DNA of 55,977 nucleotides, taken from Alphaproteobacteria bacterium (GTDB lineage Bacteria > Pseudomonadota > Alphaproteobacteria > RF32 > CAG-239). Made by a program: the position numbers and the translations under genes. Shown here piece by piece: positions 1 through 55,977 of the stretch. Where the stretch lies: the NCBI GenBank assembly GCA_017470585.1, contig JAFUYI010000050.1, forward strand, positions 1 to 55,977, given 5' to 3'. Positions within the stretch are counted from its first letter, which is position 1; the number at the start of each line of letters is the position of its first letter. The notes below the pieces were generated by a model. That model worked only from the letters and a program-made list of their open reading frames with translations. It ran no database searches and was not told the DNA's origin.

Positions 1-76
1 AACTTCCGGCCGCCTCTAGATTTATCCTTGGGGCGGCTTCTTTTTTATAACTTTGATAAAAAAAGGAAGTTTGAAT
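1..76 (+). promoter_or_regulatory. 3' end of attenuator leader RNA, cassette 1 (cut by window edge)
   Basis: Only the last part of the leader found upstream of the other seven cassettes is present. It holds a terminator hairpin, GCCGCC (9-14) with GGCGGC (32-37), followed by TTCTTTTTT, and then the ribosome binding site GGAAG at 65-69. The stem differs from the usual CCACCU/AGGUGG, but both arms change together, so pairing is kept. The flank CTTCCGGCC (3-11) corresponds to the switch strand CTTCCAACC of the other copies. Promoter and upstream helices lie outside the window. Presence of the element is clear; its activity is inferred. Confidence 0.75.
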
Positions 77-592
77 ATGAAAAACTATATTTTATTATTT
101 GGCGTTGCTGGTGTCGCTTTAGGCTCTTACGCCGCCTATGCCGGCAATTCCGCCACAATGACCGTTACCGCAACAATCGCCCATGATGTGAGTTTGAGCG
201 TTACTCATGAATTAAATATGGGAACTATTACAGTTGATCCTTCAGATTTTGAGAATGGAGGACACCTAACCATTAACCCTGACGGAACAGTTTATGACAA
301 ATCAGATAATATAATCTCATACAGCGGATTTTCGGCAGGAACTTTTACCGCTAATGTCCCCAATTCGTGCAAGGTTGATGGAGTTGCAAGTGCAGCTGCA
401 GGAAGTTATGCTCATCCTTGCTTCCGAGCTACTCCGACTGACATTACTTTGGGAAATACTGAAATACGCGAACCATCTATTGTCTATGATTCCGGTAATA
501 AATTTAAATTTCAATTTGATCTTATTGCATGGGACACAATACCACAATCCGGAACATTTGATGAAGATATTGAAATTGAATACATCTTATAA
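77..592 (+). CDS. Secreted small beta-rich protein, multicopy cassette family, copy 1
   Basis: Predicted exported protein of 171 residues, function unknown. Residues 1-22 form a signal peptide (MKNYILLFGVAGVALGSYAA, then YA) with likely cleavage AYA-GNS. Residues 23-50 carry the family signature NSATMTVTATIAHDVSLSVT followed by a GTIT strand motif; the rest is beta-rich and copy-specific, ending in IEIEYIL. The pattern resembles DUF4402-type bacterial surface domains (short secreted beta-sandwich, FGTI-like strand, final T-x-x-I-x-Y strand), by memory only. An upstream in-frame ATG at 53 lies before the GGAAG ribosome binding site, so ATG 77 is chosen. Body has only two Cys and is the most divergent of the eight. 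Single-gene unit under its own leader. Confidence 0.8.
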   Translation: MKNYILLFGVAGVALGSYAAYAGNSATMTVTATIAHDVSLSVTHELNMGTITVDPSDFENGGHLTINPDGTVYDKSDNIISYSGFSAGTFTANVPNSCKVDGVASAAAGSYAHPCFRATPTDITLGNTEIREPSIVYDSGNKFKFQFDLIAWDTIPQSGTFDEDIEIEYIL

Positions 593-644
593 TCAATTTG
601 CATTCAGCTTTGATAAATCAGGAGGGATGTAAGGCATTTACTAA

Positions 645-678
645 AAAGATAGGTGTCTTGCAAAAGGCACCTATCTTT
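645..678. terminator. Bidirectional terminator
   Basis: AAAGATAGGTG pairs perfectly with CACCTATCTTT across a 12-nt loop, with A and T runs at the ends. It separates cassette 1 from the convergent gene ending at 718 and can serve both. Confidence 0.8.
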
Positions 679-717
679 GATTGGGTTCCGATATTCGAAG
701 ACAAAAGGAGTTTTTAT

Positions 718-2892
718 TTAAGCACTGTAACCACCGCGTGTGCTACGGAAACCCGCCCCCCCTCTTCTGCCGCCCTCACGGATAAGACCTTGGCGGCGCG
801 CTTCTTCACGAACTACCGAAAAATCATGTTTCGGCGGGTTCATCTTGGTTAAGAAAATCGGCGGAAGCTGGCAATCTTTCAATTCTTCGTTCATATTGGT
901 AATCTGCATATCAGCACGGTTTGAACACTCTTTGATGGCTCCGGTTTCAGGGTTATCCTGCGTTCCTAATTTGAAGTTATTATTCAAAATCCGCATATAC
1001 TCTTTTTCAATATCAACTTTGGCGATTGCTTCTTGTGTTTTTACCATTTCGTGGTAAACCGCAATCAATGCTTTCGGCGGCATATCGCGTACGGCAGTAT
1101 CAAGCGGCAAGCCGCTAGCCGTAACATAACTTTGCAAAGCTGCTTTTTCTTTGGCATTAAGCGACTTACAACGAGAATCAAGCAGATATTCAACACTCTG
1201 CGAAGCATTTTCACTATACATTTGATAGAGAGTAACCACTGCCATTTTTGCTCCGACAACCTGCGCCGCACCGTTTTCGGGATTCTTACATCTCGGGTGC
1301 GAGGGGGTACCTTCAGCAACTTTGGTTTCATAGGCTCCACGCAATCCGAAGTCCTCCCACAAATCGCGGAACGGATGCAACTCGTAGGCTCCTATTGCCC
1401 AACGAATACGACGGCAATCAGGATTATTGCGATTTTTTTGCTCTTTGTAATCAATTCCCTTGGCTTTAAGCAAACTATCCATCTGCATTGCCAAATCGCG
1501 TTTATAGCGGTATAGCTCGGGAGAGTTGGCATCCACTTTTTTACCCGCGGCATCAATCATTTTATCATAACGCTCGGCATTGATTTTATGCTTGGTCGGA
1601 ACAATCAAACGCTTGGCGCAGGCAATACGCATAATCGCATCATTGGTATCACTCATTCCGGCAAACTCAACTTTTTTAATTCCGGCATCCTTTAAGGCAC
1701 TGGTGATAATATATGCCTGATCATCGGTCAAGCTCTTTCCCGGAGGCAGAGAATAAGCAACTTCCAGCTTACCGTTTCTTACGCGGGTATAAATCTTAAA
1801 CTCATAGTTACATTTAATGGTATTGCTCTTCGGATCAACCGTCATCGGTTTGCGCAACAATTCCGAACTCTCCGAACTGTAAGCGGTAAAGGTTTTCCAG
1901 CCGCCGCTCCATGATACTCCTTCAAACCAACTGTAATTCTTGCGCTTATTCTTATCCATCCATGTTGATACGCTGTTATTGAAGGCATCAAACTGATTTT
2001 CGGCCTTGCTCTTTTCCTTCTTCTTTTTCTTCTTATCTTTAGGCTGTGGGGCAACTGTCGGCGATAAGGCTTCCTCTTCGGCGTTTTCTTCTTCAGCAGG
2101 AGTTTCTGCTAAAGCCTCACCCTCCTCCGGGGCTTCTTCTCCGCTTGTTAAAGCGGGCGTAACATCATCGGCACGGTCAACATTATTGACAATATCATTA
2201 TTTACTTCCGCAGCAATTTCCTCATAATCGTCGTCCGCGGTTTTAGTCTCCGGCGTTTCTTCATTGCCGGCTACGGCATACATAACCTCAGGCGAATCGG
2301 GGAGATTTTCCTCTTCATTTTGCTTTAATGCCATAACTTGCGAAAACAGTTCCGTGGTGTTTTCATCAGCATTTTCAAGTTTAAGATTAGAGGTATCAAC
2401 CACCAAGCCGTGACGTTGCATAAAATCAACCATGGCACGCATTTTATCAACATCCATACCCTCTGGTGAAAACTGTACCTGTTCACCTACAACCTCAAAG
2501 TTAACGCCGAACGGTTTAAGCATTGAAACTTTTAAGTTCAAATCACCGTTTTCAGCGATTTTTATAGAGGCTTCCGCCGTCTGCACCTCCAGACTGTCAG
2601 GATTATTTTCATCCTCGCGGAGAATCTCGGAATTGATATTTTCTTTTAAGGAATACAAGGCAATATAGCGTTCGGGATTATTTTCAAGAGCCGCAAGCCG
2701 ACGTTCAACTTGTGCTTTTTTGATTGCGTGGCTGCGATTTTCAATATTCGCGCGCTTCTCATCATCTCCCGCAAGCTCAAGCAAACCTTGAATTTTCTTG
2801 AGTTCGGTTTCAAGATTATTTCTAGCCTCTTCCGGCGTAAAATCAACGCTTTCACGAGCTTTTAACAAAAAATAAGGTCTGCCGTTTGCCAT
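718..2892 (-). CDS. Hypothetical 724-residue acidic/RG-tailed protein
   Basis: Not recognised. Residues 1-90 look helical and charged. Residues about 195-285 are a low-complexity Glu/Ala/Asp linker, and a lysine block (KDKKKKKKEK) sits at about 285-295. Residues 300-700 look globular with several Cys. The last 20 residues are Arg/Gly-rich with RGG-like motifs, suggesting nucleic-acid contact. The stretch at about 385-440 (GIKKVEFAGMSD, then IMRIACAKRLIVP) faintly recalls LPD7-like modules of relaxase-associated proteins; this is weak. No signal peptide, so probably cytoplasmic. It has its own promoter (-10 TATAAT at 2925-2930 on this strand) and stands alone downstream of lexA. Confidence 0.6.
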   Translation of the reverse strand: MANGRPYFLLKARESVDFTPEEARNNLETELKKIQGLLELAGDDEKRANIENRSHAIKKAQVERRLAALENNPERYIALYSLKENINSEILREDENNPDSLEVQTAEASIKIAENGDLNLKVSMLKPFGVNFEVVGEQVQFSPEGMDVDKMRAMVDFMQRHGLVVDTSNLKLENADENTTELFSQVMALKQNEEENLPDSPEVMYAVAGNEETPETKTADDDYEEIAAEVNNDIVNNVDRADDVTPALTSGEEAPEEGEALAETPAEEENAEEEALSPTVAPQPKDKKKKKKEKSKAENQFDAFNNSVSTWMDKNKRKNYSWFEGVSWSGGWKTFTAYSSESSELLRKPMTVDPKSNTIKCNYEFKIYTRVRNGKLEVAYSLPPGKSLTDDQAYIITSALKDAGIKKVEFAGMSDTNDAIMRIACAKRLIVPTKHKINAERYDKMIDAAGKKVDANSPELYRYKRDLAMQMDSLLKAKGIDYKEQKNRNNPDCRRIRWAIGAYELHPFRDLWEDFGLRGAYETKVAEGTPSHPRCKNPENGAAQVVGAKMAVVTLYQMYSENASQSVEYLLDSRCKSLNAKEKAALQSYVTASGLPLDTAVRDMPPKALIAVYHEMVKTQEAIAKVDIEKEYMRILNNNFKLGTQDNPETGAIKECSNRADMQITNMNEELKDCQLPPIFLTKMNPPKHDFSVVREEARRQGLIREGGRRGGAGFRSTRGGYSA

Positions 2893-2924
2893 TTTGAAAA
2901 TCCTTTCTTTATCAATTTGAAGGC

Positions 2925-2952
2925 ATTATAGCATATTTGTACAAAAAAGCAA
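2925..2952 (-). promoter_or_regulatory. Sigma70-type promoter of the 724-residue gene
   Basis: On the minus strand TTGCTT (2947-2952), a 16-bp spacer and a perfect TATAAT (2925-2930), followed about 15 nt before the start by the ribosome binding site AAAGGA. It lies in the 89-bp gap between lexA and this gene. Confidence 0.65.
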
Positions 2953-2981
2953 GCACTTTTTGACAACTTTTTGACAAAAAA

Positions 2982-3638
2982 TCAATTATATTGCCGGATA
3001 ATTCCCCGTAATACTCCCTGCACCCGCACTTGAGAGGGGTGAAGTTTACGGATTTCATAGTTTTTATTGCAGGGTTTTAACCATATTTCATCTTTCTGCC
3101 GCTGCCAAACTTTAAGGGTTGCCTCATTTTCATCCACAAGTGCAACTACGATTTGTCCATTTTCCGCAACTTCGCAACGTTTGATAACCGCAATATCACC
3201 ATCCATAATTCCGGCTTCAATCATCGATTCGCCCTCAATACGAAGAGCGTAAAACTGCCCTCTTTCCACTAAATCAAACGGCACGTTAATCGTTTCGTTT
3301 TCATAGGCAATGGCCTCAATCGGCGTACCTGCGGCAATTTTGCCGTACAGCGGAATTTGTGCCGATGCTGTTTTTAAGGCTGTTTTGATTTTTTTCTCTT
3401 CTTCCAAAATCTCTCGGGGCTTGAACTTCGGAATACGCAAAACCTCCAAAGCTCTTGCCCGATGCGGCATTTTGCGGATAAACTCACGGTCAATCAATTC
3501 TTCAATCAAGGTATATATCCCCGATTTTGACTTGATATTCACTGCCGTTTTCATCTCTTCATACGAAGGGCAACAGCCGGTTTCCTTAATGGTATTATCA
3601 ATATACATCAGCAGTTTATACTGTTTGGGGGTAAGCAT
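2982..3638 (-). CDS. lexA: LexA repressor
   Basis: SOS-response repressor that binds operators as a dimer and self-cleaves when RecA filaments form. Residues 1-65 are the winged helix-turn-helix domain with the alphaproteobacterial start MLTPKQYKLL and the SKSGIYTLIEEL recognition region. The cleavage bond is Ala103-Gly104 (KIAAGTP). The S24 peptidase domain follows, with catalytic Ser138 (GESM) and Lys176 (ATLKVW). Length 218 is usual for the family (about 200-240). A GTTC-N7-GTTC box overlaps its promoter, so it is autoregulated. It is followed, after its own gap, by the 724-residue gene, which has a separate promoter. Confidence 0.95.
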   Translation of the reverse strand: MLTPKQYKLLMYIDNTIKETGCCPSYEEMKTAVNIKSKSGIYTLIEELIDREFIRKMPHRARALEVLRIPKFKPREILEEEKKIKTALKTASAQIPLYGKIAAGTPIEAIAYENETINVPFDLVERGQFYALRIEGESMIEAGIMDGDIAVIKRCEVAENGQIVVALVDENEATLKVWQRQKDEIWLKPCNKNYEIRKLHPSQVRVQGVLRGIIRQYN

Positions 3639-3672
3639 TTATTCCTCCGAAAAATATTTTTATATTGACAAT

Positions 3673-3701
3673 GTTCTACTTTAGTTCTTTTTCGCAGTCA
3701 A
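3673..3701 (-). promoter_or_regulatory. lexA promoter with alphaproteobacterial SOS box
   Basis: The plus strand reads GTTC (3673-3676), seven bases, GTTC (3684-3687), the LexA box of Alphaproteobacteria. On the minus strand TTGACT (3696-3701), 17 bp and TAGAAC (3673-3678) form the promoter. The distal GTTC lies inside the -10 hexamer, so bound LexA would block polymerase. Known box plus seen sequence; occupancy inferred. Confidence 0.85.
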
Positions 3702-3730
3702 GCACTTTTTAAGAAGAAAATGCAATTTTT

Positions 3731-4291
3731 TCAAGCATTGCCGGTACGGGGGCAGACATCATAAATATTAAAACGCAGGCTTTCTACCGCATACTGCCAT
3801 TTTTCTTCATCGGGAACCTTAAACAGCAACTCCGGAGTCGCCTCTGTTATAAACCAATTATTTTCAAAAAGTTCGCGTTCAAGCTGTTTGGGCATCCAAC
3901 TGCTATATCCCAAGGCTATAAGATTATATGCCGGACCATTACCGAAAGCAATATCGCTTAAAACCGAGATAGAAGAGGAAACAGCGTAGTTATCATCTAT
4001 TTTTACGGTTGTTCTTTCCGTATAGTCGCTGCTGTGCAGTACAAAACCGCGTATTTTTTCAAGCGGTCCTCCGTTATGGAGAATAAACGAAGCCGGAGGC
4101 ATGGGAATATTGATTTTAAAATGATTCATTAAATCGGGAAAATAAAACTTATGAATTTGTTTATTTATCACAAACCCCATTGCTCCGTACGCATTATGGG
4201 TGCAGATATAAACAACGCTTTTATCAAACACCGAATCGCGCACAGCCGAGGATGCAATCAAACATTTTCCTTTTAGCGAATCATCAATCAT
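3731..4291 (-). CDS. YqgE/AlgH family (DUF179) protein
   Basis: Conserved proteobacterial protein of 186 residues, cytoplasmic, of unclear biochemical role (AlgH has been linked to transcriptional control in Pseudomonas). Hallmarks are the start LKGKCLIASSAVRDSVFDKS, then AYGAMGFVINKQ, HNGGPL and the central VLSDIA stretch, with GYSSWMPKQLERE near residues 130-145. The family-defining order is complete and the length is usual (about 185). It is divergent from the DsbD gene with an AT-rich 81-bp gap, so both probably start there. No operon partner on this strand. Confidence 0.9.
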   Translation of the reverse strand: MIDDSLKGKCLIASSAVRDSVFDKSVVYICTHNAYGAMGFVINKQIHKFYFPDLMNHFKINIPMPPASFILHNGGPLEKIRGFVLHSSDYTERTTVKIDDNYAVSSSISVLSDIAFGNGPAYNLIALGYSSWMPKQLERELFENNWFITEATPELLFKVPDEEKWQYAVESLRFNIYDVCPRTGNA

Positions 4292-4372
4292 TTTATTTTC
4301 ATTATGCTATTGTTAAAAACTAAATTGTATGATAACATAAAAAATAACAATTTTAAATCCTAATTAAAGAAG

Positions 4373-7051
4373 ATGATGAAAAAATTTTGGCTTGTATTTT
4401 TGTTATGGATGCTCTTTCCTCTAGGCGGACAATGCGAACAATCCGCTCAAGTTTCCGATAAGCCGTATTTTGCGGGCGAAGATATTGATATTGAAAGCTC
4501 GCTGAAGCAATTACTGGAAGCGGCAAAATATTTTGATGAAAATTATCCGCGCGAAAAAATCGGAGAGGATATGAGCGAGGATATAAAGAAAATGTTTCCG
4601 GGTATTGAGGAACATCAGATTTATGACTTTCAGTTATATATCCGCGAGGGATTGGGGGCATATCGTTATTTTAAAGATATATACAACGATTATGTGGAAA
4701 AAATGCTTACTCCCGAAGAGCCTCCTTTAATTGTTGATGATAATCAGTATGCCGATAAAGCACCGGAATATATTGAAGCCGGTGATAATGCTGTTGTGAT
4801 TACAGACATTAAAACCGTTGTACCTTACAGTCAAAATATGCGCGATCTTAAATCATACCATGCCAAGATTGCCCGCGACAGCGAAAAAAACAACAAAAAA
4901 GGCGATTTCGACGACCTTCTTTATATTACCTCGCGGATGGATTTGAAAAAAATTCCGCTCTACGATGTTATTTATCCCAGTCCCTTAACCGGACGCAAGG
5001 GTATCGGTAAATGGGATAAAAGAAACGAAATAAAAGCCCGAATTATCAGTGAACAAACCGGAGTCAGAGAAGAAAATAAAATCCGTGCCGCCATCAATTT
5101 TTTAATTCCGAAGGATAAATTTATTATTGCCAACGACGGACAATATGCCAAACCGCAGATAAATTTTGAAAAATCCGAAAATATTAAAAATATTGAAATT
5201 TTACCAACCTTAAAAGGACGGCTAATCTCTCCCGACAGGCAGGATTGGAGCGTTTATCGCAAAGAAATGGTAATTCCTATAACAATGGAAATTGAGGATA
5301 ACAGCAAGCCTGTTACTCTGCGTGCCGAAATAAATGCCGTGGTTTGTGATTTGTCCAAGCTTTGCCAAAATGAGATATTCAACCCCGAATTAGAGCTTCG
5401 ATATGAGTACAGCCGCAAAAGTTCGGTTGCAACTTTCATCGCTCAAATCCATGAGAAATTCGCTCATTCCTCACAGGAGCTTTCAATTATTGGTTTTAGA
5501 GTAAAAAATCTGCCTTATGTCGGCAATTTTCTTGAAGCTGAAATAGCGGCAACTTCAAAGATAAAATCGCTTAACGCCTTTATAGACAGCCCCGACAAAA
5601 TTGCCTTTGAGGCACCGCGTATCAGCATTGACAATCAAAAAGCCGTTATCCGTTTCTTGCCTCTTGAGGCTGATGTTGATTTAAGCAAATTCAAGTTTGA
5701 GTTGAGTATGCTTGTCAATGACGAACTTTTTTTAAACACTGCAGCAATGCCTGAAAACGATATGTCTTCCGTGCCGGTTTCCGCTAAAATTTCGTGGAAT
5801 TTGATTGTGCTTGCTTTTATCGGCGGGTTTATTCTTAATTTTATGCCCTGTGTTTTTCCGGTGCTTTCCGTAAAGCTGTTATCTTTGACTAAATTCGGAG
5901 CGCGTAACAGTTCAGCCGTCCGCCGCAACTTTTATTACACTGTTTCGGGAATTTTTGCCTCTATGTTCTTTCTCGCCTCGATTTTGGCTCTCCTGAAATA
6001 TTGCGGCAAAAGTATCGGCTGGGGGATGCAGTTTCAAAATCCCTATTTTATTATCACGATGATTTTTGCTGTTTTGATTTTTATGCTTATCATTCAAAAC
6101 ATCATTATAATTGCTCTCCCCGAGGTCTTGCAGAAAAAAATTTATCAACCGGCAAGTTTTAATCTGCCGCATTTTTTGACCGGATGCTTGATTGTTATGA
6201 TGGCAACCCCCTGCACTGCTCCTTATCTCGGAACCGCCGTCGGTTTTGCCTTATCGGGCAGCATCATTGATATTTACGGTATTTTAACGGCAGTTGCCTT
6301 GGGAATTGCCCTCCCCTATATAATAATGTATATTTTCCCGCAGCTTATTATCTTTATGCCTCGTCCGGGAGAGTGGATGAATAAACTGAATACTGTTATG
6401 TGTTTGGCCTTATTCATAACGCTTATTTGGCTTATGAGCGTTTTATATGCACAAACGAACGGTTGGTTTATTCTGCGTTTAAGTTTATATCTTTTTATCT
6501 GTGCGCTGTTATTGGGATTAAATGCTCTGAACCGCGATAAAAGCTATGATTTTCTTGATATTGCCGCGCGAAGCAGAGTACGCAAAAAAATAAAACATAT
6601 TATTATTTCCGGAGTTATGGTTTTATTCGCCTTGAGTCTGATTGACGGCGGTTTTTCCTATCGCCGGCACGCGCTTAAAACCGAAGAAATAACCTCCTCA
6701 CAAATTGATACAAAACAAATAAACGAGTATATTGCTATGGGCAAAACCGTAATTGTTGCGGTCGGGGCTGATTGGTGCCTTACCTGCAAATACAATGATT
6801 TTGCGGTTTGGAATCTGCCTTCAATGCAGGATATTGCGGAAAGTGATGATATAAAAATAATTAAAATCGACTGGACGGAATATGACCGCGATGTTTTAAG
6901 TTTTATGGAAAAGTACCACCGCAGCGGATTGCCGTTTTATGTCCTGTTCAGTCCGCTTGCTCCCGACGGGATTGTTCTGCCGGAAATATTAAATCATGAT
7001 GAACTGTTAGATCTCATCAGCAATTTTTCATTGCGTCAAGTTCATTTTTGA
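4373..7051 (+). CDS. Thiol:disulfide interchange protein, DsbD/ScsB type
   Basis: Inner-membrane reductase that passes electrons from cytoplasmic thioredoxin to periplasmic thiol proteins. The signal peptide is residues 1-21. A DsbD N-terminal-like periplasmic domain carries Cys325 and Cys331 (CDLSKLC). The transmembrane core starts at about 475 with Cys493 (FMPCVFP) and Cys614 (MATPCTAP), the conserved pair. A C-terminal thioredoxin domain has Cys802-x-x-Cys805 (ADWCLTC). At 892 residues it is much longer than E. coli DsbD (about 565). Residues 30-240 are an extra charged region I do not recognise. Start is either of two adjacent ATGs behind AAGAAG. Its end overlaps convergent rnhA by 35 bp. 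Confidence 0.88.
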
Positions 7052-7472
7052 TAGCACGGCGCGCCAGCTCATCGGCGCGTTCGTTGTCAATATTGCCGTC
7101 ATGACCTTTAACCCAAACCCAGCGGATTTCGTGAGCTTGTGCAAGGCGATCTATTTCCTGCCATAAATCCACATTTTTAACCGCTGATTTTTTATTGGCG
7201 GTTTTCCAGCCGTTTTGTTTCCATTTGGCAATCCACGAGGTTATGCCGTCCATAACATATTTACTGTCGGAATAAATCGTAATATTGCACGGGCATTTCA
7301 GAGCTTGCAAAGCCTTTATAACAGCAGTTAATTCCATACGGTTGTTGGTGGTCAAATCCTCATAGCCGGAAAGCTCTTTTTCTTTATCCTTGCAACGTAA
7401 AACAACGCCCCACCCGCCTTTGCCGGGATTACCGGAGCAGGCACCGTCCGTGTATATTTCTACTCTCTGCAT
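7017..7472 (-). CDS. rnhA: Ribonuclease HI
   Basis: Endonuclease that cuts the RNA strand of RNA-DNA hybrids, removing primers and R-loops in the cytoplasm. The fold and active site are complete: Asp9 ([11 protein letters not shown]), Glu47 (NNRMEL), Asp69 (IYSDSKYV) and Asp134 (ERADELAR), plus the flexible-loop His124 (KGHDGN). Length 151 matches the family (about 150-155). It is the last gene of a leftward run, starting directly after the AlbA_2-domain gene stops (no gap), and its 3' end overlaps the dsbD-type gene on the other strand. Confidence 0.96.
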
Positions 7473-8540
7473 CTAAAAGTCTCCGGATATAAAGTCGTGA
7501 AAAAATTCATTTAAGAGGTGTTTATTCTCCCCATCTTCGCGCATAGCCTGCGCCACAAAAGAACGCAGTTTGTTTTTGGCAATATAAATGCGGAAATTAC
7601 GCGGAGCCGTGCCGTCGGCTCCGATAACCCCGTCCATTAAAAAATCATTGTCAATATAGGGACTGAAAATCATCTCCACATCGGCAAATTTAATCGTGCT
7701 GCGCGGCGGAACTCTTAATTCCGGGCGGGTGATAATATTGAGCTGTCCCTCAATGCCTGTGATGGTATCCATCTGATTATAATTCAAGAATCGCACCTTG
7801 TTATAAACTCCTCCGTCCGAAGAAGTCGTGCAAGACATATATAGCTCGCGGGCAATAACGTTGCTTTGATTGTGAGCGCGGATGGTAAATCCTATTTTCA
7901 TATATTTTTCGGGAGGCGAATCAATGCTCGAGGGATACAAAATGTCGGCATCGCTGTTTTCCGAAATCTCCAGTTTTTTGTCGGTAATCAAAAGTTCAAT
8001 ATCTGCCTGCGGACGGCGGCCGAACATTCCTGCCAAAACCGAATACGGAGCCGGAACATTATTGGAGCCGGAACGGATGTAAAAAGTATTGCCGATGGTC
8101 GTCATCAACGGAGCCAATTCGCTTTTGGGAATATAAGTTGCCACAAATCCGTTTCCGTTTTCATCTGCGGCAATGATATGGTTTCTTACCTTATTATGGC
8201 TGGGGATAGTGCATCCCGAGATGGCATTTTCAAGCCAGCTTAAAAAGCGGTGAACGTTTTCAACCTTAACCTTGGCGCGGGCGACATCGCCGATTTCAAC
8301 ATTACGGGCGCACTCCACTCCCCAAACTACGACTCCGCCTTCGGAATTGGCAAATCCCGATATACATTTTGCCAAATTGCGGCGATCGTCTTTATGGAGC
8401 GAATTGGCATTTTTTTTGGAAGAATCCGTCCGCTTAAAGTCCAAAAAAAGTTCCTCGCTTTGCAAATTGACAATAAACTCGTCAATCGCCTCTTCGCCGA
8501 AGTAAATCAGTTTTTGAAAAATATCTTCCGCACGCGACAT
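7473..8540 (-). CDS. AlbA_2/Schlafen-like domain protein
   Basis: Residues about 10-165 match the AlbA_2 (AAA_4/Schlafen-like) domain: FLDFKRTD near residue 35, then the diagnostic AKCISGFANSEGGVVVWGVE, and later TYIPKSELAPL and FYIRSGSNNVPAP. Such domains occur in putative nucleic-acid-binding regulators, sometimes fused to helicase or HTH modules. Here the C-terminal half (about 190-355) is a beta-rich region I do not recognise, and no helicase or HTH motif follows. No signal peptide or membrane segment. It lies between the M16 peptidase and rnhA, probably cotranscribed. Biological role unknown. Confidence 0.75.
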   Translation of the reverse strand: MSRAEDIFQKLIYFGEEAIDEFIVNLQSEELFLDFKRTDSSKKNANSLHKDDRRNLAKCISGFANSEGGVVVWGVECARNVEIGDVARAKVKVENVHRFLSWLENAISGCTIPSHNKVRNHIIAADENGNGFVATYIPKSELAPLMTTIGNTFYIRSGSNNVPAPYSVLAGMFGRRPQADIELLITDKKLEISENSDADILYPSSIDSPPEKYMKIGFTIRAHNQSNVIARELYMSCTTSSDGGVYNKVRFLNYNQMDTITGIEGQLNIITRPELRVPPRSTIKFADVEMIFSPYIDNDFLMDGVIGADGTAPRNFRIYIAKNKLRSFVAQAMREDGENKHLLNEFFHDFISGDF

Positions 8541-8550
8541 TCTCTTCTCC

Positions 8551-9810
8551 TTATTTTAATTTACGGCAAACCTCATCGTAGGCTGTATGCCCATCAATAT
8601 TGCCGACCAGCGCATAAGTGGGAACGGATGAAAAAACGCTTTGCGAGATGGCAAGAATATCCTCTTTGGTCACACAATCTATTTTTTCAATAGTTTCTTC
8701 AAGCGGAATAAAACGTTTATGCAATAAGAGCTGACGAGCAAGCTTTTCGGCAATTGCCGAAGATTTTTCCAAAGCCATCAAAATCCCTGCTTTCACTTGT
8801 GTTTTGGCGCGTTTTATTTCTTCATCATCAACCTTGGAATCGCACATTTTTTTGATTTCATCAATCATTACCGGCATCATTTTGTTAATCTGCTCGCAAT
8901 CGGTAGCGGCTCCAATGCCGGTTAATCCCGCGTTGGTATAGCTGTTTGGGAAACAATAAACCGAATATACCAGTCCTCTTTTTTCCCTTATTTCCTTAAA
9001 CAAACGCGAGGACATTCCTCCGCCTAAAATCGCCGTCATCAAAATATTGGCATAATAGCGCGGATCATCATATTTCACACCCTCAAAGCCCAAAACAATC
9101 TGCGCTTGCTCGTTATCGCGTTTTTGCGCAAAATAACCGCCGCAATAATGTTGCTCATCGGCAACAAATGAAGTTTGGGGCTGAATACCGCTCATTTTTT
9201 CTTCCACCATTTTGACAAAATCATCGTGCTTGATATTGCCGGCGGCGCATACTACCATATTGGCGGCAGAATAATTGCTTTTCATATATTTTCTTAACTC
9301 GTTCGCGCCAAAGCTTCTAACCAATTTTTCCGTTCCCAAAATCGGACGGCCCAAGGCTTGATTTTGAAAAGCCTGTTCTTGGAGATAGTCAAAAACAATA
9401 TCGCTCGGATCGTCAAAAGTCTGTTTAATCTCCTGAATAACCACTTCGCGTTCTTTTATCAGTTCCTCTTCGCTAAAAGAGGGGCAAGTCATCATTTCGG
9501 ATAAGACATCCAAGGCCAAAGCCGCATCGTTTTTCAACATTTTGGCATAAAACGCGGTAAACTCGCGCGAAGTATAAGCATTCGTAGAACCGCCGACATT
9601 TTCAATATCTTCGGATATTTTAATTGCCGAACGGCTTTTGGTACCTTTGAAAACGGTATGTTCCAAAAAGTGAGAAATACCGTTCATATCGGCAGTTTCA
9701 TAAGCCGAACCGGTATTTACCCAAATTCCCAATGACACGGTTTCCAACTGCGGGCAATAACAGCTTGCAACCGAAAGACCGTTTTTAAGTTTGCTTATTA
9801 AAGGCTCCAT
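8551..9810 (-). CDS. M16 family zinc metallopeptidase (processing-protease-like)
   Basis: Zinc peptidase related to mitochondrial processing peptidase beta and bacterial PqqL-type enzymes. The inverted zinc motif HFLEH is at residues 47-51 (SHFLEHTVFKGT), with the distal Glu ligand region around REVVIQEI about 75 residues later. The second half is the non-catalytic M16C domain (LSSRLFKEIREKRGLVY type, here GGGMSSRLFKEIREKRGL). Length 419 equals the usual single-chain form. No signal peptide, so cytoplasmic. It starts immediately after murA stops and precedes the AlbA_2 gene by 10 bp, so operon membership is likely. Substrate unknown. Confidence 0.9.
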   Translation of the reverse strand: MEPLISKLKNGLSVASCYCPQLETVSLGIWVNTGSAYETADMNGISHFLEHTVFKGTKSRSAIKISEDIENVGGSTNAYTSREFTAFYAKMLKNDAALALDVLSEMMTCPSFSEEELIKEREVVIQEIKQTFDDPSDIVFDYLQEQAFQNQALGRPILGTEKLVRSFGANELRKYMKSNYSAANMVVCAAGNIKHDDFVKMVEEKMSGIQPQTSFVADEQHYCGGYFAQKRDNEQAQIVLGFEGVKYDDPRYYANILMTAILGGGMSSRLFKEIREKRGLVYSVYCFPNSYTNAGLTGIGAATDCEQINKMMPVMIDEIKKMCDSKVDDEEIKRAKTQVKAGILMALEKSSAIAEKLARQLLLHKRFIPLEETIEKIDCVTKEDILAISQSVFSSVPTYALVGNIDGHTAYDEVCRKLK

Positions 9811-11109
9811 TTAATCTTCCTCTTCGTCTTTTATTCTTTCAATATCGGCACCGACCGCGTGCAGTTTTTCTTCCAACTTTTCATACCCGCGGTCAAGGTG
9901 ATAAATGCGGTTTACAATCGTTTGACCTTCGGCGACAAGTCCCGCCAAAACAAGCGCAAACGAGGCTCTTAAATCAGTGGCCATAACTTGCGCACCGTAA
10001 AGTTTTTTCACTCCGCGGACTATTGCCGAGGCATGTCCGTGAACATTGATGTTTGCACCCATGCGCATCAATTCCGGAACGTGCATAAAACGATTTTCCC
10101 AAATAGTTTCCGTAACCATTGAAGCCCCCTCTGCAGTAAGCATTAAAGTTAAAAACTGGGCTTGTAAATCGGTTGGGAATCCGGGATAATAATCGGTCAT
10201 AATATCCTGCCCGATAAGATCGCAACCCTTGGCATCAACAATAAGCGAATCGGCGGTGTTTTCAATTTTAACTCCGGTTTGGCGCAAGATGTTAAGAGGA
10301 GTCTGCAAGGTTGAGGCATCAGCGTTTATCAACTCCACTCTCCCTCGGGTGATGGCACCGGCAACGGCATAAGAACCCGCCTCAATGCGATCGGCAATAA
10401 TTTTATGGGTCGCGGAGTGCAATTTGTCCACCCCGTCAATTTCCAATTTAGAACTGCCGATACCGCTGATTTTTGCTCCCATGGCATTAAGCATTTCTGC
10501 CAAATCGCCGATTTCCGGCTCGCGGGCGGCGTTTTCAATAATCGTATGCCCTTTGGCAAGAGTTGCCGCCATCAAAACATTACAGGTTGCACCGACCGAG
10601 GCAATTCCGAAAACCAAATGCGCGCCTTTTAAGCCCTGCGGTGCCTTGGCTATGACATAGCCGTTTTTAATTTCAATCTGCGCCCCCATCTGTTCCAGTG
10701 AGGAAAGGTGAATATCCATCGGACGCACTCCGATGGCACATCCGCCGGGAAGCGAAAGTTCCACATACCCCTCACGCGCCAATAAGGCTCCCAAAACATA
10801 GTAAGAAGCACGCATCTTGCGGACATAGTCATAAGGAGCGACAAGACTTTCAAGCTTTGGCGTATAATAAGTGCAGCTTTTGGCGGGATTGCCGTTGATT
10901 AAGTCATCACGGCTGTTAATGGATGTGCCTAACTGCGTCAACAAAGCGTTCATGGAACGAATATCGGAAAGTACGGGCATATTGGTTAAGGTAACCGGTT
11001 CATCGGTAAGCAGGGTTGCGCATATTAGCGGCAGGGCAGCATTTTTGGCTCCGCTGATATAAATTTTGCCGTTAAGTTGGTTTCCGCCGTTAATCTTTAG
11101 TCTGTCCAT
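9811..11109 (-). CDS. murA: UDP-N-acetylglucosamine 1-carboxyvinyltransferase
   Basis: First committed step of peptidoglycan synthesis: adds enolpyruvate from phosphoenolpyruvate to UDP-GlcNAc in the cytoplasm. It starts MDRLKINGGNQLNGKI, with Lys22 (GAKNAALP), catalytic Cys124 (LPGGCAIGVRP, fosfomycin target) and the C-terminal ATDLRASFALVLAGL motif. 432 residues, close to the typical 420-430. The frame stays open 79 codons upstream, but that extension is not MurA-like; ATG 11109 has GGAAG eight bases before it and is chosen. Its first 20 bp overlap the small upstream gene, so translation is probably coupled. Confidence 0.96.
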   Translation of the reverse strand: MDRLKINGGNQLNGKIYISGAKNAALPLICATLLTDEPVTLTNMPVLSDIRSMNALLTQLGTSINSRDDLINGNPAKSCTYYTPKLESLVAPYDYVRKMRASYYVLGALLAREGYVELSLPGGCAIGVRPMDIHLSSLEQMGAQIEIKNGYVIAKAPQGLKGAHLVFGIASVGATCNVLMAATLAKGHTIIENAAREPEIGDLAEMLNAMGAKISGIGSSKLEIDGVDKLHSATHKIIADRIEAGSYAVAGAITRGRVELINADASTLQTPLNILRQTGVKIENTADSLIVDAKGCDLIGQDIMTDYYPGFPTDLQAQFLTLMLTAEGASMVTETIWENRFMHVPELMRMGANINVHGHASAIVRGVKKLYGAQVMATDLRASFALVLAGLVAEGQTIVNRIYHLDRGYEKLEEKLHAVGADIERIKDEEED

Positions 11110-11245
11110 GGTCTTTTGCTTCCTTTTGTTTTTTTTGGCTATCGAGTTCCTGTTGCTGTTTTTTGCGTTTTTCCAAATTGCGCTGCAGCATTTTGGCTTC
11201 ACGGGCAAACCGCTCATCGGCACGCGTTTTTTTATTTTCCGGCAT
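11090..11245 (-). CDS. Small charged helical protein upstream of murA
   Basis: 51 residues, almost all charged (MPENKKTRADERFAREAKML start), predicted as one long helix with Lys/Gln/Glu repeats. Similar short ERFA-type proteins sit before murA in other Alphaproteobacteria, as I recall; no function is known. ATG 11245 has AGGAA upstream; the frame extends further but into non-conserved sequence. It overlaps the murA start by 20 bp, indicating one transcript. Confidence 0.65.
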   Translation of the reverse strand: MPENKKTRADERFAREAKMLQRNLEKRKKQQQELDSQKKQKEAKDHGQTKD

Positions 11246-11353
11246 AAAAAGTTCCTTGCATAAATTATTGTTTGACAAGTATAAACGCCGAGAGCCGTTA
11301 AAATCAAGTACAAAATAAATTTTACCTGCATATTTTTTTCGGGCATTTTTTTC

Positions 11354-11381
11354 TTGACACAAAATGTTTTTGGTATAGCTT
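11354..11381 (+). promoter_or_regulatory. Possible promoter of the 180-residue gene
   Basis: TTGACA (11354-11359), 16 bp, TAGCTT (11376-11381), about 50 bp before the ATG at 11431. The -10 is imperfect but resembles the TAGCTT used by cassettes 2 and 8. Confidence 0.45.
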
Positions 11382-11430
11382 ATGCGGCAGAGATTATAAG
11401 TATATGTTGTATTATTAAAAACTTTTGATT

Positions 11431-11973
11431 ATGAAAAGACAAAAAATTTTGGCGCGGATTTATAAAATTATGCGCGCACACAACTTGAGTACGGATGGTG
11501 TTAAACGCTATTGCCAAGAACGTTTGACCGCAAAATCCGCCTCAACATCCACAGTTTCCTCCTCGGATGAATTTGATTTGCTGTGTCTTATCAACTCTCA
11601 AAAAAAGCGTGTACCTTTTTCCCAAAGGGAGGGGGTATTGCTTGCGGTATTTCCGTTTCAAGACGAGCCGGAATATATCGAGCTTGATGAAACAGATAAC
11701 AAAAAGCATACCGACAAGGATGTGGATGAAAAAAGGCTGCTTGACAGAGAATTTTGCGACCGCGTCTATGCCATCAAAGACCGACTCAATGTTTGTCTTA
11801 AAGCCTTGAATAAACCTCTTTTGGAGGGCGCATATTTGGCAGAAAGTTCCTATATGCACGGTTGCGGATGGATTGTAGGCTTTGATGATAACAAATTCAA
11901 GACTCTTTCCAGCGACTACTACGGCGGCAACACACCGGCTAAGCTTCGCTATATGGGAAGATTTAACGCTTAA
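11431..11973 (+). CDS. Hypothetical protein, 180 residues
   Basis: Not recognised. The N-terminal 35 residues are basic and helical (MKRQKILARIYKIMRAHNLS), followed by a Ser/Thr stretch, a mixed region with an acidic LDETDNKK segment, and a Gly/Tyr-rich end (GCGWIVGFDD, then SDYYGGNTP). No signal peptide or transmembrane segment. A TTG six bases upstream is in frame, but the ATG is the more likely start. No good Shine-Dalgarno is visible. Own promoter candidate upstream and an intrinsic terminator right after the stop mark a single-gene unit. Confidence 0.6.
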   Translation: MKRQKILARIYKIMRAHNLSTDGVKRYCQERLTAKSASTSTVSSSDEFDLLCLINSQKKRVPFSQREGVLLAVFPFQDEPEYIELDETDNKKHTDKDVDEKRLLDREFCDRVYAIKDRLNVCLKALNKPLLEGAYLAESSYMHGCGWIVGFDDNKFKTLSSDYYGGNTPAKLRYMGRFNA

Positions 11974-11983
11974 CACTCTTTTT

Positions 11984-12020
11984 AATCCCTTGCCGCTTTA
12001 TGCCGCAGGGGATTTTTTTT
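11984..12020 (+). terminator. Intrinsic terminator of the 180-residue gene
   Basis: AATCCCTTGC pairs with GCAGGGGATT (one G-U) and is followed by eight T. It lies directly before the cassette 2 promoter, isolating the cassette from readthrough. Confidence 0.85.
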
Positions 12021-12038
12021 ATAATTTTATTTTTTTCT

Positions 12039-12067
12039 TTGACATTAAAATTTTTTTATGATAGCTT
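12039..12067 (+). promoter_or_regulatory. Cassette 2 promoter
   Basis: TTGACA (12039-12044), 17 bp with a T tract, TAGCTT (12062-12067) preceded by TG one base away (extended -10). Same layout as the other cassettes. Confidence 0.75.
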
Positions 12068-12073
12068 GGAAAA

Positions 12074-12304
12074 TGAAACAAGGAAATCTTGTTTTGGGGT
12101 GTAACGACCTCTTGTCTGGTGTCATATCAAGACATAAAATTGCTTTCAGTCGTATATTATGGCTGGAAGGTGAAGGAATAAGGTATGATCCAAATACTTC
12201 ACACTGTTCCAGACAACAGTCGTTAACTTCCAGCCACCTCGCGGGTTTGAACGCCCAACAGGTGGCTTTCTTTGTTATAGCTTTAATAAAAAAAGGAAGT
12301 TTTT
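12074..12304 (+). promoter_or_regulatory. Structured attenuator leader RNA, cassette 2
   Basis: Complete leader. P1: AAACAAG/CTTGTTT. A conserved GGGGT/ACCTC hairpin overlaps arm A. Long-range helix: A AACGAC (12103-12108) with GTCGTT (12219-12224); B TGTCTGG (12113-12119) with CCAGACA (12209-12215). Inner stem Q: GTGAAG/CTTCAC, enclosing AATAAGG and CCAAATA. Switch: GGCTGGAAG (12161-12169) can pair with CTTCCAGCC (12227-12235), which overlaps the 5' arm of the terminator GCCACCT (12233-12239)/AGGTGGC (12260-12266) plus a T-rich tail. Both arms of the switch carry a change relative to other copies, preserving pairing. The ribosome binding site is GGAAG at 12295-12299. Confidence 0.75.
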
Positions 12305-12835
12305 ATGATGAAAAATTATATTTTACTGCTCGGCGTTGCCGGTGTCGCTTTAGGCTCTTACTGTGCCTATGCAAGCAACTCTGCCACAATGACCGTCACC
12401 GCCACAATAGCTCATGATGTGAGCTTGAGCGTTACTCAAGATATAAACCTTGGCACAATCACCATAAACCCGGCGGCTACAAAATATACAGATTGGGAAT
12501 ACACAGAAGGCAAATATTCTTTACTCTCTGGCGATGGTATTGTTTCGGCAGACGATGCAACTATTGGTATTTTTACTGCTAATATCCCAAATCCTTCTGC
12601 TTGTGAAGATACATTGTTACAAGAATGCAACGGATTGAGTGTTACACCAGAGATGTATAATATCTTCGGCGGAAATGATAATAGCAATTCATGCGGTGCG
12701 TCTTTCTCATACAGCGGAACAGAAAATATTTTTAATATGTATGTAGGTGGTTGCTCGATAGATGAAGGCAAAATTTCTTCCGTTACTCCCGGAATGCACA
12801 CCAGCACGATTACCATTTCCTATAATTCGGAATAG
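12305..12835 (+). CDS. Secreted small beta-rich protein, cassette family, copy 2 (four-Cys type)
   Basis: 176 residues; predicted exported, function unknown. The signal peptide ends at AYA-SNS (about residue 23), followed by the constant NSATMTVTATIAHDVSLSVT region and LGTITINPA. The variable body has four Cys: the NPSACEDTLL segment, ECNGLSV, NSCGASF and GGCSID. Copies 5 and 7 share this four-Cys spacing, suggesting two disulfides outside the cytoplasm. It ends GMHTSTITISYNSE, a strand typical of the family's last position. The start is one of two adjacent ATGs five bases after GGAAG. Single gene between an upstream and a downstream terminator. Confidence 0.82.
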   Translation: MMKNYILLLGVAGVALGSYCAYASNSATMTVTATIAHDVSLSVTQDINLGTITINPAATKYTDWEYTEGKYSLLSGDGIVSADDATIGIFTANIPNPSACEDTLLQECNGLSVTPEMYNIFGGNDNSNSCGASFSYSGTENIFNMYVGGCSIDEGKISSVTPGMHTSTITISYNSE

Positions 12836-12888
12836 GAACCTCAAGAAACTTGTTGTTTCAAAAGAGCATTTGCGTTCTGCATAAAAGA

Positions 12889-12919
12889 AAACCCGCCGAT
12901 TGCAGTTTTCGGCGGGTTT
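12889..12919. terminator. Bidirectional terminator
   Basis: AAACCCGCCGA and TCGGCGGGTTT pair perfectly over 11 bp with a 9-nt loop. It lies between cassette 2 and the convergent DUF2934-like gene and can end both. Confidence 0.9.
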
Positions 12920-12937
12920 ATCAAAACAGTAGAAAAA

Positions 12938-13174
12938 TTACTTTTTAGCTGTAGTTTTCTTTTTCGCAGCTGTAGTTTTGGCAGCGGCAGTTTTGGCGGT
13001 TACGGATGCTGTCTTGGCAGTGGTTTTGGAAGAAGTTTTTTTTACGGCCGAAGCACCGTTTAACTGTTCAACAGCCATCGCCCAAAAATATTCATCCTGC
13101 CCCTGCGGACATCCGGCGTTCTGCCAATTATAATATGCAGCCTCGCGGATTGCATTTTCGGAAATTTTTACCAT
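12938..13174 (-). CDS. DUF2934-like protein with Lys/Ala-rich tail
   Basis: 78 residues. Residues 5-38 fit the DUF2934 pattern (IREAAYYNWQNAGCPQGQDE, then YFWAMAVEQL), a small helical module common in Proteobacteria with no assigned role. Residues 45-78 are a low-complexity Lys/Ala/Thr tail resembling histone-H1-like termini, which may bind nucleic acid. ATG 13174 follows GGAG; the frame extends 25 codons upstream without a ribosome binding site. It has its own promoter and stands alone. Confidence 0.7.
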   Translation of the reverse strand: MVKISENAIREAAYYNWQNAGCPQGQDEYFWAMAVEQLNGASAVKKTSSKTTAKTASVTAKTAAAKTTAAKKKTTAKK

Positions 13175-13215
13175 AATATGACTCCAAATAAAAAATTTTG
13201 TTTTATCAACTATGT

Positions 13216-13243
13216 AATATACATATAAATTTTTATCCGTCAA
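13216..13243 (-). promoter_or_regulatory. Promoter of the DUF2934-like gene
   Basis: Minus strand TTGACG (13238-13243), 16 bp, TATATT (13216-13221), about 40 bp before the start codon. Confidence 0.55.
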
Positions 13244-13272
13244 TATCATTCACAAAAATTTTAATAAAAAAC

Positions 13273-13301
13273 TTGCAATTATAGTCATAAGCTTTTATAG
13301 A
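13273..13301 (+). promoter_or_regulatory. Promoter of the glgB-glgX-malQ operon
   Basis: TTGCAA (13273-13278), 17 bp, TATAGA (13296-13301), followed by a GGAGG-type ribosome binding site (GCGGAGG) just before the glgB start at 13337. Confidence 0.6.
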
Positions 13302-13336
13302 TAAAGAGCAGACCACATAAAGTTGCGGAGGATTTA

Positions 13337-15538
13337 ATGGAAAATTTATTGTCAAAAACCGAGATGGAAGCTGTAATCAGCGGCAATCACGGCAATGTAT
13401 TTGCGGTTTTGGGTATTCACCGCGATAAAGGAAGCAAGAACGTTTTTATCCGCTCTTTTCTTCCTCATGCCGAGAAGGTAGAAGTCATAAAAAAAGGCGA
13501 TAATTCATCTTTAGGAGATATGCAAAAACTTGACGATAGAGGATTCTTTCAAATCAATCTCGGAAATTGCGGCAATTTTACCTATAAATTCAAAATCACC
13601 AATGATGTCGGTTGTGTCTATGAAGCCGAAGATGTTTACAGTTTTCTGCCGACTTTGGGCGATATTGACATTTACCTTTTAAGTGAGGGCAATCACTTTG
13701 AAATGTATAAAAAGCTGGGAGCGCATCCGATTGAAATGGCGGGCGTTAAAGGAGTGAGCTTTGCCGTATGGGCTCCGAACGCCAAAAGAGTTTCGGTTGT
13801 AGGCAACTTCAACAACTGGGACGGACGTTGTCATGTTATGCGCAAATATAACTCCTGCGGCGTGTGGGATATTTTCATTCCGGGCTTAAAAGAGGGAGAA
13901 GTTTACAAATACGAGATTAAAACCGAGCAGAATTATATTTTAACCAAATCCGATCCGGTAGGCTTTTTTGCCGAGGTAAGACCCAAAACGGCCTCAATTG
14001 TTTATGACCTTGAACACTATTCGTGGAATGATAAAGAGTGGATGGAAAAAAATCACTCTCACAACCGTCTTGATTCTGCCGTGTCAATTTATGAAGTTCA
14101 TGCCGGTTCATGGCGGCGCAAGGGAAAGGACGGCAGCGAATTTTTGACCTACCGTGAATTGGCGGATACCCTTGTTCCTTATGTCGTAAATATGGGATAT
14201 ACGCACGTTGAATTTTTGCCGCTTGCGGAACATCCTCTGGATGCTTCTTGGGGATATCAGGTGTTGGGAATGTTTGCTCCGACCAGCCGCTATGGCACAC
14301 CTGATGATTTGCGCTATTTGATTGATAAATTCCATCAAGCGGGAATTGCCGTGATTATGGATTGGGTTCCGGCTCATTTTCCCAAGGACGGACACGGCTT
14401 AACCGAGTTTGACGGCACTCATCTGTATGAACACGCCGACCCGCGCAAAGGCGAACATAAAGATTGGGGAACAAAAATTTATAATTACGGACGCACCGAG
14501 GTTATGAATTATCTTTGTGCCAATGCCTTATATTGGATTAAAGAATTTCACATTGACGGATTAAGGGTTGATGCGGTTGCCTCAATGCTTTATCTTGATT
14601 ATTCGCGAAAACCCGGAGAATGGATACCCAATATTTACGGCGGCAACGAAAATTTGGAGGCTATTGCTTTTATGCGCAAAATGAATGAGTTGGTTTATTC
14701 TGCCAACAACGACATTTGCACTTGTGCGGAAGAATCAACGGCATGGCCGATGGTTTCAAGACCAACCTCAATGGGAGGGCTTGGTTTCGGTTATAAATGG
14801 AATATGGGGTGGATGAACGACACCCTGCGTTATATTTCCAAAGACCCTGTATATCGCAAGTATCATCACGGAATGTTGACTTTCGGACTTTTATATGCTT
14901 TCAACGAAAACTTTATTCTGCCGATTTCACATGATGAAGTCGTTCACGGTAAAGGCTCCATGCTTTCCAAAATGCCCGGCGACGAATGGCAGAAGTTTGC
15001 CAATTTAAGAGCTTATTACGGCTTTATGTACACCCACCCCGGCAAAAAACTCTTATTTATGGGATGTGAGTTCGGACAGGATTGGGAGTGGAACTCCGCA
15101 GAAAGCCTGCGTTGGCATTTGCTGGAATACCCGATGTATAAGGGAATGCAGAATTGCCTGCGGGATTTGAATTTGATGTATAAGGGTAATTCTTCGCTTT
15201 ATGAAGTTGATTTTGATTATCACGGCTTTGAGTGGATTGAACACGCCAACGCCGCCGACAGTGTTATTTCATACATCAGAAAAGGCAAAGATGTCGGCAA
15301 TTATTTGATTGTGATTTGCAATTTCACTCCGGTTGTAAGAGAAAATTATCGTATCGGCGTACCTGAAAACTGCGCTTATCAGGAAATTTTTAACAGCGAT
15401 GACAAAAATTACTGGGGAAGCGGAGTTAAAAACGAAGGTCTTAAAAAAGCCCAACCCCAAGGCTGGAATGAACGCCCGTATTCTATTGAACTGACTTTGC
15501 CACCTTTATCAACCATTGTTATCAAACCCATACGATAA
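13337..15538 (+). CDS. glgB: 1,4-alpha-glucan branching enzyme
   Basis: Introduces alpha-1,6 branches into glycogen in the cytoplasm. It has two N-terminal beta domains (about 10-110 and a CBM48 at about 125-215, with WAPNAKRVSVVGNFNNWDG), a GH13 barrel with nucleophile Asp412 (DGLRVDAVAS) and acid/base Glu at about 465 (CAEEST), then SHDEVVHGKGS, and a C-terminal beta domain. Length 733 is typical of E. coli-type GlgB (728). It is first in an operon with glgX (9-bp gap) and malQ (11-bp gap). No glgA, glgC or glgP is in the window. Confidence 0.97.
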   Translation: MENLLSKTEMEAVISGNHGNVFAVLGIHRDKGSKNVFIRSFLPHAEKVEVIKKGDNSSLGDMQKLDDRGFFQINLGNCGNFTYKFKITNDVGCVYEAEDVYSFLPTLGDIDIYLLSEGNHFEMYKKLGAHPIEMAGVKGVSFAVWAPNAKRVSVVGNFNNWDGRCHVMRKYNSCGVWDIFIPGLKEGEVYKYEIKTEQNYILTKSDPVGFFAEVRPKTASIVYDLEHYSWNDKEWMEKNHSHNRLDSAVSIYEVHAGSWRRKGKDGSEFLTYRELADTLVPYVVNMGYTHVEFLPLAEHPLDASWGYQVLGMFAPTSRYGTPDDLRYLIDKFHQAGIAVIMDWVPAHFPKDGHGLTEFDGTHLYEHADPRKGEHKDWGTKIYNYGRTEVMNYLCANALYWIKEFHIDGLRVDAVASMLYLDYSRKPGEWIPNIYGGNENLEAIAFMRKMNELVYSANNDICTCAEESTAWPMVSRPTSMGGLGFGYKWNMGWMNDTLRYISKDPVYRKYHHGMLTFGLLYAFNENFILPISHDEVVHGKGSMLSKMPGDEWQKFANLRAYYGFMYTHPGKKLLFMGCEFGQDWEWNSAESLRWHLLEYPMYKGMQNCLRDLNLMYKGNSSLYEVDFDYHGFEWIEHANAADSVISYIRKGKDVGNYLIVICNFTPVVRENYRIGVPENCAYQEIFNSDDKNYWGSGVKNEGLKKAQPQGWNERPYSIELTLPPLSTIVIKPIR

Positions 15539-15547
15539 GAGGAGAAT

Positions 15548-17623
15548 ATGATGGGTGATTTCAAACCGCAGAAAGGAACCCCCTACCCGCTCGGGGCGCA
15601 TTATGACGGAAACGGGGTTAATTTTGCCCTGTATTCGAGAGATGCCCTGAAAGTGGAGCTGTGTTTTTTTGACCACTCCGGCACCAAGGAACAAAAGCGG
15701 TTTTTGATTGAGGATAACGATAACAATATTTTTTGTATTTACATTGAGGGTGCAAAACCGGGACAGGTTTACGGATACAGAGTATATGGAACATATAACC
15801 CCGAACAGGGACTGCGTTTTAATCCCAATAAACTCTTAATTGATCCCTACGCCAAGAAATTAACCGGCAGGTTAATCTGGCATAAGGCAATTTTCGGTTA
15901 TGATACCGACAACCCCTTAAAGGATTTATCGTTTTGTGAGCTAGACAGTGCGCCCTATGTACCGAAATCCGTGGTTATTGATGAAAATAATTTTGATTGG
16001 GGAGATGATGTTTCCCCTCGCCGCCCGCTATCTGAGTCGATTATTTATGAAACTCATGTCCGCGGACATACTATGCTTCATCCGCATATTAAAGATGCTT
16101 GCCGCGGGAGATTTTCCGGACTGGCGGATAAAAGTGTCATCAACTACTTGAAATGGCTGGGAATAAGTGCGGTTGAACTTCTGCCAGTGCAGGCTTTTTT
16201 GGCGGATCGCCATATTCCCAAAGGCACCACCCGCAATTACTGGGGATATGAGACCTGCAGTTTTTTTTGTGTTGAGCCGATGTATTTAACCAATGATGAT
16301 GTAAACGAATTTAAGTCAATGGTTAAAAGTTATCATAATGAGGGATTGGAAGTAATTTTAGATGTGGTTTACAACCACACGGCGGAAGGCAATCAAATGG
16401 GACCGACATTGTGCTATCGCGGCATTGATAACCGAAGCTACTATACCCTCAACCCCGAAAATCCCCGTTTTTATTATGACAGCACCGGCTGCGGAGCATC
16501 TTTCAATGTAGAGAATCCTTATGTTACGCGTTTGGTGTTGGATTCGCTTCGTTATTGGGTTGAAAAGATGCACGTTGACGGATTTCGCTTTGATTTAACC
16601 CCGTCTTTGTGCCGCAGTCATTATAATTTCAGCCGGCAAAGCGGTTTTTTATATGCCGTAATGCAAGACCCCGTGTTGCAAAACGTAAAACTTATTGCCG
16701 AACCTTGGGATGTGGGTCCTGGAGGCTATCAGCTCGGAGCTTTTCCTGCTGGATGGAGCGAGTGGAACGACCGTTACCGCGATGTTGTACGGCGTTTTTG
16801 GAAAGGCGATCAATACCAAACCGCTGAATTGGCAAGCCGGATTTCCGGTTCCAGCGATATTTTCAATTACAACAACCGCAATATTTGGAGCAGTCTCAAC
16901 TTTATAACCGCACACGACGGATTTTGCCTGCGGGATTTGGTCAGTTATAATCACAAACACAACTGCGCCAACGGCGAGGATAATCGCGACGGCACTAATT
17001 CCAACTGGAGCAGCAACGGCGGTATGGATGGCGAAGATGTCTCTCAAGCGGTAAAAAAAACGCGGTTAATGCGCGCTAAAGCCATGATGGCAACCTTAAT
17101 GCTTTCTTACGGTGTGCCGATGATAAAAGCCGGAGATGAGTTTTTGCACGCCCAAATGGGAAACAACAATCCCTACTGCCAAGACAATGTTTTGACATGG
17201 CTGGTCTGGGAGGCAATCGGCATCAAAGAGCGCAATTTTACCCGCTATGTCAAAAAATTGATTTCTCTTCGTAAGCGTTTGCGTATCCATAACAAACAAC
17301 ACTTTTTCACCGGAAAAGCGGAATATGAAAATAAAAAGGATTTAACGTGGTACACACAATCAGGTGTCGAGTTCCGCGATGAGGATTGGTATGACGGCGA
17401 AAGAAAATCGCTTGCTTACTGTATAAGCCGCAAAAACCGTTTTATTTTGGGGATTTTAAACGCCGATGAAAAAAAATTAAAATGGGTATTGCCGAACTTG
17501 GAATATCATAATTGGAGTTTGCTTCTTGACACCTCGGAAAGTTCCGATTATGAAAAAATAAAGTCCGGAGGAGAAATAGAAGTTCCGGGATTGAGCGTAT
17601 TGGTTTTTGAAATTAAAAAATAA
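15548..17623 (+). CDS. glgX: Glycogen debranching enzyme GlgX
   Basis: Hydrolyses alpha-1,6 linkages of phosphorylase-limit glycogen in the cytoplasm. An N-terminal CBM48 (PLGAHYDGNGVNFALYS) is followed by a GH13 barrel with YETHVRGHTM, DVVYNHTAEG, nucleophile Asp in GFRFDLTPSL, Glu in LIAEPWDVG and the transition-state Asp in FITAHDGFCLRDLV. Length 691 is in the family range (650-710). The start is one of two ATGs just after GAGGAG. Adjacent glgB makes the branches and malQ recycles the short chains released, a coherent maltodextrin-processing set. Confidence 0.96.
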   Translation: MMGDFKPQKGTPYPLGAHYDGNGVNFALYSRDALKVELCFFDHSGTKEQKRFLIEDNDNNIFCIYIEGAKPGQVYGYRVYGTYNPEQGLRFNPNKLLIDPYAKKLTGRLIWHKAIFGYDTDNPLKDLSFCELDSAPYVPKSVVIDENNFDWGDDVSPRRPLSESIIYETHVRGHTMLHPHIKDACRGRFSGLADKSVINYLKWLGISAVELLPVQAFLADRHIPKGTTRNYWGYETCSFFCVEPMYLTNDDVNEFKSMVKSYHNEGLEVILDVVYNHTAEGNQMGPTLCYRGIDNRSYYTLNPENPRFYYDSTGCGASFNVENPYVTRLVLDSLRYWVEKMHVDGFRFDLTPSLCRSHYNFSRQSGFLYAVMQDPVLQNVKLIAEPWDVGPGGYQLGAFPAGWSEWNDRYRDVVRRFWKGDQYQTAELASRISGSSDIFNYNNRNIWSSLNFITAHDGFCLRDLVSYNHKHNCANGEDNRDGTNSNWSSNGGMDGEDVSQAVKKTRLMRAKAMMATLMLSYGVPMIKAGDEFLHAQMGNNNPYCQDNVLTWLVWEAIGIKERNFTRYVKKLISLRKRLRIHNKQHFFTGKAEYENKKDLTWYTQSGVEFRDEDWYDGERKSLAYCISRKNRFILGILNADEKKLKWVLPNLEYHNWSLLLDTSESSDYEKIKSGGEIEVPGLSVLVFEIKK

Positions 17624-17634
17624 GGATAAAAACT

Positions 17635-19770
17635 ATGAACGAGAGCTTGCAACTTTTGGCGCAGAAATTGGGTATCGCCGCAGCTTACAAAGATTCCGGA
17701 TTACGCGCTTCTTATCACGAAATAAACGAAAATACGCTGCGCTTTTTTATTCGTGTTTTAGGCTATAAAGCCGACAACGATGAAGAAATAACCCAATCTT
17801 TACAGAAATTGGAACGCCGCCGTTTTCAAAAAGTGCTTGAAAACATTTATGTTTGCAGGCAATCTATGCTTAAATTTGATGCAGTTATTAAAACCAAAGA
17901 TTGCCAAAATGATTTTGCCCTGACACTGAAGCCATACGAAAAAAAAGAAAAACAGGAGGTTTCATTTGTGGTTAATGTCAGTGATGAAAAGCACGGACAA
18001 TATACCAAGCTGCAGGTTGAAATTACAAATAACTTACCGATTGGCTATTATGAGCTTTCTTTTTCCTGCGGCGAAAATGAATATAAATCCGTTTTGGCCG
18101 TTGCTCCGGCACAATGCTTTGAATCCCCCGTACTAAACGATAAAAAGCTTTTCGGATATGCTTTGCAGCTTTATTCTTTACGCAGCCGTAAAAATTGGGG
18201 CGTGGGGGATTTCAGCGACTTAAAAGAGTTTGTCAATATTTGCGCTTCCTCGGGTGGAGATGTTATAGGATTGAATCCGATTAACGTTTTCAATCACTGT
18301 TTTCCCGAAGAGGCAAGTCCTTATTTGTCAATGAGCCGTTTGTTTCTAAATCCCATATATATTGATGTTTCTGCCGTGCCGGAGTTCAAAGAAGATGATA
18401 TTGCCGACAAACAAGATGAGATTAAAGCCTTAAATGCAAGCGAAACCATTTTATACGGCAAGGTATATAATCTTAAAATCAGCGTGTTGCAAAAACTTTT
18501 TGCACGGATGAAAAAAGATGAAAAACGCTTGCGCGAATTTAGGCAATTTTGCGCTGACAAAGGCGAAGAATTGGAAAATCTGTCTGCTTTTCAATGCTTA
18601 TATGAGGATAAATGGCAGAACCACTGGGGCGGCTGGCGAAGTTGGGAAAAAGGTTTTCAAAATCCGCATTCTGCGGCAATACGCAAATATAAGGAACAAA
18701 ACCGCGAGAGAATGGAATTTTTCTGCTTTCTGCAGTTTGAAGCATGGCGACAGTTTGGGATTGTGGGCAAAGAAGTTAAATCACAAGGGCTTAAAATAGG
18801 CATATACCGTGATTTGGCGGTCGGTGTAGGACGTGACAGTGCGGAACTTTGGAGCGATGAAGGGGCATATCTTAAAGACTGCGGAGCCGGAGCCCCGCCG
18901 GATGCGTTTTTTCCCGCCGGACAAAAATGGAATTTGGGGGCGTTTCATCCGGTGGAATTAAAAGAGCGGGCGTATGTGCCTTTTATCAAAATTCTGCGAG
19001 CGGCAATGCAATCGGCAGGCGCATTGCGGATGGATCATGTTATGAGTTTAATGCGGCTGTTTGTTATCCCCGAAAATAAAGATGGCGAGGGAACGTATAT
19101 TTATTACAATTTTGAGGATATGCTGAATATTGTTGCCCTTGAGAGCTGTCTTAATCGCTGTATGATTGTAGGCGAGAGTATCGGCAATGTGCCGGAAGGC
19201 TTTATTGAAGCCATCACCGAACGCAATGTTTATGCTATGTCGGTTTTATGGGCGCAGCGATATAATGCCGGATGGGGTGATTTTATGCCTCCAGAGAGCT
19301 ATCCGGAAAAAGTTTTTGCCTCCATCGGAACGCATGATATGGCACCGCTCAAAATGTGGTGGTTTGCCTATGATATAAGATTGTCGCGCGATTTGGAAAT
19401 TATCAAGACTGATGAGGAAATGTATAACGCCTATCACAAACGCGAAGCCGATCGTTATAAACTCTTAAAATCTCTTGATGAGGCGGGAGTTTGGCCGGAT
19501 GATAAACACCGCGGCGGCGATTATCTTTTCGGAGAAAACTATCCCGAAGGATTGGAAGAGGCCGCACATCGCTTTATGGCTAAAAGTAAAGCAAAAGTTG
19601 TACTGATACAGCCGGAAGATATTTTTCAAGTCGATAAAATGCAAAATCTTCCCGGAACCGATAGGGACAGGCACCCGAATTGGCGGCGAAAACTGCCGAT
19701 AAATTTGGAAGATATGAGATTATCTCCTCTTTTTCAACGCAACCTTACGGAAATTAAAAAAGAAAGATGA
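17635..19770 (+). CDS. malQ: 4-alpha-glucanotransferase (amylomaltase)
   Basis: Disproportionating enzyme of family GH77 that moves glucan segments between maltodextrins in the cytoplasm. The long proteobacterial form (711 residues) has an N-terminal domain of about 160 residues before the barrel. The barrel carries YSLRSRKNWGVGDFSDL, the nucleophile Asp in ALRMDHVMSL, the Glu in VGESIGNVP and the conserved IGTHDMAPLKMWW (HD motif, with MAP where most enzymes have LPT). It ends PGTDRDRHPNWRRKLP, the usual family close. Last gene of the glg operon, followed at once by a strong terminator. Confidence 0.95.
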   Translation: MNESLQLLAQKLGIAAAYKDSGLRASYHEINENTLRFFIRVLGYKADNDEEITQSLQKLERRRFQKVLENIYVCRQSMLKFDAVIKTKDCQNDFALTLKPYEKKEKQEVSFVVNVSDEKHGQYTKLQVEITNNLPIGYYELSFSCGENEYKSVLAVAPAQCFESPVLNDKKLFGYALQLYSLRSRKNWGVGDFSDLKEFVNICASSGGDVIGLNPINVFNHCFPEEASPYLSMSRLFLNPIYIDVSAVPEFKEDDIADKQDEIKALNASETILYGKVYNLKISVLQKLFARMKKDEKRLREFRQFCADKGEELENLSAFQCLYEDKWQNHWGGWRSWEKGFQNPHSAAIRKYKEQNRERMEFFCFLQFEAWRQFGIVGKEVKSQGLKIGIYRDLAVGVGRDSAELWSDEGAYLKDCGAGAPPDAFFPAGQKWNLGAFHPVELKERAYVPFIKILRAAMQSAGALRMDHVMSLMRLFVIPENKDGEGTYIYYNFEDMLNIVALESCLNRCMIVGESIGNVPEGFIEAITERNVYAMSVLWAQRYNAGWGDFMPPESYPEKVFASIGTHDMAPLKMWWFAYDIRLSRDLEIIKTDEEMYNAYHKREADRYKLLKSLDEAGVWPDDKHRGGDYLFGENYPEGLEEAAHRFMAKSKAKVVLIQPEDIFQVDKMQNLPGTDRDRHPNWRRKLPINLEDMRLSPLFQRNLTEIKKER

Positions 19771-19779
19771 AAATAAAAG

Positions 19780-19809
19780 CAAAGGCAAACCGATTATGGT
19801 TTGCCTTTG
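19780..19809. terminator. Terminator of the glg operon
   Basis: CAAAGGCAAACC pairs with GGTTTGCCTTTG (12 bp), followed by TTTT. It overlaps the gap to the convergent gene ending at 19812, so it may serve both. Confidence 0.9.
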
Positions 19810-19811
19810 TT

Positions 19812-20261
19812 TTAACAGTAAGGGTAATCTCTGGTATAATCAAGATGATACTGCAAAGACTTCAATCTCTCGGAATAGATATTGGCTTTGTTAATCTTGG
19901 CATCGATGTCTAAATTCTCGTCGTCCCACACCTCCTGAATGCGGCTTTCATACTGCCTGATAAGTGACTTAATCTCGTCCTTGGAGTAAATGTTTTTCAA
20001 ATACCACTCCTGCTGCGAGATGATTTGCTGCCAGAAAAAAGCATCGAAGAGATCAATTTCCGCCGGAATAGGATGAGCTTTCCACATATTTCGTTGTGCG
20101 GCAATCTGCTCGATACGAAATCCGACTATTCCGAATAACACAGCACAGATAACAGCAATCAATGCCGCCGACTTCAAGCCAAACGTAAAGAAAGACCCCA
20201 CGGCGACAATTGCTTCTGCGCATACAAAAAAGACAATAATAACTTTTACTTTTTCGTTCAT
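19812..20261 (-). CDS. Hypothetical two-helix membrane protein
   Basis: Not recognised; about 149 residues. Two adjacent hydrophobic helices at the N-terminus (VKVIIVFFVCAEAIVAVGSF and ALIAVICAVLFGIVGFRI) are followed by a charged cytoplasmic or periplasmic tail with a helical, probably coiled region (SRIQEVWDDENLDIDAKINK). The start is uncertain: ATG 20261 gives a typical membrane-protein N-terminus, while ATG 20300 adds 13 residues; neither has a clear Shine-Dalgarno. Stands alone between the glg operon and cassette 3. Confidence 0.55.
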   Translation of the reverse strand: MNEKVKVIIVFFVCAEAIVAVGSFFTFGLKSAALIAVICAVLFGIVGFRIEQIAAQRNMWKAHPIPAEIDLFDAFFWQQIISQQEWYLKNIYSKDEIKSLIRQYESRIQEVWDDENLDIDAKINKANIYSERLKSLQYHLDYTRDYPYC

Positions 20262-20371
20262 AGCATAATAATAATTAAATTGATAATCAAAAAGCAGCAT
20301 TTATTATATCGGATATTCGGCAAATTGTCAATTTTTAAAGATACTTTTTTATAAAAAGTTTTTAATAAAAC

Positions 20372-20406
20372 CAAAACGGAGAGGATTTTTGTTCCCCTCC
20401 GTTTTG
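20372..20406. terminator. Terminator after cassette 3
   Basis: CAAAACGGAG pairs with CTCCGTTTTG. On the minus strand it is followed by GTTTTATT, fitting termination of the cassette 3 mRNA. A similar GGAG-rich hairpin follows cassette 4. Confidence 0.8.
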
Positions 20407-20418
20407 ATGAGCATACAA

Positions 20419-20883
20419 CTATTGCGCAGAATATGAAATGGTAATAGTCCCGGAATGCTCTCCCTCAGAAGGAACAGAGCTATAATCAATACTTCCACCC
20501 ACTTCAAATTGATTGCCGGATTTATGTTCAATGCCGAGGTTTCCTACCACAAAACCAGCCATGTCATTATTATCAGTTACAGATAATCCGGTTCTTTGCG
20601 ATGGATTAGGTACATTAGCCGTAAAAGTACCGATATGATAATCCCTTACCGCCATTACTCCACCGCCATAATCTACTTCTGTCGGATTCCTAAATGCAAT
20701 ACCTCCACTTGTTTCACTAGGGTTTATGGTTAGATTGCCGAAACTTAACGATTCGCCCAAAGTCAAACTCACATCGTGGACTATTGTTGCGGTAACAGTC
20801 ATAGTTGCCGAGTTGCTGGCGTATGCGCAGTATGAACCCAAAGCAACTCCGGCAACACCAAGTAATAAAATATATTTATTCAT
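20419..20883 (-). CDS. Secreted small beta-rich protein, cassette family, copy 3
   Basis: 154 residues; exported, function unknown. Signal peptide MNKYILLLGVAGVALGSYCA ends at AYA-SNS; the constant NSATMTVTATIVHDVSLTLG follows, then FGNLTINPSE, the only copy with FGN in place of LGT. The body lacks mature-region Cys and carries the YGGGVMAVRD-type segment shared with copies 6 and 8, then GTFTANVPNPS and the final SGTITISYSAQ. ATG 20883 is used because GGAAG lies just upstream; an in-frame ATG eight codons earlier precedes that site. Own promoter, leader and terminator. Confidence 0.82.
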   Translation of the reverse strand: MNKYILLLGVAGVALGSYCAYASNSATMTVTATIVHDVSLTLGESLSFGNLTINPSETSGGIAFRNPTEVDYGGGVMAVRDYHIGTFTANVPNPSQRTGLSVTDNNDMAGFVVGNLGIEHKSGNQFEVGGSIDYSSVPSEGEHSGTITISYSAQ

Positions 20884-21104
20884 AAGTCTTACTTCCTTTT
20901 TTATCAAAATTATAAAGAAAAACCACCTTTTGGGTATTAAACCCGCGAGGTGGTTGGAAGTTAGCTACTGTTAAGTGGAACAGTGCAGGGTATTCTTTAT
21001 ATTTCCCCACCTTCCAACCATAATACGGTTAGAAGAAATTTTATATCTTATCAGACACCACTTAAGAGGTAGCTACACCTCAAAGCAGAATTTTCCCTGC
21101 TTCA
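20884..21104 (-). promoter_or_regulatory. Structured attenuator leader RNA, cassette 3
   Basis: Complete leader. P1: AAGCAG/CTGCTT. GAGGT/ACCTC hairpin. Helix A: TAGCTAC (complement at 21069-21075) with GTAGCTA (20962-20968). Helix B: TTAAGTGG (21058-21065) with CCACTTAA (20971-20978). Inner stem Q: GTGGGG with CCCTGCAC (bulged). Switch: GGTTGGAAG (21011-21019) with CTTCCAACC (20952-20960). Terminator: AACCACCT/AGGTGGTT (20921-20955) with GGGT/ACCC inside, followed by TTTTCTTTAT. Helices A and B have a sequence unlike any other copy but remain fully paired. Confidence 0.77.
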
Positions 21105-21110
21105 ATTTTC

Positions 21111-21139
21111 ACTCTAGCACAAAAAAATTTTATTGTCAA
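21111..21139 (-). promoter_or_regulatory. Cassette 3 promoter
   Basis: Minus strand TTGACA (21134-21139), 17 bp with a T tract, extended -10 TGCTAGAGT (hexamer 21111-21116). Confidence 0.75.
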
Positions 21140-21176
21140 AGAAAAATTTGAATTTTCGATCGGAGGTTATCCGCTA

Positions 21177-22616
21177 CTAAAACAACAGAAGTTTTGCCAA
21201 TCCCAAAAAGATAAAATATCCGCCCGAGTCGGTGCAGGCAATCAAGAAAACGCCGGAGCTTATTGCCGGATCAACTTTTAATTTGTTTAAGGTCAACGGA
21301 ATCAAAATACCGGCAAGGCTTGCCACGGTCAGATTGCAAAGCATTGCCAAAGCGATGATATAGCTAATCATAATTTGCTCTGGCACCCATATATAAACGG
21401 CAATTCCTATCATAATTGCAAACAAGATGCCGTTGCAAAGTCCCACCATAAACTCTTTTCCGATCATCCGCAAAGCGTTGCGCGAGTTTAATTCTTTGGT
21501 CGCCAAGGAACGCACTACCACCGCCAAAGTCTGTTGTCCGGTTGTTCCGCCCATGGAAGCCACAATCGGCATTAAAACCGCTAAAATTGAGAGTTCCGCG
21601 ATAATATCCTGAAAACCGCCGACAACAGAAGCTGCCACAATCGTTGCAAACAAATTGGTAACTAGCCAAACAGAACGTGATTTGAAAATGTCAAAAACCG
21701 AACGATAGACATCGCCGCTTTCGGCACCGGCAATTCCCATAATATCTTCGTTGGCCTCTTCGTGGATAATCTCAATTACATCGTCAATATTGATAACACC
21801 GATAAGCCTGCCCTTGGCATCAACCACCATTGCCGACATCCAACCGTACTCGCGGAACATATGCGCTACTTCTTCCTGATCGGTATGCACATCAAGCGGG
21901 ACAATTTCCCCGTCCATAATTGTGCTTAATTTTTCATTGGCTTTGGCGCGCAACAATTTATCAAGCGTAATTTCTCCGGTCGGTCGTAAAGTTTTTTCGT
22001 CAACCAGAAACACCGTATAAAACTCATCCGGTAATTCATCGTTGGTCAGAAGGTATTGTTTTGCTTCCTTTACGCTCCAATTATCCGGCATACTCACAAA
22101 ATCGCGCGACATAATACGTCCCGCCGATTCTTCCGGATAATTAAGAGAGGATTGAACCTGATATTTTAATTCGGGATCCAAGTGTTGAATGATTTGTTCC
22201 TGTTCATCGTCATCCAAATTTTCCAGCACTTCAACAGCATCATCTGAATCGAGTTCGTTTACGATTTTGACAATTTGGTTTTCATCCAAACTTTCCAAAA
22301 CCTGTTCCTGAACCACTTCGTTTAATTCGGGAATTACCGCCGGATCGATTTTATCGCCGATTAAATTCACCAGTTTGCGGCGATGGCCGATGTCAAGCAC
22401 CTCAATCAATTTAGCCAAATCATATTCATCTAAATCGGCAATGATTTTTTTGACATGAATATCATCATTTTCGTTCAATCCGATAATAATCGAATTAACG
22501 AACTTCGGTCCCAACCCCAAATAGGACTGTACTTCTTCTTTCTTGTTTTTCTTGGAAAAATGTTTAGCTAATTTTCTTTTTGATAAGGGGGTATGCTTAA
22601 TTGACTTTTTTTTCAT
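21177..22616 (-). CDS. mgtE: Magnesium transporter MgtE
   Basis: Inner-membrane Mg2+ channel/transporter gated by cytoplasmic Mg2+ sensing. Domain order is complete: MgtE N-domain of helical repeats (about 60-165, LDEYDLAKLIEVL and DDAVEVLENLDDDEQ), a CBS pair (about 170-295, SAGRIMSRDFVSMPDNWSVK and later GVINIDDVIEIIHEEA), and five transmembrane helices (about 320-479) with the pore motif PIVASMGGTTGQQTLAV. Length 479 is usual (about 450). It lies 61 bp downstream of the tRNA-Leu on the same strand; no magnesium-responsive leader was recognised in that gap. Confidence 0.96.
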   Translation of the reverse strand: MKKKSIKHTPLSKRKLAKHFSKKNKKEEVQSYLGLGPKFVNSIIIGLNENDDIHVKKIIADLDEYDLAKLIEVLDIGHRRKLVNLIGDKIDPAVIPELNEVVQEQVLESLDENQIVKIVNELDSDDAVEVLENLDDDEQEQIIQHLDPELKYQVQSSLNYPEESAGRIMSRDFVSMPDNWSVKEAKQYLLTNDELPDEFYTVFLVDEKTLRPTGEITLDKLLRAKANEKLSTIMDGEIVPLDVHTDQEEVAHMFREYGWMSAMVVDAKGRLIGVINIDDVIEIIHEEANEDIMGIAGAESGDVYRSVFDIFKSRSVWLVTNLFATIVAASVVGGFQDIIAELSILAVLMPIVASMGGTTGQQTLAVVVRSLATKELNSRNALRMIGKEFMVGLCNGILFAIMIGIAVYIWVPEQIMISYIIALAMLCNLTVASLAGILIPLTLNKLKVDPAISSGVFLIACTDSGGYFIFLGLAKLLLF

Positions 22617-22677
22617 AAACTCCCTCCCCTTAAAGAAAAGATATATTTTTGTGGCTAAACCTCATAAATTAAAATTT

Positions 22678-22763
22678 TGGTGCGGCTGAGAAGACTTGAA
22701 CTTCCAAGAGCTTAGCTCATAACGACCTCAACGTTACGCGTTTACCAATTTCGCCACAGCCGC
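22678..22763 (-). tRNA. tRNA-Leu (GAG)
   Basis: Minus strand. The acceptor stem GCGGCTG/CAGCCGC is perfect and CCA is encoded (22678-22680). The anticodon loop is TTGAGGT, giving GAG, between ACG/CGT stem ends. A long variable arm (GAGC/GCTC) is typical of class II tRNA-Leu. T-loop TTCAAGT. It reads CUC/CUU leucine codons. 86 nt including CCA. Confidence 0.95.
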
Positions 22764-22830
22764 ACAATTTCATCATCAAGACTGGAGATTTATTACTCCT
22801 TTTCAAAAAAATAATCAAGCTTTTTTTTCA

Positions 22831-23046
22831 TTATGCAATCATTTTTAATATCATATTATACGAATTACTTACGCTCACAACGGCAGAAAGGCTTTTTTCC
22901 GCTGTTGATACCATTGCGATGACATCTTTAATATCGCTTTTGGCATCGGACTTGGAAATTTTTTCGCTGCGTTCCTCATCATCCAATCCTAAACGCAACA
23001 AGGCGTTTTGATACATCCGGAAAGTATTGAGAAACTGCTCTGCCAT
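22831..23046 (-). CDS. Hypothetical small helical protein
   Basis: 71 residues, all helical, no signal peptide. The C-terminal half (DIKDVIAMVSTAEKSLSAVV, then SVSNSYNMILKMI) has the spacing of FliE-type flagellar rod proteins (VxVxN near the end), but no flagellar genes are nearby and the match is weak. ATG 23046 lacks a strong ribosome binding site (AAGAG). It lies alone between the tRNA and the rsmB lipoprotein gene, same strand. Real gene likely from length and composition; role unknown. Confidence 0.5.
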   Translation of the reverse strand: MAEQFLNTFRMYQNALLRLGLDDEERSEKISKSDAKSDIKDVIAMVSTAEKSLSAVVSVSNSYNMILKMIA

Positions 23047-23146
23047 TTAAGAACTCTTTTAATAAAAAAACTTAACACTTGGCTGATACTAGCAAAAACC
23101 AACCGAATGACAAGAGGACAAACAAAACTTTTCCACAGTTTTTATT

Positions 23147-23506
23147 TTACATTGCCACGCAATCGTTGCCTTCAAAACGGTAATCGCTGACGGTTTGGCT
23201 TTTAATCGTAAAAGTTGTATTGCACCAAACATTTTGCTGATACCCGCCGTAATATTGAGTGTATGCCGTGTTGCCGTAAAACTGCGTGGTTGCACTCGGC
23301 GGATTATAAAACACTGAAGAACGTTTGTAAGTCAAATATTTTGTAGTGGAATTAAGCTCATAAACGCTGTCGGGAGGACCGAAACGGTTGATAAGGTCTT
23401 CTTCGGATAATCCCAAAGTATTGTTTAGGAGCATGGCATATTTGGCTTGCGTGGCACATCCCGACAATAATCCCGCCAAACACAGAATAAAAAAAGCTTT
23501 TTTCAT
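23147..23506 (-). CDS. Small lipoprotein with BamE/SmpA-like N-region
   Basis: 119 residues. Signal peptide MKKAFFILCLAGLLSGCATQ contains the lipobox LSGC, so it is lipidated and probably anchored in the outer membrane. The segment LGLSEEDLINRFGPPDSVYE and the following TKYLTYKRS resemble the repeat unit of SmpA/BamE-fold proteins (helix, GxPD, strand). The rest is Tyr/Gln-rich with one Cys pair near the end. ATG 23506 follows GAGGG; an ATG at 23518 overlaps rsmB and is less likely. Starts 8 bp after rsmB, so it is probably cotranscribed with it. Confidence 0.75.
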   Translation of the reverse strand: MKKAFFILCLAGLLSGCATQAKYAMLLNNTLGLSEEDLINRFGPPDSVYELNSTTKYLTYKRSSVFYNPPSATTQFYGNTAYTQYYGGYQQNVWCNTTFTIKSQTVSDYRFEGNDCVAM

Positions 23507-23514
23507 ATTTACCC

Positions 23515-24726
23515 TCACTTTTTTTGCAAAATTGCCGTAAAAAATCCGTCGGTTCCCGTTGTCAAAGGGTTAAATGCCAAACAATTTTTATCGGCAAAAG
23601 GAAATTCGGTTTTTATAAGCTTATCCCATATATTTTTAATGTCAACCAAATCAAAATCAAGATGAGATTTGCAAAATCTTGCAATTTGCAAGCGATTTTC
23701 TTCTTCCAAAATTGAACAGGTGATATAAATAATCCTTCCGCCCGATTTAACGCGCTCGGCGGCATTATCTAAAATTTTTGCTTGAATTTCAACAAGTTCT
23801 CTTAATCTCCGCGGGGTTAAGCGAAACTTGGCATCGGGACTTCTTCTCCATGTTCCGCTCCCCGAACACGGGGCATCAATGATAAAACGATCGTAATCAT
23901 ATCCCGCTTGCGAAGTTTTAATTTTTTCTATATTCGAGATTTGCAGACGTTTCATTCTTGCCTCAAGCGCATCCATCCGCGAAAAATCCACATCATGAGC
24001 ATAAATTTTCCCCTTGTTCTGCAGTAAATATGCCAAAGCCAAACTTTTTCCGCCGGCTCCGCAGCAGTAATCAATAATTTTATGGTAAGGCTTGACATCG
24101 CATAAAATCGCTGCCAACTGCGAGGCTTCGTCCTGCGGCTCAATAAGTCCATCCTGATAGCACATACAGTTGGCAAGATTTATCCTTTGTACCGCTCTGA
24201 CACCGATGGGAGAAAACGGCGCGGGAGTTACATCAAAGCCCTCGGAAAGCATTTTTCTTACAAGTCCATTCCTATCGGCAGTGTTTATTCTAAAATCCGC
24301 GGTTGCCGATTCGTTTAAGCTTTTCAACAAGCTCATATCCCGTATTTTGTCATACAGCCATTGCGGACATTCCGCTTCCACATTTGCGGGATATGAAAGC
24401 TGCGGCAGATTTGAAATCATCTCGCGCTCTTCATCAGTCAAGGGGGAAAGCCCGTATTCGGTTTTAAAAAAAATCTCGTTAATATCGGAATTTTTCAAAT
24501 ATACCAGTAAAATTTTTCTTGCCTCATTGCTTTGAGCCTCAAACTCAAGCCGCAGACGGCGGCGGATAATGTTCCATACCTCCGCGGTAATAAATCTGCG
24601 GTCTTTGGAACCGATAAAACGCCGGCTTCGGAAATAAGCGTTTAAAATATTATCCGCAGGCTGTTTATCCTTAAAAATTTCGCCGATTAACTCCAAAACT
24701 GCCTGATAACGAGCTGATGTCTGCAT
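23515..24726 (-). CDS. rsmB: RsmB-family 16S rRNA (cytosine) methyltransferase
   Basis: SAM-dependent m5C methyltransferase; the E. coli homologue modifies C967 of 16S rRNA. An N-terminal NusB-like helical domain (1-130) is followed by the Rossmann domain: DYCCGAGGKSLALA (SAM site), DAPCSGSGTWRRSPD (first catalytic Cys motif) and YITCSILEEEN (second Cys motif TCS). 403 residues versus about 430 usual. The open frame begins 29 codons upstream, inside rlmE; ATG 24726 has GAGGA six bases before it and starts one base after the rlmE stop. Family certain, exact target site inferred. Confidence 0.9.
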   Translation of the reverse strand: MQTSARYQAVLELIGEIFKDKQPADNILNAYFRSRRFIGSKDRRFITAEVWNIIRRRLRLEFEAQSNEARKILLVYLKNSDINEIFFKTEYGLSPLTDEEREMISNLPQLSYPANVEAECPQWLYDKIRDMSLLKSLNESATADFRINTADRNGLVRKMLSEGFDVTPAPFSPIGVRAVQRINLANCMCYQDGLIEPQDEASQLAAILCDVKPYHKIIDYCCGAGGKSLALAYLLQNKGKIYAHDVDFSRMDALEARMKRLQISNIEKIKTSQAGYDYDRFIIDAPCSGSGTWRRSPDAKFRLTPRRLRELVEIQAKILDNAAERVKSGGRIIYITCSILEEENRLQIARFCKSHLDFDLVDIKNIWDKLIKTEFPFADKNCLAFNPLTTGTDGFFTAILQKK

Positions 24727-24727
24727 T

Positions 24728-25414
24728 TTATCCTCTGAATCCGAGTGCGACCAGATATTCTTCCGGTGAGCTTTTGCGGCTGGCATCGGGTTTAAAGTGG
24801 GCAACTTTGACAAAGTTTTTCTTTACCTCTTTCAAAAACTCGCCCTCGGCACCCCCTTTAAAAACCTTGGCAATAAAAATTCCGCCCTCATTTAAGACAT
24901 CTTTGGCAAAATTATATGCCAACTCTACCAAGGCAATCGTGCGCAAATGATCGGTCTGTTGGTGTCCGGTGGTGTTGGCTGCCATGTCGCTCATTACAAT
25001 ATCGGCTTTGCCCTGCAATAGGGCTTTTAATTTATCGGCGGCATCATCTAAACTAAAATCCTGCTGTATCAAAGTTGCCCCTTCAATCGGTTCGGTCGGA
25101 AGAATATCCAAACCGACCACCTGCCCGCTTCCTTTATTGCGCTGTACGGCAATCTGTGTCCAGCCGCCAGGCGCACAGCCCAAGTCAACAATAGTTTTCC
25201 CTTTGCCCAAAAATTTAAATTTTTCATCCAGCTGAATAAGCTTGAAAGCCGCTCTAGAACGGTATCCTTGGCTCTTGGCTTCGGCAACATAGGGGTCGTT
25301 TAATTGGCGCAGCAACCATTGGTTGGATGATTTTTTGCGGTATTTTGAGGTCTTAACCTTAACCGCCAATCCTCGCTTTGCCATAATGGCGTTAGCTGTT
25401 TTGGTATGTGCCAT
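24728..25414 (-). CDS. rlmE: 23S rRNA 2'-O-methyltransferase RlmE
   Basis: Methylates U2552 of 23S rRNA late in large-subunit assembly. The catalytic K-D-K-E set is present: Lys in SRAAFKLIQLDEKF, Asp in VMSDMAANTTGHQQTDH, Lys in FIAKVFKGG and Glu in SRKSSPEEYLVALGF. The SAM motif is DLGCAPGGWTQ. 228 residues (E. coli 209); the extra length is a basic N-terminal extension common in Alphaproteobacteria. ATG 25414 has a strong GGAGGAG ten bases upstream and overlaps the end of the upstream Ppx/GppA gene by 23 bp, suggesting coupled translation. Confidence 0.95.
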   Translation of the reverse strand: MAHTKTANAIMAKRGLAVKVKTSKYRKKSSNQWLLRQLNDPYVAEAKSQGYRSRAAFKLIQLDEKFKFLGKGKTIVDLGCAPGGWTQIAVQRNKGSGQVVGLDILPTEPIEGATLIQQDFSLDDAADKLKALLQGKADIVMSDMAANTTGHQQTDHLRTIALVELAYNFAKDVLNEGGIFIAKVFKGGAEGEFLKEVKKNFVKVAHFKPDASRKSSPEEYLVALGFRG

Positions 25415-26336
25415 TTTGCAACTCCTCCGTAATACCTTCGACCGCCCCTTTTAAGGAAACGATCAACTCTTTTGCTCCCAAAATCGTGTATATCTGCGAA
25501 AATATAACACAGGCCGCAACAAAAATGTCGGCTCTGGTTTCTCCGATGTAAGGATTTTGGCGACGTTTATCCTCGGTAGAAGAAAAAATATCCCCGATGA
25601 CACGATTGAAGTCGGAAACGGCAATTTTTATGCCATCGGCACGTTCGCGCTCATATTTTTCCCAGCCTTTAACAATATGCGCAAGGCGCAAAGGCGTGCT
25701 TGAGGTTGCCATAAAACAGACTTTTCCCTTATATTGGGACAAATGAACCGCCTTGCGAAATTCGCGGCAATATGAAGTGATTTCTCTTCGCAGACAATCG
25801 GCTTTTTCTTCATCATAATCGTTGATGGAAAAAATTTCCGCACTGTTGCGCGCTCCCCAAGGAATCGAAATTGTATATATAATCTCGGCGTTACGGTTTG
25901 CCAAAGTTATTTCGGTAGAGCCGCCTCCCAAATCGTACAGCACGACATATTCTTTTTTGGGGTCGGTCATATTTTTGATTGCCCCCAAAAGATTAAGCCG
26001 TGCTTCTTCGGCTCCGCTGATTATCTCCAAATCAATATTGGCATGCTGCTTGATTTTTTCAACAAATTCGGCACCGTTTTCGGCGACACGGCAGGCGGCA
26101 GTTGCCACAGCTCGGTATTGTTTTACATCATTTTGATCCATTAACTGCTTGAAATTGCAAAAACACTCAATCCCCCTTTTGATTGCCTCGTCGGTAAACC
26201 GCTTGTTTTCACTCATTTTTTCGCCCATACGCGTAGAAACGGCATTGCGGCATACAATATTTCCTTTTTCATCGGTAATCAGCAGACGACAGGAATTAGT
26301 CCCTAAATCAATAGCTGCCGTGTTTGTTTTTGTCAT
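25392..26336 (-). CDS. Ppx/GppA phosphatase family protein, short copy
   Basis: ASKHA-fold enzyme of the exopolyphosphatase/guanosine pentaphosphatase family. ATPase-like motifs are AIDLGTNSCRLLI (residues 8-20), the sugar-kinase-like EIISGAEEARLN and the phosphate-binding VLYDLGGGSTEI. 314 residues, the short bacterial form without the C-terminal HD-like domain of E. coli Ppx. It is the second of two tandem paralogues, overlapping the first by 29 bp and rlmE by 23 bp. Polyphosphate or pppGpp as substrate is inferred from the family. Confidence 0.85.
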   Translation of the reverse strand: MTKTNTAAIDLGTNSCRLLITDEKGNIVCRNAVSTRMGEKMSENKRFTDEAIKRGIECFCNFKQLMDQNDVKQYRAVATAACRVAENGAEFVEKIKQHANIDLEIISGAEEARLNLLGAIKNMTDPKKEYVVLYDLGGGSTEITLANRNAEIIYTISIPWGARNSAEIFSINDYDEEKADCLRREITSYCREFRKAVHLSQYKGKVCFMATSSTPLRLAHIVKGWEKYERERADGIKIAVSDFNRVIGDIFSSTEDKRRQNPYIGETRADIFVAACVIFSQIYTILGAKELIVSLKGAVEGITEELQNGTYQNS

Positions 26337-27450
26337 GATCGTTATTCCTCTTATAGCGTCGGTTGTAAATATTGCGGCGTTTGCTTTTTTTGGCGTGATT
26401 GTGCATCATATCCAACAAAATGCCCTCCCGTATGCCTCGGTCAGCGACCGTAATTTCCGATATCGGCCAAAAAGAGCAAATTCCCTCAATAATGGCACAT
26501 CCGGCAATCGTCAAATCCGCTTTCAACGGTCCGATGCAGGGATGTTTTTTTCTTCCCTCAACTCCCATCCTGCGGATTTTGGTGATGGAGTGAAGCAAAT
26601 CCTGTCTGTTGATGGATATGCCATCTACTGCTGAACGGTTGTAGTGCGGAAGATTGAGCTGCACCGCTCCCAGAACCGTTACTGTTCCTGAAGTGCCGAT
26701 AACTTGAATCTCTTGATTTTTAATTGCTTCAAAAATATGGTGTTTGGCCTCAAATGATTCCAAGAGTTTGTGCGTGCGCTCGATAATAGTGTTATACGCC
26801 AAATCGGTCATATCTTTATTGGGAAAGGCTTCCGAAACCGTAACCACGCCATAGGGAAGCGAAATATATCCTTCAATAAAGGTTTTGCCTGAATTGGTTA
26901 CTCTTGCAAGTGAAATCTCGGTAGAGCCGCCGCCGATATCAAAGACCAAAGCCCGTTTCAAATTGCGGTTTAGTAGCGGCACGCATCCAACAACCGCAAG
27001 CCTTGCTTCTTCCTGTGAGGAAATAATTTCAATATTAAGTCCGGTTTGGCGTTTAACTTCACTCAAAAAATCGGCGCAGTTAACGGCACGCCTGCAAGCG
27101 GCGGTTGCCACAAAGCGCGAACGATAAATCGGCGCATATTCGTTGATGATACCGGAGCATATTTTCAGCGCGCGTATTGTTCTTTTGACGGCATCGCGGC
27201 TCAAAAGGTTGTCGTTGATAATCCCCTCCCCCAAGCGAGTTATCCGCGAAAATGTCTCAATTACCCGAAATGAGGTGGGACTGGGGGTTGCTATAACCAA
27301 ACGGCAGGAATTGGTGCCTAAATCGATAGCCGCATAGGTGCGCGTTACTTCTTCCTCTTTCCTCCACCGATTAAACTTTTGCATTTTTGTATCATTCATC
27401 AACATCAAATCAATGTTGCTTATTTTGAACGATTTTATCTTTAAGAGCAA
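26308..27450 (-). CDS. Ppx/GppA phosphatase family protein, long copy
   Basis: Paralogue of the next gene with the same motif order: YAAIDLGTNSCRLVI, EIISSQEEARLAVVG and LVFDIGGGSTEIS. The core after about residue 37 is the family domain; a C-terminal Lys/Arg-rich tail (KKSKRRNIYNRRYKRNN) is unusual. The start is uncertain: in-frame ATGs at 27450, 27405, 27399 and 27384 all lack a clear ribosome binding site, and the family usually begins close to the YAAIDLG motif, so the first 20-30 residues may not be translated. First gene of the ppx-ppx-rlmE-rsmB-lipoprotein run. Confidence 0.85.
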   Translation of the reverse strand: MLLKIKSFKISNIDLMLMNDTKMQKFNRWRKEEEVTRTYAAIDLGTNSCRLVIATPSPTSFRVIETFSRITRLGEGIINDNLLSRDAVKRTIRALKICSGIINEYAPIYRSRFVATAACRRAVNCADFLSEVKRQTGLNIEIISSQEEARLAVVGCVPLLNRNLKRALVFDIGGGSTEISLARVTNSGKTFIEGYISLPYGVVTVSEAFPNKDMTDLAYNTIIERTHKLLESFEAKHHIFEAIKNQEIQVIGTSGTVTVLGAVQLNLPHYNRSAVDGISINRQDLLHSITKIRRMGVEGRKKHPCIGPLKADLTIAGCAIIEGICSFWPISEITVADRGIREGILLDMMHNHAKKSKRRNIYNRRYKRNNDHDKNKHGSY

Positions 27451-27482
27451 GTAAAATTTTTATTTTCGCTCAAAAATATTTT

Positions 27483-27514
27483 TTACGGAGGGGATTTTTT
27501 TCTCCCCTCCGTAA
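27483..27514. terminator. Terminator after cassette 4
   Basis: TTACGGAGGGGA pairs with TCCCCTCCGTAA (12 bp) around an 8-nt loop. On the minus strand it is followed by an AT-rich run rather than a pure T tract. Confidence 0.75.
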
Positions 27515-27522
27515 TCAGATGT

Positions 27523-27975
27523 TTATCCCGGATTATAGTTAATGGTAATATTGCCGAAGTTATACTTTCTTGCGGCAGGGGCTCCGCCGGTATATGATAA
27601 TTTGCCGCAAACATCATAATACGGAGGCTCATACGGCACTATAGTAAAACTATCAACCGTAATATTTCCGCTGCTTAAACTTGACGGAGATATGGATAAA
27701 CGTGAGTTATCCCCTACATTTGCCGTAAAACCGCCCGTATCTGTCGCTTCTCTTATGACACCTTCGCCATCAATCTCTAAAGTACAAGCATCTACCCATC
27801 CGCTGTCTTTAGATGGATCAATCGTAACGGATAAATCAAGGTTGCCGTTATTGCTTAGGCTTACATCGTGTTCAATCGTTGCGGTAACGGTCATTGTAGC
27901 GGAGTTGTCGGCATAAGCGCAGTAAGAGCCAAGTGCGACACCGGCAACGCCGAGCAATAAAATATATTTGTTCAT
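27523..27975 (-). CDS. Secreted small beta-rich protein, cassette family, copy 4
   Basis: 150 residues, the shortest copy. Signal peptide MNKYILLLGVAGVALGSYCA, cleavage AYA-DNS, then the constant SATMTVTATIEHDVSLSNNG. The strand motif reads LDLSVTIDPSKDSG, lacking the GTI of other copies. Two body Cys (DACTLE and DVCGKL). The GFTANVGDNSRLSISPSSL segment parallels FTANIPNPS of the others; it ends FGNITINYNPG. Start 27975 follows GGAAG. Bounded by its own leader upstream and a hairpin terminator downstream. Extracytoplasmic role unknown. Confidence 0.82.
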   Translation of the reverse strand: MNKYILLLGVAGVALGSYCAYADNSATMTVTATIEHDVSLSNNGNLDLSVTIDPSKDSGWVDACTLEIDGEGVIREATDTGGFTANVGDNSRLSISPSSLSSGNITVDSFTIVPYEPPYYDVCGKLSYTGGAPAARKYNFGNITINYNPG

Positions 27976-28203
27976 CTTAAAAACTTCCTTCTTTTATTAA
28001 AGTTATAAAGAAAAACCACCTTTTGGGTACAAAACCCGCGAGGTGGTTGGAAGCTAGAAACTGACTGTTAGTTCAGTGCAAAGTATTTGGCTTCCACCTT
28101 ATTTCTTTGCCTTCCAACCATAATAGCAGGAAGAATTTTTACGTTTTCTTAAAAACGCTAACAGAGAGGCTTCTAGACCTCAAAGTGACTTTTCATTCAC
28201 TTC
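27976..28203 (-). promoter_or_regulatory. Structured attenuator leader RNA, cassette 4
   Basis: Complete leader. P1: AAGTGA/TCACTT. GAGGT/ACCTC-type hairpin. Helix A: CTAGAAGC/GTTTCTAG (one G-U). Helix B: CTGTTAG/CTAACAG. Local hairpin: GCGTTTT/AAAACGT. Stem Q: GCAAAG/CTTTGC, enclosing AATAAGG and CCAAATA. Switch: GGTTGGAAG with CTTCCAACC. Terminator: AACCACCT/AGGTGGTT (28014-28048) with GGGT/ACCC inside and TTTTTCTTTAT after. All helices differ in sequence from the neighbours' but pair. Confidence 0.77.
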
Positions 28204-28209
28204 AAACCC

Positions 28210-28238
28210 ACCCTATCATAAAAAATCGCGATTGTCAA
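28210..28238 (-). promoter_or_regulatory. Cassette 4 promoter
   Basis: Minus strand TTGACA (28233-28238), 17 bp, extended -10 TGATAGGGT (hexamer 28210-28215). Confidence 0.75.
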
Positions 28239-28261
28239 GAAGAAGATTTTTAAAAAAACTT

Positions 28262-28289
28262 TTGACATTTACGCTAAAAATACTATAAT
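28262..28289 (+). promoter_or_regulatory. Consensus sigma70 promoter
   Basis: TTGACA (28262-28267), 16 bp, TATAAT (28284-28289): both hexamers are perfect. It is divergent from the cassette 4 promoter and 34 bp before the start of the 122-residue gene, implying strong expression. Confidence 0.85.
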
Positions 28290-28323
28290 AGGCACAATTA
28301 TAAACTATTTAATCAATTATTTT

Positions 28324-28692
28324 ATGGAAAGGAAATATCGCCAAGAGATCCTTGAAGACATCGCTTACAAGATGAAAACACAAACTCCTCTCTTTTGCGA
28401 CCTCCGAGATGTTCAGGTAATCCGCGATTGCGGCAACTTTGTCGTTGTACGTTATCCCAATTCCGAGATTGAAGCCATGACACACGTCGAGCTTGAGCGC
28501 GATTATGTCTATGACAGCCGCAAAAATGCTTATGTCGGACGTCAAAGTCATTACTTCATTGAGTGGAAAGGCCCCACGTTTGCCTATGCGGACGGAATTT
28601 ACGACAGCGGTGCGATGATCTGTGTTGACAATCTAAAAGACATTGTCATCTACACATCCTCGCAATTTTCCCGTCGTTTCGTGGTTTATTAA
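28324..28692 (+). CDS. Hypothetical protein, 122 residues
   Basis: Not recognised. Mixed alpha/beta soluble protein without signal peptide: a basic helical start (MERKYRQEILEDIAYKMKTQ), then alternating strands (DVQVIRDCGNFVVVRYPNSE, DYVYDSRKNAYVG) and a hydrophobic, Tyr-rich end (FSRRFVVY). The start follows TATTTT without a clear Shine-Dalgarno; the transcript would have only a short leader from the perfect TTGACA/TATAAT promoter. A terminator follows 7 bp after the stop, so this is a single-gene, probably well-expressed unit. Confidence 0.6.
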   Translation: MERKYRQEILEDIAYKMKTQTPLFCDLRDVQVIRDCGNFVVVRYPNSEIEAMTHVELERDYVYDSRKNAYVGRQSHYFIEWKGPTFAYADGIYDSGAMICVDNLKDIVIYTSSQFSRRFVVY

Positions 28693-28699
28693 CTCTTTC

Positions 28700-28726
28700 A
28701 AAGACCTTGATTTTATCAAGGTCTTT
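28700..28726. terminator. Bidirectional terminator
   Basis: AAAGACCTTGA pairs with TCAAGGTCTTT over a 5-nt loop, then ATTTT. It lies between the 122-residue gene and the convergent ABC exporter, whose stop codon it overlaps. Confidence 0.9.
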
Positions 28727-30482
28727 ATTTTATATCAATTCCCATAAAACCGGAAATCTGCATATTATAAAATCTAGCATAAACCCCTCCTTTATGAAGT
28801 AAATCTTCATGCGTGCCGCTTTCAACAATTTTACCGTTATCAAAAACCAAAATGCGATCCATCTCACGCAAAGTAGATAGGCGGTGAGCAATGGCTATTA
28901 CGGTTTTTCCTTTCATCAGGTTGTGCAGCGATTTTTGAATATGAATTTCGCTTTTGCTGTCAAGTGCCGAAGTCGCTTCATCAAAAATCAATATCGGTGC
29001 ATTTTTAAGAATTGCGCGGGCAATGGCTATTCTCTGCCGCTCGCCGCCCGATAAAACAACACCGCGGTCACCGACTTTGGTTTGGTATCCGTCGGCGAAT
29101 TTTTCAATAAAAATATCGGCGTAAGCCAATTTGGCGGCTCGTTTCACCGCAAAAAAATCAGCCTTTACGTCGCCGTAACGGATATTATCCTCCAATGTGC
29201 GGTTGAATAAATTAACATCCTGCGGGATTACGGCAATGTTGCGATGAAGTGAGTCTTGGGTCAGGGTTCGTATATCTTGATTGTTAATTTTTATACAACC
29301 GGAATTAACATCATAATAGCGGCTTATAAGTTTGATAAATGTTGATTTTCCCGATCCCGACAAGCCGATTAAACCGACTTTTTCACCGGCATTGATTTTA
29401 ACATTGAGATTTTCAAACAATTTTTCACGCCCGCTGTATGAAAACGCAACATTTTCAAAGCTTATCGCCGCTTTCTTTACTTTCAGCTCACCAGCATCCG
29501 GGCAATCAATTATTTCCGGATCAACCGCCAAGGTTTCAAGAGCCGAAACAATATGCCCCATCATCCGCGAAATGTTATTATATGCCCACGACATATTAAA
29601 CACCGTATAAGAAACGTTCAAAAACAGGGTGTTAACAAAAATAAACTGGGTAGTGTCAATAAGGTGTGATTTCAGCATAAAAATGGAAAAGAAAATAAAT
29701 CCCACGATTGAGAGAATACTCACAATCTGTTGGGTTATGCGAATATATCCCATAACTTTTTTCTCGGTGGTTTCCGCTTTGCGGAGTTGGCGCAGTGCTT
29801 GAAGCAGATTGATTTTTTCAAAACCGAAATTGGCAAAGCTTTTAATCTCACTGTAATTGGAAATCGAATCGACGACCATGGCATTGGCGACACTGCTCAA
29901 ACGCCCGCTTTCTTTGCCCCAATAATGGCGGATTTTTCCGAGTTTTAATGAAATCAATGTTACAAGTATAATCCACAGGGCAATAAACAAAGTATAATAA
30001 AGACTCACAAAGCTCAAAACTGCGGTTGTGGCAAGCAATCTTAAAAGCATATGCAAAACTTCGTGGCAAAAATTGATAAAATCGGTGGTATTATTGGCCA
30101 AGATATTGACTTTGTGTGAAATATTACCGGTCATCTCATTGGAAAAGTAGGAAATGGATTGCCTGTTCACATCCTCAAACACATCGTTTATAACCATGGT
30201 GCGAATCTTGGGAACGAAACGCGCCGTTATAAAAAGCGAGCTTTCCGAAATTAGCATGGAAATAAGCAGGACAACCGCCAGCATTGAGGCATAAAAAATA
30301 ATATCGCTCCAGTAGGTTTGACTTCCGATTTGTCCCGAAACAATATCATAAATTTTAGCCATAAAATAAGGTTCAACAGCGTTTGCACCTTGTCTTACGG
30401 CTACGCACAAGCCAAGTATTGCCACGCTCCACTTAAAAGTTTTAACATACTTCCATATAAAACGAGGCGCAGTTTTTTCCAT
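28725..30482 (-). CDS. ABC exporter, fused permease and ATPase (MsbA-like)
   Basis: Half-transporter expected to dimerise in the inner membrane. Residues 1-320 form a six-helix type I exporter domain; 345-585 are the nucleotide-binding domain with Walker A GLSGSGKSTF, Q-loop IPQDVNLF, signature LSGGERQRIAIARAIL, Walker B ILIFDEATSALD and the H-loop IAIAHRLSTL. Length 585 is standard. Substrate cannot be told: lipid A, lipids, peptides or drugs are all possible. No partner gene adjacent. Divergent from the PTS group with promoters in the 80-bp gap. Confidence 0.9.
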   Translation of the reverse strand: MEKTAPRFIWKYVKTFKWSVAILGLCVAVRQGANAVEPYFMAKIYDIVSGQIGSQTYWSDIIFYASMLAVVLLISMLISESSLFITARFVPKIRTMVINDVFEDVNRQSISYFSNEMTGNISHKVNILANNTTDFINFCHEVLHMLLRLLATTAVLSFVSLYYTLFIALWIILVTLISLKLGKIRHYWGKESGRLSSVANAMVVDSISNYSEIKSFANFGFEKINLLQALRQLRKAETTEKKVMGYIRITQQIVSILSIVGFIFFSIFMLKSHLIDTTQFIFVNTLFLNVSYTVFNMSWAYNNISRMMGHIVSALETLAVDPEIIDCPDAGELKVKKAAISFENVAFSYSGREKLFENLNVKINAGEKVGLIGLSGSGKSTFIKLISRYYDVNSGCIKINNQDIRTLTQDSLHRNIAVIPQDVNLFNRTLEDNIRYGDVKADFFAVKRAAKLAYADIFIEKFADGYQTKVGDRGVVLSGGERQRIAIARAILKNAPILIFDEATSALDSKSEIHIQKSLHNLMKGKTVIAIAHRLSTLREMDRILVFDNGKIVESGTHEDLLHKGGVYARFYNMQISGFMGIDIK

Positions 30483-30497
30483 AGTTTAAACTCTAAA

Positions 30498-30526
30498 TTG
30501 ACAGTTTGATGTATTTATATTATCAT
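30498..30526 (+). promoter_or_regulatory. Promoter of the 141-residue gene / PTS group
   Basis: TTGACA (30498-30503), 17 bp, TATCAT (30521-30526), 37 bp before the start codon at 30563; AAGGA ribosome binding site precedes it. Confidence 0.7.
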
Positions 30527-30562
30527 AGTTATAAATATGAGTTTAATCCAAAGGAATAAAAA

Positions 30563-30988
30563 ATGGAAACACAATATTACACAGTTGTTGAAAAACAGGA
30601 TTTTTTTGAAATAATTGAAAACAAATACGGCGAATTGGCAATTTTTATTGATGCCCGAGTCGGTGCCCCCGAAAATCCGGTTTTGGAATTTGACGGCAAG
30701 AAAACCGCCCTTTTGAAACGCGGCGGAAGATTGGCTGTTCGCTTGGACAATATCGACGATGAAACCAAAGGTCCTTTAGCCGAAGCGGAATTTGTTATGA
30801 TTGTTGAATTGCAGGGCAAAATGGTTGAACGGGTTTATGCCGTTCCGGTGGACAATGTCGAAGAAATTGTTTTCAAAGGACGTCAAACCCGAGCCGATGA
30901 ACTGGTATTGGCTAAAAGCAAAGAAGATGTTATCAAGAGCTTCGGTGCCGTCCATTGCTGGACCGGCGGCAGCTGCGAACAAAAATAA
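30563..30988 (+). CDS. Hypothetical protein upstream of PTS EIIA
   Basis: 141 residues, not recognised. Soluble, mainly beta (EFDGKKTALLKRGGRLAVRL, then MIVELQGKMVERVYAVPVDN), ending in a short Cys/Trp segment HCWTGGSCEQK with two Cys. No signal peptide. It is followed after 15 bp by the EIIA gene and then HPr, so it probably belongs to the same transcript. In many Alphaproteobacteria HPr kinase (hprK) occupies a nearby position; this protein has no Walker motif and is not HprK. Confidence 0.6.
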   Translation: METQYYTVVEKQDFFEIIENKYGELAIFIDARVGAPENPVLEFDGKKTALLKRGGRLAVRLDNIDDETKGPLAEAEFVMIVELQGKMVERVYAVPVDNVEEIVFKGRQTRADELVLAKSKEDVIKSFGAVHCWTGGSCEQK

Positions 30989-31003
30989 AAGCGGTGATAA
31001 TCT

Positions 31004-31402
31004 ATGTTGGGATTGGTTTTGGTTACGCATGGCAGGCTTGCCGATGAATTTGTGGCAGCTATGCAGCACGTTGTAGGTATTCAAGAACAGGTGGAAACCG
31101 TTTGCATAGGTCCTGATGATAATATGGAAACACGGCGCGATGAGATTTTGCATAAGGTGGAAAAGGTCAACAGCGGTGCCGGAGTTATTGTCTTAACCGA
31201 TTTATTCGGCGGGACTCCTTGCAATTTAGCGATTTCCATTATGGATAAGGCAAAAGTTGAGGTCTTGGCAGGGGTTAACTTGCCGATGTTGATAAAAATT
31301 GCCACTCTGCGCAAAGAAAAAGGGTTGAAAGAAACTGCGGTCTGCGCACAAGAAGCAGGCAAAAAATATATCAATATCGCTTCACAGCTTCTGGGTGCCT
31401 GA
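31004..31402 (+). CDS. PTS fructose/mannose-family EIIA protein
   Basis: 132-residue EIIA of the mannose family, the phospho-acceptor used by alphaproteobacterial regulatory PTS systems rather than for sugar uptake. The active-site His is residue 9 (LVTHGRLADEF). The conserved VIVLTDLFGGTPCNLAI follows at about 63-80, and GVNLPMLIKIA later. The stop TGA is immediately followed by the HPr ATG, so the two are translated as a pair. No EIIB/C/D permease genes are present, supporting a regulatory function. Confidence 0.92.
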   Translation: MLGLVLVTHGRLADEFVAAMQHVVGIQEQVETVCIGPDDNMETRRDEILHKVEKVNSGAGVIVLTDLFGGTPCNLAISIMDKAKVEVLAGVNLPMLIKIATLRKEKGLKETAVCAQEAGKKYINIASQLLGA

Positions 31403-31672
31403 ATGAGTGTGCAGAAAGAACTGGAAATAAAAAACCGCAAAGGATTGCACGCACGAGCGGCCGCGGCTTTTGTTAAAATCGTTGAAGCTTACGATGCCGA
31501 AATCACCGTAGGACGTGCGGGAGTTATTGTCAGCGGGTGTTCAATCATGGGGTTGATGATGTTGGCTGCCTCTCAAGGCTCAAAAATCACCGTTTGCGCC
31601 GAAGGAAATGAGGCTGATGAAGCGTTACAGGCAATTTCTAAACTTATTGAGGATAAATTCGGCGAAGAATAG
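31403..31672 (+). CDS. HPr phosphocarrier protein
   Basis: 89-residue phosphocarrier transferring phosphate from EI to EIIA proteins in the cytoplasm. Catalytic His16 (RKGLHARAAAAF) and the regulatory Ser47 (SGCSIMGLMML) are present. Ser47 matches the site phosphorylated by HPr kinase in organisms that have it, although hprK is not in this window. It abuts the EIIA gene without spacing. EI (ptsP/ptsI) is not in the window. Confidence 0.93.
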   Translation: MSVQKELEIKNRKGLHARAAAAFVKIVEAYDAEITVGRAGVIVSGCSIMGLMMLAASQGSKITVCAEGNEADEALQAISKLIEDKFGEE

Positions 31673-31753
31673 TAAGATAGTCTATAAAACCTTGGAAAGC
31701 AAACCGGAAAAACTACATTTTAAATGACTTCCTTTTTAATTTTCAGGAGTTTT

Positions 31754-31864
31754 ATGATGAAAACAAGTAAAACCACAAAAAAGAGCGTTGAAGAAGAAAG
31801 CAGCACCACATCATCCCAAACCAATACCGGATCCGGTTGCGGCTGCGGACACTCCAACAAATAA
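31754..31864 (+). CDS. Short Cys/Gly-tailed peptide (36 residues)
   Basis: Unannotated-size frame: MMKTSKTTKKSVEEESSTTS, then SQTNTGSGCGCGHSNK. It has a strong ribosome binding site (CAGGAG, seven bases before ATG 31754) and an excellent intrinsic terminator seven bases after the stop, so it looks like a genuine small gene 81 bp after HPr. The C-terminal CGCGH could bind a metal ion or be a modification substrate; both are guesses. No hydrophobic segment. Could be the end of the PTS transcript or separate. Confidence 0.6.
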   Translation: MMKTSKTTKKSVEEESSTTSSQTNTGSGCGCGHSNK

Positions 31865-31871
31865 AGACTAA

Positions 31872-31909
31872 AAAAAGCCTCCTTTGCTTCTCACATAAGG
31901 AGGCTTTTT
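31872..31909. terminator. Bidirectional terminator
   Basis: AAAAAGCCTCCTT pairs with AAGGAGGCTTTTT (13 bp). It serves the small Cys/Gly gene on the plus strand and cassette 5 on the minus strand. Confidence 0.92.
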
Positions 31910-31910
31910 C

Positions 31911-32444
31911 TTATTCGGCATTGTAAGAGATGGTCAATGTTCCTGTATGAGTGCCGGTGGTAACTTGAGAGACATCTCTTATCAAGCATTCATTTACATC
32001 AACAATAAAACTTCTTTCACTTCCGCTATATTTAATATTGAAATCACAGTAATTAGTATTACTCCCTCCAAAGATATTTCTAATTTCATTACCGTTATTT
32101 CCGGTGATACTCAATCCTCCGCATATAGGAGCATTGCCGGTGCAAACGGACGGATTAGGAATATTAGCTATAAAAGTCCCAAAGGTAATATTATCTGCCG
32201 AAGTAATAGCTCCTTGTATTTCATAGCTGATTGGACCACTAGAAAGATAGTTCCACTGTGTATCACTTCCCGTATAAGCCGGATTGATGGTAATTGTGCC
32301 AAAATCCAAATCTTGGGTAACATTCAAGCTGACATCGTGGGCGATTGTTGCGGTAACGGTCATAGTTGCCGAGTTGCTGGCGTATGCAGCGTAACTGCCA
32401 AGAGCAACACCGGCAATGCCTATTAGTAAAATATAGTTTTTCAT
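31911..32444 (-). CDS. Secreted small beta-rich protein, cassette family, copy 5 (four-Cys type)
   Basis: 177 residues, exported, function unknown. Signal peptide MKNYILLIGIAGVALGSYAA, cleavage AYA-SNS, constant NSATMTVTATIAHDVSLNVT, then FGTITINPAYTGSDTQWNY. Four body Cys at NPSVC, PICGGLSI, NYCDFNI and NECLIRD match copies 2 and 7. The INPAYTG segment is almost identical to copy 7 (NPAYTGND), showing recent shared descent. Ends GTHTGTLTISYNAE. A TTG two codons upstream is in frame; ATG 32444 after GGAAG is chosen. Confidence 0.83.
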   Translation of the reverse strand: MKNYILLIGIAGVALGSYAAYASNSATMTVTATIAHDVSLNVTQDLDFGTITINPAYTGSDTQWNYLSSGPISYEIQGAITSADNITFGTFIANIPNPSVCTGNAPICGGLSITGNNGNEIRNIFGGSNTNYCDFNIKYSGSERSFIVDVNECLIRDVSQVTTGTHTGTLTISYNAE

Positions 32445-32679
32445 ATTCAAACTTCCTTCTTTAGTTTCTTTATAACTTTAATAAAAGAAACCACCCGTTG
32501 GAGCTGTATGCTCCGCGAGGTGGTTGGAAGTTTCAGACTGTTGTCTAGAACAGTGTTGAGTATTTGGTTAAACCTTATTTCCCAACCTTCCAACCATAAC
32601 GGCAGGAATAAATTTTACGTTTTTATAAAACGCTAGACAAGAGGTCTGAACACCTCAAAGTGACTTTTCATTCACTTCG
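32445..32679 (-). promoter_or_regulatory. Structured attenuator leader RNA, cassette 5
   Basis: Complete leader. P1: AAGTGA/TCACTT. Hairpin GAGGT/ACCTC. Helix A: TTCAGAC/GTCTGAA. Helix B: TTGTCTAG/CTAGACAA. Local hairpin: GCGTTTT/AAAACGT. Stem Q: GTTGGG/CTCAAC (one G-U). Switch: GGTTGGAAG with CTTCCAACC. Terminator outer stem AACCACC/GGTGGTT (32489-32525), but the inner stem is GGAGC/GCTCC instead of GGGT/ACCC, a paired replacement. T-rich tail, then GGAAG and the start. Confidence 0.77.
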
Positions 32680-32685
32680 ATTTTT

Positions 32686-32714
32686 ACCCTAGCATAAAAA
32701 ATTGCGATTGTAAA
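32686..32714 (-). promoter_or_regulatory. Cassette 5 promoter
   Basis: Minus strand TTTACA (32709-32714), 17 bp, extended -10 TGCTAGGGT (hexamer 32686-32691). Confidence 0.72.
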
Positions 32715-32839
32715 GCAAAAAAAAAATTTTGAGTTTAAAACTTTCGCATTTCAAGAAGTTTTTAAGAAAAATCTCAAAAACTTTCATTTTTGGGAACTTT
32801 TTTTATATAATTGAAATAAAAATTTTTTATTTTTATGAC

Positions 32840-32869
32840 TTGACAATATACTATAACGGGGTATATGTA
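32840..32869 (+). promoter_or_regulatory. Promoter/operator of the Cys-rich protein-CDF pair
   Basis: TTGACA (32840-32845), then ATATAC (32846-32851) and GTATAT (32861-32866), an inverted repeat spanning the spacer with CGGGG inside, and overlapping -10 options TATATG (16-bp spacing) or TATGTA (18 bp). A dyad within the spacer is what metal-responsive MerR- or CsoR-type regulators use; no regulator gene is nearby, so this is inference. Confidence 0.5.
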
Positions 32870-32897
32870 TATTAAAAGGCAATTTCAGGAGGAAAAA

Positions 32898-33050
32898 ATG
32901 TCAAAATGCAACAATCCCAACTGTAAATGCGAAAACTGCCAATGCGGAGAAAATTGCCAATGCACGCAAACCTGCAGCTGCGGCGAAAATTGTCAATGCA
33001 ATAATGATAATAAATGCGATAAGGATTGCTCGTGCAAAAAAAATCAATAA
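32898..33050 (+). CDS. Metallothionein-like Cys-rich protein
   Basis: 50 residues with 14 Cys, all in C-x-C or C-x-x-C settings, including two near-identical repeats (CGENCQC). No aromatic residue and no His; otherwise Asn, Lys, Gln and Glu. Such composition marks a soft-metal chelator (Zn, Cd or Cu) in the cytoplasm. ATG 32898 follows AGGAGG; an in-frame ATG 11 codons earlier lacks one. The last 19 bp overlap the CDF transporter start, so the chelator and the exporter are translated together. It has no clear match to classical SmtA, which carries His. Confidence 0.82.
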   Translation: MSKCNNPNCKCENCQCGENCQCTQTCSCGENCQCNNDNKCDKDCSCKKNQ

Positions 33051-33718
33051 ATCATCACCACCATGGCATAACACCGGAAAACGAGCAAAAAACTCTGGCA
33101 GTAATCGTTTTAAGTGCGGTTACAATGCTTGCGGAGATTATTTTCGGGGTGCTGACAAACTCCATGGCTTTGCTTGCCGACGGTTATCACATGGGAACCC
33201 ATGTATTGGCGTTGGGGTTGACCTATGGAGCTTATGTAGTGATGCGCCGTTGTAAAAATTCTGACAGGTTTCCCTGCGGAGTAGAAAAAATCGGAGTTTT
33301 AAGCGCATACACCAGCGCGCTCTTTTTGGGATTAACCGGAATTTGGATTTTATTTGAAGCGTTCACTCGCCTTTTATCTCCGCTTGCCATACATTTCGAT
33401 GAGGCAATTTTAGTTGCCGTAATCGGATTTATCATCAATGCGTTGTGCATTTATATTATGGAAGCAAAGGGCAAAAACGCCCGTCACAGTCAAGATTATA
33501 ACTTCCTCGCCGCGTATTATCATATTTTAGCCGATGCCCTCACCTCCGTTTTGGCAATTGCCGCGCTGTGTATCGGCAAATACACCGGCATAGTCAGATT
33601 TGATGCCCTTATCGGTGCAATCGGGGGGATTCTTATCTTAAAATGGGCATCAGGTCTGCTCAAACATACAGTTACGATACTGCTTGATATGAAAACCAAA
33701 GACAGTGAAAATTTCTAA
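33032..33718 (+). CDS. Cation diffusion facilitator metal transporter
   Basis: Inner-membrane metal/proton antiporter exporting Zn2+ or a similar ion. About six transmembrane helices; metal-site motifs are MALLADGYHMGTH (D-x-x-H in helix 2) and YYHILADALTS (H-x-x-x-D in helix 5). A His-rich N-terminus (NHHHHG). 228 residues: the C-terminal cytoplasmic dimerisation domain typical of CDFs (about 90 residues) is missing, so it is a short form. The start is GTG 33032 behind AAGGA or TTG 33026; no ATG is available. Convergent with lnt, overlapping it by 4 bp. Confidence 0.88.
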   Translation: MQKKSINHHHHGITPENEQKTLAVIVLSAVTMLAEIIFGVLTNSMALLADGYHMGTHVLALGLTYGAYVVMRRCKNSDRFPCGVEKIGVLSAYTSALFLGLTGIWILFEAFTRLLSPLAIHFDEAILVAVIGFIINALCIYIMEAKGKNARHSQDYNFLAAYYHILADALTSVLAIAALCIGKYTGIVRFDALIGAIGGILILKWASGLLKHTVTILLDMKTKDSENF

Positions 33719-35247
33719 ATTCGGTTGATTTTTTTCATACGCGGCTTATAGTCTGCAATTAAAGCCGTCGCAAGCAAAAGGGCTGCCAAAACAAAAAAGC
33801 AGAGGTTGCCGTATCGGGCATAAGGCGTTATTATATCCCTGTTTTCGGGAAGATAAAAATCAAGGTTGCCGCGGACTTGCAAGCCGATTGAAGCCAAAAT
33901 TTTGCCGCTTCGGGAAATAAGTGCGGAAACACCGGAATTTGCCGCCCGAACAATTGTAATCCCCTCTTCCGCCGCACGTAGCTGCGCCGCCGCCAAATGC
34001 TGGTAAGGACCGAAACTTCTGCCGTACCAACCGTCATTGGTTAAATTTATCAACCACTGCGGGCGATCGTTTGAGTTGATTATCTCATGGGGGAAAATAA
34101 TTTCATAGCAAATCAAAATTCCAAACGGCGGTAAACTCTCGGTTTTAACGGTTTTATTGCCCTCACCCGATTTGAAATCGGCAATAACATTGGTTATCGG
34201 GCGTAATCCTGCCGGTAAAAAGCGGCGCAACGGCAAATATTCCCCGAACGGCACCAAGTGTGTTTTGGCATAATCGGAGATAACGCCTTGCGCGTGATTT
34301 AAGACAAGTCCGGCATTAACCGGCAAAAAGCGGTCTTCTTCATCTTCAAGATAATCAATACTTCCGGTGATTAAATAACCGTCATCGGGAATGGCAGGCA
34401 TAATCTGCATAAAGTGGGTTTTATCCCATTTAAGCGCAAATGTGCTTGCCGTTTCACCCCATATTACCGCATTAAAGTTTTCAAAATCTTTATCCTGCGA
34501 CATCTCGACATAATCGGCAAAATTATTTTCTAAATCACCGTAATTCCATTTTAAGTTCTGCGGAATACTCGGCTGAACAACGCGAATCCGCAAATCGCTT
34601 TCGCCGACATTATCAATTTTATAGCATCGCCAGAAGCCAAATCCCGCCATACAAACAAGCAATAATACGGAAATCAAAAGCGAAAAAAGCTTTTTCTGCC
34701 GATTAAACGGCAGTATTGCCATAAACACCGTCAGCGATGACAGACCGTAAGTTCCGAAGCAAGCGGCAAGTTGCAAAAAACGATGGTCAAAAGTCCAGAT
34801 TGATCCCAACAGATTCCACGGGAATCCGGTTAAGAAAAACGAGCGCAACCACTCAAAAATCCCCCAAAAAGCACTGAAAGCCAAAATTTTTGCCGTATCA
34901 TTTTTAAAAAAATGCGTTAACATTGCGGGAATTCCCACAAACACTCCGAAGAATGCTCCGGAAGCAAGAACGGCAATCGGGATAAGCCACCCGAAATGAA
35001 TTAAATCAAGCACCAACGCATTGGCAATCCACGACAATCCGAAAGAAAAAAAGCCGAATCCGAACCAATAGCCGACGAAAAAAGCTTTTTTATAATCAGA
35101 TGCGTTTTGTAATAGTATAATCAGGCACCCGAAAGCTATCACCGTCAGCCAAACCTGATAACAGGGCGGCAAGGCAAATACTAACAAAAGACCTGAAAAA
35201 AACGCGCTTTTACGGGGATTTTCAAGGATTTTATTTAGTATTGTCAT
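33715..35247 (-). CDS. lnt: Apolipoprotein N-acyltransferase
   Basis: Adds the third acyl chain to the N-terminal Cys of lipoproteins at the inner membrane. About eight N-terminal membrane helices (1-200) precede the nitrilase-like domain with the catalytic triad: Glu in VIWGETAS, Lys in YAKTHLVPFGEYLP and Cys in FGILICYEIIF. Length 510 equals E. coli Lnt (512). Last gene of the miaB-phoH-ybeY-corC-lnt run; its start overlaps the end of corC by 17 bp. Confidence 0.95.
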   Translation of the reverse strand: MTILNKILENPRKSAFFSGLLLVFALPPCYQVWLTVIAFGCLIILLQNASDYKKAFFVGYWFGFGFFSFGLSWIANALVLDLIHFGWLIPIAVLASGAFFGVFVGIPAMLTHFFKNDTAKILAFSAFWGIFEWLRSFFLTGFPWNLLGSIWTFDHRFLQLAACFGTYGLSSLTVFMAILPFNRQKKLFSLLISVLLLVCMAGFGFWRCYKIDNVGESDLRIRVVQPSIPQNLKWNYGDLENNFADYVEMSQDKDFENFNAVIWGETASTFALKWDKTHFMQIMPAIPDDGYLITGSIDYLEDEEDRFLPVNAGLVLNHAQGVISDYAKTHLVPFGEYLPLRRFLPAGLRPITNVIADFKSGEGNKTVKTESLPPFGILICYEIIFPHEIINSNDRPQWLINLTNDGWYGRSFGPYQHLAAAQLRAAEEGITIVRAANSGVSALISRSGKILASIGLQVRGNLDFYLPENRDIITPYARYGNLCFFVLAALLLATALIADYKPRMKKINRI

Positions 35248-36109
35248 TATCGCTTCCCAGCATAATCATAATCTTTTTAATCCGGCTCGGATCAACATCC
35301 AAAATCTTAAAGCTTATACCGCCGCGGCCTTTGATAATCTCGCCTTTGTTGGGGATTCTTTGCGCCAATTCAAAAACATAGCCGCCGATGGTATCAATTT
35401 CGTCGTCATCCTCGTTGGTGCGGCTGAAATCAATTCCCGTAACTTCTTTAACCTCATCAAGGTAAGCCTTGGCATCGGCAATAAAATATCCTTTTTCCTG
35501 TAGGGTGATAATATGATTTTCTTCCAAATCGTATTCATCTTCAATATCGCCGACTATCTCTTCCAAAAGGTCTTCAATCGTAACCAATCCGCTGACCCCG
35601 CCGTAATCATCGACAATTACCGCCATGTGGGTTTTGTTTTGCTGCATATCTTTTAATAAATCAAGAACCGATATATCGTCGGAGGCTACTTTTATGGGAT
35701 TGATTTTTATTTCGGATACGGGCATTTTGTCCTGTCCTTTGAGCAGGCAGGTTGCCAAGTCGATAATATGCAAAAATCCGGTAATATCATCTAAAGATTC
35801 ATCATAAACGGGAATCCTTGAATGTCCTTTTTCTACCATTATTTGAGCCAATTCCTCAACCGTGCCTTTTTTTTGAAAAGCGATAATATCGGAACGCGGA
35901 ATCATAACCCGACAGGCTTTTTTATCTTTTATGCCCAAAAGATTGCTCAAAAGCTGCTGTTCATGTTCGCTGAACTCATCGTGTCCGGTGTCATCAACCG
36001 CTTCTTCAATTAAATCTTCAATGGTTTCGCGGACATCTTCGTTGTTTTTGGAACCGAAAATATTTTTAAAATAGCTGCAAAAACCGCGGTTAGGCGTTTC
36101 ATCACTCAT
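35231..36109 (-). CDS. CorC/HlyC-family CBS-domain protein
   Basis: Soluble protein of 292 residues related to E. coli YbeX (CorC), associated with Mg/Co homeostasis or ribosome function. Residues 60-185 are two CBS domains (VMIPRSDIIAFQKKGTVEEL and MAVIVDDYGGVSGLVTIEDL), then LEEIVGDIEDEYD and a C-terminal CorC_HlyC domain (IDTIGGYVFELAQRIPNKGE). It lacks the membrane domain of larger relatives. Position between ybeY and lnt is the conserved proteobacterial order. Confidence 0.92.
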   Translation of the reverse strand: MSDETPNRGFCSYFKNIFGSKNNEDVRETIEDLIEEAVDDTGHDEFSEHEQQLLSNLLGIKDKKACRVMIPRSDIIAFQKKGTVEELAQIMVEKGHSRIPVYDESLDDITGFLHIIDLATCLLKGQDKMPVSEIKINPIKVASDDISVLDLLKDMQQNKTHMAVIVDDYGGVSGLVTIEDLLEEIVGDIEDEYDLEENHIITLQEKGYFIADAKAYLDEVKEVTGIDFSRTNEDDDEIDTIGGYVFELAQRIPNKGEIIKGRGGISFKILDVDPSRIKKIMIMLGSDNDNTK

Positions 36110-36112
36110 ATT

Positions 36113-36625
36113 TTATTTATTCTCCTCATAGGGGTTGGCGATACCCAAAATTTTTAACAAACGGATTTCCTCGCCCTCCATTTCGCGCGCCTCTTCTTCA
36201 TCAATATGATCATAACCCAAAAGGTGCAAAATCCCATGCACGAGAATATGGCAGTAATGCTCGCGCAAACTCACCCCCTGTTCTTTACTTTGGACAAGCA
36301 TAACCGGCAGGGCAATGATAATATCACCCAGCTCGATTTCAGAGTTTCGTTTCAGATAAGCTTCAAATTCTTCATCATCAATATTGGCAAAAGACAATAC
36401 ATTGGTTGCTTTGTCAATATGGCGGAACTCCGCATTGAGTGTTCTTATCTCTTCATCATCGCTTAAATTAAGATTGATGACAACGCTTTTTTTGCCTTCA
36501 AGCCACTGCGGCGACATTTCTGCAATGACAGTCTTAAAAACCTGCTTTGAGAGTTCTTGAACCTCAGCCAACTCCTCATTCCAAGCTATTTCCGCAATAT
36601 CAATGTTAATCTTGGTTTCTATCAT
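36113..36625 (-). CDS. ybeY: Endoribonuclease YbeY
   Basis: Zinc-dependent single-strand RNase for 16S rRNA 3'-end maturation and ribosome quality control. The metal motif H-G-x-L-H-L-x-G-Y-D-H is intact (VHGILHLLGYDHIDEEEA), and Arg/Asn core residues lie in LNAEFRHIDKATNVLSF. 170 residues from ATG 36625, which has AAGGAAG upstream; the frame extends 15 codons into phoH. It overlaps the end of phoH by 20 bp. Slightly longer than E. coli YbeY (155). Confidence 0.95.
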   Translation of the reverse strand: MIETKINIDIAEIAWNEELAEVQELSKQVFKTVIAEMSPQWLEGKKSVVINLNLSDDEEIRTLNAEFRHIDKATNVLSFANIDDEEFEAYLKRNSEIELGDIIIALPVMLVQSKEQGVSLREHYCHILVHGILHLLGYDHIDEEEAREMEGEEIRLLKILGIANPYEENK

Positions 36626-37577
36626 GCTCTTCCTTATTTTTCTGCTCGTATGCCCGAACGATTTTGGCAACCAGTCCGTGTCTTACCACATCATCGGCGT
36701 TAAATGTAACCGCACTTATGCCCTTGATATTATGAAGCGTGGACAAGGCATCTTTTAATCCCGACACATTGCCGCGCGGCAGGTCAATCTGGCTCAAATC
36801 GCCGTTTACAACCATACGGGAATTTTCGCCCAAGCGGGTTAAAAACATTTTCATCTGCATCGGGGTTGTATTTTGCGCCTCATCAAGAATTATGAAAGCG
36901 TTCGAGAGTGTGCGTCCGCGCATAAAAGCCAAGGGGGCAATTTCAATTTCGCCGATGGCAAGCTTTTTGTCAACCTGCTCGGTCGGCAGCATTTCATACA
37001 AGGCATCGTAGAGCGGGCGAAGATACGGGTCAACCTTTTCTTTCAGATCACCGGGCAGAAAGCCCAAATTCTCTCCGGCTTCAACCGCGGGACGGGAAAG
37101 AATAATCTTATCAATTAATCCTTCCAACATCATGGAAACCGCCAAAGCCACCGCCAAATAAGTTTTTCCGGTTCCGGCAGGACCGAGTCCGAAAACAAGT
37201 TCATTATTCATCATTTCCATAATGTATTGGGCTTGAGTTTGCGAACGCGGGTAAATATGGCGTTTTTTGGTTTTTAAGACAATGTTATTCATATCGGCTT
37301 TTTTATCTTTTGATATATCGCCTTTGTTCATCCGCACGGCAGCGCGGACTTCCTGCTCGCCGACACTAATCCCTCGGCTGACCTTGGAATATATTGCCTC
37401 AATCGCCTCTTTGGCATCTCGGCAGCTCTCCTCTTCGCCTTTAATGCGGATGTGGTTGCCGATGGTTTCAATTTCAACATTCAAGGCTTCTTCAATGATT
37501 GAAATATGCGCATTACCGGCTCCCACTACTTGTTGCAAGAGCTGATTGTTAAAAAGTTCAAATTCCGTTTCTGCCAT
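36606..37577 (-). CDS. PhoH-family ATPase
   Basis: Cytoplasmic ATPase of the PhoH/YbeZ type, linked to RNA processing together with YbeY. A KH-like N-terminal region (1-90) precedes the P-loop domain: Walker A GLGPAGTGKTYLAVA, Walker B NAFIILDEAQNTTP, and the conserved RMVVNGDLSQIDLP. 323 residues from ATG 37577, five bases after the miaB stop. Immediate neighbours miaB and ybeY are the usual partners, supporting the assignment. Confidence 0.95.
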   Translation of the reverse strand: MAETEFELFNNQLLQQVVGAGNAHISIIEEALNVEIETIGNHIRIKGEEESCRDAKEAIEAIYSKVSRGISVGEQEVRAAVRMNKGDISKDKKADMNNIVLKTKKRHIYPRSQTQAQYIMEMMNNELVFGLGPAGTGKTYLAVALAVSMMLEGLIDKIILSRPAVEAGENLGFLPGDLKEKVDPYLRPLYDALYEMLPTEQVDKKLAIGEIEIAPLAFMRGRTLSNAFIILDEAQNTTPMQMKMFLTRLGENSRMVVNGDLSQIDLPRGNVSGLKDALSTLHNIKGISAVTFNADDVVRHGLVAKIVRAYEQKNKEEHDRNQD

Positions 37578-37581
37578 AACT

Positions 37582-38934
37582 TTATGCCTCTTCTTTGATT
37601 GTACCTGCAAGAGCGTTCATACCGCCGAAGGTTATTATAACGTTTTTAATTTTGTTTATATCATCGGCTCCGCCTTTAGCAACCAAAGTCTGCATATAGG
37701 GCGTGCGTCCGAAAATCTCGCCTGTTTTTTTGCCTTTGCTTTCAAACAGTACCGGCATTATTTTACCTACACATTCTTTATTAAAGTTTAATTGTCTTGA
37801 AAATAAATCATCCTGCAGGATTTTTAAGCGTTGCTGTTTTATTTTTTCTTCCACCTGATGCTCATAGACGGCGGCCGGAGTTCCGGCACGGCGGCTGTAT
37901 TTGAAAGAAAAAGCCTGAATATAGTTTACTTTTTTAACCATCTCCATCGTTGCATTAAAATCCTCATCCGTTTCTCCGGGGAATCCGACAATAAAATCCG
38001 AAGAAAGCCCGATTTCGGGGTTGGCATCTTTTAGTTTTTCCACTATTTCCAAATATTGCCCGGAAGTGTGGCGGCGATTCATCGCTTTAAGTATTTTATC
38101 CGAGCCGGATTGCAAAGGAAGGTGCAAATAGGGCATCAGTTTTTTTAAATTCTTGTGGCAAGCAATCAACTCATCGCTCATATCGGCGGGATAGGATGTA
38201 GTATAACGAATCCGTTTCAAACCCTCTATTTCCGAGAGTTTATTCAACAAATACGCCAAATTTTTTTCTTTACCGTCCGAGCCTTCGCCGTGATAAGAAT
38301 TAACATTCTGCCCCAAAAGATTTATTTCCAAGGTATTGGTCGCAACCAAATTTTTTGCCTCTTGCAGAATATCATCAACGGGACGCGAGGTTTCAACACC
38401 GCGGGTATAAGGGACAATGCAATAGGTGCAAAAATTATTGCATCCCTCCTGAATGGCAAGATAGGAACATCCGCCGACACTCTTATTTTCCGGCAGGAAA
38501 TCAAACTTGCTTTCCGCCGGAAAATCGGTATCAATAACACAAATATCTTTTTGTCGGGCAATGCGCGCCAAAATCTCCGGTATGCGGTGATAGGTCAACG
38601 GACCGGTGGCAAAATTGACATACGGCGCACGGGTGGCTATCTGTTCATTTTCGGCTTGAACCACACAGCCGGCAACGCCGATAATGGTTTCAAGCCCTCT
38701 TTCTTTGCGTTCGTTTTTAATAATCTCCATACGCCCCAAATCCGAAAACAGTTTTTCGGCAGCTTTTTCGCGGATATGACAGGTATTAAATAAAATCAAA
38801 TCGGCATCTGCGGGAGCATCAACGCTCTGATAGCCCATATTTTGCAGCATATCGGCAATACGTTTGGAATCATAAACATTCATCTGACAGCCGAAAGTTT
38901 TAATATAATATTTCACGGTAACGCCAAACCTCAT
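37582..38934 (-). CDS. miaB: tRNA-2-methylthio-N6-dimethylallyladenosine synthase
   Basis: Radical SAM enzyme that adds the 2-methylthio group to i6A37 of tRNAs. N-terminal MTTase domain with three cluster Cys (TFGCQMNV, FNTCHIR, AGCVVQAE), radical SAM motif CNNFCTYCIVPY at about 168-179, and a C-terminal TRAM domain. 450 residues, usual length. The start is ambiguous: ATG 38934 or a GTG six codons later, immediately before KYYIKTFGC. First gene of the operon, with a promoter at 38953-38980. Confidence 0.95.
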   Translation of the reverse strand: MRFGVTVKYYIKTFGCQMNVYDSKRIADMLQNMGYQSVDAPADADLILFNTCHIREKAAEKLFSDLGRMEIIKNERKERGLETIIGVAGCVVQAENEQIATRAPYVNFATGPLTYHRIPEILARIARQKDICVIDTDFPAESKFDFLPENKSVGGCSYLAIQEGCNNFCTYCIVPYTRGVETSRPVDDILQEAKNLVATNTLEINLLGQNVNSYHGEGSDGKEKNLAYLLNKLSEIEGLKRIRYTTSYPADMSDELIACHKNLKKLMPYLHLPLQSGSDKILKAMNRRHTSGQYLEIVEKLKDANPEIGLSSDFIVGFPGETDEDFNATMEMVKKVNYIQAFSFKYSRRAGTPAAVYEHQVEEKIKQQRLKILQDDLFSRQLNFNKECVGKIMPVLFESKGKKTGEIFGRTPYMQTLVAKGGADDINKIKNVIITFGGMNALAGTIKEEA

Positions 38935-38952
38935 TATTGTTGTTTGCGTTTT

Positions 38953-38980
38953 ATATTAAACAAATTGCGTTTATTTTCAA
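38953..38980 (-). promoter_or_regulatory. Promoter of the miaB operon
   Basis: Minus strand TTGAAA (38975-38980), 16 bp, TAATAT (38953-38958), 19 bp before the miaB start. It lies in the short gap after cassette 6, where I see no clear terminator. Confidence 0.6.
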
Positions 38981-39017
38981 GTCTTTTTTAATTAAAGCTG
39001 ACAAGTTTGTAAAATTA

Positions 39018-39488
39018 TTACCAATTATAGGTGATTTCGACTGTTTCGCTATAGGTTTTCTCTTCAACCTGTCCGCTGTATTGAATCCTTGCATCAACGA
39101 TAAATCTATTAGCGTTAGCATAATTTATGAACGTATTTATATAGATATTGTCAACAGCAATACTTTCAATCCATATAATATTGCATGCTCCATCATAACA
39201 ATCAGTCGATGGATCCGGTATATTTGCCGTAAACTCGCCGAATTGGGTACCTGATACCGAAAGCACACCTCCGCTTACACTCGTGCCATCATAAAAAATA
39301 TCTGCCTGTCCTGCATGTTGGCTCGGATCAATCGTAATTGTGCCAAGATTTAAATCCTTTGTTTTGGTTAAGCTCACATCGTGTTCAATTTTTGCGGTAA
39401 CGGTCATTGTTGCCGAATTGTCCGCATAGGCGGCGTAGCTGCCTATGGAAACCGCGGCTGCACCAATCAATAAAATATATTTTTTCAT
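39018..39488 (-). CDS. Secreted small beta-rich protein, cassette family, copy 6
   Basis: 156 residues, exported, function unknown. Signal peptide MKKYILLIGAAAVSIGSYAA (the most diverged of the set), cleavage AYA-DNS, constant SATMTVTAKIEHDVSLTKTK, then LGTITIDPSQHAG shared with copy 8 (DPSQTTG). Body has GGVLSVSGTQFGEFTANIPD and two Cys close together (DCYDGACN). It ends KTYSETVEITYNW. ATG 39488 is used; the upstream in-frame codons precede the GGAAG site. Divergent from the tmRNA gene. No intrinsic terminator seen before miaB, so readthrough into the miaB operon is possible. Confidence 0.82.
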   Translation of the reverse strand: MKKYILLIGAAAVSIGSYAAYADNSATMTVTAKIEHDVSLTKTKDLNLGTITIDPSQHAGQADIFYDGTSVSGGVLSVSGTQFGEFTANIPDPSTDCYDGACNIIWIESIAVDNIYINTFINYANANRFIVDARIQYSGQVEEKTYSETVEITYNW

Positions 39489-39705
39489 AAGTCTTACTTC
39501 CTTTTTTGTTAATATCAAAAGAAACCACCTTTTGGGTTATTTCCCCGCGAGGTGGTCGGAAGTTAGCAACTGTGATGTAAAACAGTGTAGGGTATTCTTT
39601 ATATTCCCCTACCTTCCAACCATAAGCGATTAGAAGCAATTTTATGTCTTGACAGGACATTACATCAGAGGTTGCTACACCTCAAAGTGACTTTTCACTC
39701 ACTTC
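39489..39705 (-). promoter_or_regulatory. Structured attenuator leader RNA, cassette 6
   Basis: Complete leader. P1: AAGTGA/TCACTT. Hairpin GAGGT/ACCTC. Helix A: TAGCAAC/GTTGCTA. Helix B: TGATGTAA/TTACATCA. Local hairpin: ATGTC/GACAT. Stem Q: GTAGGG/CCCTAC. Switch: GGTTGGAAG with CTTCCGACC (one G-U). Terminator: ACCACCT/AGGTGGT (39523-39557), tail TTTCTTTTG. The ribosome binding site GGAAGT is complementary to ACTTCC of the switch strand. Confidence 0.77.
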
Positions 39706-39711
39706 AATTTT

Positions 39712-39740
39712 ACCCTAGCATAAAAAATTAACAATGTAAA
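39712..39740 (-). promoter_or_regulatory. Cassette 6 promoter
   Basis: Minus strand TTTACA (39735-39740), 17 bp, extended -10 TGCTAGGGT (hexamer 39712-39717). Back to back with the tmRNA promoter, 31 bp between -35 boxes. Confidence 0.72.
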
Positions 39741-39771
39741 GAAAAATTTTTTAAGTTTTAAAAAAAATCGC

Positions 39772-39800
39772 TTGAAAATAATAATAAAATAAGGTATATT
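39772..39800 (+). promoter_or_regulatory. tmRNA promoter
   Basis: TTGAAA (39772-39777), 17 bp, TATATT (39795-39800), placing the start near 39807. Confidence 0.7.
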
Positions 39801-39806
39801 TTCAGG

Positions 39807-40100
39807 TGTTGAGCAATCAACTGTGATACCAGAGGCACTGCGAAATAGAAATTTCGGACCCGGGGGCGGTACCCGGCGTCTCCACCAACGGGGACGAAAC
39901 AGGTTTGACGGGGTTTAATAAAGGCAGGTGCTGTATTCGGCGAGATACCACCGTTATCGGTTCAAATTAAAATAAATGCTAACGATAATGAATTAGCACC
40001 TGTTGCTTTGGCTGCTTAATTGCGGTCGCAACGAACTTAAATTCTTAAAGCCTTGGTTGGCTTTAAGTGGGGAAGGAGCCGCCCAGCAACAGAAAGGCTC
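39807..40100 (+). ncRNA. ssrA: tmRNA, circularly permuted (alphaproteobacterial two-piece type)
   Basis: Rescues stalled ribosomes by trans-translation. The acceptor half comes first: T-stem CCGGG/CCCGG with loop GGCGGTA, then CGTCTCC-ACCA with CCA at 39885-39887. Only AC separates it from the coding half GGGGACG (39890-39896), which completes the 7-bp acceptor stem. The tag frame 39978-40019 encodes ANDNELAPVALAA followed by TAA. Pseudoknot-like stems follow. Ends are approximate: the 5' end is from the promoter, and the 3' end from the final hairpin GAGCC/GGCTC (40076-40100) with seven T. Mature RNA is expected as two pieces after processing between CCA and GGGG. Confidence 0.92.
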
Positions 40101-40108
40101 ATTTTTTT
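40076..40108 (+). terminator. Terminator of the tmRNA gene
   Basis: GAGCC (40076-40080) pairs with GGCTC (40096-40100) around a 15-nt loop, followed by ATTTTTTT. The loop is long, so the stem may also be part of the RNA. Confidence 0.55.
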
Positions 40109-40126
40109 CAAGCGGAGTATTAGAAA

Positions 40127-40561
40127 ATGTATGATAAGATTGACTACGAAGAATTGATTGCCAAAGCCTTAAAAGGCGTTGTCAGACAAGCTCTTGAGAT
40201 TGTTGAAAATCAAGGTCTGCCGGGAGATCATCATTTTTATATAGCTTTTCGCACCGACCATCCGGAAGTAAAAATGGGTGAGGCATTAAAAAAACAATAC
40301 CCGAAGGAAATAACAATAGTTTTGCAAAACCAATTTGAAAAACTGCAGGTTTTTGATGATTGTTTTTCGGTGGTGCTGCGCTTTAATCACGAGCCGCAAA
40401 CCTTGGTTGTGCCGTTTGAGGCTTTGACCTATTTCGGCGATCCGAGTGTGAGATTCGGGCTTTCCTTCGGAGGCGAGCGCGAGATTGCCAAAAAACCGGA
40501 AAAACCCGCCGCAAGTGCCGAAATTATTTCCATTGACAGTTTCAGAAAGAAAAATGCTTAA
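40127..40561 (+). CDS. sspB: SspB ClpXP adaptor (alphaproteobacterial type)
   Basis: Delivers ssrA-tagged proteins to the ClpXP protease. 144 residues: substrate-binding domain about 1-115 (YEELIAKALKGVVRQALEIV, HHFYIAFRTDHPEV, LVVPFEALTYFGDPSVRFGL) and a flexible tail ending ISIDSFRKKN that would contact ClpX. It lies directly after the tmRNA gene whose tag it should recognise, a functional pairing. Its stop overlaps the start of the ribbon-helix-helix gene by 8 bp. Confidence 0.93.
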   Translation: MYDKIDYEELIAKALKGVVRQALEIVENQGLPGDHHFYIAFRTDHPEVKMGEALKKQYPKEITIVLQNQFEKLQVFDDCFSVVLRFNHEPQTLVVPFEALTYFGDPSVRFGLSFGGEREIAKKPEKPAASAEIISIDSFRKKNA

Positions 40562-40787
40562 AAAATCCGTAATCATCGCCGGAAGGCATTCTACTTCCAT
40601 ATCCATAGAGCCGGAATTTTACGCCGAATTAGTCCGAATTGCTATGAAAAAAAATTGCAGTATCAACACTCTTATAACCCGAATCGACGAACAGAAAGGA
40701 AGTCAGAACAACCTCTCTTCGGCAATACGCGTTTATGTCTTGAATTTTTTTAAAAATAATCCCGTGCTTGACGGCGAATCCGATTAA
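40554..40787 (+). CDS. Ribbon-helix-helix domain protein (RHH_4 type)
   Basis: 77 residues. The region KKSVIIAGRHSTSISIEPEF, then INTLITRIDEQ and LSSAIRVYVL, matches the small alphaproteobacterial RHH_4 family (often written as GHRTSISLE-x-x-F), putative DNA-binding proteins of unknown target. ATG 40554 overlaps the sspB stop (ATGCTTAA), so translation is coupled. The frame opens 23 codons earlier inside sspB, but that part is not family-like. The 3' end overlaps the convergent protease gene by 38 bp. Confidence 0.85.
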   Translation: MLKKSVIIAGRHSTSISIEPEFYAELVRIAMKKNCSINTLITRIDEQKGSQNNLSSAIRVYVLNFFKNNPVLDGESD

Positions 40788-41604
40788 ATACATCGGCGGC
40801 CTTTTGCATATCCTCCCTATTGCCGCGAACTTGCGAGAAATGCACTCTTGCCATGGCAATACACTCCGGACACAGCGGAGGCTCGCCCCTTTGTCTGCGG
40901 GCAAGACGGTCATTGGTTAATTCATTGCTTTTGGCTTTGGTATCGGTACGCATTACACAACCAGGACAATCGCAATGATAGCCGTATCCGTCGCGGTTGG
41001 CGACATTGTGCCGTCCTTTCTGTGTGGCGGCAAAAATATGTCCCAATTCGTGGATGGTTATGGTTTTTATTACCTCTCGCAAATAGGCGGGATTGTTTTT
41101 ATACATCTTTTCGTAGCGGCAAACCGACAAAACCATCCCGCGGTCTTGCGAACCCAAACCGTAAACAAAATTGGTCGGACCGTGAGGAGTCATGGCAAAA
41201 GCATCATCTTTTGCCAAGTGCAAATCAATCTGGGGAATATCCCTTACCGTCGGATCGGCATCCATCAAATCAAGCAGCATTGAAGCGTTAATTTGCTCCG
41301 GTCTGCCGTTGGCAAGGGCGGAATATTTAGCCATGGCAAACGCCCAATCGGAACTTTCAAAGGGAAGCATATAACGTCCGTCGCTCATCGGAACACACAA
41401 TTTACGCTTTTGGGGCGGTATTCGCAGATACTCACCGCCGCCGATGGTGCTTCTTGAACTTTCCCATCGCCCGAGAAGACGAATCGGGTAGTCGTCTTTA
41501 TATTCCGGAAACATATCCATAAATTCGCGTACACCATCGCGCATTGCTTGCATATATTCCGGTTTGACACCGGCTTGCGTAATAATAAAAATATTTTTTT
41601 CCAT
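40750..41604 (-). CDS. Archaemetzincin-like zinc metalloprotease
   Basis: 284 residues, no signal peptide, so probably cytoplasmic. The active-site helix reads TIHELGH (His185, Glu186, His189). A second element, HCDCPGCVM (210-218), fits the archaemetzincin pattern H-C-x4-C-x-M, and CPEC (245-248) supplies the following C-x-x-C zinc-finger pair. In classical archaemetzincins the third His follows the H-E-x-x-H almost at once; here about 18 extra residues separate HELGH from His210, so either His199 or His210 could be the third ligand. Start ATG 41604 (a TTG two codons earlier is in frame). Substrate unknown. Confidence 0.72.
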   Translation of the reverse strand: MEKNIFIITQAGVKPEYMQAMRDGVREFMDMFPEYKDDYPIRLLGRWESSRSTIGGGEYLRIPPQKRKLCVPMSDGRYMLPFESSDWAFAMAKYSALANGRPEQINASMLLDLMDADPTVRDIPQIDLHLAKDDAFAMTPHGPTNFVYGLGSQDRGMVLSVCRYEKMYKNNPAYLREVIKTITIHELGHIFAATQKGRHNVANRDGYGYHCDCPGCVMRTDTKAKSNELTNDRLARRQRGEPPLCPECIAMARVHFSQVRGNREDMQKAADVFNRIRRQARDYF

Positions 41605-41708
41605 TGCCAAACCCTTTTAGTTGATAAACGCGGACTTTATTTATCATAGCACAAAATCTTTAGCTGTCAAACTCTTTGAGAACTTTTTGGCAAATCATTT
41701 TTGATAAA

Positions 41709-41732
41709 TCGGGAGGAGTTTCCCCCTCCCGA
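41709..41732. terminator. Terminator after cassette 7
   Basis: TCGGGAGG pairs with CCTCCCGA around an 8-nt loop; on the minus strand TTTATC follows. The same GGAGGGG-type hairpin ends cassettes 3 and 4. Confidence 0.75.
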
Positions 41733-41744
41733 ACATGGTTGTTT

Positions 41745-42260
41745 TCAGCTTGGAGCATAAGTAATATACAGCGTTTGGCTTTGAAGACCAAACGGAACTA
41801 CCGATAAGTCAGTTATAAAACAATTAGTCGGATAAACCTTAAAGTTGTTAGAACCGACATATTTTACGCTTATATCGCAATTATTATCCATAGTGTTGCC
41901 AAAAAAACTTTCATTAGAGTAAAAATCCAATCCGCACACACTGTTTGAACCGTTGCAGGCTGTTGGATCGGGCATATTAGCGGTAAATGTGCCGACATTT
42001 ATATCGGGAACCGACACAAGAGCACCTTGCTCGCTAATAGTCACGTCGCCATAATAGCTATAAGTCCATCTTGCCACATCATTTCCGGTATAAGCCGGAT
42101 TGATGGTGATGGTACCTAAATTTATATCGCCGGTTATGGTTAAACTTACATCGTGGGCTATTGTGGCTGTTACGGTCATTGTGGCGGAGTTGCCCGCGTA
42201 TGCGGCGTAAGAGCCTAAAGCAACACCGGCAACGCCAATCAATAAAATATATTTTTTCAT
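41745..42260 (-). CDS. Secreted small beta-rich protein, cassette family, copy 7 (four-Cys type)
   Basis: 171 residues, exported, function unknown. Signal peptide MKKYILLIGVAGVALGSYAA, cleavage AYA-GNS, constant NSATMTVTATIAHDVSLTIT, then LGTITINPAYTGNDVARWTY. Four body Cys (DPTACNG, SVCGLDF, NNCDISV, TNCFITD) align in order with copies 2 and 5. It ends LQSQTLYITYAPS. ATG 42260 follows GGAAG; earlier in-frame codons are in the leader. Own promoter (overlapping the nagZ 3' end), leader and terminator. Confidence 0.83.
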   Translation of the reverse strand: MKKYILLIGVAGVALGSYAAYAGNSATMTVTATIAHDVSLTITGDINLGTITINPAYTGNDVARWTYSYYGDVTISEQGALVSVPDINVGTFTANMPDPTACNGSNSVCGLDFYSNESFFGNTMDNNCDISVKYVGSNNFKVYPTNCFITDLSVVPFGLQSQTLYITYAPS

Positions 42261-42488
42261 ATTAAAAACTTCCTTTTTTATAACTTTAACAAAAGAAACC
42301 ACCTATTGGGTTTTTCACCCGCGAGGTGGTCGGAAGTTCTCAACTATCTTATATAATAGTCTTGCGTATTTGTGAAACCACTTATTCCGCAAGCTTCCGA
42401 CCATAAGCCGGATATAAACCGTATAACGTTCCGGTTCAAACGATATAAGAGAGGTTGAGACACCTCAAAGCGAAAATCCTTCGCTCTA
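42261..42488 (-). promoter_or_regulatory. Structured attenuator leader RNA, cassette 7
   Basis: Complete leader. P1: AGCGAA/TTCGCT. Hairpin around GAGGT/ACCTC. Helix A: TCTCAAC/GTTGAGA. Helix B: TCTTATAT/ATATAAGA. Local hairpin: AACCG/CGGTT. Stem Q: CTTGCG/CGCAAG. Switch: GGTCGGAAG with CTTCCGACC, where both arms carry a change relative to most copies. Terminator: ACCACCT/AGGTGGT (42298-42330), inner GGGT/ACCC, tail TTTCTTTTG. This copy gives the clearest compensatory pair in the switch helix. Confidence 0.78.
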
Positions 42489-42494
42489 ACGGTT

Positions 42495-42523
42495 ATATTA
42501 AAACAAGTTTTTGCTTAAATCAA
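42495..42523 (-). promoter_or_regulatory. Cassette 7 promoter (variant)
   Basis: Minus strand TTGATT (42518-42523), 17 bp, TAATAT (42495-42500). It has no extended -10 but keeps the spacing; the -35 overlaps the nagZ stop codon. Confidence 0.65.
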
Positions 42524-43545
42524 GCATTTTTTTGCATTAAATTCAAAACTTCGGTGGCATCATAATTTTCGCTGTATGCTTCTATACTGCCGATTTTGGC
42601 GGCATAAAGCTCATAATCGGCTTTAGTTAAGCTCTCTTGCCCGACAATTTTATATATTCTGTCAAGCTTTTGTTCTGCGGAATCATTTAAGCTCAAATGC
42701 AATTCTTTTAATTTGTACAAATCATCAATTTTTCCGGAGCAATAGCACACTGCATCGCACCCCGCCGCAAGGGAATTGAGCGTTTTTTCTTCCAAACTTC
42801 CTTTTAAGGCCTTCATATCAACGGCATCGCTTATCAAAAGTCCGTTAAAGCCGATTTCACCCCGTATCAGCTCACTAATCGCCTTTTTGCTCATGGTTAC
42901 CGGCAAATCATCAATGTCTTGAAGCAAAATATGGGCGGTCATCGCCGCCGGAGCATCGTTATTGACCTTAAACGGAGCAAAATCCTTGCGGAGTTTGCCA
43001 AGCGGAGCGGTGATTACGGGCAATCCCAAATGGGGATCGCTCTTGGCTCTGCCGTGTCCGGGAATATGTTTTATACAGGGGCAGACTCCGTTTTCGCAAT
43101 AAGTTTTGACGGCAATTTTGCCCAATTCGGCACAATTTGTTGCAAAGCAACGCGATTTCAGCACCGGATGTGTATCAGGAAAAAGCGTGTCCAAAACCGG
43201 AGCATAATTAAAATTGAGTCCCGATTCTTTTAAATCTCCGGCAATCAACGCACAATGAGCTTTTGTAACATCCTTGGGAAGCCTGCTTAAAACGTATTGC
43301 GAAGCATAACTTTGCCAATCCGGTTCGGCAAGGCGGCGCACTCTGCCTCCTTCTTGATCAACGGCAAGCAAAATCTCTTCCCCCAAGAGGTTTTTCAAAT
43401 CATTGCTTAAAGCTTTCAGCTGTGTTTTGCAAGCGATATTACGTTTAAAAAAGGTTATGCCGACAGGGTTTAGTGCTTTGAGGACTCTTTTTTCCTCATC
43501 GGTAAGTCCGGTGGAAGATATTGAGGCAAAAACCGGTGCTTTCAT
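42520..43545 (-). CDS. nagZ: Beta-N-acetylhexosaminidase NagZ
   Basis: Cytoplasmic GH3 enzyme removing GlcNAc from recycled muropeptides. Motifs: LAVDQEGGRVRRL, the catalytic His/Asp loop KHIPGHGRAKSDPHLGLPV (family K-H-F-P-G-H-G-x-x-x-x-D-S-H, here D-P-H), and the nucleophile Asp in LLISDAVDMKAL. 341 residues, usual for NagZ. It follows the M50 protease gene by 10 bp and is the third gene after the SPOR protein, a known alphaproteobacterial arrangement for envelope functions. Confidence 0.94.
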   Translation of the reverse strand: MKAPVFASISSTGLTDEEKRVLKALNPVGITFFKRNIACKTQLKALSNDLKNLLGEEILLAVDQEGGRVRRLAEPDWQSYASQYVLSRLPKDVTKAHCALIAGDLKESGLNFNYAPVLDTLFPDTHPVLKSRCFATNCAELGKIAVKTYCENGVCPCIKHIPGHGRAKSDPHLGLPVITAPLGKLRKDFAPFKVNNDAPAAMTAHILLQDIDDLPVTMSKKAISELIRGEIGFNGLLISDAVDMKALKGSLEEKTLNSLAAGCDAVCYCSGKIDDLYKLKELHLSLNDSAEQKLDRIYKIVGQESLTKADYELYAAKIGSIEAYSENYDATEVLNLMQKNA

Positions 43546-43555
43546 ATCATCACTT

Positions 43556-44179
43556 TCAAAGAATACTCATAATTTTTTCAATATACCAGCCGAAAGGATC
43601 AAACGCATTTACGCCAATCATCCGATTTAAAACCGGAAGCAGGGCTACAATAACTATCAGTGCGGCCAGTCCCTGTTTTTCTGCCATAACATATTTTTTT
43701 GCCCACGTTTTATCTATCCAGCCGAAGAAAATTTTTGATCCGTCCAACGGCGGTATGGGCAGGATATTAAAAGCAATTAAAATCGTGTTGGTGATTACCA
43801 TTGAGATAAGAAAAGTTTCAATATAACCCTCTTGTATATTAAATGTCTGCAAAATCAGCATTGCCGAAAAAGCCAAGATCATATTGGCAAAAATTCCCGC
43901 ACTTGCGACCATAAAAGAGGCAATTTTGTCTTTTCGCAATTTCAAAAAATCAACCGGAACCGGCTTTGCCCAACCAAACACAAAAGGTGAGCCGATAAAC
44001 AACAATGTACAGGGCAGAAAAACCGAGCCGAACCAGTCAATATGCCTTATCGGATTGAGCGAGAGACGACCGCATTTTAGAGCCGTATCATCGCCGCACC
44101 GATAAGCAGCATAGCCGTGCGCAATCTCATGCAGCATAATTGAGAGTATTACGGCGGCAAAGATTACAACATCACGCAT
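43556..44179 (-). CDS. M50 site-2 protease family membrane protein
   Basis: Integral-membrane zinc metalloprotease of 207 residues. The zinc motif HEIAHGYAAYRCGDD is at about 17-31 in the first helix, and the second motif NILPIPPLDGSKI (N-x-x-P-x-x-P-L-D-G) supplies the Asp ligand. About five hydrophobic helices; no PDZ domain, so this is the compact YwhC-like form rather than RseP. It starts right after the SPOR gene stops and is 10 bp before nagZ. Substrate unknown. Confidence 0.9.
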   Translation of the reverse strand: MRDVVIFAAVILSIMLHEIAHGYAAYRCGDDTALKCGRLSLNPIRHIDWFGSVFLPCTLLFIGSPFVFGWAKPVPVDFLKLRKDKIASFMVASAGIFANMILAFSAMLILQTFNIQEGYIETFLISMVITNTILIAFNILPIPPLDGSKIFFGWIDKTWAKKYVMAEKQGLAALIVIVALLPVLNRMIGVNAFDPFGWYIEKIMSIL

Positions 44180-45061
44180 CTATTTTTTGACCGTAAAGCA
44201 GTTTCCGCCGGCGTTTTTGAGCTTGGTGCAGAAAGATGTTGCTTCATCTTTAGAGGCAAAGGCTCCGGCTTTCAAGCGATAAAACACGCCTTTGGCACCC
44301 AGATCGGCACTCTCAATCTCATGCGGTAAATCTTTTAACATGGGATATTTGCCGGACATGGTCGCCCAAGATTTATCCACAGCGGCTTTGTTGGGGGAAC
44401 TCATCAGCTGAATCTGCCAATTTCCGCTTTGTGCAGGAGTTTTGGGTGATACGGATGAAGTTTTTGCCAAAATATCGGCTTTTGCCGTTTGTTTTACTTC
44501 TTGCACTTTTACTTCTTCTTTTTTGATTTCGGCAACTTCCTTTTTAGCAACTTCTTTAACTTCAGGCATTTTTTCTTCTTCCCGAAGGGTTCCGTTTTGG
44601 GTCAAAGATTCGACGCTTTCCTCGGATTTAATCTCAAGCGAGGCATCTTCGGCCAATTTCTCAATTGCCTTGGCATCGGGTTCTTCGGAAGAATTTACAA
44701 TCATACTTTCTTCGGTTTTGGTATTTTTCTTTTCGATAATATCATAAACGGTACGTTCTTGAGATGCCAGTTCAACATCTCCGGGTTCGGAGGGCTGCAT
44801 TTTTACAACAGTTTGCGGGCGAGTGATAATCGGGACTTCCTGCGGTTCATCACTTTGATAGCGGGGAGCAAGAACAAACCACCCCACAACTCCGGCCATT
44901 ATCAGCCCTGCCAAAGCTCCGACGAAGAGGCTGCGGGAATTATCAATTTCATTTTTGCGTTCTTCCAAATCAAAATTAACCTGCTTTTGGCGAAATTCGT
45001 TTAAAACTTCTTCATCGTCATCACGGCGGAAACTGTCCGGAAAATTATCAAGCATATACAT
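44180..45061 (-). CDS. SPOR-domain membrane protein
   Basis: 293 residues. Short cytoplasmic N-terminus, one membrane helix at about 47-67 (VGALAGLIMAGVVGWFVLA), a long Lys/Glu/Val-rich periplasmic linker, and a C-terminal SPOR domain (about 218-293, WQIQLMSSPNKAAVDKSWAT to KLKNAGGNCFTVKK) that binds denuded septal peptidoglycan. Likely a division-associated protein. First gene of the SPOR-M50-nagZ run. ATG 45061 follows AGGAGAAT; the preceding codon is also in frame but not needed. Confidence 0.88.
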   Translation of the reverse strand: MYMLDNFPDSFRRDDDEEVLNEFRQKQVNFDLEERKNEIDNSRSLFVGALAGLIMAGVVGWFVLAPRYQSDEPQEVPIITRPQTVVKMQPSEPGDVELASQERTVYDIIEKKNTKTEESMIVNSSEEPDAKAIEKLAEDASLEIKSEESVESLTQNGTLREEEKMPEVKEVAKKEVAEIKKEEVKVQEVKQTAKADILAKTSSVSPKTPAQSGNWQIQLMSSPNKAAVDKSWATMSGKYPMLKDLPHEIESADLGAKGVFYRLKAGAFASKDEATSFCTKLKNAGGNCFTVKK

Positions 45062-45141
45062 TCTCCTAAATTTTTTCTTTTCATCTGCTTATTTTTAATA
45101 TACACTGCAAAAAATAAAAAAATGGTAAAAGGCGCAAATTT

Positions 45142-45933
45142 ATGAAAATAGCAACTTATAATGTCAATTCCGTCAACGCCCGTATGGAAAATCTCGAGAG
45201 ATGGCTCAAGTCTTCAATGCCTGATGTCGTGCTTTTGCAGGAAATAAAATGCGAATTTAACAATTTTCCGTTGTTTGAATTGCAATCCCTAGGCTATAAC
45301 TGCGCCGTTTTGGGACAGAAAAGCTATAACGGCACGGCAATTTTAAGCAAGAAAAAAATAACCGTTACGCAAGAAAACCTGCCCGATTTTATTGATAATC
45401 AAGCTCGCTATCTGGAAGCCTTGACAACCATTGATAACCAAACCATCCGTGTGGCTTCGGTCTATGTGCCTAACGGCAATCCGCCCTATAACAACGCCAA
45501 AGACGAATCGAAATTTATCTATAAACTGCAGTGGATGGATGCTTTCTTAAATCATGTCAAAAAGCTCGCAACAGGAGATGAAAAAGTTATTATCGGCGGC
45601 GATTTTAACGTGATTATGAGCGAATCGGATGTTTATGATGTCAAACCTTTTATAAACAACGCCCTTTTTCGGCGCGAAGTGCAGGAAAAATTAAAACAGC
45701 TCTCTTTTGTTGGTTTTTATGATGCTTTCCGTGAACTTCATCCCGATGTGCCGGGATATACTTTCTGGGATTATATCGGCGGAGCTTTTTCCGCAGACCG
45801 CGGCATGAGAATTGATTATATGTTCTTATCGGCTCCGGCTGCCGACGCACTTAAATCCTGTGAGGTCAACAAAACGCCGCGGGGAGAAGACAAACCCTCC
45901 GATCATACCCCGCTTGAAATCAATCTTTTATAA
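45142..45933 (+). CDS. xth: Exodeoxyribonuclease III (AP endonuclease)
   Basis: Base-excision repair nuclease. EEP-fold motifs: NVNSVNARMENL, Glu in LLQEIKCE, Tyr in VASVYVPNGNP, GGDFNVIMSESDVYD (Asp and Asn), the terminal R-IDYMFLS and SDHTPLEI (catalytic His). 263 residues, usual length. It is divergent from the SPOR gene; the S41 peptidase gene follows after 11 bp and may be cotranscribed. Confidence 0.94.
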   Translation: MKIATYNVNSVNARMENLERWLKSSMPDVVLLQEIKCEFNNFPLFELQSLGYNCAVLGQKSYNGTAILSKKKITVTQENLPDFIDNQARYLEALTTIDNQTIRVASVYVPNGNPPYNNAKDESKFIYKLQWMDAFLNHVKKLATGDEKVIIGGDFNVIMSESDVYDVKPFINNALFRREVQEKLKQLSFVGFYDAFRELHPDVPGYTFWDYIGGAFSADRGMRIDYMFLSAPAADALKSCEVNKTPRGEDKPSDHTPLEINLL

Positions 45934-45944
45934 GGAAAACCAAA

Positions 45945-47006
45945 GTGCTGAAAAGACTGATCTTTGCTATATGGCTTTTATTTCCGGTTGCGGCGCAGGC
46001 GCAGGAATCGTCTTTTCTTTACACCGTTTTGGACACGGTTGCAAGTCATCATATAACCCCGATTGATATTAAAACTTTTTTGGTTGAGGGTTTAAAAGAA
46101 AGCCTTAATGAAGCAGATAAAAATCTGGTGCTTGGCGACGGCAAGGATATGGTTTACCTTTACTATAAGGGAAAGCAAATCGGTTTATGGCATAAACCGC
46201 AGGATGAAAACGACATAAAAAAATGGGCGGAAATCGGAAGCGAAATTATTGCCAAAGCCGCCAAAACGCCCTCTTTAGTCGGTGATAAAGGCAATATTTT
46301 GCCTGAAAAAACGCTTTATTATGCCGTTGATAAGCTCAACGATCATTCGCATTATTATTTCGGCAATGAAGCTTTGATAAACAGGGGAGAAAATTTATTT
46401 ACCGCCCGCACGGAAGATGAAACCGCCTATATCAAAATCAAAGGTTTTTCATCTTCAACCGCCGAACAGCTGAAACAAACCCTGCAAAAAAACTCTGATA
46501 TTAAAGCCCTTATCATTGATTTGCGCGGCAATCCGGGGGGGATGTTCGCAGAAGCGATTGAGGTTGCCAAAATTTTTATTGATGAAGGCATAATCGTTGC
46601 CGCCAAAGGAAAAAAAGACGAATCCACCAAATATTATGTTGCCAATAATCCCAACACTTTCAATAAGGATATTGCCGTGCTTATAGATAAAGACACCGCA
46701 TCTTCCGCCGAGGCTTTGGCGGCGGCGTTAAAAGAGCAGGTTTCAGCCAAACTCATCGGTACGCAAAGTTTCGGTAAAGGCAGTATTCAAGATGTTTATG
46801 TTTTTGACAACTCCTCGCGGTTGGTGTTGACAACCGGTGAATTTTTCACTCCTTCGGGTGCCAAAATTGAAAAAGTCGGGCTTATCCCCGATTACTGCAT
46901 AATTAGTAACAAAGACAAAACCGATACGCCATGCCCGCCGCAAAGCCGTGAAGATGAGAGTTTTGATATTGATTTTGCAAAAAAAATTCTGCTTTCTCAA
47001 CCATAA
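45945..47006 (+). CDS. S41 family peptidase (C-terminal-processing type)
   Basis: 353 residues with signal peptide MLKRLIFAIWLLFPVAAQAQ, so periplasmic. The S41 core includes KALIIDLRGNPGGM, catalytic Ser in KDTASSAEALAAAL and Lys in IGTQSFGKGSIQ, then TGEFFTPSGAKIEKVGLIPD. Residues 60-130 lie where a PDZ domain usually sits, but a clear PDZ signature is not evident. The start is GTG 45945, 12 bases after AAGGA-like sequence. Probably cotranscribed with xth. Substrate unknown. Confidence 0.87.
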   Translation: MLKRLIFAIWLLFPVAAQAQESSFLYTVLDTVASHHITPIDIKTFLVEGLKESLNEADKNLVLGDGKDMVYLYYKGKQIGLWHKPQDENDIKKWAEIGSEIIAKAAKTPSLVGDKGNILPEKTLYYAVDKLNDHSHYYFGNEALINRGENLFTARTEDETAYIKIKGFSSSTAEQLKQTLQKNSDIKALIIDLRGNPGGMFAEAIEVAKIFIDEGIIVAAKGKKDESTKYYVANNPNTFNKDIAVLIDKDTASSAEALAAALKEQVSAKLIGTQSFGKGSIQDVYVFDNSSRLVLTTGEFFTPSGAKIEKVGLIPDYCIISNKDKTDTPCPPQSREDESFDIDFAKKILLSQP

Positions 47007-47074
47007 AAAAAGATTATTTTCTTATCTCTGAAAAGTGATTTTTTGCAAAAGTTGCCATATTTTTCTTTTAACCC

Positions 47075-47103
47075 TTGAAATAATATTTCTAAAGTTGTAC
47101 TTT
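47075..47103 (+). promoter_or_regulatory. Promoter of hppA
   Basis: TTGAAA (47075-47080), 17 bp, TACTTT (47098-47103), with the GGGAG ribosome binding site just before ATG 47139. Confidence 0.55.
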
Positions 47104-47138
47104 AGTTGGCATTAAAGTCTTTAATTAGGGGAGAAATT

Positions 47139-49556
47139 ATGCCAAAACTAAAAAAAATATGTTCCGTTGCGGCAGCTGCGGTCTTGTTTTTGTTTACAAG
47201 CATCGCGGCAGCGACAGCCTCGGAAATTGACTTAAAAATCCCGTCGCTTGACGTTGATTACGAGTTTTTCGGCTTTGTTATAAGCGGTTCGCAGATTTTG
47301 CTTTACGGCTTGAGCATTTGTTTAATCGGGGCAATCTTCGGATTGTACGAGTTTTTCAGCATTAAACGTATGCCCGTTCACAAAGCCATGGCCGATATGG
47401 CCGCGCTCATTTACGAGACCTGCAAAACCTATATGAAACAACAGGCCGTCTTGCTGGTGATATTGGAAGCATTTATCGCCGTTTGCATATTCTATTACTT
47501 CTTCGGATTAAACGGAACACCGTTGCCGATGGTATTAAATATTCTGTTATGGTCGGTATTGGGTATTTTAGGCTCGTTTGTGGTAGCGTGGTTCGGAATG
47601 CGTATTAACACATACGCCAACGCCCGCACGGCTTTTGCCTCACTCAAGGGCAAGGCTTATCCGGTTATGGCTCTGCCTTTGCAATCGGGAATGTCAATCG
47701 GCGTATTGCTGATTTGCGTTGAACTGTTTATGATGATTATGATTTTGCTGTTCATCCCGAGAGAAAACGCCGGTGCCTGCTTTGTGGGTTTTGCCATCGG
47801 TGAGTCTTTGGGAGCTTCCGCGCTCCGTATTTGCGGAGGTATTTTTACCAAAATCGCCGACATCGGAGCCGATTTGATGAAAATCATTTTCAAAATCGAC
47901 GAGGACGATGCCCGCAACCCCGGAGTTATTGCCGACTGCACCGGAGATAATGCCGGAGATTCGGTAGGACCTACCGCCGACGGTTTCGAAACATACGGAG
48001 TTACCGGCGTTGCCTTGATAAGCTTTATCGTTTTGGCAGCGGGTATGACCTATTCCGGCAATGGTGAACTTGCCTTGGTAAACGGTGGAATCGATATTCA
48101 GGCTCGTCTTATCGTTTGGATTTTTACCATGCGTTTAATGATGGTTGTAACCTCCATCGCCTCGTATTTAATCAATGCCAAAATCACCAAAGCCCTCTTC
48201 GGCAACAAACAGGATTTTGACTTTGAAACACCTTTGACAAGCTTGGTCTGGATTACTTCAATTCTTTCAATCGCCGTTACCTTTATTGTATCTTATATAA
48301 TGGTCGGTCCTATGGGTGAAGAGTTATGGTGGAAACTCTCAATAATTATCAGCTGCGGTACTTTTGCCTCGGCGATTATTCCGGAGTTTACCAAAATATT
48401 TACCTCTTCAAAATCCAAACACGTCCAAGAAATCGTAAATGCCAGCCGTCAGGCGGGGGCTTCGCTTAACATCATTTCCGGTATGGTTGCCGGCAATTTC
48501 TCGGCTTTCTGGAAAGGCTTGGTTATCGTCGGATTGATGAGTATTGCCTACTTTACATCTTTAACCGGATTGGATGATTATATGGTTTATCCGAGTGTGT
48601 TTGCATTCGGTTTGGTGGCATTCGGAATGCTCGGCATGGGACCTGTTACCATCGCGGTTGACAGTTACGGACCGGTAACCGATAATGCCCAATCGGTGTT
48701 TGAATTATCACAGATTGAACAGCGAATCGGGGTCAGAACCGAAATCGCCGAAAATTACGGCTTTGAACCTGATTTCAAGACCGGAAAAGAGCTTTTGGAA
48801 AGAAACGACTCCGCCGGTAACACTTTCAAGGCCACAGCAAAGCCGGTTTTAATCGGGACTGCGGTTATCGGAGCAACAACCATGATATTCTCCATCATTT
48901 TGTTGCTCAATTTGGAATTGAACTTGATGAATCCGCTTGTTTTATTCGGAATGCTTTTGGGCGGAGCCGTTATTTACTGGTTCTCGGGAGCGTCCATGCA
49001 GGCGGTTTCAACCGGAGCTTACCGCGCGGTTGAGTACATCAAAAAACACATCAAACTTGATACCACTCAAGCGGCTTCCATTGAAGATTCGAAATCAGTG
49101 GTCAGAATCTGCACGATTTATGCACAAAAGGGGATGTTTAACATCTTTATGGTTATCTTTTGCTTAACCATTTCTTTTGCCTGCTTTGATCCGGATTTAT
49201 TTGCCAGCTATTTGATTTCCATTGCCGTATTCGGATTGTTCCAAGCCCTTTATATGGCTAATGCGGGAGGAGCTTGGGATAACGCCAAAAAGGTGGTTGA
49301 AGTTGACTTAAAAGAAAAAGGAACGCCCCTTCACGATGCCGCAGTTGTAGGCGATACGGTAGGCGATCCTTATAAAGACACCTCTTCGGTTGCCCTAAAT
49401 CCGATTATCAAGTTTACGACTTTATTCGGACTTTTGGCGGTGGAGATGGCGGTTTCCGCACCGCGTTGCGTTGCTCTCGGAGCCGGCATAAGTCTGCTTT
49501 TGGTCGCGTTGATTTTCGTATGGCGTTCTTTCTACAGAATGCGGATTAACGAATAA
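47139..49556 (+). CDS. hppA: Membrane-bound H+-translocating pyrophosphatase
   Basis: Couples pyrophosphate hydrolysis to ion pumping across the inner membrane. About 15-16 hydrophobic helices in 805 residues. Substrate motifs: GADLMKIIFKIDEDDARNPG, the acidic DNAGDSVGPTADGFETYG, and the C-terminal GGAWDNAKK and DTVGDPYKDT. GNTFKA has Lys at the position that is Ala in K+-dependent enzymes, pointing to the K+-independent class. The first loop differs from canonical GADLVGKVE, with GADLMKIIF. ATG 47139 has GGGAG upstream; the frame begins 11 codons earlier. Single gene ended by a strong terminator. Confidence 0.9.
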   Translation: MPKLKKICSVAAAAVLFLFTSIAAATASEIDLKIPSLDVDYEFFGFVISGSQILLYGLSICLIGAIFGLYEFFSIKRMPVHKAMADMAALIYETCKTYMKQQAVLLVILEAFIAVCIFYYFFGLNGTPLPMVLNILLWSVLGILGSFVVAWFGMRINTYANARTAFASLKGKAYPVMALPLQSGMSIGVLLICVELFMMIMILLFIPRENAGACFVGFAIGESLGASALRICGGIFTKIADIGADLMKIIFKIDEDDARNPGVIADCTGDNAGDSVGPTADGFETYGVTGVALISFIVLAAGMTYSGNGELALVNGGIDIQARLIVWIFTMRLMMVVTSIASYLINAKITKALFGNKQDFDFETPLTSLVWITSILSIAVTFIVSYIMVGPMGEELWWKLSIIISCGTFASAIIPEFTKIFTSSKSKHVQEIVNASRQAGASLNIISGMVAGNFSAFWKGLVIVGLMSIAYFTSLTGLDDYMVYPSVFAFGLVAFGMLGMGPVTIAVDSYGPVTDNAQSVFELSQIEQRIGVRTEIAENYGFEPDFKTGKELLERNDSAGNTFKATAKPVLIGTAVIGATTMIFSIILLLNLELNLMNPLVLFGMLLGGAVIYWFSGASMQAVSTGAYRAVEYIKKHIKLDTTQAASIEDSKSVVRICTIYAQKGMFNIFMVIFCLTISFACFDPDLFASYLISIAVFGLFQALYMANAGGAWDNAKKVVEVDLKEKGTPLHDAAVVGDTVGDPYKDTSSVALNPIIKFTTLFGLLAVEMAVSAPRCVALGAGISLLLVALIFVWRSFYRMRINE

Positions 49557-49574
49557 TAAGAAAAATAACCAAAA

Positions 49575-49610
49575 AAAATCCTCGAAATTGTTACCAATTT
49601 CGAGGATTTT
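49575..49610. terminator. Terminator of hppA
   Basis: AAAATCCTCGAAATTG pairs with CAATTTCGAGGATTTT (16 bp, loop TTAC), a very strong hairpin, then CTT. Confidence 0.93.
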
Positions 49611-49648
49611 CTTGCATATTATAATTTTATCCTATAGTATCGCTTGTA

Positions 49649-50770
49649 ATGAAGAAATTGAATCTATACATCACCGGGCAGATTGCCGTCGGTTTTTTGT
49701 TGGTTACATTCTCGCTGATGGCGATTTTGTGGCTCACACAGTCTTTGCGCTTTATTGAAATGATTACCAATAAAGGCTTACCGCTTGCTATGTTTATAAA
49801 AATGACTTCGTGCTTGATGCCGCGGCTTTTTGCCATACTGTCGCCGATTTCATTGTTTGTGGCGGTTTTGTTTGTGTATAACAGGATGCTTTCCGACCGT
49901 GAGCTGGTGGTGATTAAAGCAGCCGGCATAAGTCCGTGGCAAAGCGCAAGAGCCGTATTGGTTATGGGAATAATGGTAAGTATTTTTGCGGTTTACGTTA
50001 ATAACTCGGCAATTCCCGCTGCCGAAAAGAAATTTCAGGATTTGGAATGGCAGGTAAAAAACGATGTTTCCCATTTAATGTTTCGGGAGGGAGAATTTAC
50101 CACCCTTGAAAACAACTTAACCATTTTTATTACCGCTCACAACAAAGACGGCTCCATTGAAGGGGTTATGATTAACGATGAGCGCAATCCCAAATCTAAA
50201 ATGACCATGGCGGCACAGAAAGGAATCATTGCCTATACCGACAAGGGACCGCGGATTGTGCTTATCAACGGCATACGCCAAGAAATAAACAATCAAACCT
50301 TGCAATTCACATCACTATCCTTTGATCGCTATTCGGTTGATTTCGGAGCTTCGCAAAGCAAAAAAAGACGTAATTCGGCGCGCTCCAAAACCTTAAAAGA
50401 GCTTTTGGGGGCGGCATCAAATCCCAATCTTACTCCTTCGGAGGCAAGACGCTATATCGTTGAAGGACACCGCCGCCTCGCTAATCCTTTTTATAATCTG
50501 GCTTTGGCACTTTTGGCCTGCACCGGACTTTTGGTCGGCAATTTCAACCGCCGCGGGCAGGGAAAAATCATCTCTATTGCGATTGCGGCGATGGTTGCTG
50601 TTGAGGCCAACGATTTAATTATCGGCAATTTAAGCGCGAAAAATCTTTATTTTTTGCTTTTGTATTATGCCAATTTGATTTTGCCGATAATAATTTGTTT
50701 TTATCTTTTATCTTTTTACAATCCGGCATGGACGGCGCGGTTTCGTAAAAACGGAGAGTTCAAGGCATGA
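49649..50770 (+). CDS. lptF: LPS export ABC transporter permease LptF
   Basis: Inner-membrane permease of the YjgP/YjgQ family, part of LptB2FG that extracts lipopolysaccharide toward LptA and LptD. Six membrane helices around a periplasmic beta-jellyroll (about 120-235). Motifs fit LptF: SLRFIEMITNKGL, then DRELVVIKAAGISPW, and a P-x-x-x-LAL-ALLACTGLLVG end. 373 residues. The usual partner LptG is absent between lptF and lptD, so it lies elsewhere. Overlaps lptD by 4 bp. Confidence 0.92.
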   Translation: MKKLNLYITGQIAVGFLLVTFSLMAILWLTQSLRFIEMITNKGLPLAMFIKMTSCLMPRLFAILSPISLFVAVLFVYNRMLSDRELVVIKAAGISPWQSARAVLVMGIMVSIFAVYVNNSAIPAAEKKFQDLEWQVKNDVSHLMFREGEFTTLENNLTIFITAHNKDGSIEGVMINDERNPKSKMTMAAQKGIIAYTDKGPRIVLINGIRQEINNQTLQFTSLSFDRYSVDFGASQSKKRRNSARSKTLKELLGAASNPNLTPSEARRYIVEGHRRLANPFYNLALALLACTGLLVGNFNRRGQGKIISIAIAAMVAVEANDLIIGNLSAKNLYFLLLYYANLILPIIICFYLLSFYNPAWTARFRKNGEFKA

Positions 50771-52962
50771 AAATAAAATACCCTTTAATTGCGGTTGCAT
50801 CACTGTTCGGCGCGGCATGGGCGGCGCAAGCTCTTGAAGCAGATAAAAATGCCTCCGAGCCGATTTTTTTCAGTGCCGATGAAGTTGAAGAAGATGAGAA
50901 AAACAACGTAATAACCGCCAAGGGAGATGTTAATATCACCCGCAAAGATATGACATTAAAAGCCGATACTTTGACATACGACCGCAAAAATGATGTCTTG
51001 CAGGCAGCAGGTAATGTCAGCGTAATGCAACAGGACGGAACAACCGTTTTTGCCGACAATGCCCGCTTGTCGGATAATATGAACAAGGCAACCATCAACG
51101 ATGTAAAAGCAATTTTATCCGATGAGAGCCGTTTGGCGGCGCAGCGTATCAAACAAACCGCGGAAAAAGACAAACATTTCTTTTATGCGGTGTATTCGCC
51201 CTGCGATGTCTGCAAAGAAAATCCCCAGCCTTTATGGGCAATCAAAGCGCGCAAAATAACCCATGATGTTTCCCGACATGATGTTTATTATCGCAGTGCT
51301 TTTTTAACCGTTAAAGATGTTCCGGTTTTATACACGCCGTTTTTGTCGCACCCCGATCCCACCGTCAAACGCCGCAGCGGCTTTATGCCGCCGTCTTTGG
51401 CAAGCAACAATTATCTCGGTACGGCACTTGAACTGCGTTATTTTATTGACATCAGCGAGCATGAAGATTTGCTTTTAACACCGATTATCAGCAGTTCTCA
51501 AGACGGTATTTTGGGAGGACGTTACCGCAAAATGTTTTATAACGGCGAAACCGAACTTTCGGGAACATTGATGAAAGACCAAAAAACTCATCAGACGCGC
51601 GGTAACGCTGTTGCCAAAGGGCGTTATGAAATAAACGATCTTTGGGTCGGAAAAATGGATATTAACTACGCTTCAGACGGTGCTTATTTGAAAGATTTAT
51701 CATTGACGGGACGTACCGAAACGTGGCTCAATTCTTCAATTTCCGCCGAGCGGTTTGATGGAAAAAATTATGCCGCCGTCGATGGATATGCTTATAAACT
51801 CGTGAGCTATTCTCTGCGTACTTCCGATATTGATGCTTACAAACAGCGTGAATATAGCAAACCTTATATTTTACCGTTGGCAACTTATGAAAATATTTCG
51901 GAATCCAATTCCATCGGAGCCTATTTCAAAAATACGTTAAGCGCGGCTTCGGTCTATCGTGAACATAACGAAACACAAACCCAGCGCGCCACGATGATAA
52001 ATTCGTGGAACCTGCCCTACACCAGCTCTTTCGGAGAAAAATACCGCCTTATGGCATCATTGAAATCAGATTTATATTACGTTGATGACTATTATAACAA
52101 CGCCAACCGCAATTACAGCGGTGCGGTGGGCAGGGTTTTCCCGCAGGCCGGTCTTGAATGGCGGTTGCCGTTTGTTAAGGCCACCGAAAGCACCAGACAG
52201 ATTCTGGAACCGACGATTGTTGCGGTTGCGGCTCCGAACGGCGGCAACAAAATTGACAAAATTCCCAATGAAGACAGCTTAAATGCCCAGCTTGACGATA
52301 CCAATATTTTGGATATTGACCGTTATGCCGGATATGACCGCAATGACACCGGAAGCCGTGTTTCCTACGGATTGAATTGGAGTGCCTATGGCAATGTCAT
52401 CGGGCGTACCTCGTCATTTTTCGGACAAAGCTATTATTTCAACGAAAACGAGAGTTTTTCCAAGAGCTTGGGTGATACTTCGCATTTCAGCGATTATGTG
52501 GGCAGAATCTTTGCCGCACCGAACTCCTATCTCGACTTTAATTACAGATTCCGTCTTGATAAAGACGATTTCAAAGTAAAATACAGCGAAATCAACTCCA
52601 GAATAGGAAGTTCAATGCTTTCAACTTATATTTCCTTTATCACCATCAAAGGACGCTCCAAAAAAGGCGGGGATGAGGGGCTGTATTTCTTTGATGACTA
52701 CAAACAGCGTCAAGAACTTTTTACTTCGCTCAACGCAAAAATTTCCAAGGATTGGCGCGTATCAATTTACAACCGCCAAAATCTTGCCAAGGGTAACCGC
52801 AGATCTTTGGAACACGGCGGCGACTTGATTTATGAAGACGAGTGTCTTAAACTTATTTTCAATACTCATAAATATAACTCAACCGATCCCGATTATGATG
52901 ACGGCTACGAGTTTTCGGTTACTTTCTTATTGAAAACATTGGGCGGTATCGGTTCGGAATAA
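50767..52962 (+). CDS. lptD: LPS-assembly protein LptD
   Basis: Outer-membrane barrel that inserts LPS into the outer leaflet. Signal peptide about 1-21 (ending AAQALEA). OstA/LptA-like jellyroll at 35-130 (GDVNITRKDMTLKADTLTYD repeats). The conserved PLWAIKARKITHD region precedes a barrel of about 560 residues with PDPTVKRRSGFMPPSL. Two Cys (SPCDVCKE near 140) replace the E. coli N-terminal pair; no C-terminal Cys pair is evident. 731 residues. Second gene of lptF-lptD-surA-rsmA. Confidence 0.93.
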   Translation: MKIKYPLIAVASLFGAAWAAQALEADKNASEPIFFSADEVEEDEKNNVITAKGDVNITRKDMTLKADTLTYDRKNDVLQAAGNVSVMQQDGTTVFADNARLSDNMNKATINDVKAILSDESRLAAQRIKQTAEKDKHFFYAVYSPCDVCKENPQPLWAIKARKITHDVSRHDVYYRSAFLTVKDVPVLYTPFLSHPDPTVKRRSGFMPPSLASNNYLGTALELRYFIDISEHEDLLLTPIISSSQDGILGGRYRKMFYNGETELSGTLMKDQKTHQTRGNAVAKGRYEINDLWVGKMDINYASDGAYLKDLSLTGRTETWLNSSISAERFDGKNYAAVDGYAYKLVSYSLRTSDIDAYKQREYSKPYILPLATYENISESNSIGAYFKNTLSAASVYREHNETQTQRATMINSWNLPYTSSFGEKYRLMASLKSDLYYVDDYYNNANRNYSGAVGRVFPQAGLEWRLPFVKATESTRQILEPTIVAVAAPNGGNKIDKIPNEDSLNAQLDDTNILDIDRYAGYDRNDTGSRVSYGLNWSAYGNVIGRTSSFFGQSYYFNENESFSKSLGDTSHFSDYVGRIFAAPNSYLDFNYRFRLDKDDFKVKYSEINSRIGSSMLSTYISFITIKGRSKKGGDEGLYFFDDYKQRQELFTSLNAKISKDWRVSIYNRQNLAKGNRRSLEHGGDLIYEDECLKLIFNTHKYNSTDPDYDDGYEFSVTFLLKTLGGIGSE

Positions 52963-52973
52963 AGGAGAAAATT

Positions 52974-54056
52974 ATGAAAAAATTTATGATTTTGTTTTTG
53001 ATGGGAATTTTTTCCGGCAATGCTCACGCACAGTTCGCGCCGGGATATGCTCCGCGTTATGATGATAACGCGATTGTTGCCGAGGAAGATGAGGAAGAAC
53101 CTGTTTCATCGGTGTTTCAAACCCAGCAGGAACCGATTGCCCCACGTCCGGAAATTCAAGAAATCATTGAACCGCCGGCAATAAAAATCCCTACTCCCTA
53201 CACTTCGGATTTAAGGATTTTGGCGGTGGTCAACGGCGATATTATCACCACCGAAGATATAAACAACCGCGTGCGGGCTTTTTGTATGACGACAGGCATT
53301 CCTTACAACGAGCAAACCAAAGTTATGATTACCAACAAGGTTATGCAAAACACCATTGATGAAAAAATAAAACTGCAGGATGCCATAAAAAATAAAATTG
53401 AAATCAGCGAAGAAGATATTGACAACGCCATAGCCGGTTTTCTTGAAAGCAATTCAGTTTCTCTGCCCGATTTCCGCAAAATGCTGCGTGAGTTCGGGGT
53501 AAGCAATGCCGTTTTCCGCGAACAGATGAAAAGCGATTTATCGTGGTTGCGGCTTATAAGGTCTAAAACCGCCAACGATAAAGTAAGCGAGAGCGAAATT
53601 CAGGAAGCTTTGGCTGTTACCAAAAAGGATATGAGCAAAGAAAAATATATGGTTTCGGAAATTGTTATAGACTTGAAAGAAGCGCGCGACGTAAACCAAC
53701 TTTCACAAACTCTGCGCCGTGATCCGCGTTTTGAGATGTACGCCTCGCAATTTTCCAAAGCTCCGAGTTCGGCAAGCGGAGGACGTCTGGGATGGGTAAA
53801 TGCCGGACAGCTCCCGATGGTGCTTGACAATGCTTTGAAAAAAATGTCTGAAGGCGAGGTTTCCGACCCGATTGTTTATAATAACGCCTATTATATCCTG
53901 AAAGTTGAAAAAAAGTTTGACCCCAAAAAAGACACCCTGCCCGCTCCGAAAGCCGAAGAAATCGCCGAAATGCTCCAAGGTCAAAAAACCGAACGCTATG
54001 CCGAGAGATATTTGCAAGGTTTGCGTCAACGTGCCTCGATTGAATTAAAGGAATAA
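52974..54056 (+). CDS. Periplasmic peptidyl-prolyl isomerase, SurA-like
   Basis: Chaperone for outer-membrane proteins such as LptD. Signal peptide MKKFMILFLMGIFSGNAHA. SurA N-terminal helical domain about 75-205 (ILAVVNGDIITTEDINNRVR), and one parvulin domain about 215-325 (YMVSEIVIDLKEARD, GGRLGWVNAGQLPMVLDNAL, YYILKVEKK). A Pro-rich segment at 40-75 precedes the conserved domain. 360 residues with a single PPIase, versus two in E. coli SurA. The pdxA that often follows is absent; rsmA starts 2 bp later. Confidence 0.9.
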   Translation: MKKFMILFLMGIFSGNAHAQFAPGYAPRYDDNAIVAEEDEEEPVSSVFQTQQEPIAPRPEIQEIIEPPAIKIPTPYTSDLRILAVVNGDIITTEDINNRVRAFCMTTGIPYNEQTKVMITNKVMQNTIDEKIKLQDAIKNKIEISEEDIDNAIAGFLESNSVSLPDFRKMLREFGVSNAVFREQMKSDLSWLRLIRSKTANDKVSESEIQEALAVTKKDMSKEKYMVSEIVIDLKEARDVNQLSQTLRRDPRFEMYASQFSKAPSSASGGRLGWVNAGQLPMVLDNALKKMSEGEVSDPIVYNNAYYILKVEKKFDPKKDTLPAPKAEEIAEMLQGQKTERYAERYLQGLRQRASIELKE

Positions 54057-54058
54057 GA

Positions 54059-54880
54059 ATGCTTTTATCTTTAAGGGATACCGTCAAATTTTACGGACTT
54101 GCCGCCGAAAAGTCACTGGGACAGAATTTTTTGCTTGATGAGGAAATCGTCGGCTCGATTGTGGAAAAAAGCTTAAAAACCCAATCCCGCAAAGACTTTC
54201 ACGATTGCAATATCATTGAGGTAGGTCCCGGACCGGGAGGGCTTACACGGATGATATTAAAAAACTCTCCGAAGAGTTTAACCGTGGTTGAGATGGATGA
54301 ACGTTGTGTTCGGATTATGCAGGACTTAAAACAGGAAACGGACTGCCCTTTTAATATCATTAACGGCGATGCTTTGGAATTTGAGGAAAAAAACATTGCC
54401 GCACCGCGGCAGATTATAAGCAATCTGCCTTATAATATCTCGGTGCCGTTATTGCTGAAGTGGTTGGCAAAAATTGCGGAGTTTGAAGCGTTAACCCTGA
54501 TGTTTCAAAAAGAAGTCGCCGAAAGAATAACCGCTCCGAGATGCTGCAAGGATTACGGACGGGTTTCGGTTATTGCCCAGCTTACCTGTCAAATTGATGA
54601 GCTGCTTGATTTAAGCCCGCAATGTTTCACACCGGCTCCGAAAGTTTGGTCAAGAGTCTTGCTTTTCCGACCGCTAAAAAATCCGGTAAACGCTCAAGAA
54701 ATTGCCAAGATTTCCCAAATTACCGCTTTGGCGTTCGGACAGCGGCGCAAGATGCTGCGGCAAAGTCTGAAATCACTGCCGGATATTATTGCCAAGCTCG
54801 AAAGTTTAGGCATACCGCCTACGGCAAGAGCGGAAGAACTGACTCCGCAACAATTTTTGGAATTGTCAAGACTCTATTGA
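54059..54880 (+). CDS. rsmA: 16S rRNA dimethyladenosine transferase
   Basis: KsgA methylates A1518 and A1519 of 16S rRNA during small-subunit maturation. Motifs: KSLGQNFLLDEEIVG, SAM site EVGPGPGGLTRMIL, catalytic NLPY in IISNLPYNISVPLLLKWL, and C-terminal FGQRRKMLRQSLKSL. 273 residues, usual length. Terminal gene of the lptF-lptD-surA-rsmA run, with a 2-bp spacing from surA. Cassette 8 follows with its own promoter; no intrinsic terminator is obvious between. Confidence 0.96.
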   Translation: MLLSLRDTVKFYGLAAEKSLGQNFLLDEEIVGSIVEKSLKTQSRKDFHDCNIIEVGPGPGGLTRMILKNSPKSLTVVEMDERCVRIMQDLKQETDCPFNIINGDALEFEEKNIAAPRQIISNLPYNISVPLLLKWLAKIAEFEALTLMFQKEVAERITAPRCCKDYGRVSVIAQLTCQIDELLDLSPQCFTPAPKVWSRVLLFRPLKNPVNAQEIAKISQITALAFGQRRKMLRQSLKSLPDIIAKLESLGIPPTARAEELTPQQFLELSRLY

Positions 54881-54913
54881 TTGCAGGATTTTTTAATTAG
54901 AAAAATTTTTTCT

Positions 54914-54942
54914 TTGACAAACAGATTTTTTTATGATAGCTT
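54914..54942 (+). promoter_or_regulatory. Cassette 8 promoter
   Basis: TTGACA (54914-54919), 17 bp with a T tract, extended -10 TGATAGCTT (hexamer 54937-54942). Confidence 0.77.
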
Positions 54943-54948
54943 AAAATC

Positions 54949-55169
54949 GAAGCAAGGGATTCTTGCTTTGAGGTTTAGAACCCTCATAGACGATGCCGGT
55001 ATCGAGCATAATGCGATACGTCCGACTTTTTTGCGGTTGGAAGGTGGAGGAATAAGGTTTAACCAAATACTTCATACTATTTCGTCTAATAGGTTCTAAC
55101 TTCCAACCACCTCGCGGGTGATAACCCAACAGGTGGTTTTTTTATAACGTTAAAAAAGGAAGTTTGAAT
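54949..55169 (+). promoter_or_regulatory. Structured attenuator leader RNA, cassette 8
   Basis: Complete leader. P1: AAGCAAG/CTTGCTT. Helix A: TTAGAACC/GGTTCTAA. Helix B: TAGACGA/TCGTCTA. Stem Q: GTGGAG/CTTCAT (two G-U), enclosing AATAAGG and CCAAATA. Switch: GGTTGGAAG (55035-55043) with CTTCCAACC (55100-55108). Terminator: AACCACCT (55105-55112)/AGGTGGTT (55131-55138) with GGGT/ACCC inside and a T tract, the best intrinsic terminator of the set. The ribosome binding site GGAAG follows about 20 nt later, so a transcript stopped here cannot include the gene. Confidence 0.8.
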
Positions 55170-55625
55170 ATGAAAAAATATATTTTATTACTCGGCGTTG
55201 CAAGCGTTGCTTTAGGCTCTTATGCCGCCTATGCCGGCAACTCCGCTACAATGACCGTAACAGCAACAATGGCTCATGATGTGAGTTTAGTCAAAGTAAA
55301 AGATATAAATTTAGGCACAATTACTATTGACCCATCGCAGACAACCGGATGGACAGAGGCAGACCATAGAAGTTCAGCTCCTGAATACGGAGGTGGTGTA
55401 ATTGCCGTGTCCAATTGGGAATGGGGAGAAATTACCGCTAATATCCCTGAGAGTGATACTTTACGCATTATAAATGAGCAAATAGATGCTCCTTTAGGTA
55501 TTGAGGAAGGATTTATTTATCATATTTCAGATAATAGGTACGGCGTAAATTTGTCTATATACTACGACAGCCTTCCGGCACAAAAAACATATAACGGATC
55601 GATTGAGATTATTTATGTGGAATAA
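55170..55625 (+). CDS. Secreted small beta-rich protein, cassette family, copy 8
   Basis: 151 residues, exported, function unknown. Signal peptide MKKYILLLGVASVALGSYAA, cleavage AYA-GNS, constant NSATMTVTATMAHDVSLVKV, then LGTITIDPSQTTGW. No Cys in the mature protein. Carries YGGGVIAVSNWEWGEITANI, the segment shared in pattern with copies 3 and 6. It ends KTYNGSIEIIYVE, close to the ends of copies 1 and 6. ATG 55170 follows GGAAG; a TTG two codons earlier is in frame. No clear terminator: palindromic repeats begin about 110 bp downstream. Confidence 0.82.
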   Translation: MKKYILLLGVASVALGSYAAYAGNSATMTVTATMAHDVSLVKVKDINLGTITIDPSQTTGWTEADHRSSAPEYGGGVIAVSNWEWGEITANIPESDTLRIINEQIDAPLGIEEGFIYHISDNRYGVNLSIYYDSLPAQKTYNGSIEIIYVE

Positions 55626-55734
55626 TATAGGCTGAAATGTTATCTGTTTTTCCATTATCACTTCTCGCACAAAGCGCGCCATGCATCATGGGGTATCCTT
55701 GGATAAGGCACAATGCGCCTAAATTTCGGGGGAT

Positions 55735-55977
55735 GCCTTGACCACCGGCTTTACAGCCGGTGGAGGCATGACATAAAGGGGAGGCATCCTTCCCCTCTAT
55801 GTCACGCCGCACTTGATGCGGCGTCCAGGTGAAACAATTTGCTAAATTATAGACCTGGATTGCCGGATCAAGTCCGGCAGTGAGGGAAATGGATAATCCG
55901 GTCACGCCCGGCAATTGATGACATCGGGAGGGACAGCACCCCGCTTGTCTTGCTGAACTTGTTTCAGCATCTTGAGG
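55735..55977. repeat. Cluster of palindromic intergenic repeats
   Basis: No gene is credible here. Successive stems: CCACCGGCT/AGCCGGTGG (55742-55763), GACATA with TATGTC enclosing AGGGGAGG/CCCCTC (55770-55803), CGCCGCA/TGCGGCG (55805-55823), CCAGGT/ACCTGG (55825-55858), TGCCGGA/TCCGGCA (55861-55879), TGCTGAA/TTCAGCA near the end. The units with loops CTTGA and TCAAG look like inverted copies of one element. Such GCCGGATCAAGTCCGGC-type palindromes are common in alphaproteobacterial intergenic DNA. They may act as terminator for cassette 8. The preceding 55626-55734 shows nothing further. Confidence 0.7.

Follow-up and report, generated by a model that had tools for sequence, protein, structure and literature searches.

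The window, the whole stretch of 55,977 nucleotides analysed here, is contig 12 of the genome of an uncultured, gut-type alphaproteobacterium (1.55 Mb, 102 contigs, alphaproteobacterial tmRNA). In a comparison of MiaB the nearest named relative was a MAG labelled 'uncultured Azospirillum sp.' (83 %), followed by MAGs of Alphaproteobacteria; many of the MAGs close to the host carry labels of rumen, deer, horse or other gut samples. Eight paralogous genes in the window are each directly preceded by a leader of one kind (Table 1). The initial annotation had placed seven complete leaders and one partial leader in front of every cassette gene, and all eight positions do hold leader sequence, five of the seven complete copies on the minus strand. 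A permuted alphaproteobacterial tmRNA (39768-40103) adjoins one of the cassettes.

Table 1. Leaders, their parts and the adjoining genes in the window
Feature	Position	Strand	Evidence
Complete leader 1 (worked example)	12074-12304	+	Fold, RNAalifold, model match
P1 hairpin, 5' end of leader 1	12075-12095	+	RNAalifold, ViennaRNA
a1 strand (5' side of helix A); its GAGGU also pairs with ACCUC as local P2	12096-12108	+	RNAalifold, covariation
CUC separating a1 from b1; kept as CTC/CCUC in relatives	12109-12111	+	
b1 strand (5' side of helix B)	12112-12119	+	RNAalifold, covariation
P3 hairpin; same place as internal terminator hairpin of C4/RF02221 loci	12120-12134	+	
Local hairpin holding the closing helix 5' strand in the OFF fold	12143-12169	+	
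C4-like core: closing (switch) helix 12161-12169/12227-12235 enclosing Q and H	12161-12235	+	
Core flanks: U preceding GG and ACC after the core, both conserved	12161-12235	+	
Q hairpin with conserved AAUAAGG...CCAAAUA	12170-12202	+	RNAalifold, covariation
H hairpin; loop 12209-12216 = b' (3' side of helix B)	12203-12220	+	Covariation
a' linker (3' side of helix A); overlaps closing helix 3' strand	12219-12231	+	RNAalifold, covariation
Predicted intrinsic terminator; first four stem bases common to closing helix	12232-12273	+	
Shine-Dalgarno GGAAG for the gene starting at 12305	12295-12299	+	
Paralogous secreted protein, family (i), behind leader 1	12305-12835	+	
Partial leader, 3' end at contig edge: closing helix 3' strand, terminator, Shine-Dalgarno	1-76	+	
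Paralogous secreted protein, family (i), ATG at 77, behind partial leader	53-592	+	
Complete leader 2 (core 20914-21025)	20884-21104	-	
Paralogous secreted protein behind leader 2	20419-20883	-	
Complete leader 3 (core 28007-28125)	27976-28203	-	
Paralogous secreted protein behind leader 3	27523-27975	-	
Complete leader 4 (core 32482-32601)	32445-32679	-	
Paralogous secreted protein behind leader 4	31911-32444	-	
Complete leader 5 (core 39516-39627)	39489-39705	-	
Paralogous secreted protein behind leader 5	39018-39488	-	
Complete leader 6 (core 42290-42408)	42261-42488	-	
Paralogous secreted protein behind leader 6	41745-42260	-	
Complete leader 7 (core 55029-55145)	54949-55169	+	
Paralogous secreted protein behind leader 7	55170-55625	+	

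The window paralogs encode secreted proteins about 150-180 aa long, in which the N-terminus is constant (mean identity 0.83) and the mature part diverges (0.39). Pfam gave only a sub-threshold match to DUF4402 for them. The predicted fold of the protein behind leader 1 is beta-rich and bears a weak likeness to PapE, Caf1 and PapA (Z 5.0-5.5). A chaperone-usher pilus was considered and rejected: at this weak likeness other folds are possible, and the host genome holds no usher gene (PF00577). Integron gene cassettes were rejected as well, as an 8-mer comparison showed no common attC-like 3' boundary of the units: no 8-mer occurred in more than 20 of the 148 downstream flanks.

Fold and covariation of the leader

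RNAalifold on the seven complete leaders recovered P1, A, B, the P3 hairpin, the local hairpin, Q and the terminator, and thereby the common plan that had been drawn from the sequence. For 28 of the 59 pairs in this alignment, one or more copies have both bases changed, and the switch helix varies in the same compensatory way. Covariation was then assessed on 131 leaders of the host genome by a G-test with average-product correction against a tree-preserving null (60 simulations on the leaders' own tree, about 1.7 million pair scores), using our own R-scape-like script, not R-scape itself. On this set 14 column pairs, all in A, B, Q or H, scored above the highest null value, and 15 had an E below 0.05. 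The covarying columns are 46-49/161-164 in A, 56-62/149-155 in B, 112-113/139-140 in Q, 147/156 in H and 185/193 in the terminator, and all these pairs are at least 97 % Watson-Crick or GU. Across 72 diverse cores, relatives included, the switch helix was 99.2 % paired with eight of its nine pairs changed on both sides, values matched by none of 500 shuffles; covariation in this set also covers Q, H and the terminator. A fold by chance is excluded.

Several strands of the leader have more than one partner. The loop of the conserved hairpin H (columns 143-147/156-160) coincides exactly with the 3' strand of B, so that B is either a loop pairing, i.e., a pseudoknot, or an alternative to H. GAGGU can pair within the local hairpin P2 or within A, and the 3' strand of A is in part the 3' strand of the switch helix. 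Owing to these overlaps with the switch helix and the H loop, A and B together compete with the closed core. The 3' strand of the closing helix in turn overlaps both a' and the foot of the intrinsic terminator, hence the closed core also competes with the terminator foot. The loop of Q is highly conserved (entropy 0.32 bits) while the stems vary, the core starts with U-GG and ends with ACC in nearly all copies, and nearly every core lies directly 5' of a gene with terminator and Shine-Dalgarno sequence.

Copies and downstream genes in the host genome and its relatives

A covariance model of the core (R1) found at least 149 places in the host genome at an E of 1e-16 or lower, and a core sequence pattern found 116, against none for the reversed control. 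The union of both with two further searches came to about 195 places on 80 contigs; since some of these are partial copies and one pair of contigs or more is duplicated, 151 distinct leaders is the safe count. Duplicated matches were seen on contigs C37 and C70. Thirty-four leaders lie less than 700 nt from a contig start, the partial leader of the window being one such start. The assembly breaks near leaders were probably caused by the repeated leaders and the repeated N-termini of the genes.

Host leaders sit almost always ahead of either of two paralogous families of secreted proteins. Among 149 leaders with a gene in reach, 110 genes passed a simple filter for family (i), the SATMTVTATIxHDVSL type, and 31 that for family (ii), the NKTFLILLL...ISTTIDHEI type; the remaining eight comprised variants of family (i), two wrong-frame ORF calls and two lipoproteins.

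An improved covariance model of the leader (R2) was run on genomes of the order, class and phylum and matched 150 of 153, 42 of 385 and 6 of 299 genomes, respectively. Most members of the order have from a few to about 25 or more copies among the matches listed. In relatives the genes behind the leaders encode porin or opacity-like barrels, type IV pilin-like proteins, PEGA lipoproteins and glycosyltransferases. One genome of another genus (G028) carries at least 92 leaders, and its loci L031 and L120-L148 mostly precede type IV pilin-like paralogs with a common NGRSMIEMLGVLAIIGVLSVGGIAGYSKAM start. With pilin paralogs there and the secreted families in the host, amplification of the leader took place in two lineages, on gene families that are unrelated to each other; the leaders of G028 are a second, independent surface repertoire. 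A genome from another family of the class (G054) has at least 16 copies, of which two stand in tandem (L038:1501-1897) with no gene found within 90 nt. In a genome of the host's own genus (G009), three leaders follow each other about 250 nt apart (L057:1381-2110) with no clear ORF between the first two, as if leaders could exist alone as short RNAs.

Kinship with sRNA-Xcc1 and probably with C4 RNAs

In Rfam scans of the window and of relatives, permissive scans included, no family reached its gathering score on the leaders, neither a riboswitch nor a T-box nor any other, which agrees with the initial statement that this is not a named leader. We found no literature describing the leader, or a C4 link of it, in Alphaproteobacteria. 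The label 'undescribed' nevertheless stands only as far as the gathering scores go, for the core is a divergent relative of sRNA-Xcc1 (RF02221) and has the part order of the c4 region of phage P1. Three loci, one alphaproteobacterial and two outside the class, match RF02221 below its cut-off, the match spanning precisely the closing helix, Q and H. In the host genome the RF02221 model hit 31 places (best E 5e-5, best score 36.9 bits), none of which reached the gathering cut-off of 53 bits. It matched 84 of 134 genomes of the order but none of 14 controls, and exceeded the cut-off in one of the 134. Conversely, a model built on the alphaproteobacterial sequences matched 15 of 24 true RF02221 loci at an E of 0.06 or lower. 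These reciprocal matches fall on the same positions and indicate homology and a secondary structure common to the leader and RF02221.

The likeness extends upstream of the part modelled in Rfam. Within the 110 nt upstream of the 24 RF02221 loci a two-part strand is complementary to the H loop and the next linker (mean 15.5 versus 11.3 in mismatched combinations), and among alphaproteobacterial relatives 56 of 60 have a two-part a1-b1 pairing above the 95 % level of mismatches. At most of the RF02221 loci a hairpin with a U run comes after this upstream a1-b1, and a second a/b copy lies around the Shine-Dalgarno sequence, above the 95 % level of mismatches in 11 of 18 cases. The ribosome-binding site of L178, for instance, reads TCGAAAA-GGAG-AATAGTAGC, the second copy flanking the Shine-Dalgarno sequence. 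The upstream a1 and b1 recur at the ribosome-binding site of L178, L184, L185, L186, L173 and further RF02221 loci, where the Shine-Dalgarno sequence stands instead of CCCC. By this repeat, sRNA-Xcc1 loci look like C4-type immunity modules, not stand-alone trans sRNAs, and RF02221 may be just the 3' half of a larger module. Seven of ten tested proteins encoded downstream of RF02221 loci were phage antirepressors (Bro-N, P22_AR_N, KilA-N) or SymE, and sRNA-Xcc1 has been reported upstream of symE in Xanthomonas integron cassettes (PMC12444791). A blast search of the RF02221-like locus L165 against plasmids and phages gave no match. Intermediates occur in the host's own order: L274 (56 bits, above the RF02221 cut-off) and L275 keep, as judged by eye, an older a2/b2-like plan, while L276 (43.5 bits) has a terminator and a lipoprotein gene.

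C4 is an antisense RNA that serves immunity in phage P1. The annotation of this phage gives the order a1, b1, C4 RNA and then a2 and b2 at the start of icd; Rfam finds C4 and c4-a1b1 in it, and the flanks UUAUGG and CCACC around its C4 recur in the window leaders. Set against the structure line of RF01695, the leader has the same closed stem around a short hairpin and a b'-loop hairpin, followed by a linker a'. The helix initially described as A, then CUC, then B is borne out, and it corresponds to the a1-b1/a'-b' pairing of C4-type systems: 122 of the 131 leaders pair all seven b positions and 130 all six a positions with the upstream a1/b1. RF01695 itself (gathering score 45 bits) had a single match in the host genome, away from the leaders (15.6 bits, E 2.5), R2 matched nothing in phage P1, C4 included, and no a2-b2 at the ribosome-binding site was seen by eye in the window leaders. 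Since it reaches neither gathering score and lacks the a2/b2 target, the leader is not filed as C4 or as sRNA-Xcc1. The part order and flanks of P1, together with the intermediate RF02221 loci, support reading it as a C4-type module, and a relationship to the C4/sRNA-Xcc1 group appears highly probable from these sequence features.

Pairing codes and a putative switch

The a1+b1 sequences differ from copy to copy. Among the 131 host leaders 130 are distinct, as are all 30 in G028, and only 106 of 8515 leader pairs are b-compatible. In five pairs of leaders at least 90 % identical elsewhere, 51 % of the a/b positions are common versus 90 % in the Q stem. With each column class left out of its own tree, changes per column amounted to 49.7 for a/b, 42.3 for the promoter spacer, 38.9 for the terminator loop, 33.3 for the Q stem and 22.7-29.7 for the other classes; the a/b columns thus change most although they are paired, by a modest margin over promoter spacer and terminator loop. 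Paired columns that change at least as fast as unpaired or untranscribed ones suggest diversifying selection, most simply against cross-talk, for which the small margin is support and not proof. With nearly every copy having its own code, the effect of a leader, or of a short terminated RNA derived from it, should be confined to its own gene and leave the other 150-200 untouched. We give about even chances to the codes being private addresses in this sense.

These rates also bear on a small-molecule or ion riboswitch, in which the internal loop of Q would be a binding pocket and one signal would switch all surface genes together. The conserved Q loop between variable stems fits a pocket, many riboswitches have two exclusive folds and a terminator, and the porins, pilins, lipoproteins and glycosyltransferases of the relatives would make a plausible envelope regulon. 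A single ligand, however, leaves the faster divergence of a/b codes than of loops unexplained, no Rfam riboswitch matched, and the same RNA family stands before phage antirepressor and SymE genes, which have no obvious metabolite in common with pilins. We regard a riboswitch as improbable.

The arrangement points instead to control of transcription by competing helices. The 5' segments a1, CUC and b1 are, by sequence and covariation, complementary to the a' linker and the b' hairpin loop inside the closed core, and the leader has mutually exclusive terminator and antiterminator helices, both conserved by compensatory change. It is probably a transcription attenuator. If a1-b1 pairs with b'-a', the closing helix would open, the terminator would form and the gene would be off; if the core folds on itself with the closing helix formed, the terminator would lack its lower four base pairs and RNA polymerase would read into the surface-protein gene. 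Kinetics, free core RNA in trans, an RNase P-type cleavage before GG or a protein would be candidates for tipping the balance. In ViennaRNA calculations the OFF fold (A, B and terminator) was the minimum free energy structure of all seven window leaders, with the forced closed-core (ON) fold 8 to 16 kcal/mol higher, so the computed default state is off. The nascent RNA without the terminator arm came near balance in three of the seven, with closed-core probabilities of 0.39-0.88. It counts against the attenuator that the ON fold blocks just four terminator pairs. Promoter, termination, direction of the switch and private addressing are all what we infer, and the regulatory role keeps the inferential standing it was given in the initial annotation.

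A C4-like trans antisense RNA would place the weight elsewhere: a short terminated or RNase P-processed core would be the main product and silence other genes by pairing, with the downstream gene secondary. Northern blot and RACE identified sRNA-Xcc1 as an 88-nt RNA (PMC2996969). C4 has three stem-loops, pairs with its target through the loops a' and b', is cut by RNase P at a GGW motif and afterwards acts in trans (PMC5320573); the U-GG start and ACC end of the window cores would suit such processing. Yet the position of nearly every core directly before a gene with terminator and Shine-Dalgarno sequence, a code private to each copy and the lack of any a2/b2 target seen at the Shine-Dalgarno sequence in Alphaproteobacteria make this quite improbable. 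A translational switch, in which AACUUCC of the core would mask a GGAAGUU Shine-Dalgarno sequence that the closing helix releases, is very improbable, because the complementarity, which tracks the core in the deviating relatives L047, L049, L054 and L057 but not in L031 and L058, was hardly higher in own pairs (6.94) than in mismatched ones (6.46; single-run complementarity over 52 alphaproteobacterial relatives).

We thus read the leader, on balance, as a chromosomal relative of the C4/sRNA-Xcc1-type phage antisense module that was probably rebuilt into a cis-acting transcription attenuator. On this reading, three RNAs so far treated separately would belong together: the immunity RNA C4 of phages, the 'trans-acting' sRNA-Xcc1 and a leader without a name that is present in 150 of 153 genomes of the order. 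A phage-type antisense switch would have been scaled to an antigen repertoire twice, on the weakly DUF4402-like secreted family in the host and on type IV pilin-like proteins in G028. An RNA-addressed surface repertoire, in which 150-200 genes would each be switched independently and bistably by their own code and selection against cross-talk would keep the codes apart, is a tentative and rather unlikely extension; if true, it would allow combinatorial antigen expression without DNA rearrangement. The proposed avoidance of cross-talk would explain, in a testable way, why the pairing codes are so diverse.

Among known systems, T-box and riboswitch attenuators likewise have a terminator and a competing antiterminator helix in a 5' leader, but the leader has no Rfam match to them, and the competition within it comes from a private antisense pair instead of a tRNA or a known ligand pocket. 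sRNA-Xcc1 has in common with it the closing 9-bp helix, Q with an AAUA-type internal loop, H, the linker and the R-CC tail, as well as the upstream a1-b1; it differs in its description as a stand-alone trans sRNA, in the U-run hairpin that most RF02221 loci keep after b1 and in the a2-SD-b2 target of many of them, a2/b2 being absent from the leaders. The Group 1 C4-derived sRNAs of Acinetobacter baumannii are multi-copy chromosomal C4 relatives as well, with the a' segment as variable part, but they are stand-alone RNAs with uncertain targets and not leaders of a paralogous gene family (PMC5320573). C4 of phages P1/P7 (RF01695, RF03163, clan CL00128) shows the same order of a1, b1 and a closed RNA with short hairpin, b'-loop hairpin and a' linker, and its specificity also resides in short variable a/b segments (PMC5320573). 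Unlike C4, which occurs as one copy before ant, the leaders form 150-200 chromosomal copies before surface genes and carry an intrinsic terminator in place of an a2-SD-b2 target. The proposed separation of their codes may be likened to the heteroimmunity that separates phage C4 systems.

Follow-up and report, generated by a model that had tools for sequence, protein, structure and literature searches.

The window analysed in this work is a stretch of 55,977 nucleotides, contig C12 of a gut alphaproteobacterial MAG (1.55 Mb, 102 contigs), and it carries copies 1 to 8 of one leader sequence. In a search with MgtE, MAGs from rumen and gut came out as the nearest named relatives, with 'Azospirillum sp. 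CAG:239' among the farther hits. On the plus strand, copy 1 is cut by the contig start (1..45), copy 2 spans 12096..12272 from its GAGG to its terminator, and copy 8 occupies 54970..55145. Copies 4, 5, 6 and 7 lie on the minus strand at 28008..28181, 32485..32656, 39517..39683 and 42291..42466, respectively. Copy 6 is adjoined by an alphaproteobacterial tmRNA (39768-40103), which the permuted tmRNA model matches too. When the window was scanned against Rfam 15, only tmRNA and tRNA reached the gathering threshold, and the T-box covariance model gave no match.

Copy 3, also on the minus strand, was dissected element by element. Its promoter contains a -35-like TTGACA (21134..21139), assigned from the sequence and from a promoter-like segment aligned across the copies, and an extended -10-like TGnTAnnnT about 17 nt downstream of it. 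The leader's first element is hairpin 1 (21082..21103), assigned from sequence and fold. The 5' strand of a short stem S1, GAGG (21078..21081), pairs with CCTC at 21066-21069, and the 5' arm of helix A (A5; TGTAGCTAC, 21077-21069) lies within the S1 loop. A constant CUC (21066..21068) forms the S1 3' strand together with C21069 and is followed by B5, the 5' arm of helix B (TTAAGTGG, 21065-21058). The antiterminator 5' strand GGTTGGAAG (21011..21019) was recognized by its covariation with 20952-20960. A second short stem, S2, pairs ACTG (20981..20984) with CAGT (20967-20970) and holds B3, the partner of B5 (CCACTTAA, 20978-20971), within its loop; the constant YA (CA in copy 3; 20969..20970) is a piece of the S2 3' strand. 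Then come A3, the partner of A5 (GTAGCTAAC, 20968-20960), the antiterminator 3' strand CTTCCAACC (20952..20960), of which AACC doubles as the base of the terminator stem, and an intrinsic-terminator-like hairpin AACCACCT...AGGTGGTT with a U-rich run (20914..20955). The gene behind, at 20422..20883, has 154 codons before its stop and encodes a pilin-like secreted protein. The copy-specific arms that the initial annotation had described at 20952-21075 on the minus strand are present as described, and copies 7 and 8 match the letters it quoted.

The genes behind the leaders in the own genome are nearly all of one kind. By pattern and inspection, 132 of 133 distinct leaders precede a member of the same pilin-like family, with two types of signal peptide; 130 of these 133 ORFs have 150-193 codons, and the other three have 95, 100 and 121. 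A leader of the same family at C30:24898 stands before a different, unrelated lipoprotein-like gene. Searching the own genome with the copy-3 protein gave at least 150 matches (the best 150 of 285 candidates), while no match was obtained in 38 other genomes, 12 of them of the same genus. AlphaFold2 predicted a confident beta domain for the copy-3 protein (mean pLDDT 83.7; residues 18-30 of low confidence), and the best structural matches were the chaperone-usher subunits PapA, Caf1 and CsuA/B, with Z of 5.0-5.9. Since these matches are weak and Foldseek returned none at E 0.001, the chaperone-usher likeness is a lead and no proof. Of 67 members, 7 had a match to the Pfam family DUF4402 (PF14352) with an E value no higher than 10, the best being 0.00034; the copy-3 protein itself scored 14.8 bits, below the Pfam cut-off of 25.2. 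With only this weak similarity, a Pfam name for the protein was rejected. The protein is like the chaperone-usher subunits and DUF4402 in having a signal peptide and a predicted Ig-like beta fold, but its similarity to them is weak.

To count the leaders, 949,217 bases of the own genome were searched using nhmmer. The search gave 222 matches. Arms could be assigned in 200 of them, which comprise 193 distinct leaders; for these 949 kb, 193 is a lower bound. Most of the 22 unparsed matches are truncated where a contig or stretch ends, while the match at C100:13709-14002 is full length. Some contigs of the assembly are redundant (C71/C8, C69/C29, C74/C22, C70/C37 and C77/C88), which would inflate the copy counts unless duplicates were removed; therefore 7 exact duplicate leaders, from contigs about 100% identical over the compared flanks, were taken out. 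A conserved 18-base leader motif, allowing up to 3 mismatches, occurs 101 + 114 times in the own genome and its reversed control 0 + 1 times; this count of 215 versus 1 takes in the redundant contigs.

The arms pair with their own partners nearly without exception. The initial annotation had claimed wholesale compensation and proposed a collection of all cassettes as its check; the claim is supported, as across the 193 distinct leaders the arms overwhelmingly pair, with all seven A pairs formed in 190 and B pairs 2-7 in 186. In a first set of 133 leaders, cognate arms paired fully in 131 (A) and 125 (B, positions 2-8), while non-cognate arms did so in 4.8% (A), 1.0% (B) and, for both helices together, 3 of 17,556 cases. 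G-U pairs are almost missing from the standard pairs of these helices, with 0 of 527 at A positions 4-7 and 8 of 781 at B positions 2-7, against 8.5-18% in the other helices of the own leaders; for hairpin 1, middle and terminator the latter fractions come from minimum-energy folds and are possibly overstated, so that counts in fixed columns are fairer. In fixed columns of 87 distinct leaders from relatives, helix B had 5 G-U among 595 pairs and helix A (columns 7-13) 7 among 606, whereas helix 3 had 32 among 337 and the terminator stem (helix 5) 107 among 661. A fixed offset of 8 nt misreads the 9-nt B arms of relatives, and the figures for B were taken from other counts instead.

The constant CUC and YA had been annotated as an internal loop between helices A and B. 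Their constancy was confirmed, and two short alternative hairpins account for it: GAGG:CCUC, which encloses A5, and ACUR:YAGU, which encloses B3. The S1 3' strand reads CCTC in 184 of the 193 leaders, CCTT in 8 and CCCC in 1; in the 87 relatives the S1 columns are 99.4% paired, and two pairs have both sides changed. For S2, ACTG:CAGT was found in 117 and ACTA:TAGT in 52 of the 193 leaders, the exceptions including ACTG/TAGT in 4. S2 is 89.9% paired in the relatives, its outermost pair missing in 33 of 87. By inspection, farther families show further S2 changes, such as GGUUGGAGG:CCUCCAACC, ACAA:TTGT and ACCA:TGGT.

A further helix was found between the GGYYGGAAG of the middle region and the CUUCCRRCC directly 3' of A3. 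In its two variable columns, 328 of 380 pairs were Watson-Crick in the own leaders versus 236 after shuffling (maximum 256), and 135 of 152 versus 107 in relatives, with motif-lacking leaders left out (3 of 193 own, 16 of 92 relatives). It is 99.7% paired in the relatives and 5 of its 9 pairs have changed on both sides, in an alignment that was fitted to the rival structure. The terminator-like stem is kept as well, with a mean of 6.06 T in the next 8 nt (190 leaders). Since the last four bases of the antiterminator are the base of the terminator hairpin, the two helices cannot coexist. We infer that the A/B helix and the antiterminator are also mutually exclusive, because the antiterminator crosses A/B and the linker, from the neighbouring hairpin to B3, is about 6 bases long. 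The two states, OFF with the A/B helix and ON with S1, S2 and the antiterminator, were forced in ViennaRNA with pseudoknots ignored (190 leaders); with the terminator not yet made, the energies were -44.2 kcal/mol for OFF and -39.0 kcal/mol for ON, favouring OFF by about 5, and once it was included they were -60.9 and -49.2 kcal/mol, favouring OFF by about 12. In summary, a terminator-like hairpin with a U-run is located between promoter and start codon, and an alternative antiterminator, supported by covariation, has a strand in common with it, as in an attenuator. A conserved stem with AAUA/AAUA internal loops may be regarded as a candidate binding site for a metabolite.

A covariance model built from 48 own leaders was used for searching other genomes. 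Within the family it matched 119 of 126 genomes, from 15 of 16 genera, and within the class 25 of 289 genomes, from 18 families. Most genomes have one to few copies, which stand before differing genes, in relatives mostly those for envelope or exported proteins. Among 71 leaders of relatives outside G044, a genome with many copies, a crude hydrophobicity rule places 59 before an exported-type N-terminus; another 9 precede a protein without one, and the remaining 3 lack a nearby ORF of at least 60 codons. Tandem leaders were observed at L321 (genome G054) and L315 (G321); the tandem leader of G054 is followed at +214 by a non-envelope gene, which we take to be glutamyl-tRNA synthetase-like. Two exact matches to the leader motif occur in viral contigs, but the covariance model matched at neither of them, and a viral origin was dropped. 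In G044, which belongs to another genus (L144, L155-L173, L356-L406), the leader has expanded independently, with 94 covariance-model matches, and where examined the leaders mostly precede type IV pilin-like genes. The 60 readable leaders of these 94 have 60 distinct combinations made from 32 A and 53 B codes. The A arms of L173 and L371 in G044 do not pair fully; these may be decayed or recombinant copies.

Taking these features together, we lean towards the reading that the leaders form a widespread alphaproteobacterial family of attenuators, in which the A/B helix sets the OFF state and private codes in its arms avoid cross-pairing. Each copy would head its own mRNA as a 5' leader. Formation of the long-range A/B helix would mark the OFF state, in which the terminator hairpin behind it would halt transcription. 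In the putative ON state, S1 and S2 would hold A5 and B3 in loops, and pairing of GGYYGGAAG with CUUCCRRCC would remove the base of the terminator. Since OFF would need two strands separated by about 100 nt, one of them could also be donated in trans by a leader that has an identical code. In a cell with about 200 leaders, selection would then keep the codes different and strictly Watson-Crick, cross-pairing in trans being the presumed cost that is avoided.

The divergence of the arms is by itself no argument for such selection. The arms differ between copies by a mean of 0.62 (A positions 4-7) and 0.66 (B positions 2-8), while for four-fold degenerate codon positions in the genes behind the leaders the value is 0.51 (range 0.12-0.73). 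These are old copies, with arms near saturation, about like unconstrained sites, so the divergence is no anomaly. The initial annotation had seen far more divergence in the arms than drift would give; this is true in comparison with the constrained framework, but hardly so in comparison with synonymous sites, and simple hypervariability was rejected as the main case because the arms are only modestly above such sites. Its statement that the arms differ in every copy has to be moved to another level, since individual arms are shared between copies, and uniqueness is found in the combination of A with B (192 of 193). Among 132 leaders, there are 48 distinct A codes versus 87 after shuffling of columns and 94 distinct B codes versus 128, and A and B combine freely.

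The argument for selection lies in how the combinations are spaced. Counting over 14 letters in the 193 leaders, 2 pairs of codes are at most one letter apart versus 12.4 expected, and 38 pairs are at most two letters apart versus 66.5 expected, values not reached in any of 3000 permutations in both cases. At up to three letters there is no difference from expectation, and for identical codes the deficit is small (1 versus 2.4). Five control segment pairings show no depletion, and most of them an excess. The depletion persists in every random half, among pairs on different contigs and under two stratified permutations. Predicted duplexes between non-cognate arms behave in the same way, numbering 108, 34 and 5 when the energy may be no higher than -12, -13 and -15 kcal/mol, versus permuted means of 162, 72 and 15; in 69 permutations none was as low at -12 and -13 kcal/mol, and one was at -15 kcal/mol.

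These counts bear on the reading of the arms as ordinary structural covariation, where only the A/B pairing matters and the letters drift freely with no selection for difference. Such drift would suit an arm diversity near that of four-fold degenerate sites. It would also suit G044, where the depletion is nonsignificant (0 pairs versus 1.8 expected at one letter, P 0.14; 9 versus 8.5 at two) with the low power of 60 leaders; G044 keeps the leader anatomy, yet does not replicate the depletion of codes, which is seen in one genome only. Close orthologous leaders in other species usually keep the same code, as free covariation would allow, so there is no quick turnover of codes where copies are few. 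Two orthologous pairs, L186/L189 and L196/L199, are near-identical except for helix B, which has changed on both arms; inspected for the path of these paired changes, G-U intermediates can explain the first pair, not the second. Free drift gives no reason, however, for near-identical A-B combinations being depleted when the five control pairings are not, in random halves and strata alike, nor for G-U intermediates being nearly absent compared with the other helices of the same RNA. We consider free covariation rather unlikely. The claim that every RNA pairs exclusively with itself, which could prevent cross-folding, has statistical support in the own genome (38 versus 66.5) and is not borne out at significance in G044.

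The arms had further been proposed as addresses for a trans-acting RNA, which could be small RNAs encoded elsewhere in the genome. Combinatorial, unique codes with strictly Watson-Crick pairing are what such addresses would look like. But when the 18-base codes were searched for outside leaders on both strands of 871 kb of the 1.55 Mb genome, there were 0 matches at 0 or 1 mismatch and 7 at up to 2 mismatches, no enrichment over two controls (5 and 5 at up to 2 mismatches). The proposal is not supported by this search, and we regard small-RNA addresses as the least probable of the readings considered.

The inverted repeats might instead work as DNA, as recombination or mobility signals which shuffle the cassettes, with RNA structure being secondary. 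The cassettes are mosaic indeed: for the most part, promoter, hairpin 1, A, B, middle, terminator, gap to the ribosome binding site, signal peptide and ORF each have a history of their own. Copies which share B are alike in the middle between the B arms (identity 0.825 versus 0.602 overall), with flanks near baseline, none of the 48 B-sharing pairs shares A, and in aligned examples the shared block starts and stops at the A/B borders. The near lack of G-U in A and B would also be natural for a DNA signal. On the other side, the other helices accept G-U, antiterminator and terminator are covarying, mutually exclusive RNA structures, and most genomes hold one to few copies in front of different genes. 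A role mainly as DNA is thus very improbable, though slightly less so than small-RNA addresses.

A last alternative keeps the private codes and changes their use. A released leader would flip the nascent leader of its own gene in trans, and the code would be a private feedback loop. The half-codes are placed in hairpin loops beside a single-stranded partner (S1/A5/B5 and S2/B3/A3), which suits loop contacts, and the codes are unique and kept apart. Against this, pairing in cis is expected to be faster, and leaders of low-copy genomes share the same layout. We think that such trans self-recognition is improbable, but less so than the DNA and small-RNA readings.

The favoured attenuator reading can be carried further for the own genome. 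There, about 200 mutually orthogonal switches with selected two-part codes may recognise themselves, giving addressable on/off control of pilins and display of a single variant; we offer this tentatively, as a possibility that is less likely than not. Should the shortage of near-identical codes be due to selection against cross-pairing, it would be a natural case of paralogous regulatory RNAs evolving orthogonality. It would then become testable how many base-pairing switches can coexist per cell, since the depletion ends at about three letters' difference, and how a small genome runs about 200 surface-protein genes separately. The codes would also be a ready-made candidate set of orthogonal regulators.

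For the identity of the RNA, the copy-3 leader gave two weak, chance-level rows in Rfam at E up to 5, 10 loci of relatives gave no match, and no description of this leader RNA was found in the literature searched. It is an RNA without an Rfam model, yet the searches showed it throughout one alphaproteobacterial family and, more sporadically, elsewhere in the class, in most cases in front of genes for envelope proteins. Judged from sequence, we would treat the leader as a new family of RNA and a novel variation on transcription attenuation, with a presumed mechanism as given above. In attenuators and riboswitches with intrinsic terminators, mutually exclusive antiterminator and terminator helices share one strand upstream of the regulated gene. 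The present leader likewise has a strand-sharing antiterminator and terminator upstream of a gene; it differs in that its presumed OFF helix bears copy-specific codes kept apart from each other, and in having no Rfam match.

The closest published case found, likened by its description, is the Brt RNA family of Bartonella. In the part of the paper available to us, Brt RNAs are alphaproteobacterial, multi-copy, structured RNAs that sit immediately upstream of genes paralogous to one another; a terminator/riboswitch region is predicted in them, and read-through is proposed to be conditional; they number from 0 to about 34 between species and are reported as Bartonella-specific (PMC5387305). The two families have in common their many copies, their position in front of paralogous genes and a suspected terminator switch. 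The Brt genes encode DNA-binding (helix-turn-helix) proteins, whereas the present leaders mostly precede exported proteins, and private codes or exclusive antiterminator helices are not mentioned for Brt in that part (PMC5387305). Selection against unwanted RNA-RNA pairing in prokaryotes has been described as mRNA:ncRNA avoidance (PMC5028192). According to the portion of that paper available to us, it is mRNAs that avoid ncRNAs there, whereas here paralogous leaders would avoid the codes of each other (PMC5028192).
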